From contig NZ_CP149787.1 of NCBI RefSeq assembly GCF_037914945.1, forward strand, positions 2,666,001 through 2,730,000: 64,000 bases of DNA, read 5' to 3'. Below the pieces are notes generated by a model. It saw nothing but the letters and a program-made list of their open reading frames with translations, made no database searches and was not told the origin of the DNA. Both the position numbers and the translations under genes were made by a program. The DNA is from Haloterrigena sp. KLK7 (GTDB lineage Archaea; Halobacteriota; Halobacteria; Halobacteriales; Natrialbaceae). This document shows, in pieces, positions 1-64,000 of this stretch (its first letter is position 1; each line of letters starts with the position of its first letter).

Positions 1-2
1 CC

Positions 3-884
3 TCCGGCGTGCTCCATCTCGGCCATCTGCTGACGGCGAACAAACTCATCGATCTCCAGGAGGCCGGCATGGAGGTCGTCGTCCTGCTGGCGGACGTCCA
101 CGCCTACCTCAACGGGAAGGGAACCTTCGAGGAGATCCGCGAGACCGCCGAGCGGATGAAAGCCCAGTTCGTCGCCTACGGGCTCGACGAGGACAACACC
201 GAGTTCGTCTACGGCTCCGAGTTCCAACTCGACGAGGAGTACACCCTGGACCTCCACGAACTCGAGCTCTCGACCACGATGAACCGCGCTCAGCGCGCCA
301 TGGCCGAGATTCAGGGCGACGAGACGGCGAAGGTGAGTCACCTCGTCTACCCGCTGATGCAGACCTTGGACATCGAGTACCTCGATCTCGATCTCGCGGT
401 CGGCGGGCTCGACCAGCGCAAGGTCCACATGCTCGCTCGCGAGAAGCTGCCCGAAGTCGACTACGAGGTCCGACCCGCCCTCCACACGCCCATCGTCGCC
501 GACCTCACCAGCGGCGAGGGGAAGATGTCCTCGAGCGAGGGGATCACCATCTCGATGGAGGACTCGACCGAGGAGCTCGAGGAGAAGGTCAACTCGGCGT
601 ACTGCCCGCCGACCCGCGATCCGGAGCCGGACGACGACGGCACCGAGCGCGAGAACCCCGTCCTCGAGCTGTTCGAGTACCACGTCTTCCCGCGATTCGA
701 CGAGATCGTCGTCGAACGCCCCGAGAAGTACGGCGGCGACCTGACCTACGAGGCCTACGAGTCGCTGGCCGCGGACCTCGAGTCCGGCGAACTCCACCCC
801 GCCGACGCGAAGGGAACGCTGGCGAGCTACCTGGACGAACTGATCGCGCCGGGCCGCGAGAAGCTCCGCGAGCTTCGAGAGTAG
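3..884 (+). CDS. tyrS: Tyrosyl-tRNA synthetase, 5' truncated by window edge
   Basis: Charges tRNA-Tyr with tyrosine in the cytosol. The reading frame is already open at the window edge, and the first visible residues are SGVLHLGHLL, the class I HIGH-type motif (here HLGH), so only the extreme N-terminus is missing. The second class I signature, KMSSS, lies at about 522-536. The tract YPLMQTLDIEYLDLDLAVGGLDQRKVHM follows the archaeal TyrRS pattern of tyrosine and ATP binding. The protein is compact, about 290 residues from the first visible codon, with no appended S4-like domain, as expected for archaeal TyrRS. The GTG at position 9 is inside the catalytic fold and is not the true start. Confidence 0.95.
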   Translation, partial: SGVLHLGHLLTANKLIDLQEAGMEVVVLLADVHAYLNGKGTFEEIRETAERMKAQFVAYGLDEDNTEFVYGSEFQLDEEYTLDLHELELSTTMNRAQRAMAEIQGDETAKVSHLVYPLMQTLDIEYLDLDLAVGGLDQRKVHMLAREKLPEVDYEVRPALHTPIVADLTSGEGKMSSSEGITISMEDSTEELEEKVNSAYCPPTRDPEPDDDGTERENPVLELFEYHVFPRFDEIVVERPEKYGGDLTYEAYESLAADLESGELHPADAKGTLASYLDELIAPGREKLRELRE

Positions 885-912
885 GCGGGTCGATCACGTC
901 TCGAGTCCAGAG

Positions 913-1620
913 CTACTCGACGAACACGTTCTCGTCGTCGGTATCGAGGAGCGAACTGAAGATCTTTCCTTCGGCGGTCCGGAGATGCTGCGAGAAGGTG
1001 GCCGGCGCGATCCCCAGTTCGGCGGCGAGTTCGCTGGCCTCGTGCTTCCGCGGCCAGTCGTAGAAGCCGTTCATGTAGGCCGTCAGAAACACCTCTCGCT
1101 GCCTGTCGGTGAGCGTCTCGACGACTGACTGCGTGAAGTCGTGTCGCGTAAAGAGCGGCGTCGATCGCCCCCGATCGCGACGGTCGTCGACGGTCACCGT
1201 CGGATGCTCCCGTTCGAACCGGTCGACGAGTTCGGCGGCGGCCGACTGCGAGGCGACCTCCGCGACGACCCGCCCGTCACCGCCGTCGGCCTCGACGGTC
1301 CGCGGGATCGCGCCGAAATCGACGACGGTAGCCGCGACGCAGCCGTCGCGAAGGTGAAGCCGTACCCGTCCGCCGTCGTCGTGTCGGGCGACGAGGTCCG
1401 CGTCGACCGCCTCGGTGTCGTCGATCGGGTCCAGTATCCGCTCCGGCGGGGCGTCCTCGACGGTGAAGTACTCGACGTACCCGCCGTCCGAGTGAGGGAA
1501 GATCACCTCGAGCCCGAGCCGGCAGCTCGCCGCCCGCGACACGTCGACGAACGGATACGACGGATCGTCGACGCGGAACTCGACTTCGACGACCGGTTTC
1601 TCGCTGTGACTTCGGCTCAT
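913..1620 (-). CDS. Bat-type helix-turn-helix transcriptional regulator
   Basis: Predicted DNA-binding regulator of the haloarchaeal bacterio-opsin-activator (Bat/HTH_10) type, 235 residues. The C-terminus has the characteristic HTH_10 block LTDRQREVFLTAYMNGFYDWPRKHEASELAAELGIAPATFSQHLRTAEGKI (quoted loosely), and the N-terminal 140 residues form a small sensory or effector domain without an obvious ligand motif. It is convergent with tyrS and divergent from the acyl-CoA dehydrogenase gene, with about 145 bp between the starts, so it may control that enzyme; this is inference. An in-frame ATG at 1668 would add 16 unconserved-looking residues (MDCEREPYQARE...). I chose 1620, and the upstream start remains possible. 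Confidence 0.85.
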   Translation of the reverse strand: MSRSHSEKPVVEVEFRVDDPSYPFVDVSRAASCRLGLEVIFPHSDGGYVEYFTVEDAPPERILDPIDDTEAVDADLVARHDDGGRVRLHLRDGCVAATVVDFGAIPRTVEADGGDGRVVAEVASQSAAAELVDRFEREHPTVTVDDRRDRGRSTPLFTRHDFTQSVVETLTDRQREVFLTAYMNGFYDWPRKHEASELAAELGIAPATFSQHLRTAEGKIFSSLLDTDDENVFVE

Positions 1621-1764
1621 CTCCCGTGGGCATTCGCGGGCCTGGTACGGTTCCCTTTCGCAGTCCATAGCAGGGGCTTCTTTCGTCCGTCGCCGGCGTA
1701 TTCGATACCGCTCGCCGCCTCCCTCACCGATGATTTGACGACCGTCGGCCTCGAGTACCGTGGT

Positions 1765-2904
1765 ATGTCCTTCCATCTCGAGCCGGAGCGGGAAGCGATT
1801 CGCGACGCGGTCAGGGAGTTCGGCGAGAACGAGATCCGACCGATCGCCGCGGAGTACGAGGCCGAACAGCGGTATCCGGCGGAACTGCTCGCCGATGCCG
1901 CCGCCCTCGACTTCGTGGCACCCCACGTCCCCGAGGCGTACGGCGGCGCCGGAATGGACCCGATCTCGACCGCGATCGTCACCGAGGAACTGTGGCGGGC
2001 CGATCCCGGCGTCGGCGGCTCGATCGCCGCCGCGGACTTCGGCACCGGCATGCTCCTCGAGTACGGCGACGAGCGACTGTGCGAGGAGTGGCTGCCGGAG
2101 ATCACCGCCGGCGAGACGCCGATCGCGACGGGCATCTCCGAGCCCGCCCACGGCTCGAACGTCGCGGGGATGGAGACGCGCGCGGAAAAAGACGGTGACG
2201 AGTGGGTCATCGACGGACAGAAGATGTGGATCACGAACGGCACGGTCGCCGACGTGGCGATCGTCATGGCCAAGACCTCGCCCGAGCGGGGTCACACCGG
2301 GATCACGGCGTTCCTGACGCCCACCGACGTCGACGGCTACGAGGCGACGCGCATCACGAACAAACTCGGGATTAAGGCTCAGGACACCGCCGAGATCGTC
2401 CTCGACGACATCCGCGTCCCCGAGGAAAACGTCGTCGGGGAGGTCGACCGCGGCTTCTACCAGTTGATGGAGTTCTTCGCGCCCGCCCGCGTCGACGTGG
2501 CCGCGCAGGCGACCGGTGTGGCGCAGGCCGCACTCGAGGAAGCGATCGACTACGCCACCGAGCGCGAGCAGTTCGACCGGAAGATCGCGGCGTTTCAGGC
2601 GATCCGGCACAAGATCGCGGAGATGGCGACGGGGATCGAGGCGGGACGGTCGCTCGCCTATCGCGCCGCGAGCGCCCTCGAGTCGGGCGACGACGCGACC
2701 GCGACGAGACTGGCCGCGATGGCGAAACTGTTCGCGAGCGAGACCGCCGTCGACGTCACCGACGAGGCGCTGCAGGTCCACGGAGGGGCGGGCTACGTCT
2801 CGGACCACCCGATCGAACGGTTCTATCGGGACGCTCGGATCACCAAGATCTACGACGGCACGAGCGAGATCCAGAAGAACGTCATCGCCGATCAGCTGCT
2901 GTAG
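1765..2904 (+). CDS. Acyl-CoA dehydrogenase
   Basis: FAD-dependent alpha,beta-dehydrogenation of an acyl-CoA, passing electrons to ETF; 379 residues, normal for the family. An N-terminal helical domain (about 1-115) is followed by the middle beta domain with ATGISEPAHGSNVAGMETRAEKDGDEWVIDGQKMWITNG (two overlapping signatures) and by the C-terminal helical domain with REQFDRKIAAFQAIRHK and LQVHGGAGY. The usual catalytic base position, Glu in IYEGTSEIQ, reads IYDGTSEIQ here, a conservative Glu to Asp change. I see no Glu at the alternative helix G position used by isovaleryl-CoA dehydrogenase. Substrate length cannot be read from the sequence. The start ATG is the first Met before the conserved LEPEREAIRDAVREF helix. 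Confidence 0.9.
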   Translation: MSFHLEPEREAIRDAVREFGENEIRPIAAEYEAEQRYPAELLADAAALDFVAPHVPEAYGGAGMDPISTAIVTEELWRADPGVGGSIAAADFGTGMLLEYGDERLCEEWLPEITAGETPIATGISEPAHGSNVAGMETRAEKDGDEWVIDGQKMWITNGTVADVAIVMAKTSPERGHTGITAFLTPTDVDGYEATRITNKLGIKAQDTAEIVLDDIRVPEENVVGEVDRGFYQLMEFFAPARVDVAAQATGVAQAALEEAIDYATEREQFDRKIAAFQAIRHKIAEMATGIEAGRSLAYRAASALESGDDATATRLAAMAKLFASETAVDVTDEALQVHGGAGYVSDHPIERFYRDARITKIYDGTSEIQKNVIADQLL

Positions 2905-2928
2905 TCCCGCCGGTCCGAAAAATCGGGA

Positions 2929-3099
2929 TCAGAACTCGACCGACCCGATCGCTGTCTCGTCTCCGCACCGGCGACACTCGAAGGTCGTTCTGTATTCCTC
3001 GCACGGTTCGTGCACCTCCAGTCCACACGTCTCGCAGATCACGAGCTCCGCCTCCTCGACTCGGCGTCCGCAGGTCGTACAGCGCCGTCCGATTTTCAT
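2929..3099 (-). CDS. Small zinc ribbon protein
   Basis: A 56-residue protein dominated by metal ligands: CTTC at residues 7-10, CETC near 22-25, a His and Cys in VHEPC, and CRRC near 45-48. This makes two treble-clef or zinc-ribbon knuckles that probably bind two Zn ions. Such micro zinc fingers are common in haloarchaea and usually have no assigned function. It is encoded convergently to the acyl-CoA dehydrogenase with a 24 bp gap. I chose the ATG giving MKIGRRCTTC; a longer start at 3126 would add MECGELTIP, which contains no conserved feature. Confidence 0.75.
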   Translation of the reverse strand: MKIGRRCTTCGRRVEEAELVICETCGLEVHEPCEEYRTTFECRRCGDETAIGSVEF

Positions 3100-3269
3100 G
3101 GGTATTGTTAACTCACCACACTCCATTCGTAGCTCCGTGAACGGTCGGCAAAAGCCTACGGATTAGCCAGCGAGCCGGACTCTCATTCCACAGATACCGA
3201 CGGTCGATCTCCCGCCGCAGCCGGCGTCGATCCCGCCGATTGAAGTGCGAGCGCGCCCCTCTCGAGGCC

Positions 3270-4208
3270 ATGAACGAGACGCGACGGGCGATCCTCGAGG
3301 CGCTGTCCGACGGGCCGGTCTCCGGGCCGGAGCTGGCCGAGTCGCTGGACGTCTCGCGGGCGGCGGTCTGGAAACAGATCGACGGCCTCCGCGACGCCGG
3401 CTTCGAGATCGAGAGCGGACCGACCGGCTACGAACTGGTCGCCGTCGAGGCGTACACCGGGCCGGCCGTCGAGTTCGGGCTCGAGGCCCCGATTTCGGTC
3501 GACTACCACGAGACGATCGGGAGCACGAACGACCGCGCGCGCGAACTCGCCGCCGACGGGACCGCAGACGTGGCCGTACTGGCCGACGAGCAGACCGGCA
3601 GCCGCGGTCGACTGGAGCGCGAGTGGTCGTCACCGTCCGGTGGCGTCTGGATGAGCGTCGTCTCGCGGCCCGCGATCGCGCCCGCGCGAGCGCCGCTGTA
3701 CACGCTCGCGGCCGCGGTCGCGACGGCGCGGGCGACCCGCGAGGTCGGCGTCGACGCCCGGATCAAGTGGCCCAACGACGTGGTCGTCCCGGTCGGAGAC
3801 GAGGGCGACTACCGGAAGCTCGCGGGCGTCCTCACCGAGATGGAGGGCGAGACGGATCGGGTCGACTGGCTCGTCGTCGGTATCGGGGTCAACGCGAACG
3901 TCGACGCCGATCGGCTTCCGGAGGGAGCAACGAGTATTCGCGACGAGGCGGGCGACGTCGATCGCCGGCTGTTCGTCCAGCGACTCCTCGAGGAGTTCGA
4001 CGACTATCGGAACGACCTCGAGGCCGTCGTCCCGGCGTGGCGGGACCTGACGCTGACGCTGGGCCAGCGCGTCAGGGTCGACCGGCCCGCGGGCGAAATC
4101 GTCGGCGAGGCGGTCGACGTCACCGATTCGGGGGCGCTCGTGGTCGAGACGGACGACGGGCGACGGACGGTCTCGGCGGGAGACTGCGAACACTTGCGGC
4201 CGGTCTGA
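3270..4208 (+). CDS. birA: Biotin--[acetyl-CoA-carboxylase] ligase with HTH domain
   Basis: Activates biotin with ATP and transfers it to the carrier lysine of biotin-dependent carboxylases; the N-terminal winged helix suggests it also represses transcription, as bacterial BirA does. The protein has 312 residues. The HTH spans about 1-60 (ILEALSDGPVSGPELAESLDVSRAAVWKQIDGLR). The catalytic domain follows with GSTNDRA, the biotin-binding loop EQTGSRGRLEREW, KWPNDV and GIGVNAN. The C-terminal SH3-like domain (about 265-312) carries GEAVDVTDSGALVVETDDG. The GSRGRL version of the GRGRxGR loop is slightly divergent. The ATG at 3270 is preferred over 3240 because the conserved wing-helix begins directly after it. 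Confidence 0.92.
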   Translation: MNETRRAILEALSDGPVSGPELAESLDVSRAAVWKQIDGLRDAGFEIESGPTGYELVAVEAYTGPAVEFGLEAPISVDYHETIGSTNDRARELAADGTADVAVLADEQTGSRGRLEREWSSPSGGVWMSVVSRPAIAPARAPLYTLAAAVATARATREVGVDARIKWPNDVVVPVGDEGDYRKLAGVLTEMEGETDRVDWLVVGIGVNANVDADRLPEGATSIRDEAGDVDRRLFVQRLLEEFDDYRNDLEAVVPAWRDLTLTLGQRVRVDRPAGEIVGEAVDVTDSGALVVETDDGRRTVSAGDCEHLRPV

Positions 4209-4322
4209 GGGCCGCGTTCGGCCCGGAGTTTGCGGGTTGCTTCGAACTGCGGATCGCAGTCGCTCCGAGAATCGTGTCCGATCTGCGGGCCGTTCGACCG
4301 GTGTCCGCCGATCGAACTCGGT

Positions 4323-4802
4323 TCACTCGACGGCGACGCGTTTCCGGTCCCGGCGATCCCCCTCGTCGTCGGAGGGATCGACGTGAACCGCCAGTACCGG
4401 CACCGGCGCGCGGCGAACGACGCGTTCGGTGACGCTGCCCAGCAGGAGTCGGTCGATACCGGCCCGTCCGTGCGTTCCCATGACGACGAGGTCGCACTCC
4501 CCTGGCTGGGCCTGATCGACGATGACGCGGCTCGGCGATCCCTCGAGCACCGCCGTCTCGACATCGACGTCGGCCGGCGCGAGCTCCTCGACCCGACCGA
4601 CCGCGCGCTCTCCGTCCTCGCGGAGGGCGCTGCCGATTCCCTCCAGTGCGGCTTCCATCGGGAGGCTTCCGTAGCCCGTGACGTCGACGACGTAGATCGC
4701 TCGCACCGTGGCGTCGTGGCTCCGGGCCAGATCGAACGCGTACTCGAGGGCGTGTTCGACCTCCGGCGAGCCGTCGGTCGGAACGAGGATACAGTCGTAC
4801 AT
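4323..4802 (-). CDS. Universal stress protein, UspA family
   Basis: Single Usp domain of 159 residues in an alpha/beta nucleotide-binding fold. It starts with MYDCILVPTDGSPEVEHAL and ends with the ATP-binding signature GTHGRAGIDRLLLGSVTERVVRRAPVPVL (G-2x-G-9x-G-S/T). The protein therefore probably binds ATP and acts in stress or metabolic regulation; the exact role is unknown for haloarchaeal members. The short tail DPSDDEGDRRDRKRVAVE is charged. The gene is monocistronic, with its own TATA-like box at 4830-4838. Confidence 0.92.
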   Translation of the reverse strand: MYDCILVPTDGSPEVEHALEYAFDLARSHDATVRAIYVVDVTGYGSLPMEAALEGIGSALREDGERAVGRVEELAPADVDVETAVLEGSPSRVIVDQAQPGECDLVVMGTHGRAGIDRLLLGSVTERVVRRAPVPVLAVHVDPSDDEGDRRDRKRVAVE

Positions 4803-4829
4803 ACGGTCTATGCTAACACACAACGAACC

Positions 4830-4838
4830 AGTATAATA
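4830..4838 (-). promoter_or_regulatory. TATA box of the usp gene at 4323-4802
   Basis: On the minus strand the stretch reads ttatac-like (plus strand agtataata). Its centre is about 33 bases before the ATG at 4802, which predicts a start only a few bases before the codon, typical for haloarchaea. Confidence 0.5.
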
Positions 4839-4935
4839 GCGTTGTCGTGGTCCAGTCGAACGGTCACTCGAGTTGATAGCCGCGAGCGACGCGCGAAAAC
4901 TGGAGTCAGCCGCGGTCGACGAGCGAAACGGCGAA

Positions 4936-5967
4936 TCAGTCGTCTGCTGAACCGAAGACGACCTCACGAACGTCGTCGACGCCGGCCCGCCGGACCACGG
5001 CCCGGACCGGGTCGCGAGCGCCGGCGAGGTTGTGCGAGTCGCCGTCGAGGACCAGCAGTCGGGCCTCCCGTCCCGGTTCGACGAGTCCGCACTCGAGGTC
5101 GGCGATCTCGGCACCGTTGACCGTGGCCATCCGGAGGATCTCGGCGGCCGGCAGGTCGGAGAGTTTGGCGAGGAACTCCATCTCGCGGAACATCGACGGC
5201 GAGTTGAGCATCACGTTGTCCGTCCCGAGCGCGAGCGTCGTCCGCTCGTTCAGTTCCTCGTAGGGCGACAGCCCGACATCGGTGACGAGGTTCGAACGCG
5301 GACAGACGACGATCGGGACCTCCTGCTCGGCGACGCGCTCGAGATGGTCGGGCTCGGGGTGGACCATGTGGACAAGGAACTCCGGTTCCAGGTCGAGCGC
5401 GGGGTCGATGTCGCTGGCGTCGACCTCGCCCGCGTGGATGCCGAACGGTTTGCCCGCCTCGCGGGTCGCCTCCCGCTCTTCCGCGAAGTCGGCGTCGTTC
5501 GCCCCGCTGGCGCCGAAGCCGTCGCCGGCGTGCATCGCGTCGACCGTCTCGCGGCCGAAGGCGATCGGCTCGATTTCGAGCCCCTCCGCGGCCCGCTCTA
5601 AGGTCTCGACGCCCTCGACGCCGCCCTCGCGGAACTCGAGGCAGGCCGCGGTCCCCGCCTCCTGCATGAACTGCAGCGAGCGACGCATCGCCGCGGCGAG
5701 TTCGTCCTGCGAGGCCTGCCGCAGCAACCGGTGTTTCAGCCCGTCGGGCGGGGCGACCAGTTCCTCGAGCGAGAGGCCGCCGCCGGCCTCCTTCGCGATC
5801 GAGTCGCCGATGTGCGTGTGGGCGTTGACGAACGCCGGCAGGATGATGTCGTCGCTCTCGATGGCCGTCTCCTCGATCGCCTCGATCCGTCCCTCGTCGC
5901 CGATCACGACGCGTCCCTCGACGGGTTCGAACTCGGGCCCGCGAAGGATCGTCCCCGTTCGTTCCAT
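4936..5967 (-). CDS. Amidohydrolase family protein (chlorohydrolase/cytosine deaminase-like)
   Basis: Metal-dependent hydrolase of the amidohydrolase superfamily, 343 residues. Metal ligands visible in order: NAHTHIGDS (HxH), FGIHAGEV, LVHMVHPE and the C-terminal ALGTDNVMLNSPSM, whose Asp is the general base. An N-terminal beta sandwich segment (about 1-45, TILRGPEFEPVEGRVVIGDEGRIEAIEE) and a C-terminal return segment (ARLLVLDGDSHNLAGARDPVRAVVRRAG) flank the TIM barrel. It is related to the guanine, cytosine and S-adenosylhomocysteine deaminase groups, but the substrate cannot be assigned. The ATG at 5967 sits directly before the beta sandwich; the longer frame to 6033 is unlikely. Confidence 0.88.
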   Translation of the reverse strand: MERTGTILRGPEFEPVEGRVVIGDEGRIEAIEETAIESDDIILPAFVNAHTHIGDSIAKEAGGGLSLEELVAPPDGLKHRLLRQASQDELAAAMRRSLQFMQEAGTAACLEFREGGVEGVETLERAAEGLEIEPIAFGRETVDAMHAGDGFGASGANDADFAEEREATREAGKPFGIHAGEVDASDIDPALDLEPEFLVHMVHPEPDHLERVAEQEVPIVVCPRSNLVTDVGLSPYEELNERTTLALGTDNVMLNSPSMFREMEFLAKLSDLPAAEILRMATVNGAEIADLECGLVEPGREARLLVLDGDSHNLAGARDPVRAVVRRAGVDDVREVVFGSADD

Positions 5968-6173
5968 AGGTACGTGTTCGCACCGCGCTCCTTCAACGGT
6001 TCGGGGTCGGCCGACTCGACCGCGAACGGTCACTGAACCCGACTGTCCGGCTCCGGGAACGTCCCATTTCCGCCGTTAGTACGGCTCAGACGGCTACTTT
6101 TCGTCCTAAATCGACCGTTCATTCGGACTCGGTAGAAATGTAAAGAAGAAATTCAAAATGTAATGTGTGAAAC

Positions 6174-6182
6174 AGTATTAAG
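6174..6182 (+). promoter_or_regulatory. TATA-like element before katG
   Basis: The sequence agtattaag has its centre about 30 bases before the katG ATG, in an AT-rich stretch (6120-6190) that contrasts with the GC-rich surroundings. Its position fits a leaderless or very short-leader transcript. Confidence 0.45.
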
Positions 6183-6189
6183 GGGGTAG

Positions 6190-8370
<2,181 letters not shown>

Positions 8371-8466
8371 TTCCGGGTGCTACGGACTCGTCGTCCCAGG
8401 TGACCGGTGCTACCGACCCCAAAGCCGTCGATTTCGGGAAATAGTCCGTCCCGAAATTACCGGGGC

Positions 8467-8904
8467 GCCCGCCTCGAGGACCGCGCCCGCTTCGAACTGG
8501 TCGCGCCGCGGGTCTCCGAACTGGACGGCAGCCTGCCCGACGACAGCCGGGAGTTCGCCGATCGGGCGTCTTGTCCGGACGCCGAACTGCCGGTGCCCTA
8601 CGAGACCGAGGGCCCGCGACTGGACGAGTTGACCGCCGAGAACGTCCTCGAGGTGCTGCACGAGGCCGAGCGCCGCGCGATTCGCACGTGGTCCGATATC
8701 CGCGACATGAGCCGCGGCGTCGATCCGCGCCCCTACGACATGGCCCAACGCGTCCTGCGAGAGGTGATCGAACACGAGGTCCGGTCCGTCGAACCCCTCT
8801 CGAAGGAACGGGACAACGAGATCGATCCGGCCGGCCACTTCGCCCGGGACGAACCCGGCGACGCGCCGTACTCGACGAACCGGCGGTTCACCGACAGCGC
8901 CTGG
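8467..8904 (+). pseudogene. Truncated, degenerate DPS-like ferritin remnant
   Basis: The frame reads LEDRARFELVAPRVSELDGSLPD, FADRASCPDAELP, EAERRAIRTWSDIRDM, YDMAQRVLREVIEHE and GHFARDEPGDAPYSTN. I recognise this as the C-terminal two thirds of the haloarchaeal DPS-like (ferritin-fold, thioferritin-related) protein. The first helix of the four-helix bundle, about 45-50 residues carrying early metal ligands, is missing; upstream sequence is unrelated and only 97 bases separate it from the katG stop. Intact relatives as I remember them have Cys where this copy has Arg (ERCAIRTW and EVCDM become ERRAIRTW and DIRDM) and HEAWF where this copy has HEVRS. The open frame runs to 9039 with an unrelated tail. 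A functional short gene is possible but unlikely. Confidence 0.6.
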
Positions 8905-9035
8905 GCGGAGCGACTCGAGTCCGTCGCGAACGGTCCGCGCGGTCGCGTTTCCGCCGTTCGGAGCCGTCAGAACGCGTCGATGACCCGGCCAGCGACGGCG
9001 ATACGGACATACTCCCTCGAGTGCTACTCGGTGGC

Positions 9036-9479
9036 ATGAACCAGATCGAGGCGTTCGAGGAGATCGACGCCCCGCCCGACGTCGTCTGGGACGTCCTGAT
9101 CGAGTTCGACGGCTATCCGGCGTTGAACCCGTTCGCCCGCGCCGTCGGAGGGTCGCTCCCGGGAGACGGCGGCCGGCGACTGCGGACCGACCCGTCGGAC
9201 GGTCGCCGGACGACGCTCGGGCCCGCGATCGTCCGCGTCGAACCCGGACGGCGACTCGTCTGGCGCGACCGACTCGCCGTCCCCTTCGCCTTCGACGGCT
9301 ACCGCGAGGTGCGTCTGGAGCCGACCGAGGACGGCCGGACCCTGCTACTCCACCGCGAGACGAACCGCGGCGCGCTCGTCCCGTTACTGTTCGATCGGGA
9401 GGCGCTCGAGCGCGGCTTCGAAGCGACGAACGCCGCCGTCAGGGACCGCGCCGAGCGTCGGGTCGCCGCCGTCGCGTAA
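9036..9479 (+). CDS. SRPBCC/START-like domain protein
   Basis: A 147-residue protein with the helix-grip fold of polyketide cyclase and START-like proteins: MNQIEAFEEIDAPPDVVWDVLIEFDGYPALNPFAR at the N-terminus, central strands RIVWRDRL-like, and a long C-terminal helix LERGFEATNAAVRDRAERR. Members bind hydrophobic ligands in a central cavity; the ligand here is unknown. The ATG overlaps the stop of the frame carrying the ferritin remnant (ATGA), a relic of coupling or chance. The protein is more Arg-rich than its neighbours. Confidence 0.8.
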   Translation: MNQIEAFEEIDAPPDVVWDVLIEFDGYPALNPFARAVGGSLPGDGGRRLRTDPSDGRRTTLGPAIVRVEPGRRLVWRDRLAVPFAFDGYREVRLEPTEDGRTLLLHRETNRGALVPLLFDREALERGFEATNAAVRDRAERRVAAVA

Positions 9480-9506
9480 CGACCCGGGACCGTCTACGGG
9501 AACCGC

Positions 9507-10160
9507 CTACAGCAGCCGGGGAATCTCCTCGAGGCTCTCGATTTCGACCGTCGGCTCTCGCGGAAGCCCCACGCCCTCGACGTGGTCGCGCCGGAGGAAC
9601 GCCGCGTCGATGCCGGCGGCGTCGGCCGCCTCCACGTCGACCCAGCTATCGCCGACGAACAGCGCCGTCTCGGCCCCGAGTTCCTCGAGCGCGAGTTCGA
9701 GGTAGTACGGCGTCGGCTTCTTGCGATCGATCCCCTTCACCGTCGGCTCGCGGCCGTACCAGACGTCGAACCAGTCGAGTTCGAAGTGGGAGACGATGTT
9801 GCCGATCGTCTCGTGCTGGTTGTTACTGACGATCGCCGTCGCGACCTCGAGGTCCCGGATCGCGTCGATATCGTCGTAGCACCGTTTCCGGCCGCCCTCG
9901 ATCTCCTCGAGCTGGGCCGCGACGGCGGCGTGTTCGCGGGCCGTCCAGAGCTCGTCGGGGTCGACGTCGTGGGCGTCGGCGACCTCGCGCAGCGAGTCGA
10001 CGCTCGGTCCCATCACGGTCCGGACGTGCTCGGACGGCGGGTCGACGACGCCGACCGCGGCGAAGGCGTCGTGCATCGCGTCGACGAGCACCTCGCGATC
10101 CGTCGGCGTCGTCAGGACGCCGTCGTTGTCGAAGACGACTGCATCGTAGGCTGGGTCCAT
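9507..10160 (-). CDS. HAD superfamily hydrolase (phosphoglycolate phosphatase-like)
   Basis: Haloacid dehalogenase-type phosphatase, 217 residues. Motif I is VVFDNDGVLTTP with the nucleophile and acid Asp pair, motif II is TAIVSNNQ, motif III is the Lys in DRKKPTPYYLELAL, and motif IV is ALFVGDSWVDVEAADAAG. A helical cap is inserted after motif I. The pattern is closest to phosphoglycolate phosphatase and beta-phosphoglucomutase relatives, but the substrate is not decidable. The start ATG immediately precedes the motif I strand. The gene is convergent with the SRPBCC gene (27 bp gap). Confidence 0.9.
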   Translation of the reverse strand: MDPAYDAVVFDNDGVLTTPTDREVLVDAMHDAFAAVGVVDPPSEHVRTVMGPSVDSLREVADAHDVDPDELWTAREHAAVAAQLEEIEGGRKRCYDDIDAIRDLEVATAIVSNNQHETIGNIVSHFELDWFDVWYGREPTVKGIDRKKPTPYYLELALEELGAETALFVGDSWVDVEAADAAGIDAAFLRRDHVEGVGLPREPTVEIESLEEIPRLL

Positions 10161-10417
10161 TCGGGACCGTTCCGTACGGGCCGGCGGGATTTCGGTGTTG
10201 CGCTCGGGGTCGCCGTCTTCGATACGGCGCGCGAACGGTGCCCGGAGTGTGCGGAGATCGATATCCGCGAGCGCGGGAGCGTCGAGTTCAGGTCGGATCC
10301 GGACCGCAGGTTCAAGTACGGGCGGGCGACCAGCATCGGCGATGGGACTCCTGCTCACCGTCCCCAGTCGCTCGAGGCGCACAGACAGCCACTCGCCGCG
10401 CGGGCTCCCGGGGGCCG

Positions 10418-11068
10418 ATGGGGCATAGAGCGCTCGTCGCCTACCGGCGACCGGACCGACGGTACGACCTCCGATACAGCCACTGGGGCGGCGAGGACGT
10501 CTCCCTCGGCGACCGGATCAGCGCCGAGACCCCGCTGGGCGACGGCGACGTCGACGGCGACCTGCTCGCGGAAGCGATCGACCGCGACCGGCTTCTGATC
10601 GAGTACCTCGATCCCTGCCGCTACGAGGCGCTCTACGTCGTCGAACCCGGCGGGGACTACCACGTCTCGGCCTATCGCGTCTGCTGGCTCGAGTGGCCCG
10701 GCGGGCGCGACGGGGATCGCGGCGCGATCGTCGCCGTCGAGAACGACGCCGCGGACCGCCGCGTGCGAACGTGGTTTCGCGCGACGAAGACGACGCTCGC
10801 CGACGTCGTCGAGATGGGCGTCCTCTCGTGGCGGGCGGCCCGCACCTACCTCGAGGCCAGGGTCTGTGAGGACGAGGACGGCGCGGTCTACACGTACGGC
10901 GCGTCGGACACCGACAGCGTCGACTACGCGCCGTCGTCCACCGAGTGGCTCGACGGAGACGGGCGTCGAGATTCCGCGCCTCGAGACGAGCGGTGGGGAC
11001 CCGACGGTGGGCAAGAGCGAAACGAAGGGTGGAATCCGGACGAGGACGGCGAGGGGCGGGGCCGCTAG
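10418..11068 (+). CDS. Haloarchaeal DUF6735-type protein
   Basis: A 216-residue protein starting MGHRALVAYRRPDRRYDLRYSHWGGEDVSL, which I recognise as the N-terminal signature of a haloarchaea-specific uncharacterised family (DUF6735). The first 150 residues look folded, including LDPCRYEALYVVEPGGDYHVSAYRVCWLEW; the last 60 are charged and low complexity (DGRRDSAPRDERWGPDGGQERNEGWNPDEDG) and probably disordered. No catalytic motif is evident. Its stop codon shares the CTAG tetranucleotide with the stop of the convergent MutS-like gene. Confidence 0.75.
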   Translation: MGHRALVAYRRPDRRYDLRYSHWGGEDVSLGDRISAETPLGDGDVDGDLLAEAIDRDRLLIEYLDPCRYEALYVVEPGGDYHVSAYRVCWLEWPGGRDGDRGAIVAVENDAADRRVRTWFRATKTTLADVVEMGVLSWRAARTYLEARVCEDEDGAVYTYGASDTDSVDYAPSSTEWLDGDGRRDSAPRDERWGPDGGQERNEGWNPDEDGEGRGR

Positions 11069-12852
11069 TCGCTCCCCGTCTCCGTCCAGCGGGCGTCGGC
11101 CAGCGTTCGCTGGACGACGTCGTTGCCGACCGCCTCCGCGAGCGTCTCGAAGCCCGCGCGTTCGCCGCGCTCGTCGGCGTTCGCGACGAGTCTCGAGACG
11201 ATGAACTCCGGCGTCGACCGTCCGACCGTGTCGAAGCGGGGCTGGTAGTCGACCAGTAACTCGAGGTCGGGGTTCAGCCCCTCCGCGAAGATGCCGTCGA
11301 CCCGTGCCGCCGGCGGCAGCGGCTCCAGGTCGTCCGCGAGGTGGGTGACGAACACGCCTAACGCCGCTCGGTCGACGGACAGCGTCACCAGGCCGTGCAG
11401 CAGGTCCGCCGCGCTGCCCGGCTCGGTGATCGCCTCGAACTCGTCGACCAGCATCAGGGTGCGGCCGCCGGCGGACAGCGGCGGCACGATCGACCGCAGC
11501 GTCGACTCGAGGACGCCCGCGTTGAAACTCGCGTGGCGGCGGTGGAAGACCAGCGAGTCGACGGGGGTCACCTCGGCCCGCTCGGCGGGAACGGGCAGCC
11601 CCATCATCGCCAGCAGGACGACCTGACACAGCGTCTCGAGCAGCGTCGTCTTCCCGCCGCTGTTGGCGCCGGTGAGCACCGAGACCCGCTCCTCGCCGGG
11701 GACCGCGTTCACGCCCGCCGGAACGTCGGTCACGCCGTGGTCGCCGAGCGCGTAGGTGACCGGCTGGACCGACTCGTCGTCGACGGCGGCGAGCGTGAGG
11801 TTTCGGGCGTTCACGACGGAGACGGCCGCGTCCGGAGTGTCGATAAAGGTCGGCCGCGTACAGTCGTACTCCAGGGCGAACCGCGCCAGCGAGAGGTGGA
11901 GAGCGATGTCGTCGACGGCGGAGACGGCCCGCTCGACGGCGTCGCCCGTCTCCTCGAGGGTCGCCTCGAGTTCGCTCGCGACCGTTCGCTCGCGTTCGTC
12001 GATCGCTTCGGTGAGGTCGCTCCGGAGGGTTCGCAGCGTGGCGCCGACGAAGTCCGTCGCGTCGGTCGCGTCCGTCGGCATCGCGTCGCGCACCCGGTCG
12101 ACGGTCACCGCCGTCTCGGTCAGCAGGTGGTCCTCGAAGGCCTCGCGGAACCGGCCGACGTCGCGGACGCCGTCCGACCGCAGCTCCTCGATCAACTCGA
12201 GGGCGTTGGCGTCCATGTCCTCGACCGCGCCGAGCGCCTCCCGCAGGCGATCGAGCTCCTCGTCGGCGCCCTCGCGCACTCTCCCGCGGTCGTCGTCGAG
12301 CGCCGCGAGCGCCTCGGCGGCCTCCTCGAGTCGGTCCCGCTCGAGGTCGGCGATAGCGGCGAACGGTCCCGAGTCGACGCCGGCCTCGAGCAGGGCGAGC
12401 GCGGCCTCGACGGCGGCGCGCTCGCTCCCCGCGCGCTCGTCGTAGCGCTCGTAGGCCGCGAGAACGGCCTCGCGGTCGTCGGCCTCGAGTGCGGCCCAGG
12501 CGTCCCGGGCCGCGAGGACGTCGTCCAGTCGGTCCTCCATGGCCTCGCGGTCGGTCAGCGGTGTCAACACCCGAATCCGGTCGGCCGCGCGCTGCGTGAC
12601 GGCGTGTTCGACCGCCAGATCGAGCAGCTCCTTGTACGCCGATCGGGCGTCGCTCGTCGCCAGCACGTCCATCCCATCGTCGCCCGTCGCCCGGCGAAGG
12701 ATCCGCGTCGCCCGGCCGCGAGCGAGGCCGGCGTCCGCGAGCGCGCGCACGTCGCCGCTCTCGATCGCCTCGATCGCGCGCTCGTTGCCCAGTTCCTCGA
12801 CCAGCGTTTCCCTCGTCTTCGGCCCGACGCCCCAGTACTCCTCGAGTCGCAT
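11065..12852 (-). CDS. HhH-containing archaeal MutS-family ATPase
   Basis: DNA repair or recombination ATPase, 595 residues. The N-terminus (about 1-50, YWGVGPKTRETLVEELGNERAIEAIESGDVRALADAG) is a helix-hairpin-helix DNA-binding segment. Residues about 80-330 are long acidic helices resembling the MutS lever and clamp region. The C-terminal ATPase has Walker A VLTGANSGGKTTLLETL, the MutS-typical HASFNAGVLESTL segment, Walker B LMLVDEFEAI and the TEPGSAADLLHGLV signature near the dimer interface. The mismatch-recognition domain I of canonical MutS is absent, so this belongs to the archaeal MutS-related group rather than to mismatch-sensing MutS. The ATG at 12852 begins at the HhH; a start at 12885 adds MFKTVASNPTS. 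Confidence 0.85.
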   Translation of the reverse strand: MRLEEYWGVGPKTRETLVEELGNERAIEAIESGDVRALADAGLARGRATRILRRATGDDGMDVLATSDARSAYKELLDLAVEHAVTQRAADRIRVLTPLTDREAMEDRLDDVLAARDAWAALEADDREAVLAAYERYDERAGSERAAVEAALALLEAGVDSGPFAAIADLERDRLEEAAEALAALDDDRGRVREGADEELDRLREALGAVEDMDANALELIEELRSDGVRDVGRFREAFEDHLLTETAVTVDRVRDAMPTDATDATDFVGATLRTLRSDLTEAIDERERTVASELEATLEETGDAVERAVSAVDDIALHLSLARFALEYDCTRPTFIDTPDAAVSVVNARNLTLAAVDDESVQPVTYALGDHGVTDVPAGVNAVPGEERVSVLTGANSGGKTTLLETLCQVVLLAMMGLPVPAERAEVTPVDSLVFHRRHASFNAGVLESTLRSIVPPLSAGGRTLMLVDEFEAITEPGSAADLLHGLVTLSVDRAALGVFVTHLADDLEPLPPAARVDGIFAEGLNPDLELLVDYQPRFDTVGRSTPEFIVSRLVANADERGERAGFETLAEAVGNDVVQRTLADARWTETGSD

Positions 12853-12963
12853 ACTCGTCGGATTCGAGGCGACCGTCTTGAACACTGTGCTGTGTCTCGA
12901 GTCGTCTCGCCGGTCCGAACCGGCGGGCCCTCGACTCGATCGCGGACCGTTCGTCGCCCGTCT

Positions 12964-14355
12964 CTAGTAGAAGAGGCTAAAGAGCCCGAACTGGACGGGG
13001 AGCAAGAGCAGGATCGTCGCGACCGAACAGGCGATCGTCGCGACGATCAACTCCCGCGTCCGGACGTCGCCCTCGTTCAGGATAACGATGAGGACCGCCG
13101 ACTGGTAGGGGAAGAAGTACGAACTCAGCGCCATCGTTTCCGCGAGCAAGACGGGCGTGAACGGGAGTCCCGCCGCGTCGATATACGGGATCAGAATCGG
13201 CGTCAACACGCTCGCGACGGCCAGCCCCTCCATCAGGAAGGTCAGCGCGAACGTGATGAAGAAGACGGCGGCGAGGACGACTACGAGCGGCCCATCGGTC
13301 GGGACGAACTCGAGCAGCCGAGTCGCCGCGCTGTCGGTGAACCCGGTTCGGGTCAGCCCGTCGCCGATCGCGAACACCGCGGCGATGAAAAAGAGGATCG
13401 AGAAGTCGACGTCGCTCCCGACCGTCTCGAAGTCGGCGACGCCGAACTCCGGCAGGAACGCGAGGACGACGACGGCGACCGCGCCGACCACCGGATGGAA
13501 GCCGTGGACGAAGTCCGTCGCCCAGATCAGCGCACCGACGAGCAGGAACGCGAGCATCCGTCGCTGGGCCTCGGCGTCGGCCGCCCGCTCGTCTCCGGGC
13601 AGTTCGAAACTCGAGTCGGCCGCGGGCCGGAAGAGGGCGTAGACGATACCGATGACCAGTACCACGCGGAGAAACCCCATGACGGGGTACATGTGGAGCG
13701 ACCACTCGGACCACGAGACGGTGTGGCCGGCGATCGACTCCGCGAACCCGGAAATGATGATGTTCGGCAGGTCCGCGGTCAGGATCCCCGCGGAGCCGTA
13801 GAACGTGGCGAACAGCGGACCGAGATAGAGGCCGACCCGCGCCCGCCGGGAGTCGAACAGTGAGCCGAGTTCCCGGAGGACGGGCGCGAGCGCGAGGATG
13901 CGAACGAGCGCCGACGGCACGAGGAAGGCAAGCGCGTGGGCACCGATCGAGAGCGCGAGCAACAGGCGACGGTACGCTCGGAGCGAGTCGCCGTCGGCCG
14001 CGTCGCCGATGCTTCTGGTCGCGATCCACCGTCCGACGCCGTTCGCGAGGCCGCTCCGGCGCGTCGCCTCGCCCATCAGTAACCCGAAACCGATGAGCCA
14101 CGTCGCCGGCTTCTGGAACCCCGCGAGCGCGAGCTCCGTCGAGACGGTGACCGCGATCAGCCCGAGCGCGATCAGCCCCGTGTACGACGGCGGCACCGGC
14201 GTCAGGACCCAGAGGACGATACAGAAGAGCGTGATCGAGAGCATCGTCGCCGTCGACCCCGAGGCGAGCAGCCACGCCGCGACGGCGACGACGGCGGCGA
14301 GCGGGAACGCGACCGCCGGCGATCGCGCCACGTCGATCGCGTCCGATCCGTTCAT
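12964..14355 (-). CDS. SLC13/DASS-type anion permease
   Basis: Polytopic membrane carrier of 463 residues with roughly 11-12 hydrophobic segments, e.g. FPLAAVVAVAAWLLASG, LFCIVLWVLTPVPPSYTGLIALGLIAVTV and VLAAVFFITFALTFLMEGLAVASVLTPILIPYI. The layout and the MGEATRRSGLANGVGRWIATR and LPNIIISGF segments resemble divalent anion:Na+ symporters and ArsB/CitM-type permeases. The substrate (sulfate, dicarboxylate or other anion) cannot be inferred. It is a single gene reading towards the MutS-like gene, with an unusually long upstream gap of 467 bp to purF. Confidence 0.8.
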   Translation of the reverse strand: MNGSDAIDVARSPAVAFPLAAVVAVAAWLLASGSTATMLSITLFCIVLWVLTPVPPSYTGLIALGLIAVTVSTELALAGFQKPATWLIGFGLLMGEATRRSGLANGVGRWIATRSIGDAADGDSLRAYRRLLLALSIGAHALAFLVPSALVRILALAPVLRELGSLFDSRRARVGLYLGPLFATFYGSAGILTADLPNIIISGFAESIAGHTVSWSEWSLHMYPVMGFLRVVLVIGIVYALFRPAADSSFELPGDERAADAEAQRRMLAFLLVGALIWATDFVHGFHPVVGAVAVVVLAFLPEFGVADFETVGSDVDFSILFFIAAVFAIGDGLTRTGFTDSAATRLLEFVPTDGPLVVVLAAVFFITFALTFLMEGLAVASVLTPILIPYIDAAGLPFTPVLLAETMALSSYFFPYQSAVLIVILNEGDVRTRELIVATIACSVATILLLLPVQFGLFSLFY

Positions 14356-14730
14356 TGAACAGTGTTCTCAGATGAGAGAGTAAAATTGCCGTGGTTTACT
14401 GACATCTCTACGTGCGAGTAGCATTCCCGTAGCGGAGACCGGTAGCCGATACGTCCTCCGGGGTCGCCCCGCCGCCTCGAGAACGCGTTACAGGGACGGG
14501 ACGACTCGAGAACCCGCCTCACAGACGCGAGACCCACTCGAGCGTTCGAGAAACGCCGCCGTATCCGCCGACGACAGTGGAAGACCGTCACGTTCGTGGT
14601 GGCCGCCGCGGTCGCGGCCCGAGCGATCGTCGCGAACGGCCGAAACCGCCGTCGCTGACGGTCGGATCCCGGCCACCGCCCCGCGACACGATCGAGATGA
14701 GTCGTCGCCGTCGCATCGTTTCGCGAGAGG

Positions 14731-14748
14731 TATGCACGAATGTGCATA
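14731..14748. promoter_or_regulatory. Perfect 7-bp inverted repeat upstream of purF (candidate operator)
   Basis: TATGCAC and GTGCATA arms with a 4-base spacer GAAT. The repeat ends in a TATA-like run (atatattttt, 14746-14755) and sits about 45 bases before the TATA box used for purF. The symmetrical form and position suggest a dimeric regulator site. No second copy was noticed in the window. Confidence 0.4.
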
Positions 14749-14791
14749 TATTTTTGCCCGGTCGGGAGTCGATGAGGCACAAACACGGGGA

Positions 14792-14799
14792 TTTTTATC
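14792..14799 (+). promoter_or_regulatory. TATA box of purF
   Basis: The sequence tttttatc is centred 27-28 bases before the ATG at 14823, the exact spacing expected for a leaderless haloarchaeal mRNA. It supports the start at 14823 over the internal ATG at 14862. Confidence 0.65.
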
Positions 14800-14822
14800 G
14801 ACTCGGCCCCCTACGGACGACC

Positions 14823-16334
14823 ATGACTGATGGGCGGGGCGAGACTCCCCGGCGAACAGGGATGACCGAAAAGTGCGGCGTCGTCGGCGTCTCACTTGAC
14901 GGTCGAGACGCGGCGCGACCGTTGTACTACGCGCTCTACGCACTCCAGCATCGCGGCCAGGAGTCTGCCGGAATCGTCACGCACGACGGCTTCCAGCAGC
15001 ACAGCCACGTCGAAATGGGGCTCGTGGGGGACGTCTTCGACGAGGACGACCTCGACATGTTAAACGGCGCCGCGGGGATCGGTCACGTCCGGTATCCGAC
15101 GGCCGGGTCGGTCGACTCCTGTTGCGCCCAGCCGTTCTCCGTCTCCTTCAAGAGCGGTTCGCTGGGCCTCTCGCACAACGGAAACCTCGTCAACGCCGAC
15201 GAGATCCGCGACGAACTCGCCGGCGCGGGCCACGCCTTCACCAGCGACGGCGACACCGAGGTCATCGCTCACGATCTCGCGCGCAATCTCCTCGAGGAGG
15301 ACCTCGTGCGCGCGGTCAAGCACACGATGCAGCGTATCCACGGCTCGTACTCGCTGACGATCAGCCACGACGACACCATTCTCGGCGTTCGCGACCCGCA
15401 GGGGAACCGGCCGCTCTGTATCGGGAAACTCGAGGACGGCTACATCCTCGCCTCGGAGTCGGCGGCGATCGACACGCTCGACGGCGAACTCGTCCGCGAC
15501 GTGCGGCCGGGCGAACTCGTCGTCCTGCAGGACGACGGCCAGGGATTCGACAGTTACCAGCTCGTCGAGAAGGAGAACACGGCCCACTGCTTCTTCGAAC
15601 ACGTCTACTTCGCCCGGCCCGACAGCGTCATCGACGAGACGCTGGTCTACGAGGCCCGCCGGAACCTCGGGCGCAAGCTCTGGGCGGAGAGCGGCGTCGA
15701 GACCGACGTCGTGATGCCCGTTCCCGACTCCGGACGCGCCTTCGCCTCGGGCTACGCCGACGCCGCGAGCGAGACGACCGCCGACGGCGAGCCCCGCGAT
15801 TCCGCGGACGAGGGCGTCGAGTTCGCCGAGGGGCTGATGAAGAACCGCTACGTCGGTCGGACGTTCATCATGCCCACTCAGGACGAGCGCGAACGAGCGG
15901 TCCGACTCAAGCTCAACCCCATCAAATCGACGATCGAGGGCAAGACCGTCACGGTCATCGACGACTCGATCGTCCGCGGGACGACCTCGACGCAACTGGT
16001 CCAACTGCTCAAGGACTGCGGCGCCGAGGAGGTCCACGTCCGGATCGGCGCCCCGGCGATCGTCGCCCCCTGTTACATGGGGATCGACATGGCCACCCGT
16101 GAGGAACTCATCGCGTCAGACAAGTCGACCGACGAGATCCGCGACGAGATCCAGGCCGACAGCCTCGCCTATCTCTCGACCGACGCCGTCGCCGACGTCC
16201 TCGGGAAAGAGCGACTCGACCTCTGTCTGGGCTGTGTCACCGGCGAGTACCCCTACGACATCGAGGGCGAGGAGACCGACCGCGACGTCTCCCGGCCGGA
16301 TATCGGCGGCCAGCGGCTTCCAGCAGACGACTAG
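14823..16334 (+). CDS. purF: Amidophosphoribosyltransferase
   Basis: First committed step of purine biosynthesis: transfers the glutamine amide to PRPP to form 5-phosphoribosylamine; cytosolic, 503 residues. The N-terminal Ntn glutaminase domain begins CGVVGVSLDGRDAARPLYYALYALQHRGQESAGI, whose Cys becomes the catalytic N-terminal residue after removal of a short propeptide (MTDGRGETPRRTGMTEK). GIGHVRYPTAG and LSHNGNLVN are glutaminase motifs. The phosphoribosyltransferase domain carries the PRPP loop VTVIDDSIVRGTTSTQLV. Cysteines near the C-terminus (CLGCVTGEYPY) resemble those that ligate an Fe-S cluster in some PurF enzymes. TATA spacing selects the upstream ATG. Confidence 0.97.
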   Translation: MTDGRGETPRRTGMTEKCGVVGVSLDGRDAARPLYYALYALQHRGQESAGIVTHDGFQQHSHVEMGLVGDVFDEDDLDMLNGAAGIGHVRYPTAGSVDSCCAQPFSVSFKSGSLGLSHNGNLVNADEIRDELAGAGHAFTSDGDTEVIAHDLARNLLEEDLVRAVKHTMQRIHGSYSLTISHDDTILGVRDPQGNRPLCIGKLEDGYILASESAAIDTLDGELVRDVRPGELVVLQDDGQGFDSYQLVEKENTAHCFFEHVYFARPDSVIDETLVYEARRNLGRKLWAESGVETDVVMPVPDSGRAFASGYADAASETTADGEPRDSADEGVEFAEGLMKNRYVGRTFIMPTQDERERAVRLKLNPIKSTIEGKTVTVIDDSIVRGTTSTQLVQLLKDCGAEEVHVRIGAPAIVAPCYMGIDMATREELIASDKSTDEIRDEIQADSLAYLSTDAVADVLGKERLDLCLGCVTGEYPYDIEGEETDRDVSRPDIGGQRLPADD

Positions 16335-16353
16335 AACCAACCTTTTGCGCTGC

Positions 16354-16376
16354 GTGCGGTCGCTTCGCGACCGCAC
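16354..16376. repeat. 10-bp perfect stem with TTC loop after purF
   Basis: GTGCGGTCGC, loop TTC, GCGACCGCAC. It lies 19 bases past the purF stop in a gene-free stretch (16335-16517), followed by a second perfect hairpin GGTCCC-TCT-GGGACC at 16417-16431. There is no strong T-run directly after the stem, so a classical terminator is not proven. The same TTC-loop design recurs at 20500-20516 and 52066-52088. Confidence 0.6.
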
Positions 16377-16517
16377 TCGGCAAAACGTTGATGAAAAGCA
16401 CTCCTCCCTCCGTTCCGGTCCCTCTGGGACCTTCACATCGGTCGTCGGCCCGCTCGCTCGTTTCACTCGCTCGCGGATCTACCGGTGTCCTCGACCGATT
16501 CCTCGCCTATCGCTCTC

Positions 16518-17081
16518 TCAGTAGACCACGTGCAACAGCACGTAGACGACGATCCCCAGCGAGAAGGAGATCAGCCACAGGCTCGCAGCGACCCGGCCGA
16601 CTCGAGCGTGGTTCGTCCGGTAGAGTTCGTCGATCGGATACGCGCCGGCGAGCAGCAGCGCGTAGTAGACCAGCGGCACGCAGACGATCGCGAGGAAGAT
16701 GTGGATCGCGAGGACCGGATAGTAGACGAACTGTTTGATCGTTTCGGGACCGGGGAACGGCTGCGGGCCGCCGGTGGCGACCAGTCGGTAGAGGTAGAAC
16801 GTCAGGAAGGCCGCGAACAGGAGGAACGAGGTGACCATAGCGACGCGGTGACGGCCGACGTTCCCGCGGCGGATCGCCCGCCAGCCGACCGTGATGGTCC
16901 CGATCGCCGTCACACTGATGAGCGCATTGAGTAGGGGGATCGACTCGAGGATCCACTCCGGCGCGGTCGGTACCGTCGACTGCGGGATGCGGCCGCCCGC
17001 GGCCGCGAAGACGATCGCGAGCGAGACGACGCTCAGGACGGCCGTCAGGATATTGACGCGCTCTCGAGGGACGTATTCCAT
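16518..17081 (-). CDS. DUF420 family membrane protein
   Basis: A 187-residue integral membrane protein with about five transmembrane segments (VNILTAVLSVVSLAIVFAAAGG, LLNALISVTAIGTITVGW, VAMVTSFLLFAAFLTFYLYRLV, VLAIHIFLAIVCVPLVYYALLLAG, LWLISFSLGIVVYVLLHVVY). Conserved His residues sit in GRHRVAM, YYPVLAIHIF and YVLLHVVY, and NHARVGR is also typical. DUF420/YozB relatives are often found near haem-copper oxidase genes, but no such gene is nearby. Function unknown. Confidence 0.85.
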   Translation of the reverse strand: MEYVPRERVNILTAVLSVVSLAIVFAAAGGRIPQSTVPTAPEWILESIPLLNALISVTAIGTITVGWRAIRRGNVGRHRVAMVTSFLLFAAFLTFYLYRLVATGGPQPFPGPETIKQFVYYPVLAIHIFLAIVCVPLVYYALLLAGAYPIDELYRTNHARVGRVAASLWLISFSLGIVVYVLLHVVY

Positions 17082-17314
17082 ATCTCGAGATTCGACTGTG
17101 CGGGGAAAGTGGTTACTGACTCTCGTTGGGGGCAGTGAATCTTGCGTCTGCGACGTCGTAGCACCTCACGAAGAGTCGCTCGTACACCTGTAGAACCGTC
17201 GGATAACGCTCTCGCTGTTTGGTGTAACGTTCCTCAGAAGTTATGCGTGGGTGATGTCCGCGAAGGGAAATCACCTGCATCGTTGCGCTCGGCGATTACA
17301 TCGCCTCGCGTTTC

Positions 17315-17331
17315 GCGGCGCGGAGCGCCGC
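17315..17331. repeat. Inverted repeat downstream of tRNA-Leu
   Basis: GCGGCGC, spacer GGA, GCGCCGC. On the minus strand this lies just beyond the tRNA 3' end and may help 3' processing or termination. A further small hairpin GGCGAT-TAC-ATCGCC lies at 17291-17305. Confidence 0.4.
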
Positions 17332-17339
17332 GCATGCGA

Positions 17340-17424
<85 letters not shown>

Positions 17425-17570
17425 TCGCGGTGTCTTTGTCTTACTGCACTCAACCGTATCCATCGGTATTACAAAAGCCCTTTCTTTTTCTCCCGGCCTG
17501 CGCCGAGGTCACACGGGACTGAGTGCGTTCGAGGCGGTGATTTGAAATGCTCGAGTTGCCAAAAGGTACC

Positions 17571-18095
17571 ATGGCTAAGTATTCGACCGGTTCGTCCTCC
17601 GGCGGCGGCGGGACGACCTGCGAACTCTGCGGTGCCGAGAGCGACTCGCTCCGACTGGCGACCGTCGCGGGCGCCGAACTCGAGGTCTGTCCGGACTGTG
17701 CGCCCCACGACGACACCCAGCAGCGCTCGGGGTCCAGTCGCGGCTCCCGAGACCAGGGGCAGAGCGACTCGAGCGACGAGCCGAATCGCAAGCAGAAGGC
17801 CGCCCAGAACGTCGCCAAGGCCAACCCGGTCTGGGACGGCGACTCCGAACACTGGGAGCGGGAGGGGACGAACTACGACGACGATCCGCTGCCGTATCTC
17901 GTCTCCGGCTACGGCGAGAAACTGGAGGCGGCGCGCCAGGACGCCGGCCTGCAGCGCGAGGAACTCGCCGAGGAACTCGGCGCGCGCGAGAAGGACCTCC
18001 TCGCAGTCGAACAGGGACGGGCGGCCCAGGACGGCGTCGGCGGCGGCCTGATCGAGGCCCTCGAGGAGCGACTGGACGTGACGCTGTCCGAGTGA
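17571..18095 (+). CDS. Archaeal multiprotein bridging factor aMBF1
   Basis: Transcription-associated factor of 174 residues. An N-terminal zinc ribbon has CELC at about 17-20 and CPDC near 40-43 (TTCELCGAESDSLRLATVAGAELEVCPDCAPHDD). A disordered acidic linker follows (about 45-105), then a C-terminal cro-type HTH (about 110-174): YGEKLEAARQDAGLQREELAEELGAREKDLLAVEQGR. This domain order is diagnostic of aMBF1, thought to bridge the ribosome or TBP and regulators in archaea. The ATG at 17571 (MAKYSTGSS) is preferred over 17547, since MAKYS-type starts are usual in the family. Confidence 0.9.
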   Translation: MAKYSTGSSSGGGGTTCELCGAESDSLRLATVAGAELEVCPDCAPHDDTQQRSGSSRGSRDQGQSDSSDEPNRKQKAAQNVAKANPVWDGDSEHWEREGTNYDDDPLPYLVSGYGEKLEAARQDAGLQREELAEELGAREKDLLAVEQGRAAQDGVGGGLIEALEERLDVTLSE

Positions 18096-18152
18096 GGCAG
18101 TCGCCGTTCGGAACGCGTACTCGCGATCCGGCAGACTATCTCGGCAAGCAGA

Positions 18153-18160
18153 CTTTTCAT
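18153..18160 (+). promoter_or_regulatory. TATA-like box before the AlaX gene
   Basis: The sequence cttttcat is centred 26-27 bases before the ATG at 18183. This favours the ATG over the GTG nine bases upstream. Confidence 0.4.
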
Positions 18161-18182
18161 AGCTGACGAGAGAGTGGACTCA

Positions 18183-19040
18183 ATGACCGGACAACGGGCA
18201 GCCGGGGAGCCCTACACCACGCGGTTCGAAACCGAGGTGACGTCCATCGACGGTCGCACGGTCTGGCTCGAGACGAGCTACTTCTACGGCGCGAGCGACG
18301 GCCAGCCGGCCGACCGCGGCACCATCGGCGACGCAGCCGTCACCGACGTGCGACTGGTCGACGGCGAGCAGGTCCACGTGCTCGCCGAGGAGCCGTCGTT
18401 CAGGGTTGGCCAGCGGGTGCTCTGTTCGATCGACTGGTCGTTTCGCATGTACTGCATGCGCGCGCACACGGCCGGTCACGTCTGCTACGGCGCTGCCAGG
18501 CGTTGTCTCGAGTCCCCGGGGTACGCCGGCCTCGCGATCGGCGAGGAGACGGTCGGGGTCGACCTCGAGACGGCGCCGCTCGACGACGAGAAACTGATCG
18601 AACTCGACGAGTTGATCAATCGGACCGTCTGGGAGTCCAGGCCGGTCTCCTGGGAGAGCGTTCCCGTCGCGACGGCGCGCGAGCGCGGCGACGTCGTCTT
18701 CGACGAGGAGCGCTCCCGAACGGCCGTCGAAAAGGGCCGCGTCCGCGTCGTGACGATCGGCGACGAGAACGACACCGGCCACGGGATGACGAGCGGGAGC
18801 GCGGGAGAGCCCTGGGACGTCGCGGCCTGCGGCGGGACCCACGTCCGGAACACCCGCGAGGTCGGCCCCGTCACGGTGCTCGGCTGCTCGAGCCCCGCCG
18901 AGGGAATCCGCCGAATCGAGTTCGCCGTCGGCCCGCGGGCGATCGACCGACGGACCGCCGAGAAGCGGGCCGCCTTCGCCGCGACGTCGGCGCTGGACGT
19001 CGATCTCGAGGACGTCGGCGACGAACTCGAACGCGCCTGA
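18183..19040 (+). CDS. AlaX-type alanyl-tRNA editing protein
   Basis: Trans-editing hydrolase that clears mischarged Ser or Gly from tRNA-Ala; 285 residues, equal to the AlaRS editing domain plus an N-terminal barrel. The zinc site is visible: MRAHTAGHV (HxxxH type) and CGGTHVRNTREVG (CxxxH). The N-terminal segment YFYGASDGQPADRGTI corresponds to the AlaRS FYPxGGGQxxDxG motif, here FYGASDGQPADRG. Its Gly residues are partly changed. The C-terminus ends soon after FAVGPRAIDRR, without the dimerisation coiled coil of full AlaRS. Confidence 0.88.
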   Translation: MTGQRAAGEPYTTRFETEVTSIDGRTVWLETSYFYGASDGQPADRGTIGDAAVTDVRLVDGEQVHVLAEEPSFRVGQRVLCSIDWSFRMYCMRAHTAGHVCYGAARRCLESPGYAGLAIGEETVGVDLETAPLDDEKLIELDELINRTVWESRPVSWESVPVATARERGDVVFDEERSRTAVEKGRVRVVTIGDENDTGHGMTSGSAGEPWDVAACGGTHVRNTREVGPVTVLGCSSPAEGIRRIEFAVGPRAIDRRTAEKRAAFAATSALDVDLEDVGDELERA

Positions 19041-19155
19041 GACCCGGCGACGCTTGCAGGCAGGGACGGGCGATCGTTGCAAGCACGGGCTTCTTTCCGC
19101 CGGATTTCGAATCGGTATGCAGTTACAACTCGCGGCTTGCTCACGGAAGGTAGAA

Positions 19156-19163
19156 ACTATTAC
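19156..19163 (+). promoter_or_regulatory. TATA-like box before gluconate dehydratase
   Basis: The sequence actattac is centred about 28 bases before the ATG at 19188, within an AT-rich stretch. It fits a leaderless transcript. Confidence 0.4.
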
Positions 19164-19187
19164 TATCTTCGAAGTGAATTTACAACC

Positions 19188-20426
19188 ATGGGAGTCGATT
19201 ACTCACAGCTACACGATCCGAACGCCGAGTACACGATGCGCGAACTCTCGGCAGAGACGATGGGTGTCACTCGCGAGCGCGGGGGCGGCCGCGACGTCGA
19301 GATCACGGACATCCAGACGACGATGGTCGACGGCAACTTCCCGTGGAACCTCGTGCGGATCTACACCGACGCGGGAATCGTCGGCACCGGCGAGGCCTAC
19401 TGGGGCGCCGGCGTCCCGGAACTGATCGAGCGGATGACGCCGTTCCTCGTCGGCGAGAACCCGCTGGACATCGACCGCCTGACCGAGCACCTCGTCCAGA
19501 AGATGTCCGGCGAGGGCTCGATCGGCGGCGTCACCGTCACCGCGATCGCGGGCATCGAGGTCGCGCTGCACGATCTGGCGGGCAAGATCCTCGAGGTGCC
19601 GGCCTACCAGCTGCTGGGCGGGAAGTACCGCGACGAGATGCGGGTCTACTGCGACTGTCACACCGAGGACGAGGCCGATCCCGAGGCCTGCGCCGACGAG
19701 GCCGAACGCGTCGTCGAGGAGCTGGGCTACGACGCCCTGAAGTTCGACCTCGACGTCCCCTCGGGCCACGAGAAGGACCGCGCGAATCGCCACCTCCGCG
19801 AGCCCGAGATCGAGCACAAGGCCGAGATCGTCGAGCGGGTCACCGAGCGCGTCGGCGACCGCGCCGACGTCGCCTTCGACTGTCACTGGACGTTCTCCGG
19901 CGGCAGCGCGAAGCGCCTCGCGAAGCGCTTAGAGGACTACGACGTCTGGTGGCTCGAGGACCCCGTCCCGCCGGAGAACCACGACGTGCAGACGGAGGTC
20001 ACGCAGTCGACGTCGACGCCGATCACCGTCGGCGAGAACGTCTACCGGAAACACGGCCAGCGCCGCCTGCTCGAGGAGCAGGCCGTCGATATCATCGCCC
20101 CGGACATGCCCAAGGTCGGTGGGATGCGCGAGACGCGAAAGATCGCCGATCTCGCGGACATGTACTACGTGCCCGTCGCGATGCACAACGTCTCCTCGCC
20201 CGTGGCGACGGTCGCCAGCGCCCACGTCGGCGCGGCGATCCCGAACTCGCTGGCCGTCGAGTACCACTCCTACGAGCTCGACTGGTGGGCGGACCTCGTC
20301 GAGGAAGACGTCATCGAGGACGGGTACATCGAGATCCCCGAGGAACCGGGGCTCGGCGTGACGCTCGATATGGACGCCGTCGAGGAGCACATGGTCGAGG
20401 GCGAGGAGTTGTTCGACGAGGCGTAA
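19188..20426 (+). CDS. gnaD: D-gluconate dehydratase (enolase superfamily)
   Basis: Dehydrates gluconate to 2-keto-3-deoxygluconate in the semiphosphorylative Entner-Doudoroff route of haloarchaea. The 412-residue protein has the mandelate racemase/muconate lactonising fold: an N-terminal capping domain (about 40-150), then a barrel with the base YDALKFDLDVPSG, metal ligands VAFDCHWTFSG, WWLEDPVPPEN and ITVGENVYRKHG, and the catalytic His in VAMHNVSSPVATVASAHVGAA. The KFDLD motif and the neighbouring KDPG aldolase favour gluconate; a related xylonate dehydratase exists in haloarchaea, so the substrate is not absolutely fixed. The gene's 3' end occurs twice more just downstream. Confidence 0.88.
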   Translation: MGVDYSQLHDPNAEYTMRELSAETMGVTRERGGGRDVEITDIQTTMVDGNFPWNLVRIYTDAGIVGTGEAYWGAGVPELIERMTPFLVGENPLDIDRLTEHLVQKMSGEGSIGGVTVTAIAGIEVALHDLAGKILEVPAYQLLGGKYRDEMRVYCDCHTEDEADPEACADEAERVVEELGYDALKFDLDVPSGHEKDRANRHLREPEIEHKAEIVERVTERVGDRADVAFDCHWTFSGGSAKRLAKRLEDYDVWWLEDPVPPENHDVQTEVTQSTSTPITVGENVYRKHGQRRLLEEQAVDIIAPDMPKVGGMRETRKIADLADMYYVPVAMHNVSSPVATVASAHVGAAIPNSLAVEYHSYELDWWADLVEEDVIEDGYIEIPEEPGLGVTLDMDAVEEHMVEGEELFDEA

Positions 20427-20539
20427 GCCGCGTCGAGCTCGGAAGGCGAGCATCGCGAGTCTTCCGTTGTTCGACGAGGCGTAAGCCGATGTCAAGTCAG
20501 CAAATCTTCGATTTGCGTTGTTTGACGAAGCGTAAGCCG
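20409..20539 (+). repeat. Three copies of the gnaD 3' end separated by hairpins
   Basis: A 22-bp unit (ttgttcgacgagg followed by cgtaagccg), which is the last codons and stop of gnaD, occurs at 20409-20430, again exactly at 20467-20488, and with two changes (c to t and g to a) at 20518-20539. The spacers contain inverted repeats: CGGAAG (20441-20446) with CTTCCG (20461-20466), and GCAAATC-TTC-GATTTGC (20500-20516). Each extra copy also repeats the stop codon in the same relative position. Confidence 0.85.
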
Positions 20540-20802
20540 ACGACCCTCCCGTCCCGACCTGTCCTCGAGAGTAGCGACCGACGACCGACCCCGCCGCAAC
20601 CGTGGTGTGCTATCGCACCGCGAGTTCGTCCTCCGGCCCGGAAGACGGCCTCTGGGCCGTCGGTTCCCACAGCGGCGAACTCTCGTCGCGCTCGGCGGCC
20701 GAACGATCGGCTCACGCCGTATCGATCGCGACCGAATCGATCCTGTGACCGGACCGAGCATATTTCACACTGACCGCGCAATCCGTGACGTACTGAACAC
20801 AC
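20540..20802. other. Gene-free gap before the TrmB-type regulator
   Basis: With the repeat tract this makes about 375 bases without a gene. A TATA-like run (gcatatttcac, around 20757-20767) lies roughly 40 bases before the regulator ATG. Nothing else is recognisable. Confidence 0.5.
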
Positions 20803-21861
20803 ATGGACGACGACGAGCTCGCGGACCTGCTCGAGCGATTCGGCCTCTCGGAGACGGAGACCGACACCTATCTCGCGATCCTCGAACGCGGGGAGTCGAA
20901 AGCGAGTACCATCGCCGACGCCGCCGACGTCTCCAAGCGCTACGTCTATAGCATCAGCGAGGAACTCGAGGAGCGCGGGTTCGTCGAGGTCGACGACCAC
21001 GCGGTGCCGACGGTGATCCGACCCGTCGAGCCCGAGACGGTCGTCGAGCGGCTCACGCGCAGCGTCGAGGAGATCGAACCGGAACTCGAGTCGCGGTTCA
21101 CGGCGACGGAGCGCTCCGGCGAGCAGTTCGAGGTGATCAAGTCCCGACAGACAGTGATCAAGCGGATCGAGGACCTGCTGGTCGGCGCGCAGACGGAGGT
21201 GACGCTCTCCCTGCCCGCGGAGGTCCTCCCGCGGATCCGCTCGACGCTCGAGGCGACGGTCGACCGAGGAGTGCTCGTCCTCCTCCTGCTGGGCGCGACC
21301 GAGGGCGATCAGGACATCGCGTCGCTGGCCGGGACGGCCAGTACGGTCCGCACCTGGGACGCGCTCGTGCCGACGATGGTGACGGTCGACGGCCGCCACG
21401 GGCTGCTCGCGCCGAGCCAGATCCTGACGTCGTCCGGGAGCGACACGCGGGCGATCGCCATCTCCCAGGAGCAACTCGCTCCCGTTCTCGCCGGCTCGTT
21501 CCTGGCGAACTACTGGCCGACCGCGGAGGAACGATACGTCACGACGCCGAACGGGCTCCCTCGTACCTACGAGGGGTTCCGGAACGCCGTCTTCCAGATC
21601 GCGCTCCACCGCGCGACGGACACGCGCATCGAGGCGACGGTCACCGGCTCGCCGGTCGGCGACCGGGACCTCCCGTCGTCGCTCTCCGGCGAGGTCGTCG
21701 ACGTCCGACAGAGCCTCGTCCGGCCGGTCTCCTCGACGATTCCAATCGAGAACGCGTTCGAACTCGAGGTCGACGGCGACCGATACACCGTCGGCGGTAC
21801 CGGCGCGTTCCTCGAGGACTACGAGGCGGAGTCGGTCACTATTCGCGCGCTCGAGGAGTGA
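20803..21861 (+). CDS. trmB: TrmB-family sugar-responsive transcriptional regulator
   Basis: A 352-residue regulator. The N-terminal TrmB winged helix (about 1-75) reads LLERFGLSETETDTYLAILERGESKASTIADAADVSKRYVYSISEELEERGFVEV. A helical linker (about 80-105) leads to a long effector domain (about 110-352) with FEVIKSRQTVIKRIEDLLVGAQTEVTLSLPAEVLP, matching the sugar-binding TrmB C-domain. In Halobacterium the TrmB homologue controls gluconeogenesis and related genes in response to glucose. Its place between gluconate dehydratase and KDPG aldolase strongly suggests it controls this pathway. I did not find a clear copy of the Halobacterium TrmB half-site pair (TACT and GAGTA with 7-8 bases between) upstream. 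Confidence 0.85.
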   Translation: MDDDELADLLERFGLSETETDTYLAILERGESKASTIADAADVSKRYVYSISEELEERGFVEVDDHAVPTVIRPVEPETVVERLTRSVEEIEPELESRFTATERSGEQFEVIKSRQTVIKRIEDLLVGAQTEVTLSLPAEVLPRIRSTLEATVDRGVLVLLLLGATEGDQDIASLAGTASTVRTWDALVPTMVTVDGRHGLLAPSQILTSSGSDTRAIAISQEQLAPVLAGSFLANYWPTAEERYVTTPNGLPRTYEGFRNAVFQIALHRATDTRIEATVTGSPVGDRDLPSSLSGEVVDVRQSLVRPVSSTIPIENAFELEVDGDRYTVGGTGAFLEDYEAESVTIRALEE

Positions 21862-22014
21862 CCGTCGCTCGATCCCTCCCCTGTCCCTCTTGTTTCGATC
21901 GTGAGTAAATTTCTTGCATCCGCGGCACGCACGTCTCGCTGTGATGGACCGTCTCACTAGCGGACGGATCGCGACCGAGTATCGAACGGTGACCGCGACG
22001 GGAGGGCTGGGCCG

Positions 22015-22665
22015 ATGACCGACGAGCGAACCGTCAGGGAACGGATCGTCGAGAGCGGCGTCGTCGCGGTCCTCCGCGGCGTCGACGAGGACCGGATCGT
22101 TCCGGTCGCACGGGCGATGCACGACGCCGGCGTCGATGCGCTCGAGATCACGGCGGACGGGACGCGCGCGGCCGAGAAGATCGCGGCCGTCGACCGGGAG
22201 CTCGGGGACGACGCGGTCGTCGGCGCGGGGACCGTCCTCGACGCGTCGACCGCCCAGTCCGCGATCGACGCGGGCGCGTCGTTCGTCGTCTCGCCCCACA
22301 CCGACCCGGACGTGGTGCGGACCTGCAACCGGCGCGGCGTCCTCGTCGCCCCCGGCGTCATGACGCCGACGGAGGCCGTGACGGCGATGGAGGCCGGCGC
22401 GGACCTCCTCAAGATGTTCCCCGCGTCGACGGTCGGGCCGGGTCACATCGGTGCGCTCGCGGGACCGCTGGGCGACGTCGACATTATTCCGACGGGCGGC
22501 GTCTCCCGGGACAACGTCGCGGACTTCTTCGACGCCGGCGCGGTGGCCGTCGGCGCCGGCGGCGCCATCGTCGACGACGAGGCGATCGCCGACGGCGATA
22601 TGGATCGGGTTCGCGAGACGGCCGCCTCGTTCGTCGAGGCGGTCGAGGCGGCGCGAAGCGAGTAA
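22015..22665 (+). CDS. 2-keto-3-deoxy-(6-phospho)gluconate aldolase
   Basis: Class I aldolase of the bacterial Eda type, 216 residues, cleaving KDPG to pyruvate and glyceraldehyde 3-phosphate. Key motifs: SGVVAVLRGVDED at the N-terminus, ALEITADGTRAAEKI carrying the catalytic Glu, VGAGTVLD, FVVSPHTDPDVVRTCNRRGVLVAPGVMTPTEA, and LLKMFPASTVGP with the Schiff-base Lys, then IIPTGGVSRDNVADFF and GAVAVGAGGAI. A good ribosome-binding-like stretch (ggaggg) lies about 10 bases before the ATG, unlike the leaderless neighbours, so translation is probably leadered. It completes the gluconate route with gnaD. Confidence 0.92.
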   Translation: MTDERTVRERIVESGVVAVLRGVDEDRIVPVARAMHDAGVDALEITADGTRAAEKIAAVDRELGDDAVVGAGTVLDASTAQSAIDAGASFVVSPHTDPDVVRTCNRRGVLVAPGVMTPTEAVTAMEAGADLLKMFPASTVGPGHIGALAGPLGDVDIIPTGGVSRDNVADFFDAGAVAVGAGGAIVDDEAIADGDMDRVRETAASFVEAVEAARSE

Positions 22666-22787
22666 TCGACCGCCGGCGGTCTCGGCACCCTCGGGAGTTC
22701 CGACGCCGTCGATCGCCACTCACGCGCGAGCGACCGTCGTGGACGGCTGCTGCTGGTGGCCGTTTTATCCCGTTCGTCGGGGTGGCA

Positions 22788-23954
22788 ATGGGCGTGACGC
22801 CAGATCCAGATCAGTGTACTCGCAGACGGATACTCGGCGCCGTCGGCGCGGCCGGGGCCGCAGCGGCGATCGGTCTCGGCGGTACCGGTGGCGGCACTGC
22901 ACAGAACGAAACCAACGAGTCGAACGCGACGGTCGGACAGGACGACGGTCCCGCCGTCGACAGTCCGTACACGGAGACGTATCGCAACACCATCGATTCC
23001 GTGGTTCTGGTCACCGTCTCCGGCACGGGCGGTCTCGGCGGCGGCGGTGGCGGCCTCGGCACGGGGTTCGTCGTCGACGATCAGCACATCGTGACCAACA
23101 ACCACGTCGTCCAGAACGCGAGCGAGGGCGGGATCGAAATCCAGTTCAGCAACCAGGAGTGGCGGACCGCGTCGGTCGTCGGCACCGACGGCTACAGCGA
23201 TCTCGCCGTCCTGCGCGTCGACGACATGCCCGACGTCGCCACCGGGCTCTCGCTCTCGGAGTCCGAGCCCGTGATCGGACAGGAGGTGCTCGCGATCGGC
23301 AACCCCCTCGGGTTCGACGCGTCGGTCTCGCAGGGGATCGTCAGCGGAATCAACCGTTCGCTCCCCAGCCCCACCGGGTTCTCGATTCCGGCCGCGATCC
23401 AGACCGACGCGCCGATCAACCCCGGGAACAGCGGCGGGCCGCTGGTGGGCCTCGAGGGAGAGGTGCTCGGCGTGGTCTTCGCCGGGGCCGGCCAGACCAT
23501 CGGCTTCGCGATCTCCGCGCGCCTCGCGAACCGGGTCGTCCCCGCGCTCATCGAGGACGGGACGTACGAGCACCCCTACATGGGCGTCGGGGTCCTCCCG
23601 GTCGGACCGGAGATCGCCGACGAGATCGGCCTCGAGGAGGCGAACGGCGTGCTGGTCGGCGAGGTCGTTCCGGACTCGCCCGCAGACGGCGTTCTCATGC
23701 CGGCCAGCGGCGCCAGTCCGAGCAGCGGCGACGTGATCATCGCCATCGACGGCGAGGAGATCCCGAATCAGGATCAGCTCTCGGCGTATCTCTCCCTCGA
23801 GACCTCGCCCGGCGACACGATCGAACTCGAGATCGTCCGCGACGGCGAGGAGCAGACCGTGGACCTGACACTCGAGGAGCGGCCGGACATCGAACAGCCC
23901 CGGACCACAGCGCCGAGCGGCCCGAGCGAACGACCGCCGACGAGGAACCCGTGA
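22788..23954 (+). CDS. Tat-exported HtrA/DegP-type serine protease
   Basis: Secreted or membrane-attached quality-control protease, 388 residues. The Tat signal reads CTRRRILGAVGAAGAAAAIGLGGTGGG, followed by a low-complexity acidic linker. The trypsin-like domain has the triad His in IVTNNHVVQ, Asp in GYSDLAVLRV and Ser in PINPGNSGGPLVG. One PDZ domain follows (about 275-370: YMGVGVLPVGPEIADEIGLEEANGVLVGEVVPDSPADGV). The C-terminus is a short Pro-rich tail. The ATG at 22788 is used; an in-frame GTG at 22782 is equally close to the Tat motif. Confidence 0.93.
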   Translation: MGVTPDPDQCTRRRILGAVGAAGAAAAIGLGGTGGGTAQNETNESNATVGQDDGPAVDSPYTETYRNTIDSVVLVTVSGTGGLGGGGGGLGTGFVVDDQHIVTNNHVVQNASEGGIEIQFSNQEWRTASVVGTDGYSDLAVLRVDDMPDVATGLSLSESEPVIGQEVLAIGNPLGFDASVSQGIVSGINRSLPSPTGFSIPAAIQTDAPINPGNSGGPLVGLEGEVLGVVFAGAGQTIGFAISARLANRVVPALIEDGTYEHPYMGVGVLPVGPEIADEIGLEEANGVLVGEVVPDSPADGVLMPASGASPSSGDVIIAIDGEEIPNQDQLSAYLSLETSPGDTIELEIVRDGEEQTVDLTLEERPDIEQPRTTAPSGPSERPPTRNP

Positions 23955-24111
23955 TCGACTGGCGACGGCAATCGATGACTGAACTCGGCTCGGTTCGGGC
24001 GGCGTTCGTCGGCTGCTACGAGGAATCCCGTTGGGTGTCGCCGCGGTGAACTGATCGATACCTCGAGCGACGATCGAGCGTGACCGCAGCTCGAGTCGGG
24101 TCGGCCGCCCC

Positions 24112-24309
24112 TCAGGTTTCGGTTTCTTCGGCCTCTTCGAGGTCCTCGAGGTCCTCCGCGTCCTCGCGGGGAGCGTTCTGTTTGCCGAGGTCGTCGTCGC
24201 CCTCGTCGACCTGGTCGGGGTCCTGATCGACGCGTTCCATCTCGTCCTCGATTTCGGCCTCTCGTTCCGCCTCGTACTCGTTCGCGCGGTCGGAGTCGTC
24301 TTCGGCCAT
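24112..24309 (-). CDS. Small highly acidic protein of unknown function
   Basis: A 65-residue protein, almost entirely charged: MAEDDSDRANEYEAEREAEIEDEMERVDQDPDQVDEGDDD and AEDLEDLEEAEETET. It has no hydrophobic core, so it is probably helical or disordered; the N-terminal half could form a coiled coil. The composition and the ATG context suggest a genuine haloarchaeal small protein rather than a shadow, but no family is recognised. It lies divergently upstream of secE and convergent with the protease gene. Confidence 0.55.
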   Translation of the reverse strand: MAEDDSDRANEYEAEREAEIEDEMERVDQDPDQVDEGDDDLGKQNAPREDAEDLEDLEEAEETET

Positions 24310-24408
24310 GACACTCGGAGTTCGCGCTCGAGCGGTTTGGTCGCCGGGCCGTCGAGTGCAACGTCAGAAGCTATCAGCGAACCGAATAGTCGGGAGACAC
24401 GAAAGACA

Positions 24409-24416
24409 GATAAAAG
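24409..24416 (+). promoter_or_regulatory. TATA box of the secE-spt5 operon
   Basis: The sequence gataaaag is centred about 28 bases before the secE ATG at 24441, consistent with a leaderless transcript. Confidence 0.55.
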
Positions 24417-24440
24417 ACGCCGCGCTGTGAACGCATAGAT

Positions 24441-24620
24441 ATGGACGTTCCGTACGACCTGACCTCGTACGTTCGGGTGTTGAAGATGGCGACGACACCC
24501 ACGACTGAGGAATTCCTCCAGGTATCGAAGATCGCTGGTGCAGGTGTGTTGCTCATCGGGTTGATGGGCTTCATCATCGGTGCGATTATGCTGTTCCTGA
24601 CCGGCGGCGGTGGTTTCTGA
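24441..24620 (+). CDS. secE: Preprotein translocase subunit SecE/Sec61-gamma
   Basis: Small clamp subunit of the SecYEG translocon, 59 residues. The sequence begins [20 protein letters not shown], continues with [11 protein letters not shown] and ends in one transmembrane helix, [19 protein letters not shown], then GGGGF. The amphipathic helix followed by a single C-terminal helix is the Sec61-gamma architecture, and [12 protein letters not shown] is its conserved surface helix. The stop codon overlaps the start of spt5 (TGATG), the classic archaeal secE-nusG/spt5 arrangement, implying coupled translation. Confidence 0.93.
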
Positions 24621-25057
24621 TGGGCATCTACGCCGTCAAGACCACGGCCAGTCAGGAGCGCACCGTCGCGGACATGATCATCAACCGCGAGGAGCCGGAG
24701 ATCCACGCCGCGCTCGCGCCCGACTCCTTGACCTCGTACGTAATGGTCGAGGCCGAGGGGAACGCGGTGCTGAACCGCGTCCTCGAGGACATCCCCCATG
24801 CGCGGAGTATCGTTCCCGGAACCTCCGACATCTCGGAGGTCGAGCACTTCCTCTCGCCGAAGCCGGACGTCGAGGGGATCGCCGAGGGCGACATCGTCGA
24901 GCTCATCGCCGGCCCGTTCAAAGGCGAGAAGGCGCAGGTCCAGCGCATCGACGAGGGCAAGGATCAGGTTACGGTCGAACTGTACGAGGCGACGGTTCCG
25001 ATTCCGGTGACGGTTCGGGGCGACCAGATTCGCGTGCTCGATTCCGACGAGCGGTAG
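24620..25057 (+). CDS. spt5: Transcription elongation factor Spt5 (NusG)
   Basis: Processivity factor that binds the RNA polymerase clamp, with Spt4 as partner; 145 residues. The NGN domain (about 1-85) starts [20 protein letters not shown] and includes [28 protein letters not shown]. The KOW domain (about 90-145) reads [49 protein letters not shown]. Length and domains are typical for the archaeal protein. The start overlaps the secE stop. Confidence 0.95.
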
Positions 25058-25257
25058 CGAGTCGGTTCGCTCGGCGCGAACCCCTGGGTGAGCGCCGAGG
25101 ACGTTTTGTACTAAATTTTGCGAGGAGCGGTAGCCGAACGTGGAGAGGCCGACAATCGCTGGTGTCGTTACAAGGAGTACCGGCGGAATCGCCGTTTCGG
25201 CTCGACTACGACGGCGAGACGGACGGTGCTGTCGCTCGAGTCCGAACTCCGGATCGA

Positions 25258-25545
25258 CTACCGTTTGAGTTCCGTCGCGATCGCCTGCATATTCGCGACG
25301 TCCTCGATCTCCTCTAAGAGTTCCTCGCGTTTGCGGACGTCCTCGGAACTCGCGCCGTAAGCGCGGACGTACTCGGCGCGACTGTGTTCGGTGAAGGCGT
25401 GTCGAATCGCGAGGTAGCCGTCGGGAACGACGGTCCCGCAGACCTTACACTCCCGTCGTTCGTGTTCCGTCGCCTGATGGACAACGGTCGACTCGACCTC
25501 CTCGAACACCGCCCCGCAGCCGTCGATTCCGCATTCCCAGGCCAT
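25258..25545 (-). CDS. Haloarchaeal two-zinc-finger protein
   Basis: A 95-residue protein with two C2H2-like units: CGIDGCGAVFEEVESTVVHQATEH and CKVCGTVVPDGYLAIRHAFTEH, spaced as paired CxxC/CxxxxC and HxxxxH ligands. A C-terminal acidic helix follows (SSEDVRKREELLEEIEDVANMQAIATEL). Proteins of this shape are widespread in haloarchaea and may bind nucleic acid; no role is known. The start ATG precedes the first Cys by four residues. Confidence 0.8.
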   Translation of the reverse strand: MAWECGIDGCGAVFEEVESTVVHQATEHERRECKVCGTVVPDGYLAIRHAFTEHSRAEYVRAYGASSEDVRKREELLEEIEDVANMQAIATELKR

Positions 25546-25894
25546 TCACTATCACTGATGTATCGATCGGCCGGCCTAATGATCCTTTCGCAGCCGGCGT
25601 CTCGAGTCGCGAGCCGTCCGACAGGGCGTCACCACTGGACAGCGAGACTCGGCTCTGCCCGCGACGAATCGTTCGCGACTCCGTTCGTTCGACGCCGACC
25701 GCGTCCGGCAGCTCGTCCGGAACACGGTTTCCAGCCCCGCTACGCGTTCTGTGAGTACGATACCGCATCGTTTCGCCCGCTGTACGTCGCCGGCGAGACG
25801 ATCGCGATGTACGAGAGCGGGGACGCCATCGAGGTGACCGTCGCGTGGCCGGAAAATCAGAATTCATAACTCGACCGTCTCGAAAGAGGGTGAC
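25546..25894. other. 349-bp gap with possible frameshifted gene relic
   Basis: No intact gene. One frame ends in FCEYDTASFRPLYVAGETIAMYESGDAIEVTVAWPEN (to 25869), and another frame just before it reads RSFDADRVRQLVRNTVSSPATRSV. Joined by a frameshift near 25745 these would resemble the C-terminus of a small haloarchaeal sensor-like protein. The evidence is weak because the shift is not pinpointed and no start is seen. Confidence 0.3.
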
Positions 25895-26665
25895 GTGAGC
25901 GAGCGAGCACCAGCGGAGACGCGAATCGACTGTCACGTGAAGGTGCTCGACGACCGGGTCGTCGAGCGAGCCATCGACGCCGGGCTCGACGCGATCGTCT
26001 ACGCGCCCCACTTCACGCGCGTTCCCGAGATCCGCCGGGAAGCGGCCACGTACTCCACTGACCGGCTCCGCGTCATCCCCGGCCGCGAGGTGTTCACCGG
26101 GTCGTGGCACGAGCGGAAACACGTTCTCGCGATCGGTCTCGAGGAGCCGGTGCCGGATTTCATCCCGCTCGAGACGGCGATGGACGAGTTCGAGCGCCAG
26201 GACGCCGCCGTGCTGGCGCCCCACCCCGAGTTCGCGACCGTGGGCCTGACCGAGGCGGACCTGCGACGGTACGGGGATATCGTCGACGCCGTCGAAATCT
26301 TCAATCCGAAGCACTTCCCGTCGCACAATCGACGCGCCCGAGAAATCGCCGAGACGCTCGATATCGCGCCGTTTACGTCGTCGTACGCACACCTCCCGGG
26401 ATCGGTCGGCGTCGCCCACACCGCGTTCGACGCGGCGATCGACTCCGAGGCAGATCTCGTCGAGGCGCTCGCGGACGACGTCTCCAGACGGGTCGTCTAC
26501 CGCAACGGCGGTCGGCGATGGAAGACGATGGCCGCCGAACTCGCCCATCTCTGTTACGAGAACACCTGGGAGAAGGTCGACCGACTCTTCCTCTCGGGGA
26601 CGGAGCCGACCCATCCCCACCACATCGCCTACGACGGTCGGTTCGACGACGTGTCCGTCTATTGA
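25895..26665 (+). CDS. PHP-domain metal-dependent hydrolase
   Basis: A 256-residue protein of the PHP superfamily (phosphoesterase-type TIM-like barrel). Visible ligand segments: RIDCHVKV near the N-terminus (normally DxHxH, here DCHVK, so one His is altered), YAPHFTR, IPGREVFTGSWHERKHVLAIG with Glu and His, LAPHPEF, EIFNPKHF and YAHLPGSVG. Function might be a phosphatase or nuclease; the altered first motif leaves activity uncertain. It starts with GTG: gagggtgac just upstream provides a ribosome-binding-like sequence, and no ATG precedes the conserved start. Confidence 0.75.
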   Translation: MSERAPAETRIDCHVKVLDDRVVERAIDAGLDAIVYAPHFTRVPEIRREAATYSTDRLRVIPGREVFTGSWHERKHVLAIGLEEPVPDFIPLETAMDEFERQDAAVLAPHPEFATVGLTEADLRRYGDIVDAVEIFNPKHFPSHNRRAREIAETLDIAPFTSSYAHLPGSVGVAHTAFDAAIDSEADLVEALADDVSRRVVYRNGGRRWKTMAAELAHLCYENTWEKVDRLFLSGTEPTHPHHIAYDGRFDDVSVY

Positions 26666-26754
26666 GCGGCCGAGTGCGGACCGCGGGTATTGTGGTGTGG
26701 TAGCATTGTCACGCCGAACCACTACGCCGCTGGACGGGGTTTTCTCCGATGACC

Positions 26755-26964
26755 ATGGGAGACACAGTAAAGGTGATTCAGCTGACCGGTAACTCGACCG
26801 AATCGTGGGAGGACGCCGCACAGAACGCCCTCGACGACGCCGACGAGACGCTCGAGAACATCAGCGGGATCGAGATCGAGTCGCAGACGGCGGAGGTCGA
26901 GGGCGGAACGATCGAGGAGTACCGGACGACGCTGGACGTCGCCTTCGTCCTCGAGGGACGGTAG
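26755..26964 (+). CDS. Dodecin-family protein
   Basis: A 69-residue protein, length and pattern of dodecin, which forms hollow dodecamers that bind flavins: VKVIQLTGNSTESWEDAAQNALDDADETLENISGIEIESQTAEVEGGTIEEYRTTLDVAFVLEG (given in part). The Halobacterium salinarum protein sandwiches flavin with a Trp in its NVVWAEV strand. Here the matching strand is NISGIEI, so that Trp is Gly. The fold should be kept, but flavin binding may be weak, different or lost. The ATG at 26755 is preferred; 26749 would add two residues. Confidence 0.88.
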   Translation: MGDTVKVIQLTGNSTESWEDAAQNALDDADETLENISGIEIESQTAEVEGGTIEEYRTTLDVAFVLEGR

Positions 26965-26976
26965 GGCGCGGTCGAC

Positions 26977-27453
26977 CTACCCGCCGTCGTCCGGGTTCCC
27001 GTCGCTCCCGTCGATTTCCGAGAGCGTTCGTTCGACGCGGTCCCAGTGACTCCCCTGCCAGAAGTGCTGGTCACAGTCCCGACAGCGCCAGACGTCGGTC
27101 TCGGTGGAGTCGGGCGCGTACTCGGGCGTCGACGCCGTCGAGTCGACGCGCTCGAGGCGCCCGTTACAGCGCCCGCAAAACCTGGGTTCGTCGGCGAGCG
27201 TCAGGTCGATCCCCGCGTCAGCGAGTTCCGCCAGCTGCTCCTCGACGTCGCGCGACTCGAGCAGGATCGAGTCCGCGGCGCGGGCCGCGAGGGCGACGTC
27301 CCGCGTGAGCAGGGTTCGGTCCTCGTCTCGGGCGAGGGCGAGCAGCGCGTCGTCGGCCTCGAGTCCGCGATCGCCGGCGTAGACGGTGTCGTGGTCGCAC
27401 ATCCGAAGATAGGCGTCGAGGCCGCCGCACATGACGTCGAGGAGCAGGCGCAT
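26977..27453 (-). CDS. Mut7-C RNase domain protein with zinc ribbon
   Basis: A 158-residue protein of the Mut7-C family: a PIN-like nuclease domain with acidic residues (LLLDVMCGGLDAYLRMCDHDTVY, ADDALLALARDEDRTLLTRDVAL) followed by a C-terminal zinc ribbon (CGRCNGRLERV and CRDCDQHFWQGSHW). It is predicted to cut or process RNA. It is the last gene of a three-gene minus-strand operon after PolX (36 bp gap) and DUF5788. It is convergent with the dodecin gene with only 12 bp between stops. Confidence 0.9.
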   Translation of the reverse strand: MRLLLDVMCGGLDAYLRMCDHDTVYAGDRGLEADDALLALARDEDRTLLTRDVALAARAADSILLESRDVEEQLAELADAGIDLTLADEPRFCGRCNGRLERVDSTASTPEYAPDSTETDVWRCRDCDQHFWQGSHWDRVERTLSEIDGSDGNPDDGG

Positions 27454-27489
27454 CGTGGTATCCGTAGAGCGCAGTGAGCCACCGAGCGG

Positions 27490-29241
27490 TCAGTGCAGGA
27501 ACTCGCGCAGGTCCGCGAGGTCCCAGGTGTTGATCACGTCCGCGGGCTCGGCCCAGCCGCGCCGGGCCGTGTGGACGCCCCAGCGCATGTACTCGAGCGT
27601 CGACGGCTGGTGGGCGTCGGTGTTGATGGAAATCGGCGCGCCCTCATCGATGGCGGCCTGTACGGCGCTCCCCCAGAGATCGAGCCGCCGCGGATTCGAG
27701 TTGACCTCGAGAGCGGTGCCGTGTTCGGCCGCCGCCTCGCCGAGCGCGGTCGCGTCGAAGTCCAGCCCCGAGCGCTCGTTGAGCAGGCGGCCGCTGGGGT
27801 GGCCCAGCACGTCGATCGCCGGGTTCTCGACGGCATGGAGGAGCCGCTCGGTGGCCGTCTCGGCGTCCTGGCTCAGGGCGCTGTGGGTCGAGGCGACGAT
27901 CACGTCCAGCGCCTCGACGACCTCTTCGGAGAGATCGATCTCGCCGTCGGCGTCGACGTTGGCCTCGATGCCCGCGAAGACCGCGATATCGCTGGCCGCG
28001 TCGACCTCGCGGATCGCCTCGACCTGTTCGAGGATTTCGGTGTCCGAGAGCCCCATGCCGCCGACGATACCGGGGCCCTCGGCGTGGTCGGCGACCGTGT
28101 AGTAGTCGTAGCCCATCTCGGCGGCGGCGTCGACCATCGCCTCGATGGTGGTGTTCCCGTCGGACCACTCGGTGTGGGTATGGAGGTCGCCGCGGACGTC
28201 CTCGCGCTCGAGGAGATCCGGTAGGGCGCCGCTCTCGGCGGCGTCGATCTCCCCGCGGTCCTCGCGGAGTTCGGGCGGGATCCACGGGAGGCCCAGCGCC
28301 TCGTACATTCCCTCTTCAGTCTCGCCGGCGACGCGGTCGCCGACGCGTTGGCCCGCCTCGTGGTCCTCGACGTCCGAGACGTCGAAGGCGCCGTACTCGT
28401 TCAGCTTCATCCCGCGGTCGATCGCGTAGTTGCGCAGGGAGACGTTGTGGTCCTTGCTGCCCGTGAAGTACTGTAGCGCTGAGCCGAACTCCTCGGGGAC
28501 GACCACGCGCAGATCGACTCGGATCTCGCCGACGCGGATGCTGGCCTTCTCGGGCCCGGACTCGATCTCGCTGTCGACCGAGTCCCAGTCGACGAACGCC
28601 TCGACCACGGCCTCGCCGTCCTCGGTCGCGACGAGGGCGTCCACGTCGCCGATCGTCTCTCGCCACCGCCGGATCGAGCCGGCGACCTCGCAGCGCTCGA
28701 CCGCGTCGATCGACTCGAGGAACGCGAGCACGTCGTCGGCGAGCGGCCGGGCCTCGCCCAGTAGCTGGCGCTGGCCGACCTCCCGCGCGAAGTCGATGTT
28801 CTCGCGGATGTTCTGCTCGGTCTTCGGACCGAATCCCTTCACTTCCTGAATCTCGCCCGCCTCAGCGGCCTCCTCGAGGTCGTCGAGCGTCTCGATCCCC
28901 AGTTCGCGGTAGAGCTTCCCCGCGGTCTTGGGGCCGACGCCCTCGATGCGCGTGATGTCGGCGATGTCGATCGGCAGCTCCGCGCGCAGCTCCTCGAGCT
29001 CCTCGATCTGCCCGGTTTCGACGTACTCGACGACCTTCGAGGCGATGGCGTCGCCGACGCCGTCGATCTCCGCTAAGATCTCCTCGTCGCCGGCCTCGAC
29101 GCGGTCGGCGATCGGAACGGGATGAGCGGCGATGTTCTCGGCCGCGCGCCGGTACGCGCGAGGCTTGTACTCGACGTCGTCGGCCTCGAGCAGGTCGGCG
29201 AACTCCTCGAAGCGGCCGGCGATTTCGGCGTTGGTCGCCAT
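27490..29241 (-). CDS. polX: Family X DNA polymerase with C-terminal PHP domain
   Basis: Repair polymerase of 583 residues in the bacterial/archaeal PolX layout. The N-terminal HhH regions (about 1-130) include IDGVGDAIASKVVEYVETG and IEGVGPKTAGKLYRELGI. The nucleotidyltransferase core has GSIRRWRETIGDVDALVATED with the two catalytic Asp, IRVDLRVVVPEEFGSALQYFTGSKDHN and the thumb. The C-terminal PHP phosphoesterase (about 335-583) begins DLHTHTEWSDGNTTIEAMV and has YYTVADHAEGPG and GIEANVDADG; it can act as a 3' exonuclease or AP endonuclease in PolX relatives. The start codon abuts the stop of the upstream DUF5788 gene, indicating one transcript. Confidence 0.95.
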   Translation of the reverse strand: MATNAEIAGRFEEFADLLEADDVEYKPRAYRRAAENIAAHPVPIADRVEAGDEEILAEIDGVGDAIASKVVEYVETGQIEELEELRAELPIDIADITRIEGVGPKTAGKLYRELGIETLDDLEEAAEAGEIQEVKGFGPKTEQNIRENIDFAREVGQRQLLGEARPLADDVLAFLESIDAVERCEVAGSIRRWRETIGDVDALVATEDGEAVVEAFVDWDSVDSEIESGPEKASIRVGEIRVDLRVVVPEEFGSALQYFTGSKDHNVSLRNYAIDRGMKLNEYGAFDVSDVEDHEAGQRVGDRVAGETEEGMYEALGLPWIPPELREDRGEIDAAESGALPDLLEREDVRGDLHTHTEWSDGNTTIEAMVDAAAEMGYDYYTVADHAEGPGIVGGMGLSDTEILEQVEAIREVDAASDIAVFAGIEANVDADGEIDLSEEVVEALDVIVASTHSALSQDAETATERLLHAVENPAIDVLGHPSGRLLNERSGLDFDATALGEAAAEHGTALEVNSNPRRLDLWGSAVQAAIDEGAPISINTDAHQPSTLEYMRWGVHTARRGWAEPADVINTWDLADLREFLH

Positions 29242-29682
29242 CTACCGCCCCCTCCGCGACGCCTCGCCCTCGTCCTGACCGAGCGCCTTCTTCAGGAACG
29301 ACATCCAGCGCTTGCGGTCCTGAGCCTTCTTGGCCTGCTGTTCGCGCTCTAGGTCCGTCGGACCGAGGCTCTCGAGGGCGTTTAACGCGCGATCGATGCC
29401 GATGATGCTCCCCGCGAGCTCCTCGCCCTCCTCGCGGGTGATGTCGCCCTCCTCGATGGCCTCGAGGCGCTCGATGCGCTCGCGGCGGAGGTTCCGTTTG
29501 GCCTGCTCGACGCGGTCGCGCTCGCCGGCGGGCACCGTCTCGCGGCGCTTGATCTCGAAGACGAAGGTTCGGAGGTCGATCTCCTCGCCCTGGATCGTGA
29601 TCGTCTCCGGAATGTCCGCGCCGACGGTCGCGCCCTCGCGCTCGACCCGCTCGAGCAACTGCTTGCGCTCGTACTCTTGCAC
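29242..29682 (-). CDS. Haloarchaeal DUF5788 protein
   Basis: A 146-residue, highly charged, mostly helical protein: QEYERKQLLERVEREGATVGADIPETITIQGEEIDLRTFVFEIKRRETVPAGERDRVEQAKRNLRRERIERL (in part), then GSIIGIDRALNALESLGPTDLE and WMSFLKKALGQDEG. I recognise it as the haloarchaeal family DUF5788; function unknown. It begins with GTG at 29682 (VQEYERKQ), with gatatcgaggc just upstream, and directly precedes polX with no gap, so a link to DNA repair is plausible but inferred from position only. Confidence 0.8.
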   Translation of the reverse strand: MQEYERKQLLERVEREGATVGADIPETITIQGEEIDLRTFVFEIKRRETVPAGERDRVEQAKRNLRRERIERLEAIEEGDITREEGEELAGSIIGIDRALNALESLGPTDLEREQQAKKAQDRKRWMSFLKKALGQDEGEASRRGR

Positions 29683-29946
29683 GCCTCGATATGGGGGTTC
29701 CGGGAGCAAAAATGTACAGTCCGACGCTCGCCGAAATCGGCGGCGGTGATGGACGGTCACCCGCGACGACCTCGAGAACACGTCATCGATCGAAACGGTG
29801 TGTACGTCGTGACTACCGCTCGATAACTACTGGTCAACTGATCGAAATGCCGGCATATGGGAGCGGAATGACGACCACGGCGTCCGGCGTTCGGTACGAG
29901 GAACGAACCCCAAATCCCTTAGCGGTGCCACACATACCCCCGGTCA

Positions 29947-30876
29947 ATGGCCAAGTGCGACGTGTGTGGGAAAGACGAAAGCATGCCCTACAACTGTCGG
30001 CACTGCGGGGGCACCTTCTGTGCCGACCACCGGCTGCCGGAGAACCACGACTGTACCGGGCTCCAGGACTGGAACGACCCGCAGGGGGTCTTCGACAGCG
30101 GATTCGACGACAGCGTTAACGGTGGGGGAAGTACCTCTCGGGCCTCGAGTCTCACCGACAAGCTCCCGATAAACACGGGGGCGGGCGGGCCGCTGGCGTA
30201 CTTCCGCGGGAACATGACCTACGCGTTCCTCGCGCTGATGTGGCTGACCTTCCTCGGCCAGTTGCTCGCGAGTCTAATCGGCGGTCCCGCACTCGAGTAT
30301 TCGCTATTCGTGTTAACGTCGTGGAACGTCGAGTACGTCTGGACGTGGGTCACGTCGGTCTTCGCCCACGGCGATATCATGCATATCGTCTTCAACAGCA
30401 TCGTGATATTCTTCTTCGGCCCGCTGGTCGAGCGGTACGTCGGCTCGAGGGAGTTCGCGGTCCTGTTCATCGTGAGCGGCGTCCTCGCCGGTCTCAGCCA
30501 GGTCGGCCTCGGCATTCTACAGGGATCGACCACTGCCGTGCTCGGCGCCAGCGGGGCCGCGCTCGCGATTATGGGCGTCCTGACGGTCCTGAACCCGAAT
30601 CTAACGGTATACCTCTACTTCATCCTCCCCGTCCCGATCTGGGCCCTGACCGGGTTGACCGCGATAGCCAGCGTGTTCTTCATCGGCGTCGGCGGCGGTA
30701 TCGGCGGCGGCATCGCCCACATGGCCCATCTGGTCGGTCTCCTTATCGGGCTGGGATACGGCGAGTACGTCAAACGGACCCAGAACGTCCGCACGCCGAG
30801 TCAGTTCCAGCTCGGCGGCGGCGGTCCCGGCGGCCCGGGTGGCCCGGGCGGTCCCGGCGGTCGCCGTCGGTTCTAA
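29947..30876 (+). CDS. Rhomboid protease with N-terminal AN1-type zinc finger
   Basis: Intramembrane serine protease of 309 residues. The first 40 residues are an AN1-like zinc finger, CDVCGKDESMPYNCRHCGGTFCADHRLPENHDC, on the cytosolic side. A linker leads to six or seven transmembrane segments. The rhomboid features are FAHGDIMHIVFNSIVIFFFGPLVER (HxxxN), the catalytic Ser in AVLGASGAALAIMG and the catalytic His in GGGIAHMAHLVGLLIG. The C-terminus is a flexible Gly/Pro tail (GGPGG repeats) ending GRRRF. The zinc finger fusion is a haloarchaeal variant and may select substrates. Confidence 0.92.
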   Translation: MAKCDVCGKDESMPYNCRHCGGTFCADHRLPENHDCTGLQDWNDPQGVFDSGFDDSVNGGGSTSRASSLTDKLPINTGAGGPLAYFRGNMTYAFLALMWLTFLGQLLASLIGGPALEYSLFVLTSWNVEYVWTWVTSVFAHGDIMHIVFNSIVIFFFGPLVERYVGSREFAVLFIVSGVLAGLSQVGLGILQGSTTAVLGASGAALAIMGVLTVLNPNLTVYLYFILPVPIWALTGLTAIASVFFIGVGGGIGGGIAHMAHLVGLLIGLGYGEYVKRTQNVRTPSQFQLGGGGPGGPGGPGGPGGRRRF

Positions 30877-30956
30877 CCGTTCGCTCGCTTCACTCGCCGC
30901 TTCGCGTCGTGCAACCCGGACACTGATTTTCGCCCGCAGCCAACGTCCCCCCATCG

Positions 30957-31748
30957 ATGCCCACGGCCCGCCCCGACCTCGTTCCCGACGGCACCCTCGA
31001 GCGCGACGACATGGAAGCCATGCAGCGCGAGATCGCCGACGCCGCGATCTTCGAAGACGACTTCGACTTCGATCCCGCGACGCTCGGCGATCCGCTCGCG
31101 GCGGCCTCGAGCCCCGACGACCCGCTGACGGTCGTCGGCGTGGACCAGTCGTTTCTCACGAACGAGGACGGCGATCAGGACCGGGCGCTGTCCGCTGCCG
31201 TCGCCATGCGCGGCGGCGAGGTGGTCGAACGCGTTCACGCGGTGACGCCCCTCGAGATCCCCTACATCCCCGGCCTCCTGTCGTTCCGCGAGGGACGGCC
31301 GATCCTCGCGGCGCTCGAGGAACTCTCCGTCGAGCCCGATCTGATACTCTTCGACGGCAGCGGCCGCATCCACTTCCGGCAGGCCGGCATCGCGACCCAC
31401 ATGGGCGTCGTCCGCGACGTGCCCAGCATCGGCGTCGCGAAGAGCCTGCTCTGTGGCACCCCGACGGACGATACTGAGGACCTCTCCGAAGGGACTCGCG
31501 TTCCGATCGAGGCGAACTCGAGGGTCGACTCGCCCGACGGCACGCTGCTGGGCTACGCGGTCCAGACGCGCCAGTACGACTCGCCGAACCGGTACATCAA
31601 TCCGTTGTACGTCAGCCCCGGTCACCGCGTCGGCCCCGAGACCGCGGCCGACGTCGCGCTCGCGCTCGCCTCGTCGTACAAGCTCCCGGAACCGGTTCGA
31701 CTGGCCGACAGCTACGCGGACGAAGCGAAACGCGGACTCGACGAGTGA
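30957..31748 (+). CDS. nfi: Endonuclease V
   Basis: Repairs deaminated purines by nicking one base 3' of inosine; 263 residues. Conserved elements in order: VVGVDQSF (first catalytic Asp), PLEIPYIPGLLSFREGRPILAAL (the YxPG wedge and catalytic Glu), LILFDGSGRIHFRQAGIATHMGVV (second Asp, then GxGxxHxRxxGxAxHxG pattern) and SIGVAKSLLCG. The N-terminal 30 residues are acidic and variable. The longest ATG start is plausible, with a GC-rich gap of 80 bases after the rhomboid gene. Confidence 0.93.
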   Translation: MPTARPDLVPDGTLERDDMEAMQREIADAAIFEDDFDFDPATLGDPLAAASSPDDPLTVVGVDQSFLTNEDGDQDRALSAAVAMRGGEVVERVHAVTPLEIPYIPGLLSFREGRPILAALEELSVEPDLILFDGSGRIHFRQAGIATHMGVVRDVPSIGVAKSLLCGTPTDDTEDLSEGTRVPIEANSRVDSPDGTLLGYAVQTRQYDSPNRYINPLYVSPGHRVGPETAADVALALASSYKLPEPVRLADSYADEAKRGLDE

Positions 31749-31799
31749 CGGCACGGTCACGGCGCCCGCGGGACGCGGCTCCGTCGGACGGGGCACTCG

Positions 31800-32696
31800 T
31801 CACGGAGCTGGCAAGAGCCGTCGGAGCTGCCGAATCACCGGCCCGCCGACGGCGTCTCCGTCCCGAGCGAGGATCACCGTGCGGTCGGTTCGGCGCGTCA
31901 CCGTCCGCGGGATCGACCCGACGAGGCGGCGGTGAAGCGCCCCCTGACGGGTCGCTCCGAAGACGACGATGTCGTGGTCGGTCGCGGCCTCGAGGAGCGT
32001 CTCGACGACGTCGCCGCCGTCGTAGACCGTCGATTCCGTTCGGACGGGCGGCCCCGGCGCGTCCTCGAGGTACGTCATCGCCTGCTCGATCGAGTCGCCG
32101 GCCGTCCGCGAGTCCGTGTCGTCGTCGACGATCGAACAGAACGAGACGGTCGCGTCGTTACGGGCCGCGATCGCGTTCGCCACGTCGACCGCCGGCCGAA
32201 CGTGCGGACCGCCCGCGACCGGGAGCAGGATCGAGTCGACGCCGTCGGCCTCGTGGCCGATGCGTTCGACGTAGAGGTCACAGGGGACGCGCTCGAGCAG
32301 CCGATCGATCGTCGAGCCGAGCACGGCGTCGGTTCGTCGGTCTCGGTCCTCCCAGCCGACGACGAGCGCCCGCGCGTCGGTCTCCTCGACCGCCGTCCGT
32401 ACCCCGTCGGCGACCGACCGACTGACGACCAGCGCGTCGTCGACCCTGACGTCGTCCGGCGCGACGGCGAGCGCGCTGTCGAGGAGTTCACGGCTGTTTC
32501 CCGCGTACCGGTCGATGATGGTCTCGTCCGAGTAGACGGAAAACGGGGAGTCGTGGGACTTGATGACGACCGAGACGATCCGGACGAACCCGTCGCTCGC
32601 TCGAGCGAGATCGCTGGCCGTCCGGACGAGCTGGGGCGCGTGGTCGGGGTTCGCGACCGCGACCAGTATCGGTCGCTCCGTCGATGTGTTCGGCAT
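31800..32696 (-). CDS. Tandem universal stress protein
   Basis: Two Usp domains in one 298-residue chain. Domain 1 (about 1-145) starts RPILVAVANPDHAPQLVRTASDLARAS and has the degenerate signature VVGWEDRDRRTDAVLGSTIDRLLERVPCDLYV. Domain 2 (about 155-290) starts DSILLPVAGGPHVRPAVDVANAIA and has VVFGATRQGALHRRLVGSIPRTVTRRTDRTVIL. Only the second half keeps a near-normal G-2x-G-9x-GS nucleotide motif. The protein probably acts as a stress sensor or regulator; the role is unassigned. It is convergent with endonuclease V. Confidence 0.9.
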   Translation of the reverse strand: MPNTSTERPILVAVANPDHAPQLVRTASDLARASDGFVRIVSVVIKSHDSPFSVYSDETIIDRYAGNSRELLDSALAVAPDDVRVDDALVVSRSVADGVRTAVEETDARALVVGWEDRDRRTDAVLGSTIDRLLERVPCDLYVERIGHEADGVDSILLPVAGGPHVRPAVDVANAIAARNDATVSFCSIVDDDTDSRTAGDSIEQAMTYLEDAPGPPVRTESTVYDGGDVVETLLEAATDHDIVVFGATRQGALHRRLVGSIPRTVTRRTDRTVILARDGDAVGGPVIRQLRRLLPAP

Positions 32697-32865
32697 GCGT
32701 GCTACTTGGTGCCAAGGTGACGAATAGTTCCCGGATAGGTCCCGTGAACGTCCGGTTCGGTGATCGGTGCGGGCGTTCAGCGGCGGCCAGACGGCGCCGT
32801 CCACCGCTCCCAGCGGCGGTCGGTTCTCGGTGCGCCCGGACAGTCCGTTCAGCGCGACAAACCGT

Positions 32866-32881
32866 CGATACTTAGGTATCG
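32866..32881. promoter_or_regulatory. Inverted repeat overlapping the TATA box of the SDR gene
   Basis: CGATAC-TTAG-GTATCG, a 6-bp perfect inverted repeat whose centre contains the TATA-like tacttagg (32869-32876), 28 bases before the ATG at 32901. A protein bound here would block TBP. Confidence 0.4.
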
Positions 32882-32900
32882 TCTCTCGAACCGGTCACGT

Positions 32901-33866
32901 ATGGCCACCGCTGAGGACGTCGAGGGAACCGACGACGACGGGCCGGACGGCGCCGTCGTCGAGGAGGATCGAGAGACGGCACGGGACGGCGGCGACGCCG
33001 TCGGCGAGACCGTCGGCGACGAGGACGACCGCTACACTCGCAAGAAGTCCGTCCTGATCACCGGCTGCTCGTCGGGGATCGGACGCGCCACTGCCGCCGC
33101 GTTCCTGCGCGAGGACTGGCAGGTGTTCGCCACCGCGCGCGACCCCGAGGACATCGCGGACCTCGAGGACGCGGGCTGTACGACCTTCGCGTTGGACGTC
33201 ACCGATCCCGACCAGGTCGCGCGGGCGGTCGAGCGGGTCGTCGACGTCGCCGGCGCGATCGACTGTCTGGTCAACAACGCGGGCTACGCCCAGATGGGAC
33301 CGATGGAGGACGTCGCGACGTCGGACCTCCACCGCCAGTTCGACGTCAACGTCTACGGCCCCCACCGGCTCGCCCGCGCCGCCCTTCCCCACATGCGCGC
33401 CCAGGGCGCCGGCCGGATCATCAACGTCTCGAGCGTCGTCGGCCGGGTCTCGTTCCCCGGCTCCGGCGCGTACTCGGGATCGAAACACGCCCTCGAGGCG
33501 ATGAGCGACTCGCTGCGCGCGGAGGTCGAGGAGTTCGGCATCGACGTCACCGTGATCGAGCCCGGCCCGGTCGACACGAACTTCAGCGACCGCGTCGACG
33601 AGGAGCTACCCGAGTCGGAGCGAACGCCCGCCTACGAGTCGCTGTACGAGATCTACGGCGAGATGCAACTGATCGGCGGCGGGAACGGCGGCCCGTTCGC
33701 CTCCAGCCCCGAAGACGTCGCCGCGGCGATCCTCGAGTCCGCCACGACGCCGGAACCGCCCGCGCGGTATCCGGTCGGGCCGCTGGCTCAGTACGGCGTC
33801 TACGCGCGGTTCCTTCCGGACCCGCTGCGCGACGCGGGCTACAAACTCCTCCGGAAACTCGTCTGA
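32901..33866 (+). CDS. Short-chain dehydrogenase/reductase
   Basis: NAD(P)-dependent oxidoreductase, 321 residues. An acidic N-terminal extension (about 1-47) precedes the Rossmann core: SVLITGCSSGIGRATAAAFL (TGxxxGIG cofactor motif), CLVNNAGYAQ (NNAG), the catalytic Ser in INVSSVVGRVSFPG and the YSGSKHALEA motif (YxxxK), then VIEPGPVDTNFSDRV. It is a classical SDR most like the 17-beta-hydroxysteroid or retinol dehydrogenase group; the substrate is unknown. The ATG fits the TATA spacing. Confidence 0.9.
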   Translation: MATAEDVEGTDDDGPDGAVVEEDRETARDGGDAVGETVGDEDDRYTRKKSVLITGCSSGIGRATAAAFLREDWQVFATARDPEDIADLEDAGCTTFALDVTDPDQVARAVERVVDVAGAIDCLVNNAGYAQMGPMEDVATSDLHRQFDVNVYGPHRLARAALPHMRAQGAGRIINVSSVVGRVSFPGSGAYSGSKHALEAMSDSLRAEVEEFGIDVTVIEPGPVDTNFSDRVDEELPESERTPAYESLYEIYGEMQLIGGGNGGPFASSPEDVAAAILESATTPEPPARYPVGPLAQYGVYARFLPDPLRDAGYKLLRKLV

Positions 33867-34197
33867 ACGCCGGTTCGGTCGACGACACCGGTCGATCGCT
33901 CCGATCGTCTCTCCTCTCGTCGGCCGATACCGGGTCGGTCGACGAGCCACTGTCGCGACGCCGATCGAACAGTGACGACCGCGTCACTACTCGCGTCTCG
34001 AGTGCGGAAGAATCGAAGTGACGCGTGAGCCGGCAGCCAGTGACTGCGAGCGGAGCCGCAACCCGCGGGTCGGCCGAGCCGACGGACGACCGCTCGAGCG
34101 GCGGGACGCGGGATCGAGTACGGTCGATGAGCGACTGGATGCCACGGGGTTGAGCTATGAGCTATGGGACGGTCGCTCGCCGCTCGAGGGCGTCCGA
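33867..34197. other. 331-bp gap, no recognisable gene
   Basis: GC-rich with no supported coding frame. A small direct repeat, gagctatgagctatg, lies around 34154-34168. This is the shared 3' flank of two convergent genes. Confidence 0.5.
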
Positions 34198-34473
34198 TCA
34201 GTCGGCGGGGTTCGTCGACCGCTGCTGGCCGACGGCCGCGTCGTCGGGCGTCGGCGCGCTCGGATCGGGGTCGGTCTCGACCAGCGCGTAGACGCCGCCC
34301 GTACAGCGGCGGACGTGTCCGGCCCGCTGGAGCGCCTGACAGTGACGCTCGACGGTCACTGGGTGTGTCTCGAGGGTCGTCGCCAGTTCGGTGGTCGACG
34401 CCTGATCGGTCTCCGCGAGCGTCTCGAGGATCGCGCGGGCCCGCTCCTGTCGTGGAAAGTCACGCTCTGGCAT
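34198..34473 (-). CDS. Small winged-helix transcriptional regulator
   Basis: A 91-residue protein with one DNA-binding winged helix: RARAILETLAETDQASTTELATTLETHPVTVERHCQALQRAGHVRRCTGGVYAL, then a disordered acidic tail (DPDPSAPTPDDAAVGQQRSTNPAD). It resembles ArsR/GntR-like haloarchaeal mini-regulators lacking an effector domain. It lies 98 bases downstream of, and on the same strand as, the DASS transporter, which it may regulate; this is inference from position. Confidence 0.8.
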   Translation of the reverse strand: MPERDFPRQERARAILETLAETDQASTTELATTLETHPVTVERHCQALQRAGHVRRCTGGVYALVETDPDPSAPTPDDAAVGQQRSTNPAD

Positions 34474-34571
34474 ACCGTCTCACACGAACGAACCGTCGCC
34501 GATCGTATGAACCTCGCACCCGGTTCCCAGCCGCTCGGAATCCGATTACTATTGGAAATGGTGGGGTCGGA

Positions 34572-36410
34572 CTATGCGTCCCAGGCTTCGACGAACTCGG
34601 TCGGCAGCGCCGTGAGGTCGATCCCCCAGGCGATGGGCAGCCACGCGAACGCGACGAGCGTGATCAGGACGATACCGATGACGTTGAGTCCGAACCCGAT
34701 GCGGGCCATCTGGGGCAGCGAGATGTAGCCGCTGCCGAAGACGATCGCGTTCGGCGGCGTCGCGACGGGCAGCATGAACGCGAACGAGGCCGCGGTCGCG
34801 CCCGCGATCATCAGCCCGAAGGGGTGCACTTCGATACCGACCGCGACGCCGGCCAGAATGGGCATCAGCATCGCCGTCGTCGCCGTGTTCGACGTGACCT
34901 CGGTCAGGAAGATCGTCATGAAGACGACGGCGAACAGGACGAGGATCATCGAGACGCCCCCGAGGGCCTGCAGCTGTTCGCCGATCCAGGCCGCGAGGCC
35001 GGTGTCGCCGAAGCCGGAGGCGATCGCGAGGCCGCCGCCGAACAGGAGGATGACGCCCCACGGGATGTCGACGGCGTTCGTCCAGTCGAGCAGGAAGGTG
35101 TGGTCGCCGTCCGGCGTCGACGTCGGCAGCGTAAAGAGGACCATCGCGCCGCCGATCGCGACGATGGTGTCGGCGTCCTCCGGCGGCGCGATCCCGAAGA
35201 GCGGATCGATCAGGCTGGCGCCGATCCAGCTGACGGCCATGCCGGCGAAGACGACGGCGACCAGCTTCTCCTGTCTGTTCATCGGGCCGAGTCGCTCGAG
35301 TTCTCGATCGATCGTGTCCGCGCCGGCGGGGAGTTCCTCGAACTGGGGCGACACCGCTCGGGTGACGTAGGTGTAGACGGCGACGAGGCCGACGATCGAA
35401 ATCGGCACGCCGTAGAGCATCCACTCGGCGAAGGAGACGGACTGGTCGAAGAGCGCGTCGGCCTGTCCCGCGAAGAGGACGTTCGGCGGCGTACCGATCA
35501 GCGTCGCGACGCCGCCGACCGAGGCCCCGTAGGCGATACAGAGCATCAGGGCGATGCCGAACGAGAAGTTCCCCTCGCTCGTGTCGACGTCGAGGCCGGT
35601 CTCGTCGACCAGGTCCGCGGTCTGGTAGATGACCGCCAGCGCGATGGGAACCATCATCATCACGGTCGCGCTGTTCGAGACCCACATCGAGAGGAACGCG
35701 GTCGCGAGCATGAACCCGAGAATGAGCCGCGAGGGCTCGGTGCCGACGGCCTTGATCGTCCGCAGGGCGATCCGGCGGTGGAGCCCCCACCGCTGCATCG
35801 CCATCGCGAGGAAGAAGCCGCCCATGAAGAGGAAGATCAGCGGATGGCCGTACGACGGCGTCGTGTCCGCGACCGGAAGCGCGCCGGTCAGCGGAAACAG
35901 GACGATCGGCAGCAGCGACGTGGCGGGGATCGGAATCGCCTCGGACATCCACCAGACGGCGACCCACGCGGTGACGGCGGCGACGGCCTTTCCCGCGGCC
36001 GAGAGGCCGTCGGGCGTCGGCGAGAGGAAGATCACCGCGAACAGGAGCGGCCCGAGGACGAACCCGATCCGCTGGCGGAGATCGTACGTCCCGCCGACGT
36101 CGAACGGGGAGCCCTCGTCGCCGCGGTCGCTGCCACCGTCGCCGGGCCCGTTGCCGCCGGCGTCGTCGGTACCTCGCCGGTCCGCGGCGGTCCGGGCGTC
36201 GGCCGCGGTGCCGTCGCTCGGATCGCGGCCGCCGTCCGGAAAGACCCGCCGCGCGAGTCGTTTCTCCTCCTCGGAGACGCCGTCCATGTCCTCGAGGATC
36301 ATCGGTGCGTCGAGCGTGAGGTACGCTTTCGTCTGCGCGTTGAGTCTCCAGAGGAACACCCAGACCGCCCGAATGAACTTCTGAAGGGTTTGGCGAGAGT
36401 CGTGCACCAT
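34572..36410 (-). CDS. DASS/SLC13-family sodium:anion symporter
   Basis: Secondary transporter for dicarboxylates or sulfate, 612 residues. A 110-residue cytosolic N-terminus includes a disordered Gly/Asp-rich tract (PSDGTAADARTAADRRGTDDAGGNGPGDGGSDRGDEG, shown in part). The membrane part has two repeats, each with the SNT/SNTA-type substrate clamp: WVSNSATVMMMVPIALAV in the first and TEVTSNTATTAMLMPILAGV in the second. VATLIGTPPNVLFAG and LPVATPPNAIVFGSGYI are the matching TPPN loops. The start at 36410 is chosen from MVHDSRQTLQKF; longer frames run into unrelated sequence. Confidence 0.93.
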   Translation of the reverse strand: MVHDSRQTLQKFIRAVWVFLWRLNAQTKAYLTLDAPMILEDMDGVSEEEKRLARRVFPDGGRDPSDGTAADARTAADRRGTDDAGGNGPGDGGSDRGDEGSPFDVGGTYDLRQRIGFVLGPLLFAVIFLSPTPDGLSAAGKAVAAVTAWVAVWWMSEAIPIPATSLLPIVLFPLTGALPVADTTPSYGHPLIFLFMGGFFLAMAMQRWGLHRRIALRTIKAVGTEPSRLILGFMLATAFLSMWVSNSATVMMMVPIALAVIYQTADLVDETGLDVDTSEGNFSFGIALMLCIAYGASVGGVATLIGTPPNVLFAGQADALFDQSVSFAEWMLYGVPISIVGLVAVYTYVTRAVSPQFEELPAGADTIDRELERLGPMNRQEKLVAVVFAGMAVSWIGASLIDPLFGIAPPEDADTIVAIGGAMVLFTLPTSTPDGDHTFLLDWTNAVDIPWGVILLFGGGLAIASGFGDTGLAAWIGEQLQALGGVSMILVLFAVVFMTIFLTEVTSNTATTAMLMPILAGVAVGIEVHPFGLMIAGATAASFAFMLPVATPPNAIVFGSGYISLPQMARIGFGLNVIGIVLITLVAFAWLPIAWGIDLTALPTEFVEAWDA

Positions 36411-36680
36411 TTTTCTAGCGCTTCCAGATAGAGGGTGTAAACGGTACCGCTTCCGCCATCGCCCTACGAATGTCATGGGAACTGGACACTGGAATGGTTG
36501 CTCACACAACACCAAATGGGTTTATACCTACGGTCGTGACGCATCGAACTCGCGTTCGATCGCCATGCGTCCGGTCAACTGGACTCGCTACGCGGTCGTT
36601 ACGCCGTCGCTCCGCCGTCGATCGCCGTCGCTGACGGGACCGGACGGAAGCGACAACTCTCTGGCCGCTCTACTCGAGGT

Positions 36681-37058
36681 ATGCCCCTCTTACAGTTCGA
36701 CACGACGCTGTCGCTCTCGGCCGAGGAGAAGACGGCGCTGGCCGAACGGGTGACGGCGCTCTATACGACGGAGATGGAGACGACCGCGGGTCACGTCGCG
36801 GTGACGATCCGCGAGCGCGACCCGGCCGACCTCCACCTCGGACGCGCGGACGACGGTCCGCTGGTCTTCCTCGACGCCGAGATCCGTCGCGGCCGACCGT
36901 TCGAGCGCAAGCGCGCGTTCGCGCTCGAGACGATGGCGTACGTCTGCGAGACGTTCGGCGTCCCCGAGGAGAACGCGAAGGTCGTCTTCACCGAACACCC
37001 CGGGGAGCACATGATGGGCGTCGACCGCGTGGGCGGCGAGTGGGACGGCGAGGAGTAG
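36681..37058 (+). CDS. Tautomerase/MIF-superfamily protein
   Basis: A 125-residue protein starting MPLLQFDTTLSLSAEEKTALAERVTALYTTEME. After Met removal the N-terminal Pro is the usual catalytic residue of tautomerases. The pattern VAVTIRERDPADLHLGRADDGPLVFLDAEIRRGRPFERKRAFALETMAYVCETFG (part) fits a single beta-alpha-beta unit of a long-chain tautomerase. The substrate is unknown. A TATA-like run (gtttatac) lies about 155 bases upstream, so the mRNA may have a long leader. Confidence 0.85.
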   Translation: MPLLQFDTTLSLSAEEKTALAERVTALYTTEMETTAGHVAVTIRERDPADLHLGRADDGPLVFLDAEIRRGRPFERKRAFALETMAYVCETFGVPEENAKVVFTEHPGEHMMGVDRVGGEWDGEE

Positions 37059-37179
37059 CGCGAGTGACGGCGCCCTCGTCGCGCGGGTAGGTGCCGACCT
37101 CGTCCGGTCGGCGCGACCCGGAATCCGTCTCCGCTACCGAGACAGTCAAGCGCGTCCTCGAGGAAGCCCGTGACGTCCG

Positions 37180-38376
37180 ATGGACCGGTCGTACTGGCGG
37201 ACGGTCTCGCTGGTGACGCTGTGGCAGGTGTCGGCGAGCGTCTGTTACTACACGGTCTTCGCGGCGACGCCGTTCTTCCGCGACGAGTTCGGCCTCTCCC
37301 GGTTCGGCGTCGGCCTCGTCGTGACGGCGCTCACCCTGGGGTACGCGGTCTGGCTCCTCCCGGTCGGAGCGGTGATCGACCGCTTCGGCGAGGGGCGGAC
37401 GCTGACGCTCGGCCTCGTCGGGCTCGGGACCGGCGCTGCGCTGGTCGCCGGCGCACCCACGTACGCGCTACTGCTCGCGGCGGCGTTCTTCCTCGGATCG
37501 ACGTACGCGACGGCGATTCCGGGGACGAACAAGGCGATCTACGACGCCATCGCGGCGGGCCGCCAGAACCTCGCGCTGGGGATCAAACAGGTCGGCGTCA
37601 CCGCCGGCAGCGGCGTCAGCGCCCTCCTCGTGACCGGACTGGCGGGCGCGCTCTTCTGGCAGGCGGGCTTCCTGATCGCCGCCGGGCTCGCCCTCGTCGT
37701 CGCCGTCACCTTCGCCGTCTGCTACCGCAGCGCGGGCGGGGGCGGACAGGCGGAGTATCCGGACTTCCGGGCGCTGTCCCGCAACCGCCCCTATCGCGTG
37801 CTCGTCGCGGCCGGCTTCTTCCTCGGCGCGGCGCTGTTCACCACGACGGGCTACACGGTGCTCTACCTCGAGGAGTCGATCGGCGCTTCGATTGTCGGCG
37901 GCGGCGTCGTCCTCGCGCTCGTCCAGCTGTTCGGCAGCGTCGGTCGCCTCGTCGGCGGCTGGCTGAGCGACAATCTACCCGGCGAGCCCGACGTTCGGAT
38001 CGGCGCGATCCTGATCGTGCAGGCGCTCGCGGGCGCCGTCCTGTTCGTCGTCGTCGCCGCGACCGATAGCCCACTGAACGCTGCCGTCGCCTTCTCGGTC
38101 CTCGGGTTCTTCGTCCTCGGGAACACCGGCGTCTACTACTCCTACATGGCGACGCTGGTCACCGCCGACGAGATGGGGGGCGCGACCGCCGGCGGCCAGC
38201 TCTCCCTGGTCGCCGGCTCCGTTGTCGCACCGCCGGCCTTCGGCTACCTCGCCGATACCGTCGGCTACCGGGCCTCGTGGTGGCTGCTCGCCGCCGGCAC
38301 CGCCGTCGCCGCCGGCCTCCTAGCCTACGCCGTGCGCCTCGAGCCGCCGGTCGACGAGCCGGCGATGCAAGAATGA
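37180..38376 (+). CDS. Major facilitator superfamily transporter
   Basis: Polytopic transporter of 398 residues with 12 predicted membrane helices. The first half has the loop 2-3 motif LPVGAVIDRFGEGRTLTLGL and NKAIYDAIAAGRQNLALGIKQVGVTAGSG. The second half begins PYRVLVAAGFFLGAALFTTTGYTVLYLEESIG and includes RLVGGWLSDNLPG. It is similar to nitrate/cyanate and ACS-type carriers (an GIKQVG helix), but the substrate cannot be assigned. Confidence 0.88.
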   Translation: MDRSYWRTVSLVTLWQVSASVCYYTVFAATPFFRDEFGLSRFGVGLVVTALTLGYAVWLLPVGAVIDRFGEGRTLTLGLVGLGTGAALVAGAPTYALLLAAAFFLGSTYATAIPGTNKAIYDAIAAGRQNLALGIKQVGVTAGSGVSALLVTGLAGALFWQAGFLIAAGLALVVAVTFAVCYRSAGGGGQAEYPDFRALSRNRPYRVLVAAGFFLGAALFTTTGYTVLYLEESIGASIVGGGVVLALVQLFGSVGRLVGGWLSDNLPGEPDVRIGAILIVQALAGAVLFVVVAATDSPLNAAVAFSVLGFFVLGNTGVYYSYMATLVTADEMGGATAGGQLSLVAGSVVAPPAFGYLADTVGYRASWWLLAAGTAVAAGLLAYAVRLEPPVDEPAMQE

Positions 38377-38414
38377 CGGTTCGGTGGCGGCGCTCGGCCG
38401 CGAACCGGAGGACG

Positions 38415-38422
38415 ACTTTAGG
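38415..38422 (+). promoter_or_regulatory. TATA-like box of the usp gene at 38446
   Basis: The sequence actttagg is centred about 28 bases before the ATG at 38446, as for leaderless transcripts. Confidence 0.45.
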
Positions 38423-38445
38423 AGACGGGCGGCGTACGGTAGCAC

Positions 38446-38928
38446 ATGTACCGCGTCCTGCTCCCGGTCGATGAACACGAATCGCGAGCCCGCGCCCAGG
38501 CCGAGGCGGTCGGCGACCTGCCGGCGGCCGCCGCGGAGATCCGCGCCGACGTCCTCCACGTCCACGAGGAGGTGACGGCCCCGGACGCAGAGTGGGCGGC
38601 CGGCGGCTTCTCGGAGGAGTACGCCGAGGAGATGGCCGAAAACATCAGGAACGTCCAGCGGCTCCCCGACGCCGTCGAGACCGCCGCCGCCGTCCTCGAG
38701 TCGGCCGGCGTCGAGCACGCGATCCACGAGACGACGGGCGAAGCGCCCGCGATGATCCTCGAGGCCGCGTCGGAACTCGACAGCGACGCGATCGTCCTCG
38801 GCGTCGGCGAGCGCTCGCCGGTCGGCAAGGTCCTGTTCGGCAGCGTCGTGCAGGCGGTGATCCTCGAGAGTGATCGCCCGGTGACGGTCGTCTCCGCCGA
38901 GGAGGATGGCGACGGCGAGTCAGCGTAA
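38446..38928 (+). CDS. Universal stress protein, UspA family
   Basis: Single Usp domain, 160 residues. It begins MYRVLLPVDEHESRARAQAEAV and ends with VLGVGERSPVGKVLFGSVVQAVILESDRPVTVV, a good G-2x-G-9x-GS nucleotide-binding motif. A long internal helix (SEEYAEEMAENIRNVQRLPDAVETAAAVLE) replaces the usual shorter linker. It probably binds ATP or AMP. The gene lies alone at the GC-rich border of the AT-rich islet. Confidence 0.9.
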   Translation: MYRVLLPVDEHESRARAQAEAVGDLPAAAAEIRADVLHVHEEVTAPDAEWAAGGFSEEYAEEMAENIRNVQRLPDAVETAAAVLESAGVEHAIHETTGEAPAMILEAASELDSDAIVLGVGERSPVGKVLFGSVVQAVILESDRPVTVVSAEEDGDGESA

Positions 38929-38934
38929 CGCCAG

Positions 38935-39437
38935 TGGATCGGCTTCACTGTCAGTAGATCGTGCACGATTTCGCTATTTAGAACGAGTTGTGGGCTCCTC
39001 GACTGCACGTTACGGAATTCGCTATCTGATCGCACTCAATACCTCAATGAAGAGACAACCATAGAAATGGCTGTGAGGACTAATATAGCTACTACCAAGT
39101 AATTGCTGATAGTGTACATATAGATACCAACTAGAAGGAGCGCTGTGACAGACATAACTAGCCCAACGCGATCTCTCCCTTCATAAAAATACATATATAA
39201 ACCGATCGCAGAGGAGAGAAGAGCTAAAATTACCACGATATTTACCCTGTAGAGGAATTCAAATTGTCCCTCGCCTATACCTGTTTTGATGCCACTATGT
39301 TCTAAATATTTTTCTTTGGAGAGGCGATTAGAAGGTAGTCCGGACAGTTCCATTAGTGATTTTATATAACGAACGAGTTCACGAGGACTGCAAGCGATTC
39401 CAACGGACCGGTTGAAATCACTAAATCAACGCGCCAA
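38935..39437. other. AT-rich islet in a GC-rich chromosome
   Basis: From about 38935 to 39430 the base composition drops sharply (runs such as tttatataac, aaatattttt and cataaaaatacatatataaacc) compared with both flanks. The islet contains one orphan membrane protein gene. No integrase, terminal repeats or att-like duplication is visible at its borders, so how it arrived is unclear. Confidence 0.8.
39036..39353 (-). CDS. Orphan small membrane protein of AT-rich islet
   Basis: A 105-residue protein with a hydrophilic N-terminus (MELSGLPSNRLSKEKYLEHSGIKTGIGEGQFEF) and three transmembrane segments: VNIVVILALLSSAIGLYMYFY, VGLVMSVTALLLVGIYMYTI and YLVVAILVLTAISMVVSS. Codons rich in A and T (ATA, TTA, AAT) contrast with every neighbour. 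No family is recognised. A TATA-like tattatataa (minus strand) is only about 12 bases before the ATG, so the true start might differ. Function unknown. Confidence 0.65.
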   Translation of the reverse strand: MELSGLPSNRLSKEKYLEHSGIKTGIGEGQFEFLYRVNIVVILALLSSAIGLYMYFYEGRDRVGLVMSVTALLLVGIYMYTISNYLVVAILVLTAISMVVSSLRY

Positions 39438-40703
39438 TCACCGCAGACAGGCCGCGACGACCTCGAGCATACCCTCACCTCGTACTTCGTCGGCGAACAG
39501 CGGGACGCGCCGCACCTCGGTCCCGCGGAAGAGTTCCTGGGCCTCGGCGAGGGCGCCCTGCTGGACGTCCCACCGACGTTGACAGAACTCGCAGTCCTCG
39601 AGGTTCGGCTGGAGGAACTCGCCCCGAACGTCGTCGGTGACGTCGGAGAGGGGCTCCATGACGCGGTTGACGACGACCGTGCCGACCGGGATCTCGAACT
39701 CCTCGAGCTGCTGGCGCAGGCGCTTGGACTCGAAGACGCTCATCTCCTCGGGGACCATGACGATCCGGAAGTCCGTCCGCGCGGGATCCTGCAGGGCCGC
39801 CCGCAGGCGCTCGATGCGCTCCCGGAGCTCGTCCAGGTCCTCGAGGTCGCCCTCCTCCTCGGGCGCTTCCTGACCGGGGAACATGCCCTTCATTCCCTCG
39901 AGCATGCCGCTGATGCGCTGGCGGAACTTCATCATGCGACCCATCATGGTGTCCATGAGTTCCGGGAGCTTCAGGAGCCGGAGGGTGTGTCCCGTCGGCG
40001 CGGTGTCGATGACGACGCGCTCGAACCGCGGGTCGTCCATGTACTCGAGCAGCAGTTGCATCGCGGCGGCCTCGTCGGAACCCGGCATCGCGCCGCCGAA
40101 GAGGGCGTCCATGGGCGACTCGCCACCGCCCCCGCCGAGCAGGTCACCCAGCCCGCCCATGCCGCCCATCTCGCCAGCGCCGGTGTCGCCACCGCCGCCG
40201 AAGGGACCCGCCTCGCCGTCGGTTCCGCCGCCGAACGGTCCCGCAGCGCCGTCGTCCGCGGTCGCCGCGGAGTCGTCGCCGGGACCGCCGGCGCCGCCGA
40301 GGAAGGCGGCTTTCCCGTCCTCCATGGCGGCCTCGGGATCGATCTCGGCCGCGTAGAGCGGGATGTCGTCGCGAATGCGGGTCGGTTCGGCCGGCACGTC
40401 GGTCTCGAAGGTGTCCGACAGCGAGTGGGCCGGGTCGGTCGAGACGACCAGCGTCGACGTGCCGCCGCGGGCGCTGTCCAGCGCGGTCGCGGCGGCCATC
40501 GTCGTCTTCCCGACGCCGCCCTTCCCGCCGTAGAGCACGTAGTCGGGGCCGTCGACGGGCTCGTCGGACGGTTCCACGTCGATCGTTTCCCGTTCGTCGT
40601 CCTCGAGGGAGTCCGTCGGCGTCACCTCGATGGTGTGTCCGTCGTCGGTGTCGTCCGCCGTCTCGGCCTCCTCGTCGACCCGCTCGACGTCGATTCCGCT
40701 CAT
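39438..40703 (-). CDS. Get3/ArsA-family ATPase
   Basis: P-loop ATPase of the arsenite pump/tail-anchored targeting family, 421 residues. After a disordered acidic N-terminus (about 1-50) come VLYGGKGGVGKTTMAAATALDSARGGTSTLVVSTDPAHSLSDTF (Walker A and switch I), VVIDTAPTGHTLRLLKLPE (switch II), and CEFCQRRW, whose CxxC resembles the Get3 zinc clamp. The TRC subdomain is interrupted by a Gly-rich insert of about 80 residues with a near repeat (GPFGGGTDGEAGPFGGGGD). The family role in haloarchaea (membrane-protein targeting versus metalloid export) is not settled; no arsenic genes are near. Confidence 0.9.
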   Translation of the reverse strand: MSGIDVERVDEEAETADDTDDGHTIEVTPTDSLEDDERETIDVEPSDEPVDGPDYVLYGGKGGVGKTTMAAATALDSARGGTSTLVVSTDPAHSLSDTFETDVPAEPTRIRDDIPLYAAEIDPEAAMEDGKAAFLGGAGGPGDDSAATADDGAAGPFGGGTDGEAGPFGGGGDTGAGEMGGMGGLGDLLGGGGGESPMDALFGGAMPGSDEAAAMQLLLEYMDDPRFERVVIDTAPTGHTLRLLKLPELMDTMMGRMMKFRQRISGMLEGMKGMFPGQEAPEEEGDLEDLDELRERIERLRAALQDPARTDFRIVMVPEEMSVFESKRLRQQLEEFEIPVGTVVVNRVMEPLSDVTDDVRGEFLQPNLEDCEFCQRRWDVQQGALAEAQELFRGTEVRRVPLFADEVRGEGMLEVVAACLR

Positions 40704-40792
40704 GGCTACTCGATTAGCCACCCTGTCACGAGTATTCGTCGGTCTCGAGCGAACCGGTTCGGAGTGGAAACGATTCCCGGCGGCGTCGGCGC

Positions 40793-42229
40793 CTACCGAT
40801 CGGACGGCGCGCGGGTCGCCGCGTCGCCCCGAGCGAGGTCGACGAGCCCCAGACAGATCGGGACCGCCCACAGCATCGCGTACAGCGCCTGCGAGAGCGG
40901 GTTCGCGAGGATCGAGTACGCGATTCGGTGGGGTCCCGATCGGAACGGAACCGCGTCCCAGGCCGCCCGGTAGGCCCGCAGGCCGTAGTACGCCCAGACG
41001 AGCGCGTTGAAGCCGACGAGCAGTCGCACCGTCAGCGGGAACGGGGCCGCCGACGTGCCACTCGCGGACAGCAGGGTAACGAACACTGCGGCGGGCACCC
41101 CGACGACGGTGAGCAGCGCCAGCGACTGTAACAGCAGCGTCCCGGACCAACACCGGAGGTCGTCGACGCCGTCCCAGCCGCGCGCGAAGATCCGACGATA
41201 CAGATCGCGAGTCCACGCCCGCTTCCGGCCGAGCCACGCCTCGAGTCCCGGGGGACAGTCCAGGCGGACGTACCGATCGACGATACCGAGCGCGTTGCCC
41301 CGCCGGGAGGCGGCCAGTCCGAGCGGGACGTCGTCGCCCGCCCTGCGCCGCCACGCCGTGACGTCCTCGAGTACGCGTCCCTCCGTGAGGTAGCCCGAGC
41401 CCAGCAGGTGGTACGGCCCCGCGCTCGAGCGGTGTCCCAGATCCGACCACGCCGCCGTCGCCATCGACTCGAGCAGCGGGAGGATCCCCGCGTCGACGTC
41501 GCGGACCGTGTGCTTGGTCTGGACGACGTCGTACTCCTCGAGGCCCGCGACGGCGAGTTCGAACGTATCGACGGGGAGCCAGCTGCCGGCCTCGAAGACG
41601 GCGACGAGGTCGTCGGCCGCGACCGTGCGGGACTCGAACGCGGCAGTCAGCATGGTCGCCGCCGTCGGGGACGTTCCCGTTCCGGTGGCCCACCACGCGC
41701 GCTCACCGGCTTCACGCGCGCTTTCTCCCGCGTCGTCGAGCGCGACGGTCTCTACCTCGAGGCCCGGCGGCCGCTCGGCGTCGATCGCGCCCTCGAGCGC
41801 GGGCACGTCCGTCTCGCCGGGCTCGTAGACGACGGTGACCGAGACCAGCGACGCGGGATAGCTCTGGGCGGCGATACTCGCGAGCGTCGACTCGAGGCCC
41901 CGCCAGCGACCGCGAACAAGCGGCACGAAGACGTGGATCCGCCGCCGGAGGGCAGACGGCAGTCGACAGTCGGGCCCGGGATCGCGTTCGCGCTCGGGGC
42001 CGCCGCGTTCGTGCTCTGGAGAACCGCCGTCGGTCCGGGCGGCGATGCGGCCGGGCTGCTCGGCTTCGCGGCCGGTCTGGCCGCCGTGGGCCTCGAGGAC
42101 CCGCCCGAGCGTCCGCTCGTCGACGACGTTCATCGGTCGGCGCAGGAACAGCGCCAGCAGGCCGCAGTTGACGGCGGCGTAACAGAGCTGCGTCAGGACA
42201 AACGCGGCGACGACCACCTCGAGAAGCAT
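40793..42229 (-). CDS. GT2-like membrane glycosyltransferase, atypical active site
   Basis: A 478-residue protein. An N-terminal helix (LLEVVVAAFVLTQLCYAAVNCGLLALFL) is followed by a 60-residue charged linker, then a GT-A fold (IHVFVPLVRGRWRGLESTLASIAAQSYP... VSVTVVYEPGETDVPALEGAI), and three or four C-terminal helices. The place where family 2 enzymes have a metal-binding DxD/DAD reads LVAVFEAGSWLP, and the later acidic motif is also unclear. It may be a divergent or inactive glycosyltransferase. RKRAWTRDLYRR resembles the QxxRW-type region. No glycan genes surround it. Confidence 0.7.
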   Translation of the reverse strand: MLLEVVVAAFVLTQLCYAAVNCGLLALFLRRPMNVVDERTLGRVLEAHGGQTGREAEQPGRIAARTDGGSPEHERGGPERERDPGPDCRLPSALRRRIHVFVPLVRGRWRGLESTLASIAAQSYPASLVSVTVVYEPGETDVPALEGAIDAERPPGLEVETVALDDAGESAREAGERAWWATGTGTSPTAATMLTAAFESRTVAADDLVAVFEAGSWLPVDTFELAVAGLEEYDVVQTKHTVRDVDAGILPLLESMATAAWSDLGHRSSAGPYHLLGSGYLTEGRVLEDVTAWRRRAGDDVPLGLAASRRGNALGIVDRYVRLDCPPGLEAWLGRKRAWTRDLYRRIFARGWDGVDDLRCWSGTLLLQSLALLTVVGVPAAVFVTLLSASGTSAAPFPLTVRLLVGFNALVWAYYGLRAYRAAWDAVPFRSGPHRIAYSILANPLSQALYAMLWAVPICLGLVDLARGDAATRAPSDR

Positions 42230-42328
42230 TGGTTCATTCCACCACTGTCGTCGCCTCGTATCTGTATTGCGGCCGGACGGCGGTCGGCGGTCGACGCCGT
42301 CCTCGATCGGCGGCGGCCGACGCGATTC

Positions 42329-43429
42329 TCACTCGAAGTACGCCGCCAGTCGCTCGGCCGCTTCCTCGACGCGGGGCGTGACGAGCGCGAAGCGGAGCCA
42401 GTCGGACCGCGAGTCGCCGAAGGCCTCGCCGGGCATCCCCGCGACGCCGGCCTCGTCGATCAGGCGTTCGACGTTCTCGAGCGTTCCCGGATAGCCGTCG
42501 AAGCGGGCCATGACGTAGAACGATCCCTTCGGCGTCGTGTACTCGGCGCCCGCGGCGTCTAAGGCGTCGGTGAAGGTCTCGACGCGCTCGCGGAGCAGTT
42601 CGCGGTTGGCCTCGTAGTACTCGGGCCCCGTTTCCCGCAGTGCCCGCAGGACCGCGTACTGACCGGGCCGGGTCGTGGAGACGTTGACCAGCATGTGGCG
42701 ACTCTTGGCGTTCTCGACGAGTTCCGGCGGGAAGATCGCGTAGCCGACCCGAACGCCCGTGATCGCCATCGACTTCGAGAAGGCGTTGGTGACGATCCGG
42801 TGGCTCGAGTCGACCCCCAGTGCGCTGGCGAACTCGCCCGAGAGATCGTAGTGGTCGTAGACCTCGTCGCTGACCAGGATCGCGTCGTACTCCTCGGCGA
42901 CGTCGACGAGGCCCGCCATCGTCGATTCGGGATAGACCGCCCCGGTCGGGTTGTTCGGCGAGTTGACCACGATGGCGGCGGTGTCCTCGCTCGCCGCCTC
43001 GCGGACGTCGGCCGGATCGAGTTGCCCATCCTCGTCCGTCGCGACGAACCGCTGCGTTCCGTCCAGCATCGTCGTCTTCCCCGGGTAGTAGGGGTAAACC
43101 GGGTCCGTCAGCACGATCTCGTCGCCGCGGTCGCGCTCGAGCGCGCGGGCCATCGCCAGGTAGTTGGCCTCGCCCGCGCCGTTCGTGACGACGATCTGGT
43201 CGGCGTCGACGCCCCGTCGGGCCGCGATCTCCTCGCGGAGCTCGAGGAGTCCCTCGCTGGGCGCGTACTGGAATCGGTCGGGCTCGAGGTCGGCGTAGTC
43301 GCGCAGCCCCTCGCGAAGCGCTTCGGGGGGCTCCCAGTCGGGGTTTCCGCTGACCATGTCGACGACGTCGCCGTCGGCGCGGTCGGCGTACTGCATGACG
43401 TGGAAGAACAGCGGCGTCTCGTACTCCAT
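42329..43429 (-). CDS. Pyridoxal-phosphate aminotransferase, class I/II
   Basis: PLP enzyme of 366 residues, fold type I. Motifs: GNPDWEPPEALREGL, YAPSEGLLELREEIA, TNGAGEANYLA (PLP phosphate contact), VVNSPNNPTGAVYP (Asn-Pro), ILVSDEVYDHY (Asp and Tyr), TNAFSKSMAITGVRVGYAI with the Schiff-base Lys, and RFALVTPRVEE with the carboxylate-binding Arg. It is close to the aspartate or aromatic aminotransferase groups; the amino acid cannot be named from sequence. The start MEYETPLFFHVMQYAD is chosen because the longer frame adds an unconserved basic leader. Confidence 0.9.
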   Translation of the reverse strand: MEYETPLFFHVMQYADRADGDVVDMVSGNPDWEPPEALREGLRDYADLEPDRFQYAPSEGLLELREEIAARRGVDADQIVVTNGAGEANYLAMARALERDRGDEIVLTDPVYPYYPGKTTMLDGTQRFVATDEDGQLDPADVREAASEDTAAIVVNSPNNPTGAVYPESTMAGLVDVAEEYDAILVSDEVYDHYDLSGEFASALGVDSSHRIVTNAFSKSMAITGVRVGYAIFPPELVENAKSRHMLVNVSTTRPGQYAVLRALRETGPEYYEANRELLRERVETFTDALDAAGAEYTTPKGSFYVMARFDGYPGTLENVERLIDEAGVAGMPGEAFGDSRSDWLRFALVTPRVEEAAERLAAYFE

Positions 43430-43554
43430 GCGGAAGCGTGGGGGTCCCCCGGCCGTGGTTCTTTCGTCACGGGCCGACGTCGAGGGTCGACTCACGCCGC
43501 TTCGGGGATCGTCGCGAAGCGAACAGTCATACGCCGCCGGCGCGTCAGTCGGGT

Positions 43555-43914
43555 ATGTCAGTCGACCGCGACCCGCGATCCGTACTGGAATCGTATTACG
43601 AATACGTCGACGCCGGAGAGACCGACGCGCTCCTCGAGCTGTTCGCCGACGATATCCGGTACGAGCGCCCGGGTCAGGGCGCTATCGACGGTATCGAGGA
43701 ACTGCGCGAGTTCTACGAGCGCGACCGTCCGCTCGAGGACGGGACCCACGAGGTCGACCGGATGATCGTCGTCGACGGCCACGCGGCCGTTCGGGGTCGG
43801 TTCTCCGGCGTTCAGGACGGCGACGACGTCACGTTCGGCTTCGCGGACCACCACGAGTTCGAGGACGGGCTGATCGTCGAACGGTGGTCGTACACCGACC
43901 GCGATACGGTCTGA
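43555..43914 (+). CDS. SnoaL/NTF2-like protein
   Basis: A 119-residue cone-shaped alpha+beta barrel protein: VLESYYEYVDAGETDALLELFADDIRYERPGQGAIDGIEELREFYERDRPLEDG and strands HEVDRMIVVDGHAAVRGRFSGVQDGDDVTFGFADHHEFEDGLIVERWSYTD. Members isomerise or hydrate small molecules or simply bind ligands; the ligand is unknown. The gene is divergent from the aminotransferase, with a TATA-like agtcata about 27 bases upstream. Confidence 0.85.
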   Translation: MSVDRDPRSVLESYYEYVDAGETDALLELFADDIRYERPGQGAIDGIEELREFYERDRPLEDGTHEVDRMIVVDGHAAVRGRFSGVQDGDDVTFGFADHHEFEDGLIVERWSYTDRDTV

Positions 43915-43992
43915 GTTCGGACGGACGGGGCGCTGACGCCGACCGATCGTGCAGCCCGCGGTTTGACAAGGCGCCGCGCTCAGACTCTCAGT

Positions 43993-44511
43993 ATGAACGA
44001 CGACATCGACCGCGAGCTGCCGATGGACGTCGCCGACGCGCTCCGCGACCGCGAGGAGACGCTGGCCGTCGCCGAGTCCTGTACCGGCGGGTTGATCGGC
44101 GCCGCGATCACGGCCGTGCCGGGCGCGACCGACTACTTCGATTCGGGGCTGACGACCTACGCCTACGACGCCAAACGCCGCCACCTCGGCGTCAGTCGCG
44201 AGGCGCTGGACGAACACGGCGCGGTCTCGGAGCCCGTCGCCCGCGAGATGGCCCAGGGGGTCCGCGACGTCGCCGACGTCACCTGGGGGATCGCGACGAC
44301 GGGTATCGCCGGTCCCACCGGCGGCACCGAGGAGAACCCCGTCGGGACCGTCTACATCGGGATTTCCTACGCCGGCCCGTGGGACAGCGAGTCGTCGTTC
44401 GCGTCCGTCTCGCGGTACGTCTTCGACGGCGACCGCGCGGACGTGCGAGCGAAGACCGTCGACCGAGCGCTCGAGGACTTGCTCGAGGCGCTCGAGACTC
44501 GAGACGCCTGA
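43993..44511 (+). CDS. CinA C-terminal domain protein (nicotinamide-nucleotide amidohydrolase)
   Basis: A 172-residue CinA/PncC domain: ETLAVAESCTGGLIGAAITAVPGATDYFDSGLTTYAYDAKRRHLGVSREALDEHGAVSE (in part) with the catalytic Ser/Lys region, then WGIATTGIAGPTGGTEENPVGTVYIGI. It recycles nicotinamide mononucleotide to nicotinate mononucleotide in PncC relatives. No N-terminal pyrophosphatase domain is fused. Close to typical length. Confidence 0.9.
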   Translation: MNDDIDRELPMDVADALRDREETLAVAESCTGGLIGAAITAVPGATDYFDSGLTTYAYDAKRRHLGVSREALDEHGAVSEPVAREMAQGVRDVADVTWGIATTGIAGPTGGTEENPVGTVYIGISYAGPWDSESSFASVSRYVFDGDRADVRAKTVDRALEDLLEALETRDA

Positions 44512-44606
44512 GTCCGCCGGTCCGTCGGTCCGTCGGGAACCGACTCGAGCGGGAGACAGTCGTCGAGAGTAAACTATTCGGGGGTCGCTTCCCCAGTAGC
44601 GGGTGG

Positions 44607-45092
44607 ATGAACAAGAAGGGACACGTTCTCAACGCGATACTTCTGAGTCTGGGGCTGGGGTACATCCTCGAGCCGGCGGGGGACCTCGAGACGTTCCGCA
44701 CGATCGTCGAGATCGGCGTGCCGGTGACGCTGGGGGCGCTGTTCCCGGACGTCGACACGGCCTTCGGCAAACACCGGAAGACGCTGCACAACCTCCCGGT
44801 GCTGCTCGGCTTTCTCGCCTTCCCGTACGTCTTCGGGAACCTCGAGTACGTCTGGCTCGGCGTCCTGACCCACTACGTCCTCGACGTCGCGGGCAGCAAG
44901 CGCGGCATCGCGCTGTTCTACCCGCTCTGGAAGGAGGAGTTCGGCCTCCCGATCGGTGTCGCGGTCAGCAGCAAGCACGCCGACGGGATGACCGTGGCCG
45001 TCACAGTCCTCGAACTGGCGCTGGTCGCCGTGCTCGTCTTCCAGTTCCCGCAGTGGGGTCTCGAGTTGAGCCAGCAGCTGTTCGGATTCTAG
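44607..45092 (+). CDS. Membrane-bound metal-dependent hydrolase, YdjM/DUF457-like
   Basis: A 161-residue membrane protein. The conserved acidic and His residues are in VTLGALFPDVDTAFGKHRKTLHN and GVLTHYVLDVAGSKRGIALFYP. There are four or five hydrophobic segments (e.g. VLNAILLSLGLGYIL and ALVAVLVFQFPQWGLEL). Members are phospholipid-type hydrolases or phosphatases of unknown physiological role. Its stop codon shares CTAG with the convergent membrane protein gene. Confidence 0.85.
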   Translation: MNKKGHVLNAILLSLGLGYILEPAGDLETFRTIVEIGVPVTLGALFPDVDTAFGKHRKTLHNLPVLLGFLAFPYVFGNLEYVWLGVLTHYVLDVAGSKRGIALFYPLWKEEFGLPIGVAVSSKHADGMTVAVTVLELALVAVLVFQFPQWGLELSQQLFGF

Positions 45093-45952
45093 CGAGTCCC
45101 CGACCGGGGTTCCGACTCCGTCTCGGCCGCCCACTCGGAGCCGCCGCCGACCGAGTCGACGGTGCCGTCAGCGGTCGTGTCGTCAGCGGTCGCGTTGACG
45201 TACGCACGCGTGATGAGGGCCAGAACGAACACCTGACCGACGGCAGTGATCAGATCGGCAGCGATTGCGCCCGGAACTCCCGGGAGGACTCCGGTGAGAC
45301 GCAGTCCGACAAACCAGCAGGCGACGAACGCGACGATACCGAGCACGCCGATCGCGAACGCGCCGAGGAGATTACTGCGGACGACGCCGTACGACGACCC
45401 GAACGCGCCGACGAACGACTCGTCGTCGATCACGATCGCGACCGTAAAGAACATCAGGACGAACGCCACCACCAGTCCCGGAACGATGAGCAGGGCGAAC
45501 CCGATCGCGAACAGCACGCCGAACGCGATCCAGCCGAGCAACAGGTGGAGCGTCTTCCGCCCGACGCCCTCGGTCGGAATGCCCTCGAGACCGTCGCGCT
45601 CGGTCCCGAAGGTGTCGATCGCGACGGCGACGACAACCAGCGCGACCACGAACCCGACCAGCCAGAGAAGCGCCGCGGCGCCGGGGCTCAAGCCCAGCGC
45701 GAGCGGGAGTTCGCTGATATACGCGTTGATCTGCTCTTCGGCCGTTTCGAGTTCCGACGCGGTCAGTTCCGCGCTGACTTCGGGATCGTTCAGCAGTTCC
45801 ACCGTCCACTCGAGAAACCCGCGAAGGATATCCTGTAGCGCGGCCGTCTGGAGGACGCCGACGACCGTCAGCGCGGCGATCAGCACCGCGGCCGCGCTCG
45901 TCGTCAGTCGTTCGACCGCCTCGGTCACCGTATCAATTACGTTGAACGTCAT
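45089..45952 (-). CDS. Haloarchaeal multi-pass membrane protein
   Basis: A 287-residue integral membrane protein with about six membrane helices, such as AALLWLVGFVVALVVVAVAI, LHLLLGWIAFGVLFAIGFALLIVPGLVVAFVLMFFTVAIVI, LLGAFAIGVLGIVAFVACWFVGL and LITAVGQVFVLALITRAYV. The PGLVVAF...IDDESFVGAFGSSYGVVRSN segment resembles the DUF7544/DUF975-type internal repeat of bacterial and archaeal stress membrane proteins. The acidic C-terminal tail is disordered. Function unknown. Confidence 0.7.
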   Translation of the reverse strand: MTFNVIDTVTEAVERLTTSAAAVLIAALTVVGVLQTAALQDILRGFLEWTVELLNDPEVSAELTASELETAEEQINAYISELPLALGLSPGAAALLWLVGFVVALVVVAVAIDTFGTERDGLEGIPTEGVGRKTLHLLLGWIAFGVLFAIGFALLIVPGLVVAFVLMFFTVAIVIDDESFVGAFGSSYGVVRSNLLGAFAIGVLGIVAFVACWFVGLRLTGVLPGVPGAIAADLITAVGQVFVLALITRAYVNATADDTTADGTVDSVGGGSEWAAETESEPRSGTR

Positions 45953-46030
45953 CAGTTATAGATAACCGTAAGTGACGATAAAATATGTGTTTCGTCGAAG
46001 GAATCGTTGCGGCCCGACGGCGGGGGACAG

Positions 46031-46996
46031 TCAGCGGTTCGGCGCCCACTCCTCGCAGGCGTCCATGTCGTCCATCGCGGTCTCGTGGCGCGCACAGTAG
46101 GGCGTCATCCCCTCCGAGGAGCGGACGTACTCGAAGTGCTCGCAGTTACCACAGTAGCGGTCCGTCGGCGCCTCGGGCCCGCTCTGGGACGTCGACGACT
46201 CGACGATCTCCGCGTCGCGGCTGTCGCCGTCTATCGGCGAAGTGACGTCCGAGGCGGCCGTTCCACCGTCGCTCGTCGCGGCGTCCCTGGCCCGCGTCTG
46301 CCCGCGAGCGGCCCCGCCCGTCCCGGACGACCCGGTCGCACTCGAGGTTTCGTCGAACGAGAGCGCCTCGCTGTCGTCGGTACTGGTCTGGGTTTCGACC
46401 TCACCGTCGGGGGTTACCCCGAGGAAGCCGATGCCTCCGAGTCCGCCGGCGTCGTCCTCGGACTCGGTGACCTCGACGACCGTCTTGTTCTGGCGGGTGA
46501 CGTTCATCTCGAGGGCACCGCCGGGGTCGTTGCGCGTCTTGAAGTTGACGACGGCGGTGAACAGGCTCCAGAGGGCCAGGAAGAGTCCGAACAGGTAGAC
46601 GGCCGAGACGTGCAGCGTGTAGTCGTTGCCGTAGCCCCGCCAGTCGTAGGGGTAGGCGCTCCAGAAGAGGACGACCCCGAGGAGACAGAGGCTGACGCTG
46701 ATCGCGGCGGCGGCGTAGACGCGCTGGCCGGCGGGCAACACGAAGAAGACGCCGACCAGCGCGGTCGGGACGCCGAGACCGGCGAGCACGCCCGCGAGGC
46801 GGATGGACGCGTAGTGCGTCTCTATCCCCGGCGAGAGCACGGCCGCGTATCCGCCCAAGAGGTCGGTCGTCGCCATAATCACGGCCACGACCGCCAGGAG
46901 CGCGCCGATCAGGACGAGCGCCGTCCCCGCGTACAGCCGGTGGGGACTGGCCACCTCCCGCGCGGTCCCGTCGTAGACCTCCGTCAGGTTTGTCAT
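46031..46996 (-). CDS. Haloarchaeal membrane protein with C-terminal Cys-rich motif
   Basis: A 321-residue protein. The first half has five membrane helices (RLYAGTALVLIGALLAVVAVIMATTDLLGG, LAGVLAGLGVPTALVGVFFVLPAG, VYAAAAISVSLCLLGVVLFWSAY, VYLFGLFLALWSLFTAVVNF). The second half is soluble and mostly low complexity, ending in a probable metal-binding module YCGNCEHFEYVRSSEGMTPYCARHETAMDDMDACEEW. The CxxC...C...C spacing suggests a zinc or Fe-S site on the cytosolic side. A haloarchaeal family without function. Confidence 0.75.
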   Translation of the reverse strand: MTNLTEVYDGTAREVASPHRLYAGTALVLIGALLAVVAVIMATTDLLGGYAAVLSPGIETHYASIRLAGVLAGLGVPTALVGVFFVLPAGQRVYAAAAISVSLCLLGVVLFWSAYPYDWRGYGNDYTLHVSAVYLFGLFLALWSLFTAVVNFKTRNDPGGALEMNVTRQNKTVVEVTESEDDAGGLGGIGFLGVTPDGEVETQTSTDDSEALSFDETSSATGSSGTGGAARGQTRARDAATSDGGTAASDVTSPIDGDSRDAEIVESSTSQSGPEAPTDRYCGNCEHFEYVRSSEGMTPYCARHETAMDDMDACEEWAPNR

Positions 46997-47131
46997 GACC
47001 GATGGGTTCGACCTCCCGTCACAAAACGCTACGTCAGACACCTCTCGCGAGACAGAGAGATCGACTCGCGCGAGCGGTCGTCGACCCCCGGAAACGAAAG
47101 CTTGAATCGACGGGCACGCAAACGGCCGGCT

Positions 47132-47416
47132 ATGAGCGACGAGGACGACGAGGAGCCGGCGGTCGAACTCGGCGAACGAACGCCCGTCGAGGGCGCCCCG
47201 CTCGCCCGCGTCACCTCCCGGCTGACCTGGCCGAAGGAAAAGAGCGAAATCGATCGTCTCGAGGGCGACAGCGTCATTCGAACGCCCGAGGGACCTCAGG
47301 AGCTGTCGACCGTCCTCGAGGCGATCGACGAGACCTACTTCCAGCGTCACCAGGAGTTCGAGAACCACGTCCGGGCGGTCGTCGGCACCGGCCCGGTCCC
47401 CACCGCGGACGAGTAA
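47132..47416 (+). CDS. Haloarchaeal DUF5789 protein
   Basis: A 94-residue acidic protein. EGAPLARVTSRLTWPKEKSEIDRLEGDSVIRTPEGPQELSTVLEAIDETYFQRHQEFENHVRAVVGTGPV (part) matches the haloarchaea-restricted DUF5789 family; function unknown. It is followed after six bases by the CPBP-like gene, suggesting an operon. Confidence 0.8.
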   Translation: MSDEDDEEPAVELGERTPVEGAPLARVTSRLTWPKEKSEIDRLEGDSVIRTPEGPQELSTVLEAIDETYFQRHQEFENHVRAVVGTGPVPTADE

Positions 47417-47422
47417 CGAACC

Positions 47423-48121
47423 GTGGCGACGGAACGGACTCGAAGCGGCGGTCGCTGGCTTCGCGATCAGTTCGATCGCCTCTCGTGGGTCCAGAAGTCG
47501 CTGCTGGCCGGTGCGCTGCTGACGATCGTGTGGATGCACCTCGTGCCGCCCGGCCTCTCCCGGCGGTTCGTCGTCGACAGCGTCGTGCTCGTCGGCGGCC
47601 CGCTCGCGCTGGGACTGACCCACGGGAGACATCTCGGCTGGCACGTCGACCGCGTCGCCGTCCGGAACGCCGTCCTGCTCTCGCTGTTCGTGCTCCCCTT
47701 CTATCTGGTCGGCTCGACGCTGCCGACGATCCGGGCGTACTACCCGATGTGGGAGACGTCGGCGGCGCCCGGCGAGTTCGTCCCGCATGCGATCCAGCTG
47801 TTCGGGCTCGCGCTGGCCGCCGAGACCTACTACCGCGGCCTCCTCTGTGTCGGCGTCAAAGAGATCGGCCGCAAAGCGGTATTCATCAGCCCGGTCGTCT
47901 ACATGCTCCACCACGCCGGCAAACCGCCGCTCGAGTTCCTGTTGTCGGGGCCGACGGACGTCCTCTTCGGCGCCGTCGACTACGAGTCGAACTCGATTCT
48001 CCCCTCCGTGATCGCCCACGGCGCGGGGCTCGTCCTGCTCGACTGGCTCGTCCTGCACGACCCGCTGTTCGATCCGACGCCGGTGGTGGAACTGCTCCGA
48101 TGGCTTCCGGTGCCGATCTGA
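47423..48121 (+). CDS. CPBP-like intramembrane metalloprotease homologue
   Basis: A 232-residue protein with about six membrane helices (VQKSLLAGALLTIVWMHLVPPGL, VVDSVVLVGGPLALGLTHG, NAVLLSLFVLPFYLVGSTL, AIQLFGLALAAETYYRGLLCVGV, PVVYMLHHAGKPPLEFLL, ILPSVIAHGAGLVLLDWLV). Motif 1 of the CPBP (Rce1-like) family is normally EExxxR and reads AETYYR here; later His residues are present. It starts with GTG six bases after the DUF5789 stop. Protease activity is therefore uncertain. Confidence 0.65.
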   Translation: MATERTRSGGRWLRDQFDRLSWVQKSLLAGALLTIVWMHLVPPGLSRRFVVDSVVLVGGPLALGLTHGRHLGWHVDRVAVRNAVLLSLFVLPFYLVGSTLPTIRAYYPMWETSAAPGEFVPHAIQLFGLALAAETYYRGLLCVGVKEIGRKAVFISPVVYMLHHAGKPPLEFLLSGPTDVLFGAVDYESNSILPSVIAHGAGLVLLDWLVLHDPLFDPTPVVELLRWLPVPI

Positions 48122-48187
48122 GCGCCGGGGAGTCGCCGACGCTCCCGCGGCGGGACCCTTTTGTGACGACCGGTAGATGACTCACGT

Positions 48188-48652
48188 ATGAGTCTCCCGA
48201 TCGACCCCGAAACGATCGATCCCGACGAGTTCGGTGAGAGGCAGGCCGTCCTCGAGATGGACCACGAGGAGGCGATCGAACACGTCCGCGAGGTCTGTAC
48301 GGACGTCGGCTTCGGCATCCCCGTCGAGTTCTCCCCCTCGGAGTTGCTCAACGAGAAGGTAGATGCAGACCGCGACCCCTACTACGTTCTCGGGGCCTGT
48401 AACCCCGAGATCGCGGATCGTGCGCTCGACGAGACCCCGCGGATCGGCGGTCTCTTCCCGTGTAACATGATCGTCTGGCAGGAGGAACCGGGTCGCCAGC
48501 GGGTCTACCACGTCTCGATCATGAAGATCGCGCGCCTGCTCGGGATGGCCCCCGACAGCGACGAGTGGGCCGATATCGTCGACACCACCGGCGACCTCAC
48601 CGCGGAGGCCTTCGAGCGGTTCGATTCGGTCGAGACCGACGCCACGGACTGA
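48188..48652 (+). CDS. DUF302 family protein
   Basis: A 154-residue soluble protein. EEAIEHVREVCTDVGFGIPVEFSPSELLNEKVDADRDPYYVLGACNPEIADRALDETPRIGGLFPCNMIVWQEE (part) is the DUF302 beta-alpha fold with VLGACNP and LFPCNMIV carrying the conserved Cys residues. Members bind small hydrophobic or metal ligands in some reports; the function is unknown. Confidence 0.85.
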   Translation: MSLPIDPETIDPDEFGERQAVLEMDHEEAIEHVREVCTDVGFGIPVEFSPSELLNEKVDADRDPYYVLGACNPEIADRALDETPRIGGLFPCNMIVWQEEPGRQRVYHVSIMKIARLLGMAPDSDEWADIVDTTGDLTAEAFERFDSVETDATD

Positions 48653-48767
48653 GTCGTCGTCGCATCCTGCCGCGTCGTTCGGCACCGCTGTCAGCTGCGT
48701 TCGTCTCGCTTGGCGCCATTGTTTGCCTATATAGAACTATCTAATTGCCTGCTGTAGGTGTCAACAA

Positions 48768-48775
48768 CCTTTACG
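48768..48775 (+). promoter_or_regulatory. TATA-like box before the AI-2E family gene
   Basis: The sequence cctttacg is centred 27-28 bases before the ATG at 48799. The octamer tttacgta occurs at 48770-48777 and again at 48792-48799 overlapping the start. A second AT-rich run, cctatatagaac, lies at 48726-48737. Confidence 0.35.
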
Positions 48776-48798
48776 TACGTGACTGGTGATGTTTACGT

Positions 48799-49896
48799 AT
48801 GGACCTCCGCACCGCGTTTTTCGCCCTCCTGCTCGCCGCCCTCGGGGTGATCTCGACCCTGATCATCGCCCCGCTACTGCAGTACGTGCTGGCCGCCGGG
48901 CTCCTCGCGTTCGTCCTCTACCCCGCCCACGAGCGCCTCGAGCCCAGGCTGGGATCGCGACCGTCGGCGATCCTGTTGACCGGAGTCGCCACCATGGCCG
49001 CTGTCGTCCCGCTGTTGGTCGTCTCGGCCGTCGTCCTGAGTACCGCCGCCTCCATCCTGAACGGTTTCGACGAAGCCGCGGTCGTCGAAACCGCGCGCGG
49101 CGTCGCGGAGACCGATCTCGGCCTCGAGGCCCAGCAGGTCGACGCCATCGAGACGGCGGTTCACACCGAGCTCGAGTCCTCGCTCCCGAGCGCGGCCGAA
49201 CTCGCGCTGGGCGAACTGATTCGGCTGGTCAACGCCGGCCTCGAGACGGCGATCGGACTGGCCGTCTGCGTCTTCCTGCTCTATTACCTGCTCGTCGACG
49301 GAGCCGACCTCGTCGCCTGGCTCGGCGACGTCGTCCCGCTCGAACCACACGTCCGCGAGGAACTGTTCGAGGAGGTCCACGTCGTCACGTGGGCCGTGAT
49401 CCACAGTCACGTCCTCGTCGCCCTCGTCCAGGGGATCCTCGGCGGACTCGGACTCGCCGTCCTCGGCGTCCCGAACGCGCTCTTCTGGACGGTGATCATG
49501 GTCCTGCTCTCGTTCCTGCCGGCGATCGGTGTCTGGCTCGTCTGGGGGCCCGCCGCGGGATATCTCGCAGTGGTCGGTGACTCGATCGGTGCCGTCCTCC
49601 TCCTCGCCTACGGCCTCACGGTCCTCGCGCTGGTCGACAACTACCTGCGGGCGATCTTCGTCGATCGGGGCTCCGGGCTCCACCCGGCGGCCGTCATCGT
49701 CGGCGTCATCGGCGGGATCTACCTGCTCGGCATCACGGGCCTGTTCCTCGGTCCCGTCCTGCTCGCGGTGTTCAAAGCGGGTGTGAACGTCTTCACCAGA
49801 GTCTCCCTCGAGGACGGCGACCAGTGGGCGGACCCCGAGCCCACAGCTGAATCCGACGCGAGTCCCGGGCCCGCCGCCGGGTCCGGCGCCGAGTAA
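48799..49896 (+). CDS. AI-2E family transporter
   Basis: A 365-residue polytopic membrane protein of the AI-2E/PerM family with about eight helices (AFFALLLAALGVISTLIIAPLLQYVLAAGLLAFVLYPAHERLEPRLG at the start, then ALVQGILGGLGLAVLGVPNALFWTVIMVLLSFLPAIGVWLVWGPAAGYL). The domain PAIG...DNYLRAIFVDRGSGLHPAAVIVGVIGGIYLLGITGLFLGPVLLAVFK is family-typical. In bacteria some members export autoinducer-2 or act as Na+/H+ antiporters; the solute here is not known. Confidence 0.9.
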   Translation: MDLRTAFFALLLAALGVISTLIIAPLLQYVLAAGLLAFVLYPAHERLEPRLGSRPSAILLTGVATMAAVVPLLVVSAVVLSTAASILNGFDEAAVVETARGVAETDLGLEAQQVDAIETAVHTELESSLPSAAELALGELIRLVNAGLETAIGLAVCVFLLYYLLVDGADLVAWLGDVVPLEPHVREELFEEVHVVTWAVIHSHVLVALVQGILGGLGLAVLGVPNALFWTVIMVLLSFLPAIGVWLVWGPAAGYLAVVGDSIGAVLLLAYGLTVLALVDNYLRAIFVDRGSGLHPAAVIVGVIGGIYLLGITGLFLGPVLLAVFKAGVNVFTRVSLEDGDQWADPEPTAESDASPGPAAGSGAE

Positions 49897-49983
49897 CCGC
49901 TCCCGGAATTCGACGGCGTGGACTGATCTCGCGGGGTCGATCGGTATCCGCTCGCAGAAAACGACCGAAAATCGTCGTCAGCG

Positions 49984-51420
49984 TCAGTCGGCGGTCTGGG
50001 CGCGCTCGGTTCGGTGGGTCGTCGGGATGCCGATCCCGCTCAGCGCCATCGCGAACAACACGAGCGGCGACAGGAACCCGAACAGGTAGAACGGCGCGTA
50101 CTCGAGCGTCGGGACGCCGGTCGCGGTGGCCATGAAGACTCCGCCGGCGTGCCACGGGAGGAGCGCGCCGGTCGGCGTCCCGGCGGCCTCGACGGCCCGC
50201 GAGAGTTCGTCGCTGTCCAGCCCGAACTCCTCGTAGAGGTTTCGCAGCGTCATCCCGGGGAGAACGATGCTCATGTACTGCTGGGCCGTCAGCACGTTGA
50301 TCGCGATCGCGGAGACGCCGGTGCCGGCGATCAACCCACCGGAGCTCCGGACGCCCTGAGAGAGGCGATGCGCGAGCACCGCGAGCACGCCGGTCCGCTC
50401 GAGCAGGCCGCCGAGCGTGAGCGCGGCGACGACCACCGTGATCGTCCAGGCGGAGCCGGTCAGTCCGCCGGTCGCGAGCAGTTCGTTCACGAGTTCGGTG
50501 CCGGTCTCGGGCGCGGTGCCGCTCATGAAGACCTCCCAGGCGGTGACGAAGCCGGTCCCCTGAACCGCGATCGTGGTACCGACGCCGGCGAAAACGCCGG
50601 CCACGAGCGTCGGGAGCGCGGAGTAGCCGTAGAGTGCGAGACCGAAGGTCACGACCAGCGGCAGGAACACGAGCAGCGAGAGGTCGTACGTGCTCGCGAG
50701 GGCGGTCTGGATCTCGGCGACGCGGTCGGTGGGAACGGTCCCGCTGGCCTGCAGGCCGAGGACAGCGAAGATCGCGACGGAGATCCCGAAGGCGATGGCC
50801 GTCCCGGTCCGCATCCGGCGAATGTGGTCGTACAGCGACGTGTTCGTCACGCCGGCCGCGAGGTTAGTCGTGTCCGACAGCGGCGACTGTTTGTCGCCCG
50901 CGTAGGCGCCCGAGAGGACCGCGCCGACGGTCATCGCCGACGGGACGCCCAGGCCCTCACCGATCCCGACGAAGGCGACGCCGAGCGTCCCGACGGTCGT
51001 CCACGAGGAGCCGATCGAGAACGCCACGATCGCCGCCAGCATCGCCGCGACCGGGAGGAACACCGACGGCGACAGCAACTCGAGGCCGTAGTACATCATC
51101 GCCGGGATCGTGCCGGCGTCGACCCAGGTCGCGATCAGCGCGTAGATGGTGAAGATGATCAACAGCGCCTGCAGTCCCATCAGGAGGCTGTTGGCGATTC
51201 CGTCGTAGAGGTCCTCCCACGAGTAGCCCAGATAGTAACCGAAGGCGCCCGTGAAGACGATACTCCACAGCAGCGGAACGTGGGGGTCCAGCCCGAGCAC
51301 GGCCGACCCCACGCCGAGGAAGAGGACGACGGCGAGCACCGGCACGAGCGCGAGCGCGACGGACGGCCGTCGCTCGGGCTCGAGGTCCTCGATCGTCGTC
51401 GGAGTGAAATCCAATGCCAT
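49984..51420 (-). CDS. nhaC: Na+/H+ antiporter, NhaC family
   Basis: Sodium efflux antiporter of 478 residues with about 12 membrane segments. Family features: SIVFTGAFGYYLGYSWEDLYDGIANSLLMG, IVAFSIGSSWTTVGTLGVAFVGIG, VGAVLSGAYAGDKQSPLSDTTNLAAGVTNTSLYDHIRRM with the conserved charged residues, and YMSIVLPGMTLRNLYEEFGLDSDELSRAVEAAGTPTGALLPWHAGGVFM. The start ATG at 51420 fits the TATA box; an upstream GTG at 51423 is less likely. Useful for salt and pH homeostasis. Confidence 0.92.
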   Translation of the reverse strand: MALDFTPTTIEDLEPERRPSVALALVPVLAVVLFLGVGSAVLGLDPHVPLLWSIVFTGAFGYYLGYSWEDLYDGIANSLLMGLQALLIIFTIYALIATWVDAGTIPAMMYYGLELLSPSVFLPVAAMLAAIVAFSIGSSWTTVGTLGVAFVGIGEGLGVPSAMTVGAVLSGAYAGDKQSPLSDTTNLAAGVTNTSLYDHIRRMRTGTAIAFGISVAIFAVLGLQASGTVPTDRVAEIQTALASTYDLSLLVFLPLVVTFGLALYGYSALPTLVAGVFAGVGTTIAVQGTGFVTAWEVFMSGTAPETGTELVNELLATGGLTGSAWTITVVVAALTLGGLLERTGVLAVLAHRLSQGVRSSGGLIAGTGVSAIAINVLTAQQYMSIVLPGMTLRNLYEEFGLDSDELSRAVEAAGTPTGALLPWHAGGVFMATATGVPTLEYAPFYLFGFLSPLVLFAMALSGIGIPTTHRTERAQTAD

Positions 51421-51442
51421 CACCCGCTGTATGCGGCAGAGG

Positions 51443-51450
51443 AATAAAAG
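51443..51450 (-). promoter_or_regulatory. TATA box of nhaC
   Basis: aataaaag on the plus strand (cttttatt on the coding strand), centred 26-27 bases before the ATG at 51420, consistent with a leaderless mRNA. The AT-rich tract 51455-51480 extends the promoter. Confidence 0.6.
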
Positions 51451-51561
51451 CGGCGTGCCTTATTATCAATAATAATTCATCGGAGAATGTCGACGGCCAG
51501 CTAACAGGTCCTCTCAGTGGTATTTTCGGACGGTACAGCGACGAACAACGGTGTGTATCGA

Positions 51562-51630
51562 CGGCTAGCAGCGAACGGAACCGTCCACTGTCGATCAGTA
51601 GTATGCAGTATCGACCGGCGGCTAGCAGCG
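51562..51630. repeat. Pair of 12-bp direct repeats upstream of nhaC
   Basis: CGGCTAGCAGCG occurs at 51562-51573 and at 51619-51630 in the gene-free stretch 51421-51695. Both copies contain CTAG, a tetranucleotide that is scarce in this window. Confidence 0.6.
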
Positions 51631-51695
51631 GCCGGCGATGAAACGGGAATCCGCCGACCGTGACGACGCGGAGACGATCGATCGAATCGACCCGG

Positions 51696-51884
51696 TCAGC
51701 GGCGGTCGTCCGCCGAGTCTCCACCGTCGGCGGCCTCGAGTTCCTCGAGATACCGCTCGGCGTCGTACTGGACGTACCCCGTGACGACGGCGATGACCGC
51801 GAGAACGAACAGCGGGACGCCGACGAGAACGACGAGCAGTCCCACCGCGGTGAGAAATTCGGGACTGACGAGCGCCAGAGCCAT
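51696..51884 (-). CDS. Small two-helix membrane protein
   Basis: A 62-residue protein: LVSPEFLTAVGLLVVLVGVPLFVLAVIAVVTGYVQYDAERYLEELEAADGGDSADDRR, one long or two closely spaced membrane helices followed by an acidic cytosolic tail. It looks like a haloarchaeal small membrane protein; no family is recognised and no function can be given. Confidence 0.65.
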   Translation of the reverse strand: MALALVSPEFLTAVGLLVVLVGVPLFVLAVIAVVTGYVQYDAERYLEELEAADGGDSADDRR

Positions 51885-52308
51885 ACCGGTCGGAGGCGCT
51901 CGAGCGATTTAGGCGTGCGGGTTCGCTTCGCAGTAGCTAGTAACACGGCTCGTTGCGCGGTATGCTCGAGCGGGAGAGTACCGAAATGAAGCGTCCTGCT
52001 ATCGTGGCAACGGGGAGTTGCCACTCCCTCCCCAGCCGATTCGCTCCCTTCGGTCGCTCATCCACTGGAAGACGCTTCGCGTCTTCCAAGCCTCTGTTCG
52101 CTATGCTCACAGAGACCTCGCACGATGGTATCGATCGATCCTCACTGTTGCTCACGGGTCACTTCGTTCCCCGTTCGCTTTTCGAGGTGCGAACGAAGTG
52201 AGCACCTCGCTTCGTTCGGACACGATCAACAGCGCGCGCCACCGTACGCCAGACCTGTCGTCTGACACGGACTGTAGATCGTCTGAGTAAACGATGTTCC
52301 GTAGCCGC
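51885..52308. other. 424-bp region packed with mutually exclusive inverted repeats
   Basis: No gene. Perfect inverted repeats: GGCAAC/GTTGCC (52006-52011, 52017-52022); GGGAGT/ACTCCC (52013-52018, 52023-52028), which overlaps the former; a 10-bp stem with TTC loop (52066-52088); CTCTGT/ACAGAG (52092-52097, 52109-52114); CACTTCGTTC/GAACGAAGTG (52160-52169, 52191-52200); CGAGGTGC/GCACCTCG (52183-52190, 52202-52209); CGAACGAAG/CTTCGTTCG (52190-52198, 52210-52218). Several compete for the same bases. It is flanked by minus-strand genes, downstream of nreA. Confidence 0.75.
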
Positions 52309-53610
52309 TTAGTCTCGAGCGGAGAAGGCACTCAGGTTCGACTGTAGTCCCGCCGCGAGTTCGGACTTCCGTCGGAGGCGGTCGTGGGAGACCGGCAACT
52401 GCGTCGCGACCTCGGCGACCGCCTGATGGAAGGTCTCCGACTCGCCGTACTCGCCGTCGAAGGCGTTGCGCACGCTCTCGCGGACCTGCCAGACGCCGAC
52501 GGGCGCCCAGTAGTCGTCGCTCACCTCCCGGAGGACCAGACACTTCGCCTGCCGGCCGATCGACTCGAGGTGCTCCAAGACGGCCAGTCGGGCGGCGTAG
52601 TAGGCGCCGGCGGTCTCCTCGACGTAGCCCGACCGGCCCTCGAACCCCTCGCTGGCGCTGGCCATCCAGGTGTTCCCCTCCGGATCGGGGTTCCAGATGC
52701 TGCCGGGCGCCTTCATCTCGACGAGTTCGAACTCCCAGTTGCCCGGCGCGAGGACGATCCAGTAGCGGTTGCCCATGTACTCGTTGGCCCAGACCTGCAC
52801 CTCGTCGATGCTGGGCGCGTTCCGAATGCGGCCGCGCAGGAACTGGCCGACGGTGTCGTCGACCGCGGTGATCGACCACCGGGTCGGGACGAGCCGTCGC
52901 TGCTCGGTCTCGCCGAGCGCGCCGGCCGAGAGGATCGAGTTGATGTCGTAGACGTCGAAGCCCCGGCGATAGAGGTAGGTCATCGCGCCCTGGGCCTGCC
53001 AGTCGTCGTCCTCGAGGGTCTTCTTGACCGGCTTCGGGACGTAGGGGTTCTCCCGCAACTCGGCGTTGCGAGCGTTGGCGCGGGGGCCGCGGGGCGTCGC
53101 GACGTCCGTGCCGGTGTCGAGGCCCAGATCGGGCGTGTCGTCGAGCCCGATCTCGAGGTCGACCGGCCGATCCGCGATGGCGACCTCGCGCTGGACGCCG
53201 ACGAAGCCCTCCCAGGCGTCGTGGACGTTGGGCGTCAGCCGACTCGCGATGGACGGCGAGTCCACGTTCGCGCGCTTGTTGGAGTTCAGCAGCCCCGTTC
53301 GACGCTGGAGGACGTCCGGGATGTCGTACCCCTGCTGGTACCACTTCCCGTCGGTGACGTACTCCTCGGCGGCGTCCTCGTCGCCGACCGGCGAGAGCAC
53401 CCCCACGGGGATGTCCGGATAGTTCGACCGCCCGACGAAGATCGAGGGGGCCGTCGAGCCCACGAGGGAATCGCCGGACAGCGACCGCTCGAAGTTCCGC
53501 TCGAACTCCTCGAGGTGATCCGTGATCTCGTAGGACTTCTCCTTGGCGAGGCGCCGCCGCTTCGCCTCCTCATCGGGCTCTAACTCCTCGATGTAGTCGT
53601 CGAGGCGCAT
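52309..53610 (-). CDS. nreA: DNA repair protein NreA
   Basis: PCNA-associated archaeal repair protein of 433 residues, implicated in repair of DNA crosslinks and alkylation damage in Haloferax. It starts MRLDDYIEELEPDEEAKRRRLAKEKSYEITDHLEEFERNFERSL, followed by VGSTAPSIFVGRSNYPDIPVGVLSPVGDEDAAEEY and RTGLLNSNKRANVDS, typical Nre blocks, then FDVYDINSILSAGALGETEQRRLVPTRWSITAVDD. The final residues QSNLSAFSARD resemble a PCNA-interacting peptide (Q, hydrophobic residue, aromatic), as reported for the family. Confidence 0.9.
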   Translation of the reverse strand: MRLDDYIEELEPDEEAKRRRLAKEKSYEITDHLEEFERNFERSLSGDSLVGSTAPSIFVGRSNYPDIPVGVLSPVGDEDAAEEYVTDGKWYQQGYDIPDVLQRRTGLLNSNKRANVDSPSIASRLTPNVHDAWEGFVGVQREVAIADRPVDLEIGLDDTPDLGLDTGTDVATPRGPRANARNAELRENPYVPKPVKKTLEDDDWQAQGAMTYLYRRGFDVYDINSILSAGALGETEQRRLVPTRWSITAVDDTVGQFLRGRIRNAPSIDEVQVWANEYMGNRYWIVLAPGNWEFELVEMKAPGSIWNPDPEGNTWMASASEGFEGRSGYVEETAGAYYAARLAVLEHLESIGRQAKCLVLREVSDDYWAPVGVWQVRESVRNAFDGEYGESETFHQAVAEVATQLPVSHDRLRRKSELAAGLQSNLSAFSARD

Positions 53611-53858
53611 TCACTCGTCGTAGGGGCCGGGTTCGCTTGAATGTTGCATCTCGAGGGCGGATCGGCGGCAGAATGTCAGAGGCAGAGGTCCGGCCTGGCT
53701 TGGCACCCACCGAACCTCATCCCCTTCTTTCGCGGGGAACGTAAAGTATCCAGATGCGGATTTTCTGACTGCGAAAATACCCCGATCCCGCCGCGGCGGC
53801 GCCGCCCATATTCCTCCCCCGTTTCAGTGCGTTCCTCGAGAGCCCTCGAAAGACAACC

Positions 53859-53866
53859 GTTAAAAA
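53859..53866 (+). promoter_or_regulatory. TATA box of the zinc-finger/aEF-1beta operon
   Basis: The sequence gttaaaaa is centred about 27 bases before the ATG at 53889, indicating a leaderless transcript covering both genes. Confidence 0.55.
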
Positions 53867-53888
53867 CGCCGGGCGGAAAGGAAGGGGT

Positions 53889-54068
53889 ATGAGTACGACC
53901 GACGAAAGCCAGAGGCGCTCGTGCGTCTCCTGTGGGCTCAACATCGCCGGCACAAACGCCGCGGCGTTCAAGTGTCCCGACTGCGGCGCCCAGATCTACC
54001 GCTGTGCCAAGTGCCGCAAGCAGAGCAACCTCTACGAGTGTCCCGACTGCGGGTTCACCGGTCCGTAA
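53889..54068 (+). CDS. 59-residue zinc finger protein (HVO_2753-like)
   Basis: Small protein with four CPxCG-like knuckles: CVSCG, CPDCG, CAKCR and CPDCG, in a 59-residue chain. This matches the length and architecture of the small haloarchaeal zinc-binding protein studied as HVO_2753 in Haloferax, which affects biofilm and swarming. The first and third knuckles deviate slightly from CPxCG. It forms an operon with aEF-1beta, five bases downstream, as seen in other haloarchaea. Confidence 0.85.
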
Positions 54069-54073
54069 TAACC

Positions 54074-54340
54074 ATGGGAAAGGTAGCTGCGAAAATCAAG
54101 GTCATGCCGAACAGCCCCGAAATCGACCTGGACGCCCTCCAGGAACGCCTCGAGAGCACGCTCCCCGAGGGCGCCAAGATCAACGGCGTCGAACGCGAGG
54201 AAGTCGCGTTCGGTCTCGTCGCGCTCTACCCGACCGTGATCGTCCCCGACGGCGCGGGCGGCACGGAGGCCGTCGAGGAAGGCTTCTCGGACGTCGAGGG
54301 CGTCGAGAGCGTCGGCGTCGAGAACGTCGGCCGTATCTGA
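54074..54340 (+). CDS. Translation elongation factor 1-beta
   Basis: Guanine nucleotide exchange factor for aEF-1A, 88 residues: [87 protein letters not shown] (part). The ferredoxin-like alpha-beta fold, PNSPEIDL and FGLVAL blocks are diagnostic. Length is normal for archaea. Confidence 0.95.
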
Positions 54341-54464
54341 ACTGAACCGGCACTCGATCGAGTTCGACTTTTCGGAGCCGACACCGCGCTGAGCCGCTGG
54401 GCCGCCGATTCGGTGGCCCGATTCCGGCAGGGTGTCACAATCCTTACCACGGTGTCCGTGAAAC

Positions 54465-55787
54465 GTGACGGTCGTGAACGCGCTGTCGGATCCCACCAGG
54501 CGGCGGTGGCTCGCGTGGGCCGCGCTGGCGACCGTCTTCCTGCTCGTCAATCTCCACCGGCTGTCGACGGCCGTCCTGTCGGACCGGCTGACCGACGCGT
54601 TCGGCACGACGGCGGCCCAGCTCGGGACGCTCCACGCCGCCTTCTTCCTCGTCTACGCGGTCGCCCAGATCCCGACCGGCGTGCTCGCCGACCGGTTCGG
54701 ACCTCGATACGTCGGCTCGATCGGCGGGTTCGTCCTGAGCCTCGGCGCCGTCGGCTTCGCGCTGAGCGACAGCTACCTCGCGGCCGTCGCCTCGCGCGCG
54801 CTCATCGGTCTCGGTAGCGCCGTCATCTTCGTCACGATCCTCCGATTCTGCGCCAACTGGTACCGCGCCGACGAGTTCGCGACGATGACTGGACTGACTG
54901 GCAGCGTCGCCGGACTCGGTGCGATCCTCGCGACCGCGCCGCTGGCGGTCACCGTCGACGCGCTGGGGTGGCGGACCGTGCTGGCCGGCCTGGCCGCCGT
55001 CGGCTTCGTCGCCGCCGGGGCCGTCTTCGCCGTCGCGCGCCGGTCGCCGGCCGCGGCGGGCCTCGAGCCCATCGCCGGCGTCCCGGAGCAGCCGTCGGTC
55101 ACGCTGGCGGAGACCGCTGCCCACCTGCGAACGCTCGCCCGCGATCCCGATCAGTGGCTGCTATCAGCGGTTTTCTTCGCGGGCAACGGCGCGATACTGA
55201 CGCTGATCGGGCTGTGGGGCGTCCCCTATCTCGTGGTCGTCTACGATCTCGAGGTACCGACCGCCTCCTCCGTCACCCTCCTCGGCTCGGTCGGGATACT
55301 GGTCGGCCCGCCGGCGATCGGCTGGGTCTCCGACCGCCTCGAGCGTCGCGTGCTGCCGATGACGGTGGGCGTCGGTCTGTTGACGGTCGCGCTCAGCGCG
55401 GTTCCCGTCTTCGGGCGCCCCCCGCTGGCGGTCACCGCCGTCTCGTATCTGGCCTGCGGCGTCCTCTTCGGCGCCGCGATGCTGTCGCTGTCGACCGTCA
55501 AGGACCGGTATCCGCCCGCCGCCAGCGGCGTCGCGACGGCCACCGTGAACACGGCCGGGTTCGTCGGCGCGACGATTCTCCCGACGCTCATGGGACTGGT
55601 GTTAGACGCCTACCGGACCGGCGAGACCGTCGGCGGCACCGTCGCGTACACGCAGTACGGCTACCGGCTCGCCTTCGGCATTCTCGCGGGGACCGTCGCC
55701 GTCGCCTTCTGCTGTTCGTGCTGGCTGCTCGTCCGCGACCGCGCCGCCGCGGCGCCGTCCAATCCGGATCGCTCGAGCGCTCGGTGA
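54465..55787 (+). CDS. MFS transporter
   Basis: A 440-residue major facilitator with 12 helices. Early motifs: ALATVFLLVNLHRLSTAVLSDRLTDAFGTTAAQLGTLHAAFFLVYAVAQIPTGVLADRFGPRYVGSIGGFVLSLG, including the DRFG loop. The second half starts PDQWLLSAVFFAGNGAILTLIGLWGVPYL. It resembles the ACS/NarK-like group, but without substrate evidence. The start is a GTG at 54465; another in-frame GTG lies at 54474. Confidence 0.88.
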   Translation: MTVVNALSDPTRRRWLAWAALATVFLLVNLHRLSTAVLSDRLTDAFGTTAAQLGTLHAAFFLVYAVAQIPTGVLADRFGPRYVGSIGGFVLSLGAVGFALSDSYLAAVASRALIGLGSAVIFVTILRFCANWYRADEFATMTGLTGSVAGLGAILATAPLAVTVDALGWRTVLAGLAAVGFVAAGAVFAVARRSPAAAGLEPIAGVPEQPSVTLAETAAHLRTLARDPDQWLLSAVFFAGNGAILTLIGLWGVPYLVVVYDLEVPTASSVTLLGSVGILVGPPAIGWVSDRLERRVLPMTVGVGLLTVALSAVPVFGRPPLAVTAVSYLACGVLFGAAMLSLSTVKDRYPPAASGVATATVNTAGFVGATILPTLMGLVLDAYRTGETVGGTVAYTQYGYRLAFGILAGTVAVAFCCSCWLLVRDRAAAAPSNPDRSSAR

Positions 55788-55846
55788 CCGCGAAAACGGA
55801 GAGAAACTGAATCGGACGGGCCGACCGCGGGGTCTCTTCGAGAGCC

Positions 55847-56293
55847 TTACTGGTCGGGCTGTCGATCCGGGTCGGCGCCGAGACCGGCCTCGGAGACGAT
55901 CCGCGCGCCCGTCTCGGAGAGGTCGACCGTGACGTCGCCGGGAACGGCCTTGCTGATCTCGTCGACGTTGCCCGCGAGCACCGTCAGGATGTCGTCGGGG
56001 TTCGCGTACAGCAGCATGGTGCCGTCCTGGCCCTCCGCGACGAGTTGCGTGTCGTTGAGGACGATCTGGTCGTTCTGGATCGTCGCCGCGACGACCGGCA
56101 GCGCTTCGGGTTTCCCCTGCTCGTCGTCGCGAACCCGTCGGATGTGGACCTCCTCGAGGTCGATGACGTCCTTGTACTCCTGAATCACTTCGGCGCAGGC
56201 GACCATGTCCTGGAGCAGTTCGGACTTCTGTTCCCCCCCGTGGCCGGCGTCGCCGTTGAGGCAGTGCTGACAGACGCGAAGTTCGAGTCGCAT
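55847..56293 (-). CDS. Conserved haloarchaeal protein with N-terminal CxxC
   Basis: A 148-residue acidic protein beginning MRLELRVCQHCLNGDAGHGGEQKSELLQDMVACAEVIQEYKDVIDLEEVHIRRVRDDEQG (part). The initial CxxC with a further His and Cys may be a metal site; the rest looks like a small alpha/beta domain (VVAATIQNDQIVLNDTQLVAEGQDGTMLLYANPDDILTVLAGN). The family is not recognised. It follows the NucS gene on the same strand after 63 bases. Confidence 0.65.
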   Translation of the reverse strand: MRLELRVCQHCLNGDAGHGGEQKSELLQDMVACAEVIQEYKDVIDLEEVHIRRVRDDEQGKPEALPVVAATIQNDQIVLNDTQLVAEGQDGTMLLYANPDDILTVLAGNVDEISKAVPGDVTVDLSETGARIVSEAGLGADPDRQPDQ

Positions 56294-56356
56294 TACACGG
56301 TCGTTGTCGCCGGAGCCCGATGAGAATTCCGTTTCGGGTCCCGGAAGGAGAGTCCC

Positions 56357-57190
56357 TCACTCCCCGGTCGGTTCCAGCGAGACGAACTCGAGGCCGTGGT
56401 CCCCGAGCAGTCGCTCGGCCCGATCGGTCACGGACGGGGCGACCAGGATCCCGCGGACGTCGGCGTCGGCGTGGAGATCGCGCTCGAGGGCGTCGACGTA
56501 CCGTCGCAGCTGGCCGACCGCGTCCGGCCCGACGCGGCGGCGCTTGAGTTCGACGACGACCGTCCGGCCCGCCGAGTCCTCGCCGTAGATGTCGACGGCG
56601 CCGGCCGGCGTCGCGCGTTCGGTCGCCAGCGGCGTGAACCCGGGCTCGAGCAGGGTCGGCTCCTCGAGAATGCGCTGGCGGAGGTCCTCCTCGGTCCCGG
56701 AGAGGGCGAGTTCGTTCTCGTCGGTTCCCGAGAACGCCGACACCTGCAGGACCCGCTGGAACCGAACCAGCAGCCGCTCGTCGGGACTGGATCGCAGGCT
56801 CTCGAGGACGAGCGTCGTCCCGTCGTCGCTCTCGGCCGCGGTGGCGCCGCTCTCGGCCTCGCCCGCACCGTCAGCGTCCGTATCCGCGTCCGCGCGCTCG
56901 CAGTAGACGTCGTGCTCGCAGCCCGGAGGCTGCCAGTTGACCGGCTGCTGGCCCTCGTCGGTGTGGACCAGCGCCGCGCCGTCCGGTTTGAGCATGACGT
57001 GGCGGTCGCCCGCCTCGAGCGTGCTCGAGGCGCGGCCCTCGTAGTCGACGGTACAGCGGCCGAAGACGGTGACGAGCGCCTCGCGCTCGATGCCGTCGGC
57101 GATAGCCTCGCGGGCGGCCGACAGCGACGGTCGCTCGAGGGTCACTGCTCGCGACGACCGGGCGGTCGATGGCTCTGAGGTCACTGGCAC
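56357..57190 (-). CDS. nucS: Mismatch endonuclease NucS/EndoMS
   Basis: Archaeal mismatch-specific endonuclease, 277 residues. The N-terminal dimerisation domain (about 15-110) is followed by an acidic linker and the C-terminal RecB-like nuclease: FTPLATERATPAGAVDIYGEDSAGRTVVVELKRRRVGPDAVGQLRRYVDAL carries the Asp and the ExK pair, and QLRRYV is the conserved Q motif. Haloarchaea have both MutS relatives and NucS. The first 20 residues look disordered, so the start could be slightly internal. Confidence 0.92.
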   Translation of the reverse strand: MPVTSEPSTARSSRAVTLERPSLSAAREAIADGIEREALVTVFGRCTVDYEGRASSTLEAGDRHVMLKPDGAALVHTDEGQQPVNWQPPGCEHDVYCERADADTDADGAGEAESGATAAESDDGTTLVLESLRSSPDERLLVRFQRVLQVSAFSGTDENELALSGTEEDLRQRILEEPTLLEPGFTPLATERATPAGAVDIYGEDSAGRTVVVELKRRRVGPDAVGQLRRYVDALERDLHADADVRGILVAPSVTDRAERLLGDHGLEFVSLEPTGE

Positions 57191-57408
57191 GGCATAGCCG
57201 TCGGGCGAATAAAAGGAGCACGGACCGCGTACGGACGATTTCGTCGCGGCTTCCGTGACGACGCGACACCGCGCACGGCCGAGCGGCGCCGGCCGCAGCC
57301 AGTCGGGACGAGTACGGTCGTCGGCGCCGAACGTGGCCAGTATCGACGGGAAGAGGTCGTCGAGCTATCAAAAACCCTTATCTCCGCGGATCGATGGTCT
57401 CGAAACGA

Positions 57409-58011
57409 ATGACAGACGGTCACCGCCGCCGCCAATTCCTCGGAATCGCCGGCACCGGCGCCGCCGCGTCGCTCGCCGGCTGTAGTCAACTCGAATCGCT
57501 GATGCAATCGGACGACGGGTCGAGCGACGCGGTCACGGTCGCGGTGTCGCCGGACCGAGAGAAGCTGCAACGCCTCAACGAGGAGATTCAGACGGCCGTC
57601 CAGAACGGCAACATCAGCCAGCAGGAGGCCCAACAGCGAGCGATGGAGGAACAACGCAATCTGACCGAGGAAGCCGTGAGCGACTTCGAGGAATCGGTCG
57701 GCGGCGAGCTCACGGTCGAGGAGTCCGCGCCCGAGTTCGGGCTCCTCCGCGTCACCGGCTCCGACGAAGCGATCATGAGCGCGCTTCGGGAGGGCGAGAT
57801 CAGCGGCATCTATCCCGGCGACCAGTACGACGCGTTCGTCCAGCGACAGCAGCAACGGGCGCAACGACAGGAGATGCTCCGGCAACAGCAGGAACAGCGA
57901 GCGCAGCAGGAAAACGGGACCGCGAACGAGTCGGGTTCCGGAACCGAACTGAACGAGTCGGACGCCGGGAACGGAACTGACGAGTCCGACGGCGGAAACG
58001 AGAGCGCCTAA
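57409..58011 (+). CDS. Tat-exported lipoprotein, Gln-rich
   Basis: A 200-residue secreted protein. The Tat motif RRRQFLGIAGTGAAASL is followed directly by lipobox LAGC, so it should be lipid-anchored outside the membrane. A central helical part (EKLQRLNEEIQTAVQNGNISQQEAQQRAMEEQRNLTEEAVSDFEESV) is followed by a small alpha/beta segment (GELTVEESAPEFGLLRVTGSDEAIMSALREGEISGIYPG) and a Gln-rich coiled coil with an acidic Asn/Ser/Gly tail. Function unknown. The ATG at 57409 fits the upstream TATA-like ccttatctc; 57394 is the alternative. Confidence 0.8.
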   Translation: MTDGHRRRQFLGIAGTGAAASLAGCSQLESLMQSDDGSSDAVTVAVSPDREKLQRLNEEIQTAVQNGNISQQEAQQRAMEEQRNLTEEAVSDFEESVGGELTVEESAPEFGLLRVTGSDEAIMSALREGEISGIYPGDQYDAFVQRQQQRAQRQEMLRQQQEQRAQQENGTANESGSGTELNESDAGNGTDESDGGNESA

Positions 58012-58120
58012 TCGGACGACGACGACGAGATCGAGGCGTGACTCGAGACCCAGTTCCGACGTCGGGTCGTCGACTGGGTACCGCTCGAGGCCGGTTCGCC
58101 GGTCGGTCACCGCTCGACGG

Positions 58121-58606
58121 TCACCGCTCGAGGTCGAACGGACTCGAGCGCTCGGTCCAGTTCCAGCCCGGCAGCCGCTCCTGGAACCCGGCCGCCAGTG
58201 CCGCCTCGCAGTCGTCGATACCCGCATTTTCGTCGGCCTCGCCGTGGACCCGCAGGTCGGCGTAGTGGAACGTCGCCTCGCCGAGGGTCCGCAGCGGCTG
58301 GCGGCCGGCGATGGTCGCGGCCAGTTCCCGGCCGAGGATCTCGTCGACGACGAAGCCGGGATAGTCGCCCTCGACGTCGAGTTCGCGGAGGATCGCGACC
58401 ATGGCGGCGACGTTGACCCCCAGATCGCCGTCGGCGAAGACGGCGTCGACGGCCTCGAGGTACTGCGCCTCGGTGACGTGATCGACGTCGGTGTCGAAGA
58501 TCTCACCGAGGTCGTCCCGGACGTCGTTGATGAGCGGAACGACGGTTTCGGCCCGGTCTGCGACCCAGTTTCGCTCCGTCACGACGCGGTCGGCTGTCAG
58601 GTGCAT
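58121..58606 (-). CDS. Conserved haloarchaeal hypothetical protein
   Basis: A 161-residue acidic, mostly helical protein: MHLTADRVVTERNWVADRAETVVPLINDVRDDLGEIFDTDVDHVTEAQYLEAVDAVFADGDLGVNVAAMVAILRELDVEGDYPGFVVDEILGREL (part) and a C-terminal DCEAALAAGFQERLPGWNW. No family or motif recognised. It is divergent from the aCPSF1 gene across a 329-bp gap. Confidence 0.65.
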   Translation of the reverse strand: MHLTADRVVTERNWVADRAETVVPLINDVRDDLGEIFDTDVDHVTEAQYLEAVDAVFADGDLGVNVAAMVAILRELDVEGDYPGFVVDEILGRELAATIAGRQPLRTLGEATFHYADLRVHGEADENAGIDDCEAALAAGFQERLPGWNWTERSSPFDLER

Positions 58607-58935
58607 ACCGCCCGTACGTGACGGACGGCCCTGGTTTTTGCGAAGGCTTTTATACTACGCAAAGAATAGCGTCGGATAAGCGGGTTCTCCCTGGAATCTT
58701 CCCGCAACCCAGGACGACCGACCTGGGAGCGTATTCGTCACGGCAGGTGTCAACGGATGGTCCGGGATACGAGACGTACTGCGCCGTCCCCCGTGGACGG
58801 TGCGACGCAACGGTATCGCCGGTACGATACAGTGCGGGCGGTCGTTGGACCGCCGTCGCGTCCCGGTATCCGACAGCATCGACCTGATTGGTTCGCTCCC
58901 CGGCGGCGAGTTCACGCAAGCCACAATCGGCGATT
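58607..58935. promoter_or_regulatory. Promoter and long leader of the aCPSF1 gene
   Basis: A clear TATA box, ttttatac (58648-58655), predicts a start near 58678, giving a leader of about 258 bases before the aCPSF1 ATG. The leader contains GCGGG/CCCGC (58680-58684, 58701-58705) and CCCAGG/CCTGGG (58708-58713, 58722-58727) as successive hairpins. No open reading frame of note is inside it. Confidence 0.55.
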
Positions 58936-60870
58936 ATGAGTACTGTAGAGCAGCAACTCGACGATCTGAAAGCAGAGATCACGAGCGAGTTACCGAGCGA
59001 TATCTCGGTCTCCTCGGTGAAATACGAAGGCCCCGAAGTGGTGGTCTACACGCGCGACCCGAAGAAGTTCGCCCAGCAGGGCGATCTCATCCGCCAGCTC
59101 GCGAGCAAGCTTCGCAAGCGCATCACCGTCCGTCCCGATCCGAGCGTCCTCTCGCGGCCCGAAGAGGCCCGCGAGGAGATCATGAGCGTTATTCCCGAAG
59201 AGGCCGGCGTCACGGACCTCGACTTCCACGCCGACACCGGCGAGGTCGTCATCGAGGCCGAAAAGCCGGGCATGGTCATCGGCCGCCACGGCTCGACGCT
59301 CCGCGAAATCACCAAAAACGTCGGCTGGACGCCCGAAGTCGTCCGCACGCCGCCGATCGAGTCCTCGACCGTCTCGAACGTCCGCAGCTTCCTCAAGCAG
59401 GAGCGCGACGAGCGACGGGACATCTTGGAGAAGGTCGGCCGACAGATCCACCGTGAGGAGATGTCCGACGACGAGTACGTCCGCATCACGACGCTGGGCT
59501 GTTGTCGCGAGGTCGGTCGGGCATCCTTCATCCTCTCGACGCCCGAAACCCGGATCCTCATCGACTGCGGCGACAAACCCGGTGCCGAGGGCGAAGTCCC
59601 CTATCTCCACGCGCCCGAGGCGCTCGGCGCCGGTCCGCAGACGATCGACGCCGTCGTCCTCACTCACGCCCACCTCGACCACTCCGCGCTGATTCCCCTC
59701 CTGTTCAAGTACGGCTACGACGGCCCGATCTACTGCACCGAGCCCACTCGTGACCTGATGGGACTACTGACGCTGGACTACCTGGACGTCGCCGCCAAGG
59801 AGGGACGCGCTCCGCCCTACGAGTCCGAGCAGGTCCGCGAAGCGATCAAGCACACCATCCCGCTCGAGTACGGCGACGTCACGGACATCGCGCCGGACGT
59901 CAAGCTCACCTTCCACAACGCCGGCCATATCCTCGGCTCGGCCGTCTCGCACTTCCACATCGGCGACGGCCTCTACAACGTCGCGTTCTCCGGCGACATC
60001 CACTACGAGGACACCCGCCTGTTCAACGGCGCGACGAACGACTTCCCGCGCGTCGAGACGCTGGTGATGGAGTCGACCTACGGCGGTCGCAACGACTATC
60101 AGACCGATCAGGAAGACTCCGAACGCAACCTGATAGAGGTCATCAACGACACCTACGATAAGGGCGGGAAGGTGCTCATTCCGGCGTTCGCCGTCGGTCG
60201 CTCCCAGGAGATCATGCTCGTCCTGGAGGAGGCGATGCGCAACGGCGACATCCCCTCGATGCCCGTTCACCTGGACGGCATGATCTGGGAGGCGACCGCC
60301 ATCCACACGACCTACCCCGAGTACCTGCGCGACGACCTCCGGGACCGCATCTTCCACGAGGACGAGAACCCCTTCCTCGCTGACGAGTTCAACCACATCG
60401 ACGGCGGCGAGGAGGAGCGACAGGACGTCGCCGACGGCGAACCCTGTATCATCCTCTCGACCTCGGGGATGGTCACAGGCGGTCCGATCATGTCCTGGCT
60501 CTCCCACATCGGCCCCGACCCGGACTCGTCGCTGGTCTTCGTCGGCTACCAGGCTCAGGGGACCCTCGGGCGGCGCATCCAGAACGGCTGGGACGAGATC
60601 CCCACCAGCGAGGTCGGCGCCATGGGCGGCTCCAACGGCCGCGGCACCCTCTCGCTGAACGTCAACGTCGAGACCGTCGACGGCTTCTCCGGCCACGCCG
60701 ACCGCGCCGGCCTCGAGAACTTCGTCAAGACGATGAACCCGCGCCCCGAGAAGGTCCTCTGCGTCCACGGCGACGAGCGCTCCACGCAGGACCTCTCCTC
60801 GGCGCTGTACCACAACTACGACATGCGCACCTTCGCGCCGAAGAACCTCGAGACCTTCCGCTTCTTGTAA
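58936..60870 (+). CDS. KH-domain beta-CASP ribonuclease aCPSF1 (FttA), transcription termination factor
   Basis: Archaeal homologue of CPSF73, 644 residues; it cleaves nascent RNA and terminates transcription. N-terminal KH-type domains (about 1-175) include VVIEAEKPGMVIGRHGSTLREITKNVGWTPEVVRTPPI. The metallo-beta-lactamase core has VVLTHAHLDHSALIPLL (HxHxDH), the beta-CASP motifs AGHILGSAVSHF, FSGDIHYEDTRLF and YGGRNDY, the beta-CASP domain VLIPAFAVGRSQEIMLVL, and a final FSGHADRAGLENFVKTM and CVHGDE. All zinc ligands are present. Confidence 0.96.
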   Translation: MSTVEQQLDDLKAEITSELPSDISVSSVKYEGPEVVVYTRDPKKFAQQGDLIRQLASKLRKRITVRPDPSVLSRPEEAREEIMSVIPEEAGVTDLDFHADTGEVVIEAEKPGMVIGRHGSTLREITKNVGWTPEVVRTPPIESSTVSNVRSFLKQERDERRDILEKVGRQIHREEMSDDEYVRITTLGCCREVGRASFILSTPETRILIDCGDKPGAEGEVPYLHAPEALGAGPQTIDAVVLTHAHLDHSALIPLLFKYGYDGPIYCTEPTRDLMGLLTLDYLDVAAKEGRAPPYESEQVREAIKHTIPLEYGDVTDIAPDVKLTFHNAGHILGSAVSHFHIGDGLYNVAFSGDIHYEDTRLFNGATNDFPRVETLVMESTYGGRNDYQTDQEDSERNLIEVINDTYDKGGKVLIPAFAVGRSQEIMLVLEEAMRNGDIPSMPVHLDGMIWEATAIHTTYPEYLRDDLRDRIFHEDENPFLADEFNHIDGGEEERQDVADGEPCIILSTSGMVTGGPIMSWLSHIGPDPDSSLVFVGYQAQGTLGRRIQNGWDEIPTSEVGAMGGSNGRGTLSLNVNVETVDGFSGHADRAGLENFVKTMNPRPEKVLCVHGDERSTQDLSSALYHNYDMRTFAPKNLETFRFL

Positions 60871-60877
60871 AGCCCTC

Positions 60878-60899
60878 GCGATCGCTTGGCAGCGATCGC
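60878..60899. repeat. 9-bp inverted repeat after aCPSF1
   Basis: GCGATCGCT, spacer TGGC, AGCGATCGC, eight bases past the stop. Followed by a short T-run (ccctttc). Confidence 0.55.
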
Positions 60900-60933
60900 T
60901 CGCCCTTTCAGTCCGCCAGGACCCACCACAAGG

Positions 60934-60961
60934 GCGCGGCGCGCGGATCCGCGCGCCGCGC
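60934..60961. repeat. 28-bp perfect palindrome
   Basis: 14-base arms centred on GGATCC; all bases G or C except the central A and T. It lies between the convergent aCPSF1 gene and ABC permease gene. Confidence 0.75.
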
Positions 60962-60985
60962 GGTCAGCCTGCCCTTCCCCATCGA

Positions 60986-61023
60986 CTCGAGCGCTTGCCT
61001 CGATAGAGAGGCAAGCGCTCGAG
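60986..61023. repeat. 16-bp perfect inverted repeat with 6-base loop
   Basis: CTCGAGCGCTTGCCTC, loop GATAGA, GAGGCAAGCGCTCGAG. The third strong hairpin in the 265 bp between convergent genes; a probable bidirectional transcription end or processing site. Confidence 0.75.
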
Positions 61024-61135
61024 CAGGCCACCGCACTGTTCGGTCGATCTCGCGAACCTCCGGCGGCTGATTCGGTTCAGCGACGCCTCCTCGAGTCCGT
61101 CTGAATCGCGAGAAATCGTGAGCCGGTGGAGTCGA

Positions 61136-61939
61136 TCAGGAGAGTTGTTTCGAGAGCCACTCGAGGTTCGTCGCGAGGGTCGCCACGACGATCGCGATAA
61201 TCGAGATCAGGATGAGGAACGTCGAGACGACGCTCACCATCGGGTCCAGCGACTGTCGCAGCGCCGTCCACGCGACGACCGGAATGGTCTCCGTGCTGTG
61301 ACTCGAGAGGAACAGCGCCATCACGAACTCCTGGAGGCTGACGATGAAGGCCAGCAGGGCGCCGACGAAGATCCCGTGTTTGACGTTCGGGAGGACGGCG
61401 TAGGCGAACGACTGGAGCGGCCCGGCGCCGAGGTCCTTCGCGGCGTCGAGCAGTTGCCAGTCGAACCGGCTGAACACCGACCGCATCACGAAGTAGACGA
61501 GCGGCGTCGCCCACAGCGTGTGCGCGAGGATGATGCTCAGGAACGAGGCGTTCAGCCCGGCTCTGACGAAGTAGACGCGCATCGAGATACCGAGGATGAT
61601 CGGCGGGATCAGCAGCGGAACGAGGACGAGCGGCGCGAGGACCTGTCCCGTCCGGCCGTCGTCGAGTTCGTGGCCGAAGGCCGCGGTGACGCCGAGCGTC
61701 GTCGCGACGACCGTCGTCCCGGCGCCCACGAGGAGGCTGTTGTCGAAGGCGGACAGCCAGCGCGTCTCCTCGAAGAACGCGCGGTAGTGGACCAGCGAGT
61801 AGTTCTCCGGCGGGAAGAGGAGCTGTCCGGACGCCTCGAAGGAGGTCGCGACGACCACCGCGAGGGGCAACAGCATGAACGTCAGGATCGCCAGATAGCC
61901 CGCCCGGAAGGCGGCGTTCTCTACGGTCTCTCTATGCAT
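61136..61939 (-). CDS. ABC transporter permease (spermidine/putrescine type, PotC-like)
   Basis: A 267-residue inner permease with six membrane helices and the EAA loop VFSRFDWQLLDAAKDLGAGPLQSFAYAVLPNVKHGIFVGALLAFIVSLQEFVM (EAAKDLGA-type). It works with the permease and ATPase encoded just upstream on the same strand. The ATG at 61939 overlaps the upstream permease stop by eight bases, implying translational coupling; a GTG at 61951 is an alternative. Last gene of the operon. Confidence 0.9.
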   Translation of the reverse strand: MHRETVENAAFRAGYLAILTFMLLPLAVVVATSFEASGQLLFPPENYSLVHYRAFFEETRWLSAFDNSLLVGAGTTVVATTLGVTAAFGHELDDGRTGQVLAPLVLVPLLIPPIILGISMRVYFVRAGLNASFLSIILAHTLWATPLVYFVMRSVFSRFDWQLLDAAKDLGAGPLQSFAYAVLPNVKHGIFVGALLAFIVSLQEFVMALFLSSHSTETIPVVAWTALRQSLDPMVSVVSTFLILISIIAIVVATLATNLEWLSKQLS

Positions 61940-62852
61940 ACTCGAACTCACCTCCGAAGTAGTTGAGCGTGACCGTGAGAACCGCGATGCTCGCGACCAT
62001 CAGGAGCAGCATGACCACGGCGTAGGCGGTCGCGATCTCCCACTGGAGGTTCGACAGCAATCGCTTCTCGACTTCGATCGCGAACGGCACCCGCTGGCTG
62101 GCGAGCAGCCCCGGCGCGGCGTAGGCGCCGACGCTCCAGGCGAAGGAGATCACCGTCGCGACGATGATCCCCGGCATCGCCTGCGGGACGACGATCTCGA
62201 GGACCGAGCGCGGACGGCTCGCCCCGAGGTCGCGGGCGGCCTCGACGATCCCCCAGTCCATCGTCGACAGCACGCTGTAGATCGCCAGCACGGCGTAGGG
62301 GAGGACGATGTAGACCTGTCCGACGATCACGCCGATCGTCCCGGGGACGAACTGGATCGGCTCCGAGACGAGGTTCAGCGACAGGAGCACGTCGTTGACC
62401 GTCCCGGTCGGCGAGAGCAGGGGTCTGAACGCGTACGTCTTGACGACGAGGGTCGTCAGCAAGGGCAGGATCACCGAGAACAGCAGCGCCGACTTGAGCG
62501 CGCCCTCGGCTCGCCAAATCGCGTACGCGTAGAACACCGCGATCGAGACGGTGATCGCCGTGGCGATCAGTCCCAGCTTGAACGAGTAGACGATCGCGTC
62601 CAAGAGGACGCCGGAGGTGAACACCTCCGCGTAGCCGTCCAGCGACCAGGTCCCCGCGGCGTATCGGAGGTCCGTCGAGCCCGACGTGAGGCTGATCCGC
62701 AGCAGGATCAGGAACGGCGCCACGAACAGCAGCAACTCGAACACGAGCAGCGGCGCCATCAGCAACAGCGCTCGCTTCGAGCGCGACCGCTTCCGAAGCG
62801 GCTCCCAGACGCGGGCGACCGGCGCCGGCAGCGGCGAGTGCGTTCCGGACAT
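61932..62852 (-). CDS. ABC transporter permease (PotB-like)
   Basis: A 306-residue permease with six membrane helices, e.g. LLLMAPLLVFELLLFVAPFLILLRISL, LGLIATAITVSIAVFYAYAIW and LLFSVILPLLTTLVV, and the EAA loop MDWGIVEAARDLGASRPRSVLEIVVPQAMPGIIVATVISFAWSVGAY. Paired with the next permease; the ATPase gene ends two bases before its start. The substrate-binding protein is not in the window and may lie upstream of 64000. Confidence 0.9.
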   Translation of the reverse strand: MSGTHSPLPAPVARVWEPLRKRSRSKRALLLMAPLLVFELLLFVAPFLILLRISLTSGSTDLRYAAGTWSLDGYAEVFTSGVLLDAIVYSFKLGLIATAITVSIAVFYAYAIWRAEGALKSALLFSVILPLLTTLVVKTYAFRPLLSPTGTVNDVLLSLNLVSEPIQFVPGTIGVIVGQVYIVLPYAVLAIYSVLSTMDWGIVEAARDLGASRPRSVLEIVVPQAMPGIIVATVISFAWSVGAYAAPGLLASQRVPFAIEVEKRLLSNLQWEIATAYAVVMLLLMVASIAVLTVTLNYFGGEFEYA

Positions 62853-62854
62853 CG

Positions 62855-63994
62855 TTAGAGTTCGACCCTCGAGCCGTCGTCACGGAACGCGAGAACGTCC
62901 GCGCCGTCCCAGCGGATCGTGATCTCGTCGCCGGCCTCGAACTCGCCGGAATCCGAGACGGTGCGTTCGGCGAACACCGACGTGCCCTCGACCCCGACGG
63001 AGTAACGAACCGTCGAGCCCCGGTAGAGAACGCTTTCGACGGTCCCGACGACGGAGTTCGTCGTGCTGCCGTCGGTGCGAACGGGCTGGGCCGCCTCATC
63101 CGCCTCGAGGCCCGACTCGGCCGATTCGATCGAGAGGACCTCGGGACGGAGCGATAGCGTCACCGAGTCGCCCGCGGCGAGCGCGTCGGCGTTCGACGTC
63201 GGAAGCACGACCTCTCGTCCCAGCTCCGTTTCGACGCGGACGACGTCCGACGACGTCCGATCGACCGTGCCCTCGACGAAGTTCGTATCGCCGAGGAAGC
63301 CCTCGATAAACCGGTTCTTCGGGTTCTGGTAGACCTCGTTGGGCTCGCCGACCTGGACGAGGTTCCCGTCGGCCATGATACCGATCCGATCGGCGAGCGT
63401 GAAGGCCTCGTCCTGGTCGTGGGTGACGTGGACGAACGTCTCCTCGAGTTCCTCGTGGATCTCGCGGAGTTCGATCTGCATGTCCTCGCTGAGCCGCTTG
63501 TCGAGGTTCGACAGCGGCTCGTCGAGCAGCAAGACGTCGGGGTTGACCGCCAGCGACCGCGCGAGCGCGACCCGCTGTTTCTGCCCGCCGCTCAGGTTCA
63601 TCGGGTCGTCGTCGGCGTGCTCGTCCATCCGAACGCGCTCGAGCATCGCCATCGCTCGCTCGCGGCGTTCGCCCTTCTCGACGCCCTGCATCTTGAGCCC
63701 GAACGCGACGTTCTCGAGGACAGTCTTGTGGGGGAACAGCGCCCAGTCCTGGAACACCGTCGCGGTAGTGCGTTCGTAGGCGGGCCGATCGGTCACGTCC
63801 TCGTCGTCGATGCGGATCTCGCCGTCGGTCGGCGTCTCGAGGCCGGCGAGCATCCGCAGCGTGGTGGACTTGCCGCTGCCGCTGGGCCCGAGCAGGCACA
63901 GTAGTTCGCCGTCGTCGATCGTCACCGAGACGTCTTCGACGGCGAGTTCGTTGCCGTACCGCTTCTCGAGTCCGTCAAGCGTGATTTCAGACAT
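62855..63994 (-). CDS. ABC transporter ATP-binding protein (PotA-like)
   Basis: A 379-residue ATPase driving the two permeases. Walker A GPSGSGKSTTLRML, Q-loop VFQDWALFPHKTVLENVAFGL, signature LSGGQKQRVALARSLA, Walker B DVLLLDEPLSNLD and the switch His in FVHVTHDQDEAFTLADRIGIMADGNLVQVGEPNEVYQNP. The C-terminal TOBE domain (about 240-379) is typical of the polyamine, iron and thiosulfate importers. Operon: ATPase, permease, permease. Substrate inferred as polyamine- or anion-like from family only. Confidence 0.93.
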   Translation of the reverse strand: MSEITLDGLEKRYGNELAVEDVSVTIDDGELLCLLGPSGSGKSTTLRMLAGLETPTDGEIRIDDEDVTDRPAYERTTATVFQDWALFPHKTVLENVAFGLKMQGVEKGERRERAMAMLERVRMDEHADDDPMNLSGGQKQRVALARSLAVNPDVLLLDEPLSNLDKRLSEDMQIELREIHEELEETFVHVTHDQDEAFTLADRIGIMADGNLVQVGEPNEVYQNPKNRFIEGFLGDTNFVEGTVDRTSSDVVRVETELGREVVLPTSNADALAAGDSVTLSLRPEVLSIESAESGLEADEAAQPVRTDGSTTNSVVGTVESVLYRGSTVRYSVGVEGTSVFAERTVSDSGEFEAGDEITIRWDGADVLAFRDDGSRVEL

Positions 63995-64000
63995 AAGTGA

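What the first reader, a model, noticed from the sequence alone, without database searches (positions are those of the whole stretch)
51885..52308. Intergenic region with overlapping, mutually exclusive stem-loops
At least seven perfect inverted repeats lie within about 215 bases, and several compete for the same bases: 52160-52169 with 52191-52200, against 52190-52198 with 52210-52218, with a third stem between (52183-52190 with 52202-52209). This is the logic of an RNA switch or a DNA recombination or structure hot spot. Gene-flanking repeats in haloarchaea can also look like this, so the case is open.
Basis: partly seen in the sequence, partly recalled or inferred. Interest (0 to 1): 0.5.

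Follow-up and report, generated by a model that had tools for sequence, protein, structure and literature searches.

The report
Dispersed tandem-GA hairpin RNA element
The hairpin cluster is one copy of a large family of folded intergenic elements, about a hundred per genome in some salt-loving archaea, whose one-strand fold is kept by natural selection and probably works as RNA at the ends of transcripts.

Summary
The hairpins are real and exceed chance, but they are not a local switch. Window 51983-52243 (minus strand, downstream of nreA) is one copy of a dispersed element. The host chromosome holds 93 copies by core pattern and 106 by covariance model; none of the 93 lies on the other contigs. 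The core occurs in 161 of 391 Halobacteria genomes sampled. Copies share a fold: P1 encloses hairpin H1, then H2 and a G-rich core, with heavy compensatory change. H2 is a ladder of tandem G.A mismatches every two Watson-Crick pairs (156 of 163 GA steps intact; 50 of 60 copies perfect). Variant pairs are G.U in the sense strand (113 against 4 A.C), so the fold lives in that strand, most simply as RNA. Copies favour convergent spacers, avoid divergent ones, and pair tail-to-tail (21 of 21 close pairs in two genomes). At least 23 of 30 copies sampled from a congener sit at loci where the host also has one. Best reading: a directional transcript-boundary RNA element. The fold is well supported; the function is inferred.

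The parts
51983..52243 (-). whole element, sense strand = minus, about 261 nt in this copy (minimal copies about 150 nt)
   Evidence: matches to other copies cover this span; anchors placed
52230..52243 (-). conserved 5' block GGTGGCGCGCGCTG; CGCGCG at 52233-52238 is the 5' strand of helix P1
   Evidence: 84 places in the host genome against 9 for the reversed control; P1 pairs fully in 104 of 119 copies; position
52130..52230 (-). hairpin H1: arms 52223-52230 and 52130-52137, enclosing two nested hairpins in this copy
   Evidence: H1 stems pair in 71 of 86 own copies, shuffled mean 19; RNAalifold recovers it; position
52183..52209 (-). nested hairpin CGAGGTGC-TCACTTCGTTC-GCACCTCG whose loop is inverted relative to all 8 other parsed copies with these arms; source of the competing stems
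   Evidence: position
52150..52178 (-). nested hairpin GC-GA-ACGGG-GA-AC-GAA-GT-GA-CCCGT-GA-GC with two tandem GA steps
   Evidence: sequence; folded stem; one-step ladder found; position
52116..52124 (-). CGTGCGAGG: 3' strand of P1 (52119-52124) and start of the conserved CGYGCGAGG block
   Evidence: position
52066..52113 (-). optional two-hairpin insert: TCTGT-GA-GC-ATA-GC-GA-ACAGA (52093-52113) and TGGAAGACGC-GAA-GCGTCTTCCA (52066-52088)
   Evidence: present in some copies and absent in minimal ones; position
52038..52062 (-). hairpin H2, tandem-GA ladder GAT-GA-GC-GA-CC-GAA-GG-GA-GC-GA-ATC
   Evidence: grammar; covariation on 34 copies of the three-step class; positions
52020..52041 (-). 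invariant core AATCGGCTGGGGAGGGAGTGGC
   Evidence: 93 places in the host genome at up to 3 mismatches, 0 for the reversed control
51991..52024 (-). 3' module of this lineage: stem-loop GTGGCAAC-TCCCC-GTTGCCAC then GATAGCAGGACGC
   Evidence: shared with most own copies; replaced by other modules in other lineages
51983..51991 (-). T-rich tail CTTCATTTC
   Evidence: T over A excess at this distance in own copies

Best explanation
The region is one copy of a family of folded elements resident on haloarchaeal chromosomes. SHOWN BY COMPUTATION: high copy number; a one-strand fold (P1 enclosing H1, then H2 as a tandem-GA ladder, then a G-rich core and a lineage-specific 3' module) kept by compensatory change; intergenic placement biased to convergent spacers; tail-to-tail pairs; stable loci within the genus. 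INFERRED: the fold acts in RNA. A transcript that enters from the element's 5' side folds P1-H1-H2-core, and the T-rich tail after it marks or makes the transcript end, so the element is a directional boundary that stops read-through into the neighbour or stabilises the 3' end. Tail-to-tail pairs guard both directions. The variable hairpins are spacers under selection for shape, replaced by exchange between copies or by compensatory mutation.
For: Copy number and specificity: 93 cores, control 0; 106 by covariance model. Fold: P1 104 of 119 fully paired, shuffles max 98; H1 71 of 86, shuffled mean 19, max 30; H2 96.1% of cells paired against 81.1 shuffled, 52 double-change cells against 13.7, covariation 0.507 against 0.202, 0 of 500; RNAalifold recovers P1, H1 and H2 unprompted, 18 of 33 pairs with double changes. 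Strand: 113 G.U against 4 A.C cells; exact two-step ladders near cores are 18 on the sense strand and 0 on the other. Placement: 60 single copies with confident neighbours are 29 convergent, 24 tandem, 7 divergent, against 9, 24 and 14 of 47 window gaps. Facing pairs: 12 of 12 and 9 of 9. T over A excess after the core: 0.33 to 0.13 at +30 in own copies, 0.38-0.43 to 0.03-0.13 at +0-20 in G041, with unrelated sequences. Intergenic transcript ends in Haloferax volcanii carry a T stretch with TC, and one tested hairpin gave 59% termination (PMC7237163, passages). Persistence: at least 23 of 30 G004 copies at shared loci.
Against: No transcript data. Single copies between tandem genes show no sense bias (11 sense, 13 antisense), so an ordinary 3'UTR role for the upstream gene is not enough. 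No promoter signature upstream, so antisense copies need read-through or unmarked promoters. The T excess is absent in the G027 sample and confined to +0-10 in the low-copy set. G005 has two head-to-head pairs. Many genomes have none or one, so the function is dispensable.
Confidence: 0.48

Rival explanations
1. A REP/BIME- or PATE-like non-autonomous mobile element: hairpins in single-stranded DNA are recognised by a transposase in trans, and the fold is kept because only foldable copies move.
For: Dispersed, intergenic, patchy across genera; present in G005 and G009 where the host has none; tail-to-tail pairs as in BIMEs; REPs also show G-T pairs and alternative complementary stems (PMC3733652, passages).
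Against: No Y1 transposase in G001, G002, G003, G027, G041 or G043, all copy-rich (copy numbers). TnpB does not follow copy number (29 hits in G030 and G031, which lack the core; 2 in G002). No reverse transcriptase in 23 of 23 genomes. 0 of 93 and 0 of 83 copies off the main chromosome. Most G004 copies sampled are at shared loci.
Confidence: 0.25
2. A DNA-level chromosome-architecture element: extruded hairpins or the G-rich core bind a nucleoid protein or topoisomerase and relieve supercoils between convergent genes.
For: Chromosome-only in two genomes; convergent spacers preferred; stable loci.
Against: Strand-specific G.U tolerance and GA steps are not needed for a double-stranded DNA site; duplex DNA would not show compensatory change by itself.
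Confidence: 0.12
3. A trans-acting small RNA family or protein-binding RNA (for example a sponge for an RNA-binding protein).
For: Strongly conserved unpaired blocks GCGAGGGATGA and CGGCTGGGGAGGG; some low-copy lineages have a hairpin plus T run after it.
Against: No promoter signature in 91 own copies; copy number varies from 0 to 137.
Confidence: 0.12
4. An RNA switch built on the mutually exclusive stems.
For: The alternative pairings exist in this copy.
Against: They depend on a loop inverted only in this copy. Rfam gave nothing at gathering in the window and, in nine other loci at E <= 1, only one THF riboswitch match at E 0.99, below its cut-off.
Confidence: 0.03

Closest known systems
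Bacterial REP/BIME elements (GTAG- and CGTC-tagged repeats)
   Same: Dispersed, intergenic, palindromic, alternative complementary stems, facing pairs (PMC3733652, passages).
   Different: REPs are 20-40 bp single hairpins with a GTAG or CGTC tag; this is a 150-260 nt multi-hairpin fold with a GA ladder, and without Y1 transposase in six copy-rich genomes. 'archaea' occurs twice and 'halo' not at all in that paper's main text.
Haloarchaeal PATEs, MITEs and SMRs of Haloquadratum walsbyi
   Same: Many copies, non-coding, palindromic, in haloarchaea; repeats inserted inside repeats (PMC3119063, passages).
   Different: PATEs are IS605-like ends with near-terminal palindromes and strain-specific insertions; here an internal conserved fold, no TnpB link and mostly shared loci within the genus.
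Haloarchaeal transcription terminators (T stretch, hairpin)
   Same: Near gene 3' ends, T-rich tail with TC, hairpins upstream of some sites (PMC7237163, passages).
   Different: Those are short signals and not a sequence family; this is a large conserved fold with invariant blocks, and the T tail is not seen in every lineage.

Membership tests
REP/BIME (RAYT-linked) | short palindrome tagged GTAG or CGTC at one end | tested here: not met
   consensus of A2 and A3 has no such conserved end tag; the element is about 150-260 nt with several helices
REP/BIME (RAYT-linked) | Y1/RAYT transposase in the same genome | tested here: not met
   PF01797 absent from G001, G002, G003, G027, G041, G043, all copy-rich
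REP/BIME (RAYT-linked) | dispersed intergenic copies, often in facing pairs near gene 3' ends | tested here: met
PATE (IS605-derived) | ends shared with IS605-type/TnpB transposons | tested here: inconclusive
   none of the 93 cores lies within 2 kb of the TnpB places listed for the host (coordinates, compared by eye); end sequences were not compared
MITE | terminal inverted repeats | tested here: not met
   no listed inverted repeat pairs the 5' block 52230-52243 with the 3' end near 51983-52003 (25 of 35 pairs shown)
MITE | target-site duplication at an empty site | tested here: inconclusive
   flanks at three candidate sites have diverged too far to place the edges
TnpB omega-RNA | overlap with or adjacency to tnpB | tested here: not met
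   same coordinate comparison
Known structured RNA family | Rfam match over its cut-off | tested here: not met
   window 0 matches at gathering; nine other loci, best E 0.99 and below cut-off
Transcription terminator | T-rich tract downstream in the sense strand | tested here: inconclusive
   strong in own copies and G041, absent in the G027 sample, only +0-10 in the low-copy set
Transcription terminator | RNA 3' ends map to it | not testable with these tools
   no RNA-seq data here

The most novel reading that the evidence does not exclude
A new class of archaeal structured RNA, built on a repeating helix of two Watson-Crick pairs and a tandem sheared G.A step (a 'GA ladder'), is scattered over haloarchaeal chromosomes as a directional transcript-boundary mark, and evolves by rapid hairpin swapping that preserves its shape.
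Probability: 0.4. Interest if true: 0.8.

Novelty: new variant of a known kind. Interest (0 to 1): 0.62.

Why it matters
It explains a familiar oddity of haloarchaeal genomes (GAGCGAAGCGAG-like strings near genes; the familiarity is recalled) as a helix grammar with G.A steps that perfect-repeat searches miss. A family with dozens to more than a hundred copies in many genomes, kept in shape by compensatory change, makes transcript-end control in haloarchaea directly testable. Whole-stem replacement at fixed loci offers a natural experiment on how RNA hairpins evolve.

Tried and rejected
Literature: ten searches were answered. None of the listed titles or abstract starts describes this element. 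I read passages of PMC3119063, PMC3733652 and PMC7237163 and no whole text. Absence from print is claimed only for these searches.

First idea dropped: a sense-strand 3'UTR element of the upstream gene. The first gene-context table seemed to favour it, but a single copy in a convergent spacer is 'sense' in either orientation; the informative tandem spacers give 11 sense to 13 antisense.

Replication-strand polarity: a run of same-orientation copies in the G005 listing was an artefact of a truncated listing; the model listing has both strands, and own single copies show no clustering (29 of 68 neighbours alike, mean of shuffles 33.9).

Pseudoknot between the core GGGGA and a CCCC loop: it fits own copies, but G041 copies lack the loop, so it is not claimed. 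A G-quadruplex in the core was considered and not tested. Kink-turn or box C/D: no three-nucleotide bulge beside a GA step, by eye only.

omega-RNA of TnpB and retro-mobility: rejected. Clean insertion sites: three sites examined, edges not alignable.

Rows dropped: 3 of 133 copies unparsed, and 11 of the 130 parsed without a readable P1 hexamer; 86 of 93 own copies used for H1; the GA-step count uses the 60 copies with H2 of 25, 32 or 33 nt, out of 75 short and 130 parsed. A1 uses 34 of the 35 copies with a 33-nt H2 (one reference was a duplicate), A2 uses 46 and A3 45 chosen short copies. In one search some H2 pairs were mis-anchored by my parser (L242, L246, L258) and are not used. In one search, 25 of 30 were flagged, two of them (L249, L260) weak.

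Full report
WHAT IS THERE. The finding lies between nreA (52309-53610, minus; Nre_N and Nre_C) and a small ORF (51696-51884, minus), followed by a Na+/H+ antiporter gene. The three quoted stems exist. Five perfect inverted repeats of at least 8 nt occur in 51990-52240, against 0.22 expected from shuffles (0 of 300 reach 5). RNA folding is better than shuffles on both strands and best on the minus strand (z -6.0 against -4.2).

A DISPERSED FAMILY. Searching the host genome with the spacer gave 87 matches, the longest at 72-87% identity (40 of 130 first-look candidates were scored). The core AATCGGCTGGGGAGGGNGTGGC has 93 places at up to 3 mismatches, 43 forward and 50 reverse, with 0 for the reversed control. 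All are on contig C1 (3.84 of 4.64 Mb); random spread would give that with probability 2e-8. In G004 all 83 are on C1; G004 is probably H. turkmenica, recalled from its chromosome length. A covariance model (A3, 45 copies) finds 106 copies in the host, 143 in G005, 61 in G009, 89 in G175, 64 in G260 and 70 in G338, and none in nine of the 20 genomes searched. In a class-wide sample the core is present in 161 of 391 genomes and 46 of 86 genera, from single copies to 137. Six plasmid records carry partial matches. Phage records and IMG/VR, by exact core only, have none.

ANATOMY. In the sense strand (window minus) the order is: GGTGGCGCGCGCTG; H1; CGYGCGAGGGAYGA; H2; AATCGGYTGGGGAGGGNGTGGC; a 3' module. 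P1 pairs CGCGCG of the 5' block with CGYGCG: 104 of 119 copies pair fully, shuffles mean 91.8 and max 98; compensations include CGCACG/CGTGCG (4 copies) and CGCGTG/CACGCG (3 copies). H1 has 39 different stem heptamers among 60 well-paired copies; with register freedom 71 of 86 pair, against a shuffled mean of 19. H2 is a ladder: three pairs, then repeats of a 5'-GA-3' tandem mismatch and two Watson-Crick pairs, then a short loop. In the 60 copies of 25, 32 or 33 nt, 156 of 163 GA steps and 315 of 326 pairs are intact and 50 copies are perfect; the middle two-pair step alone takes nine forms. On the ungapped 34-copy alignment A1, 96.1% of cells pair (shuffled 81.1), 52 cells are changed on both sides (13.7), and the covariation score is 0.507 (0.202 shuffled; 0.005-0.102 with the register slid). 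RNAalifold, given no structure, returns P1, H1 and H2 on 46 copies. Related copies inflate such scores, but the sharp register and the number of double changes are hard to explain by kinship alone.

WHICH STRAND, WHICH MOLECULE. Over P1, H1 and H2 there are 113 G.U and 4 A.C cells. If the other strand were the folded one, the numbers should be reversed, and the GA steps would be T.C there. In 306 kb of host sequence, exact two-step ladders occur 18 times near cores on the sense strand, 0 times on the other strand and 3 times elsewhere. The fold therefore works in the sense strand. RNA is the simplest reading; sense single-stranded DNA is not excluded. That tandem G.A pairs of this kind are usually of the sheared type is recalled, not tested.

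WHY THE STEMS COMPETE HERE. The nested hairpin 52183-52209 has arms CGAGGTGC/GCACCTCG. In the other 8 parsed copies with these arms the sense loop is of GA...GA type; in the window copy it is TCACTTCGTTC, the reverse complement of the loop GAACGAAGTGA found in copy 1934856. An in-place inversion between the arms would explain this. The switch reading is thus copy-specific.

PLACEMENT. With genes called by codon usage (my own caller, not a published one), the 60 single copies with two confident neighbours are 29 convergent, 11 tandem-sense, 13 tandem-antisense and 7 divergent. Window gaps of at least 60 nt are 9 convergent, 24 tandem and 14 divergent of 47. Close pairs are tail-to-tail in 12 of 12 cases in the host and, read from the listing, 9 of 9 in G004. 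G005 also has two head-to-head pairs (listing; one also seen). There is no promoter signature upstream. A T-rich, A-poor stretch follows the core in own copies and in G041, with unrelated sequences, but not in the G027 sample.

EVOLUTION. The nreA-linked copy is present in all five congeners examined (L115 equals Haloterrigena salina L031) and absent after nreA in L116, L117 and L119 of other genera. In the 80 named nreA loci a core-like 14-mer lies within 400 nt after nreA only in H. salina and, as a weak opposite-strand match, in L101. At that locus the ladder step GC/GC of the host is GT/AC in L113, a compensated double change. Of 30 G004 copies, 25 were flagged and at least 23 clearly lie at loci where the host also has a copy. 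Among 21 such loci 18 keep orientation and 3 do not. Stems at fixed loci differ yet stay complementary: 2338833 and L262 share a near-identical loop but differ in three compensated stem pairs. Copies are also present in G005 and G009 where the host has none, so gains or losses occur. The 3' module differs between lineages.

WHAT DRIVES IT. Y1 transposase is missing from six copy-rich genomes, TnpB is everywhere without relation to copy number, and reverse transcriptase is absent from all 23 genomes. Active transposition by these routes is not supported.

JUDGEMENT. A structured, sense-strand element family under selection is well supported (about 0.9). That it acts as RNA is likely (about 0.75). 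That it is a directional transcript boundary is my best mechanism (0.48), chiefly on placement, facing pairs and T-rich tails; the lack of sense bias between tandem genes is the main result against it. Nothing in Rfam or in the ten paper searches matches it. It resembles REP/BIME elements in life style but fails two of their defining tests, so I file it as a new variant and not as a member.

Noticed in passing
window 16432-16537, minus strand (ladder 16451-16475): A second tandem-GA ladder hairpin in the window, just after a gene end, with a weak model match (23.9 bits, E 2e-4) but without the core. GA-ladder hairpins may exist outside this family.
   Followed up: partly
window 12300-12550: Six perfect inverted repeats in a 251-nt tile, more than in the finding's own tile; GC-rich repetitive sequence that looks coding.
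   Followed up: partly
L178 and neighbours (G005), opposite window 38570-39429: In G005 a head-to-head pair of elements sits where the 3' part of a gene stands in the host, so an element can be associated with gene truncation.
   Followed up: no
L193-L212, L271-L286: Other lineages carry unrelated 3' modules after the same core, one with GGGACTGAAAGGGGC and one with hairpins followed by TTTTT.
   Followed up: no
L244, L253, L258 against the host: At three of 21 shared loci the element lies in opposite orientation in the two species; for L244 the other species has a facing pair.
   Followed up: no
CP031304.1 (Natrinema thermotolerans, 987 kb record): A large record listed as a plasmid has six partial matches to the element, unlike the plasmid-free pattern in the host and G004.
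   Followed up: no
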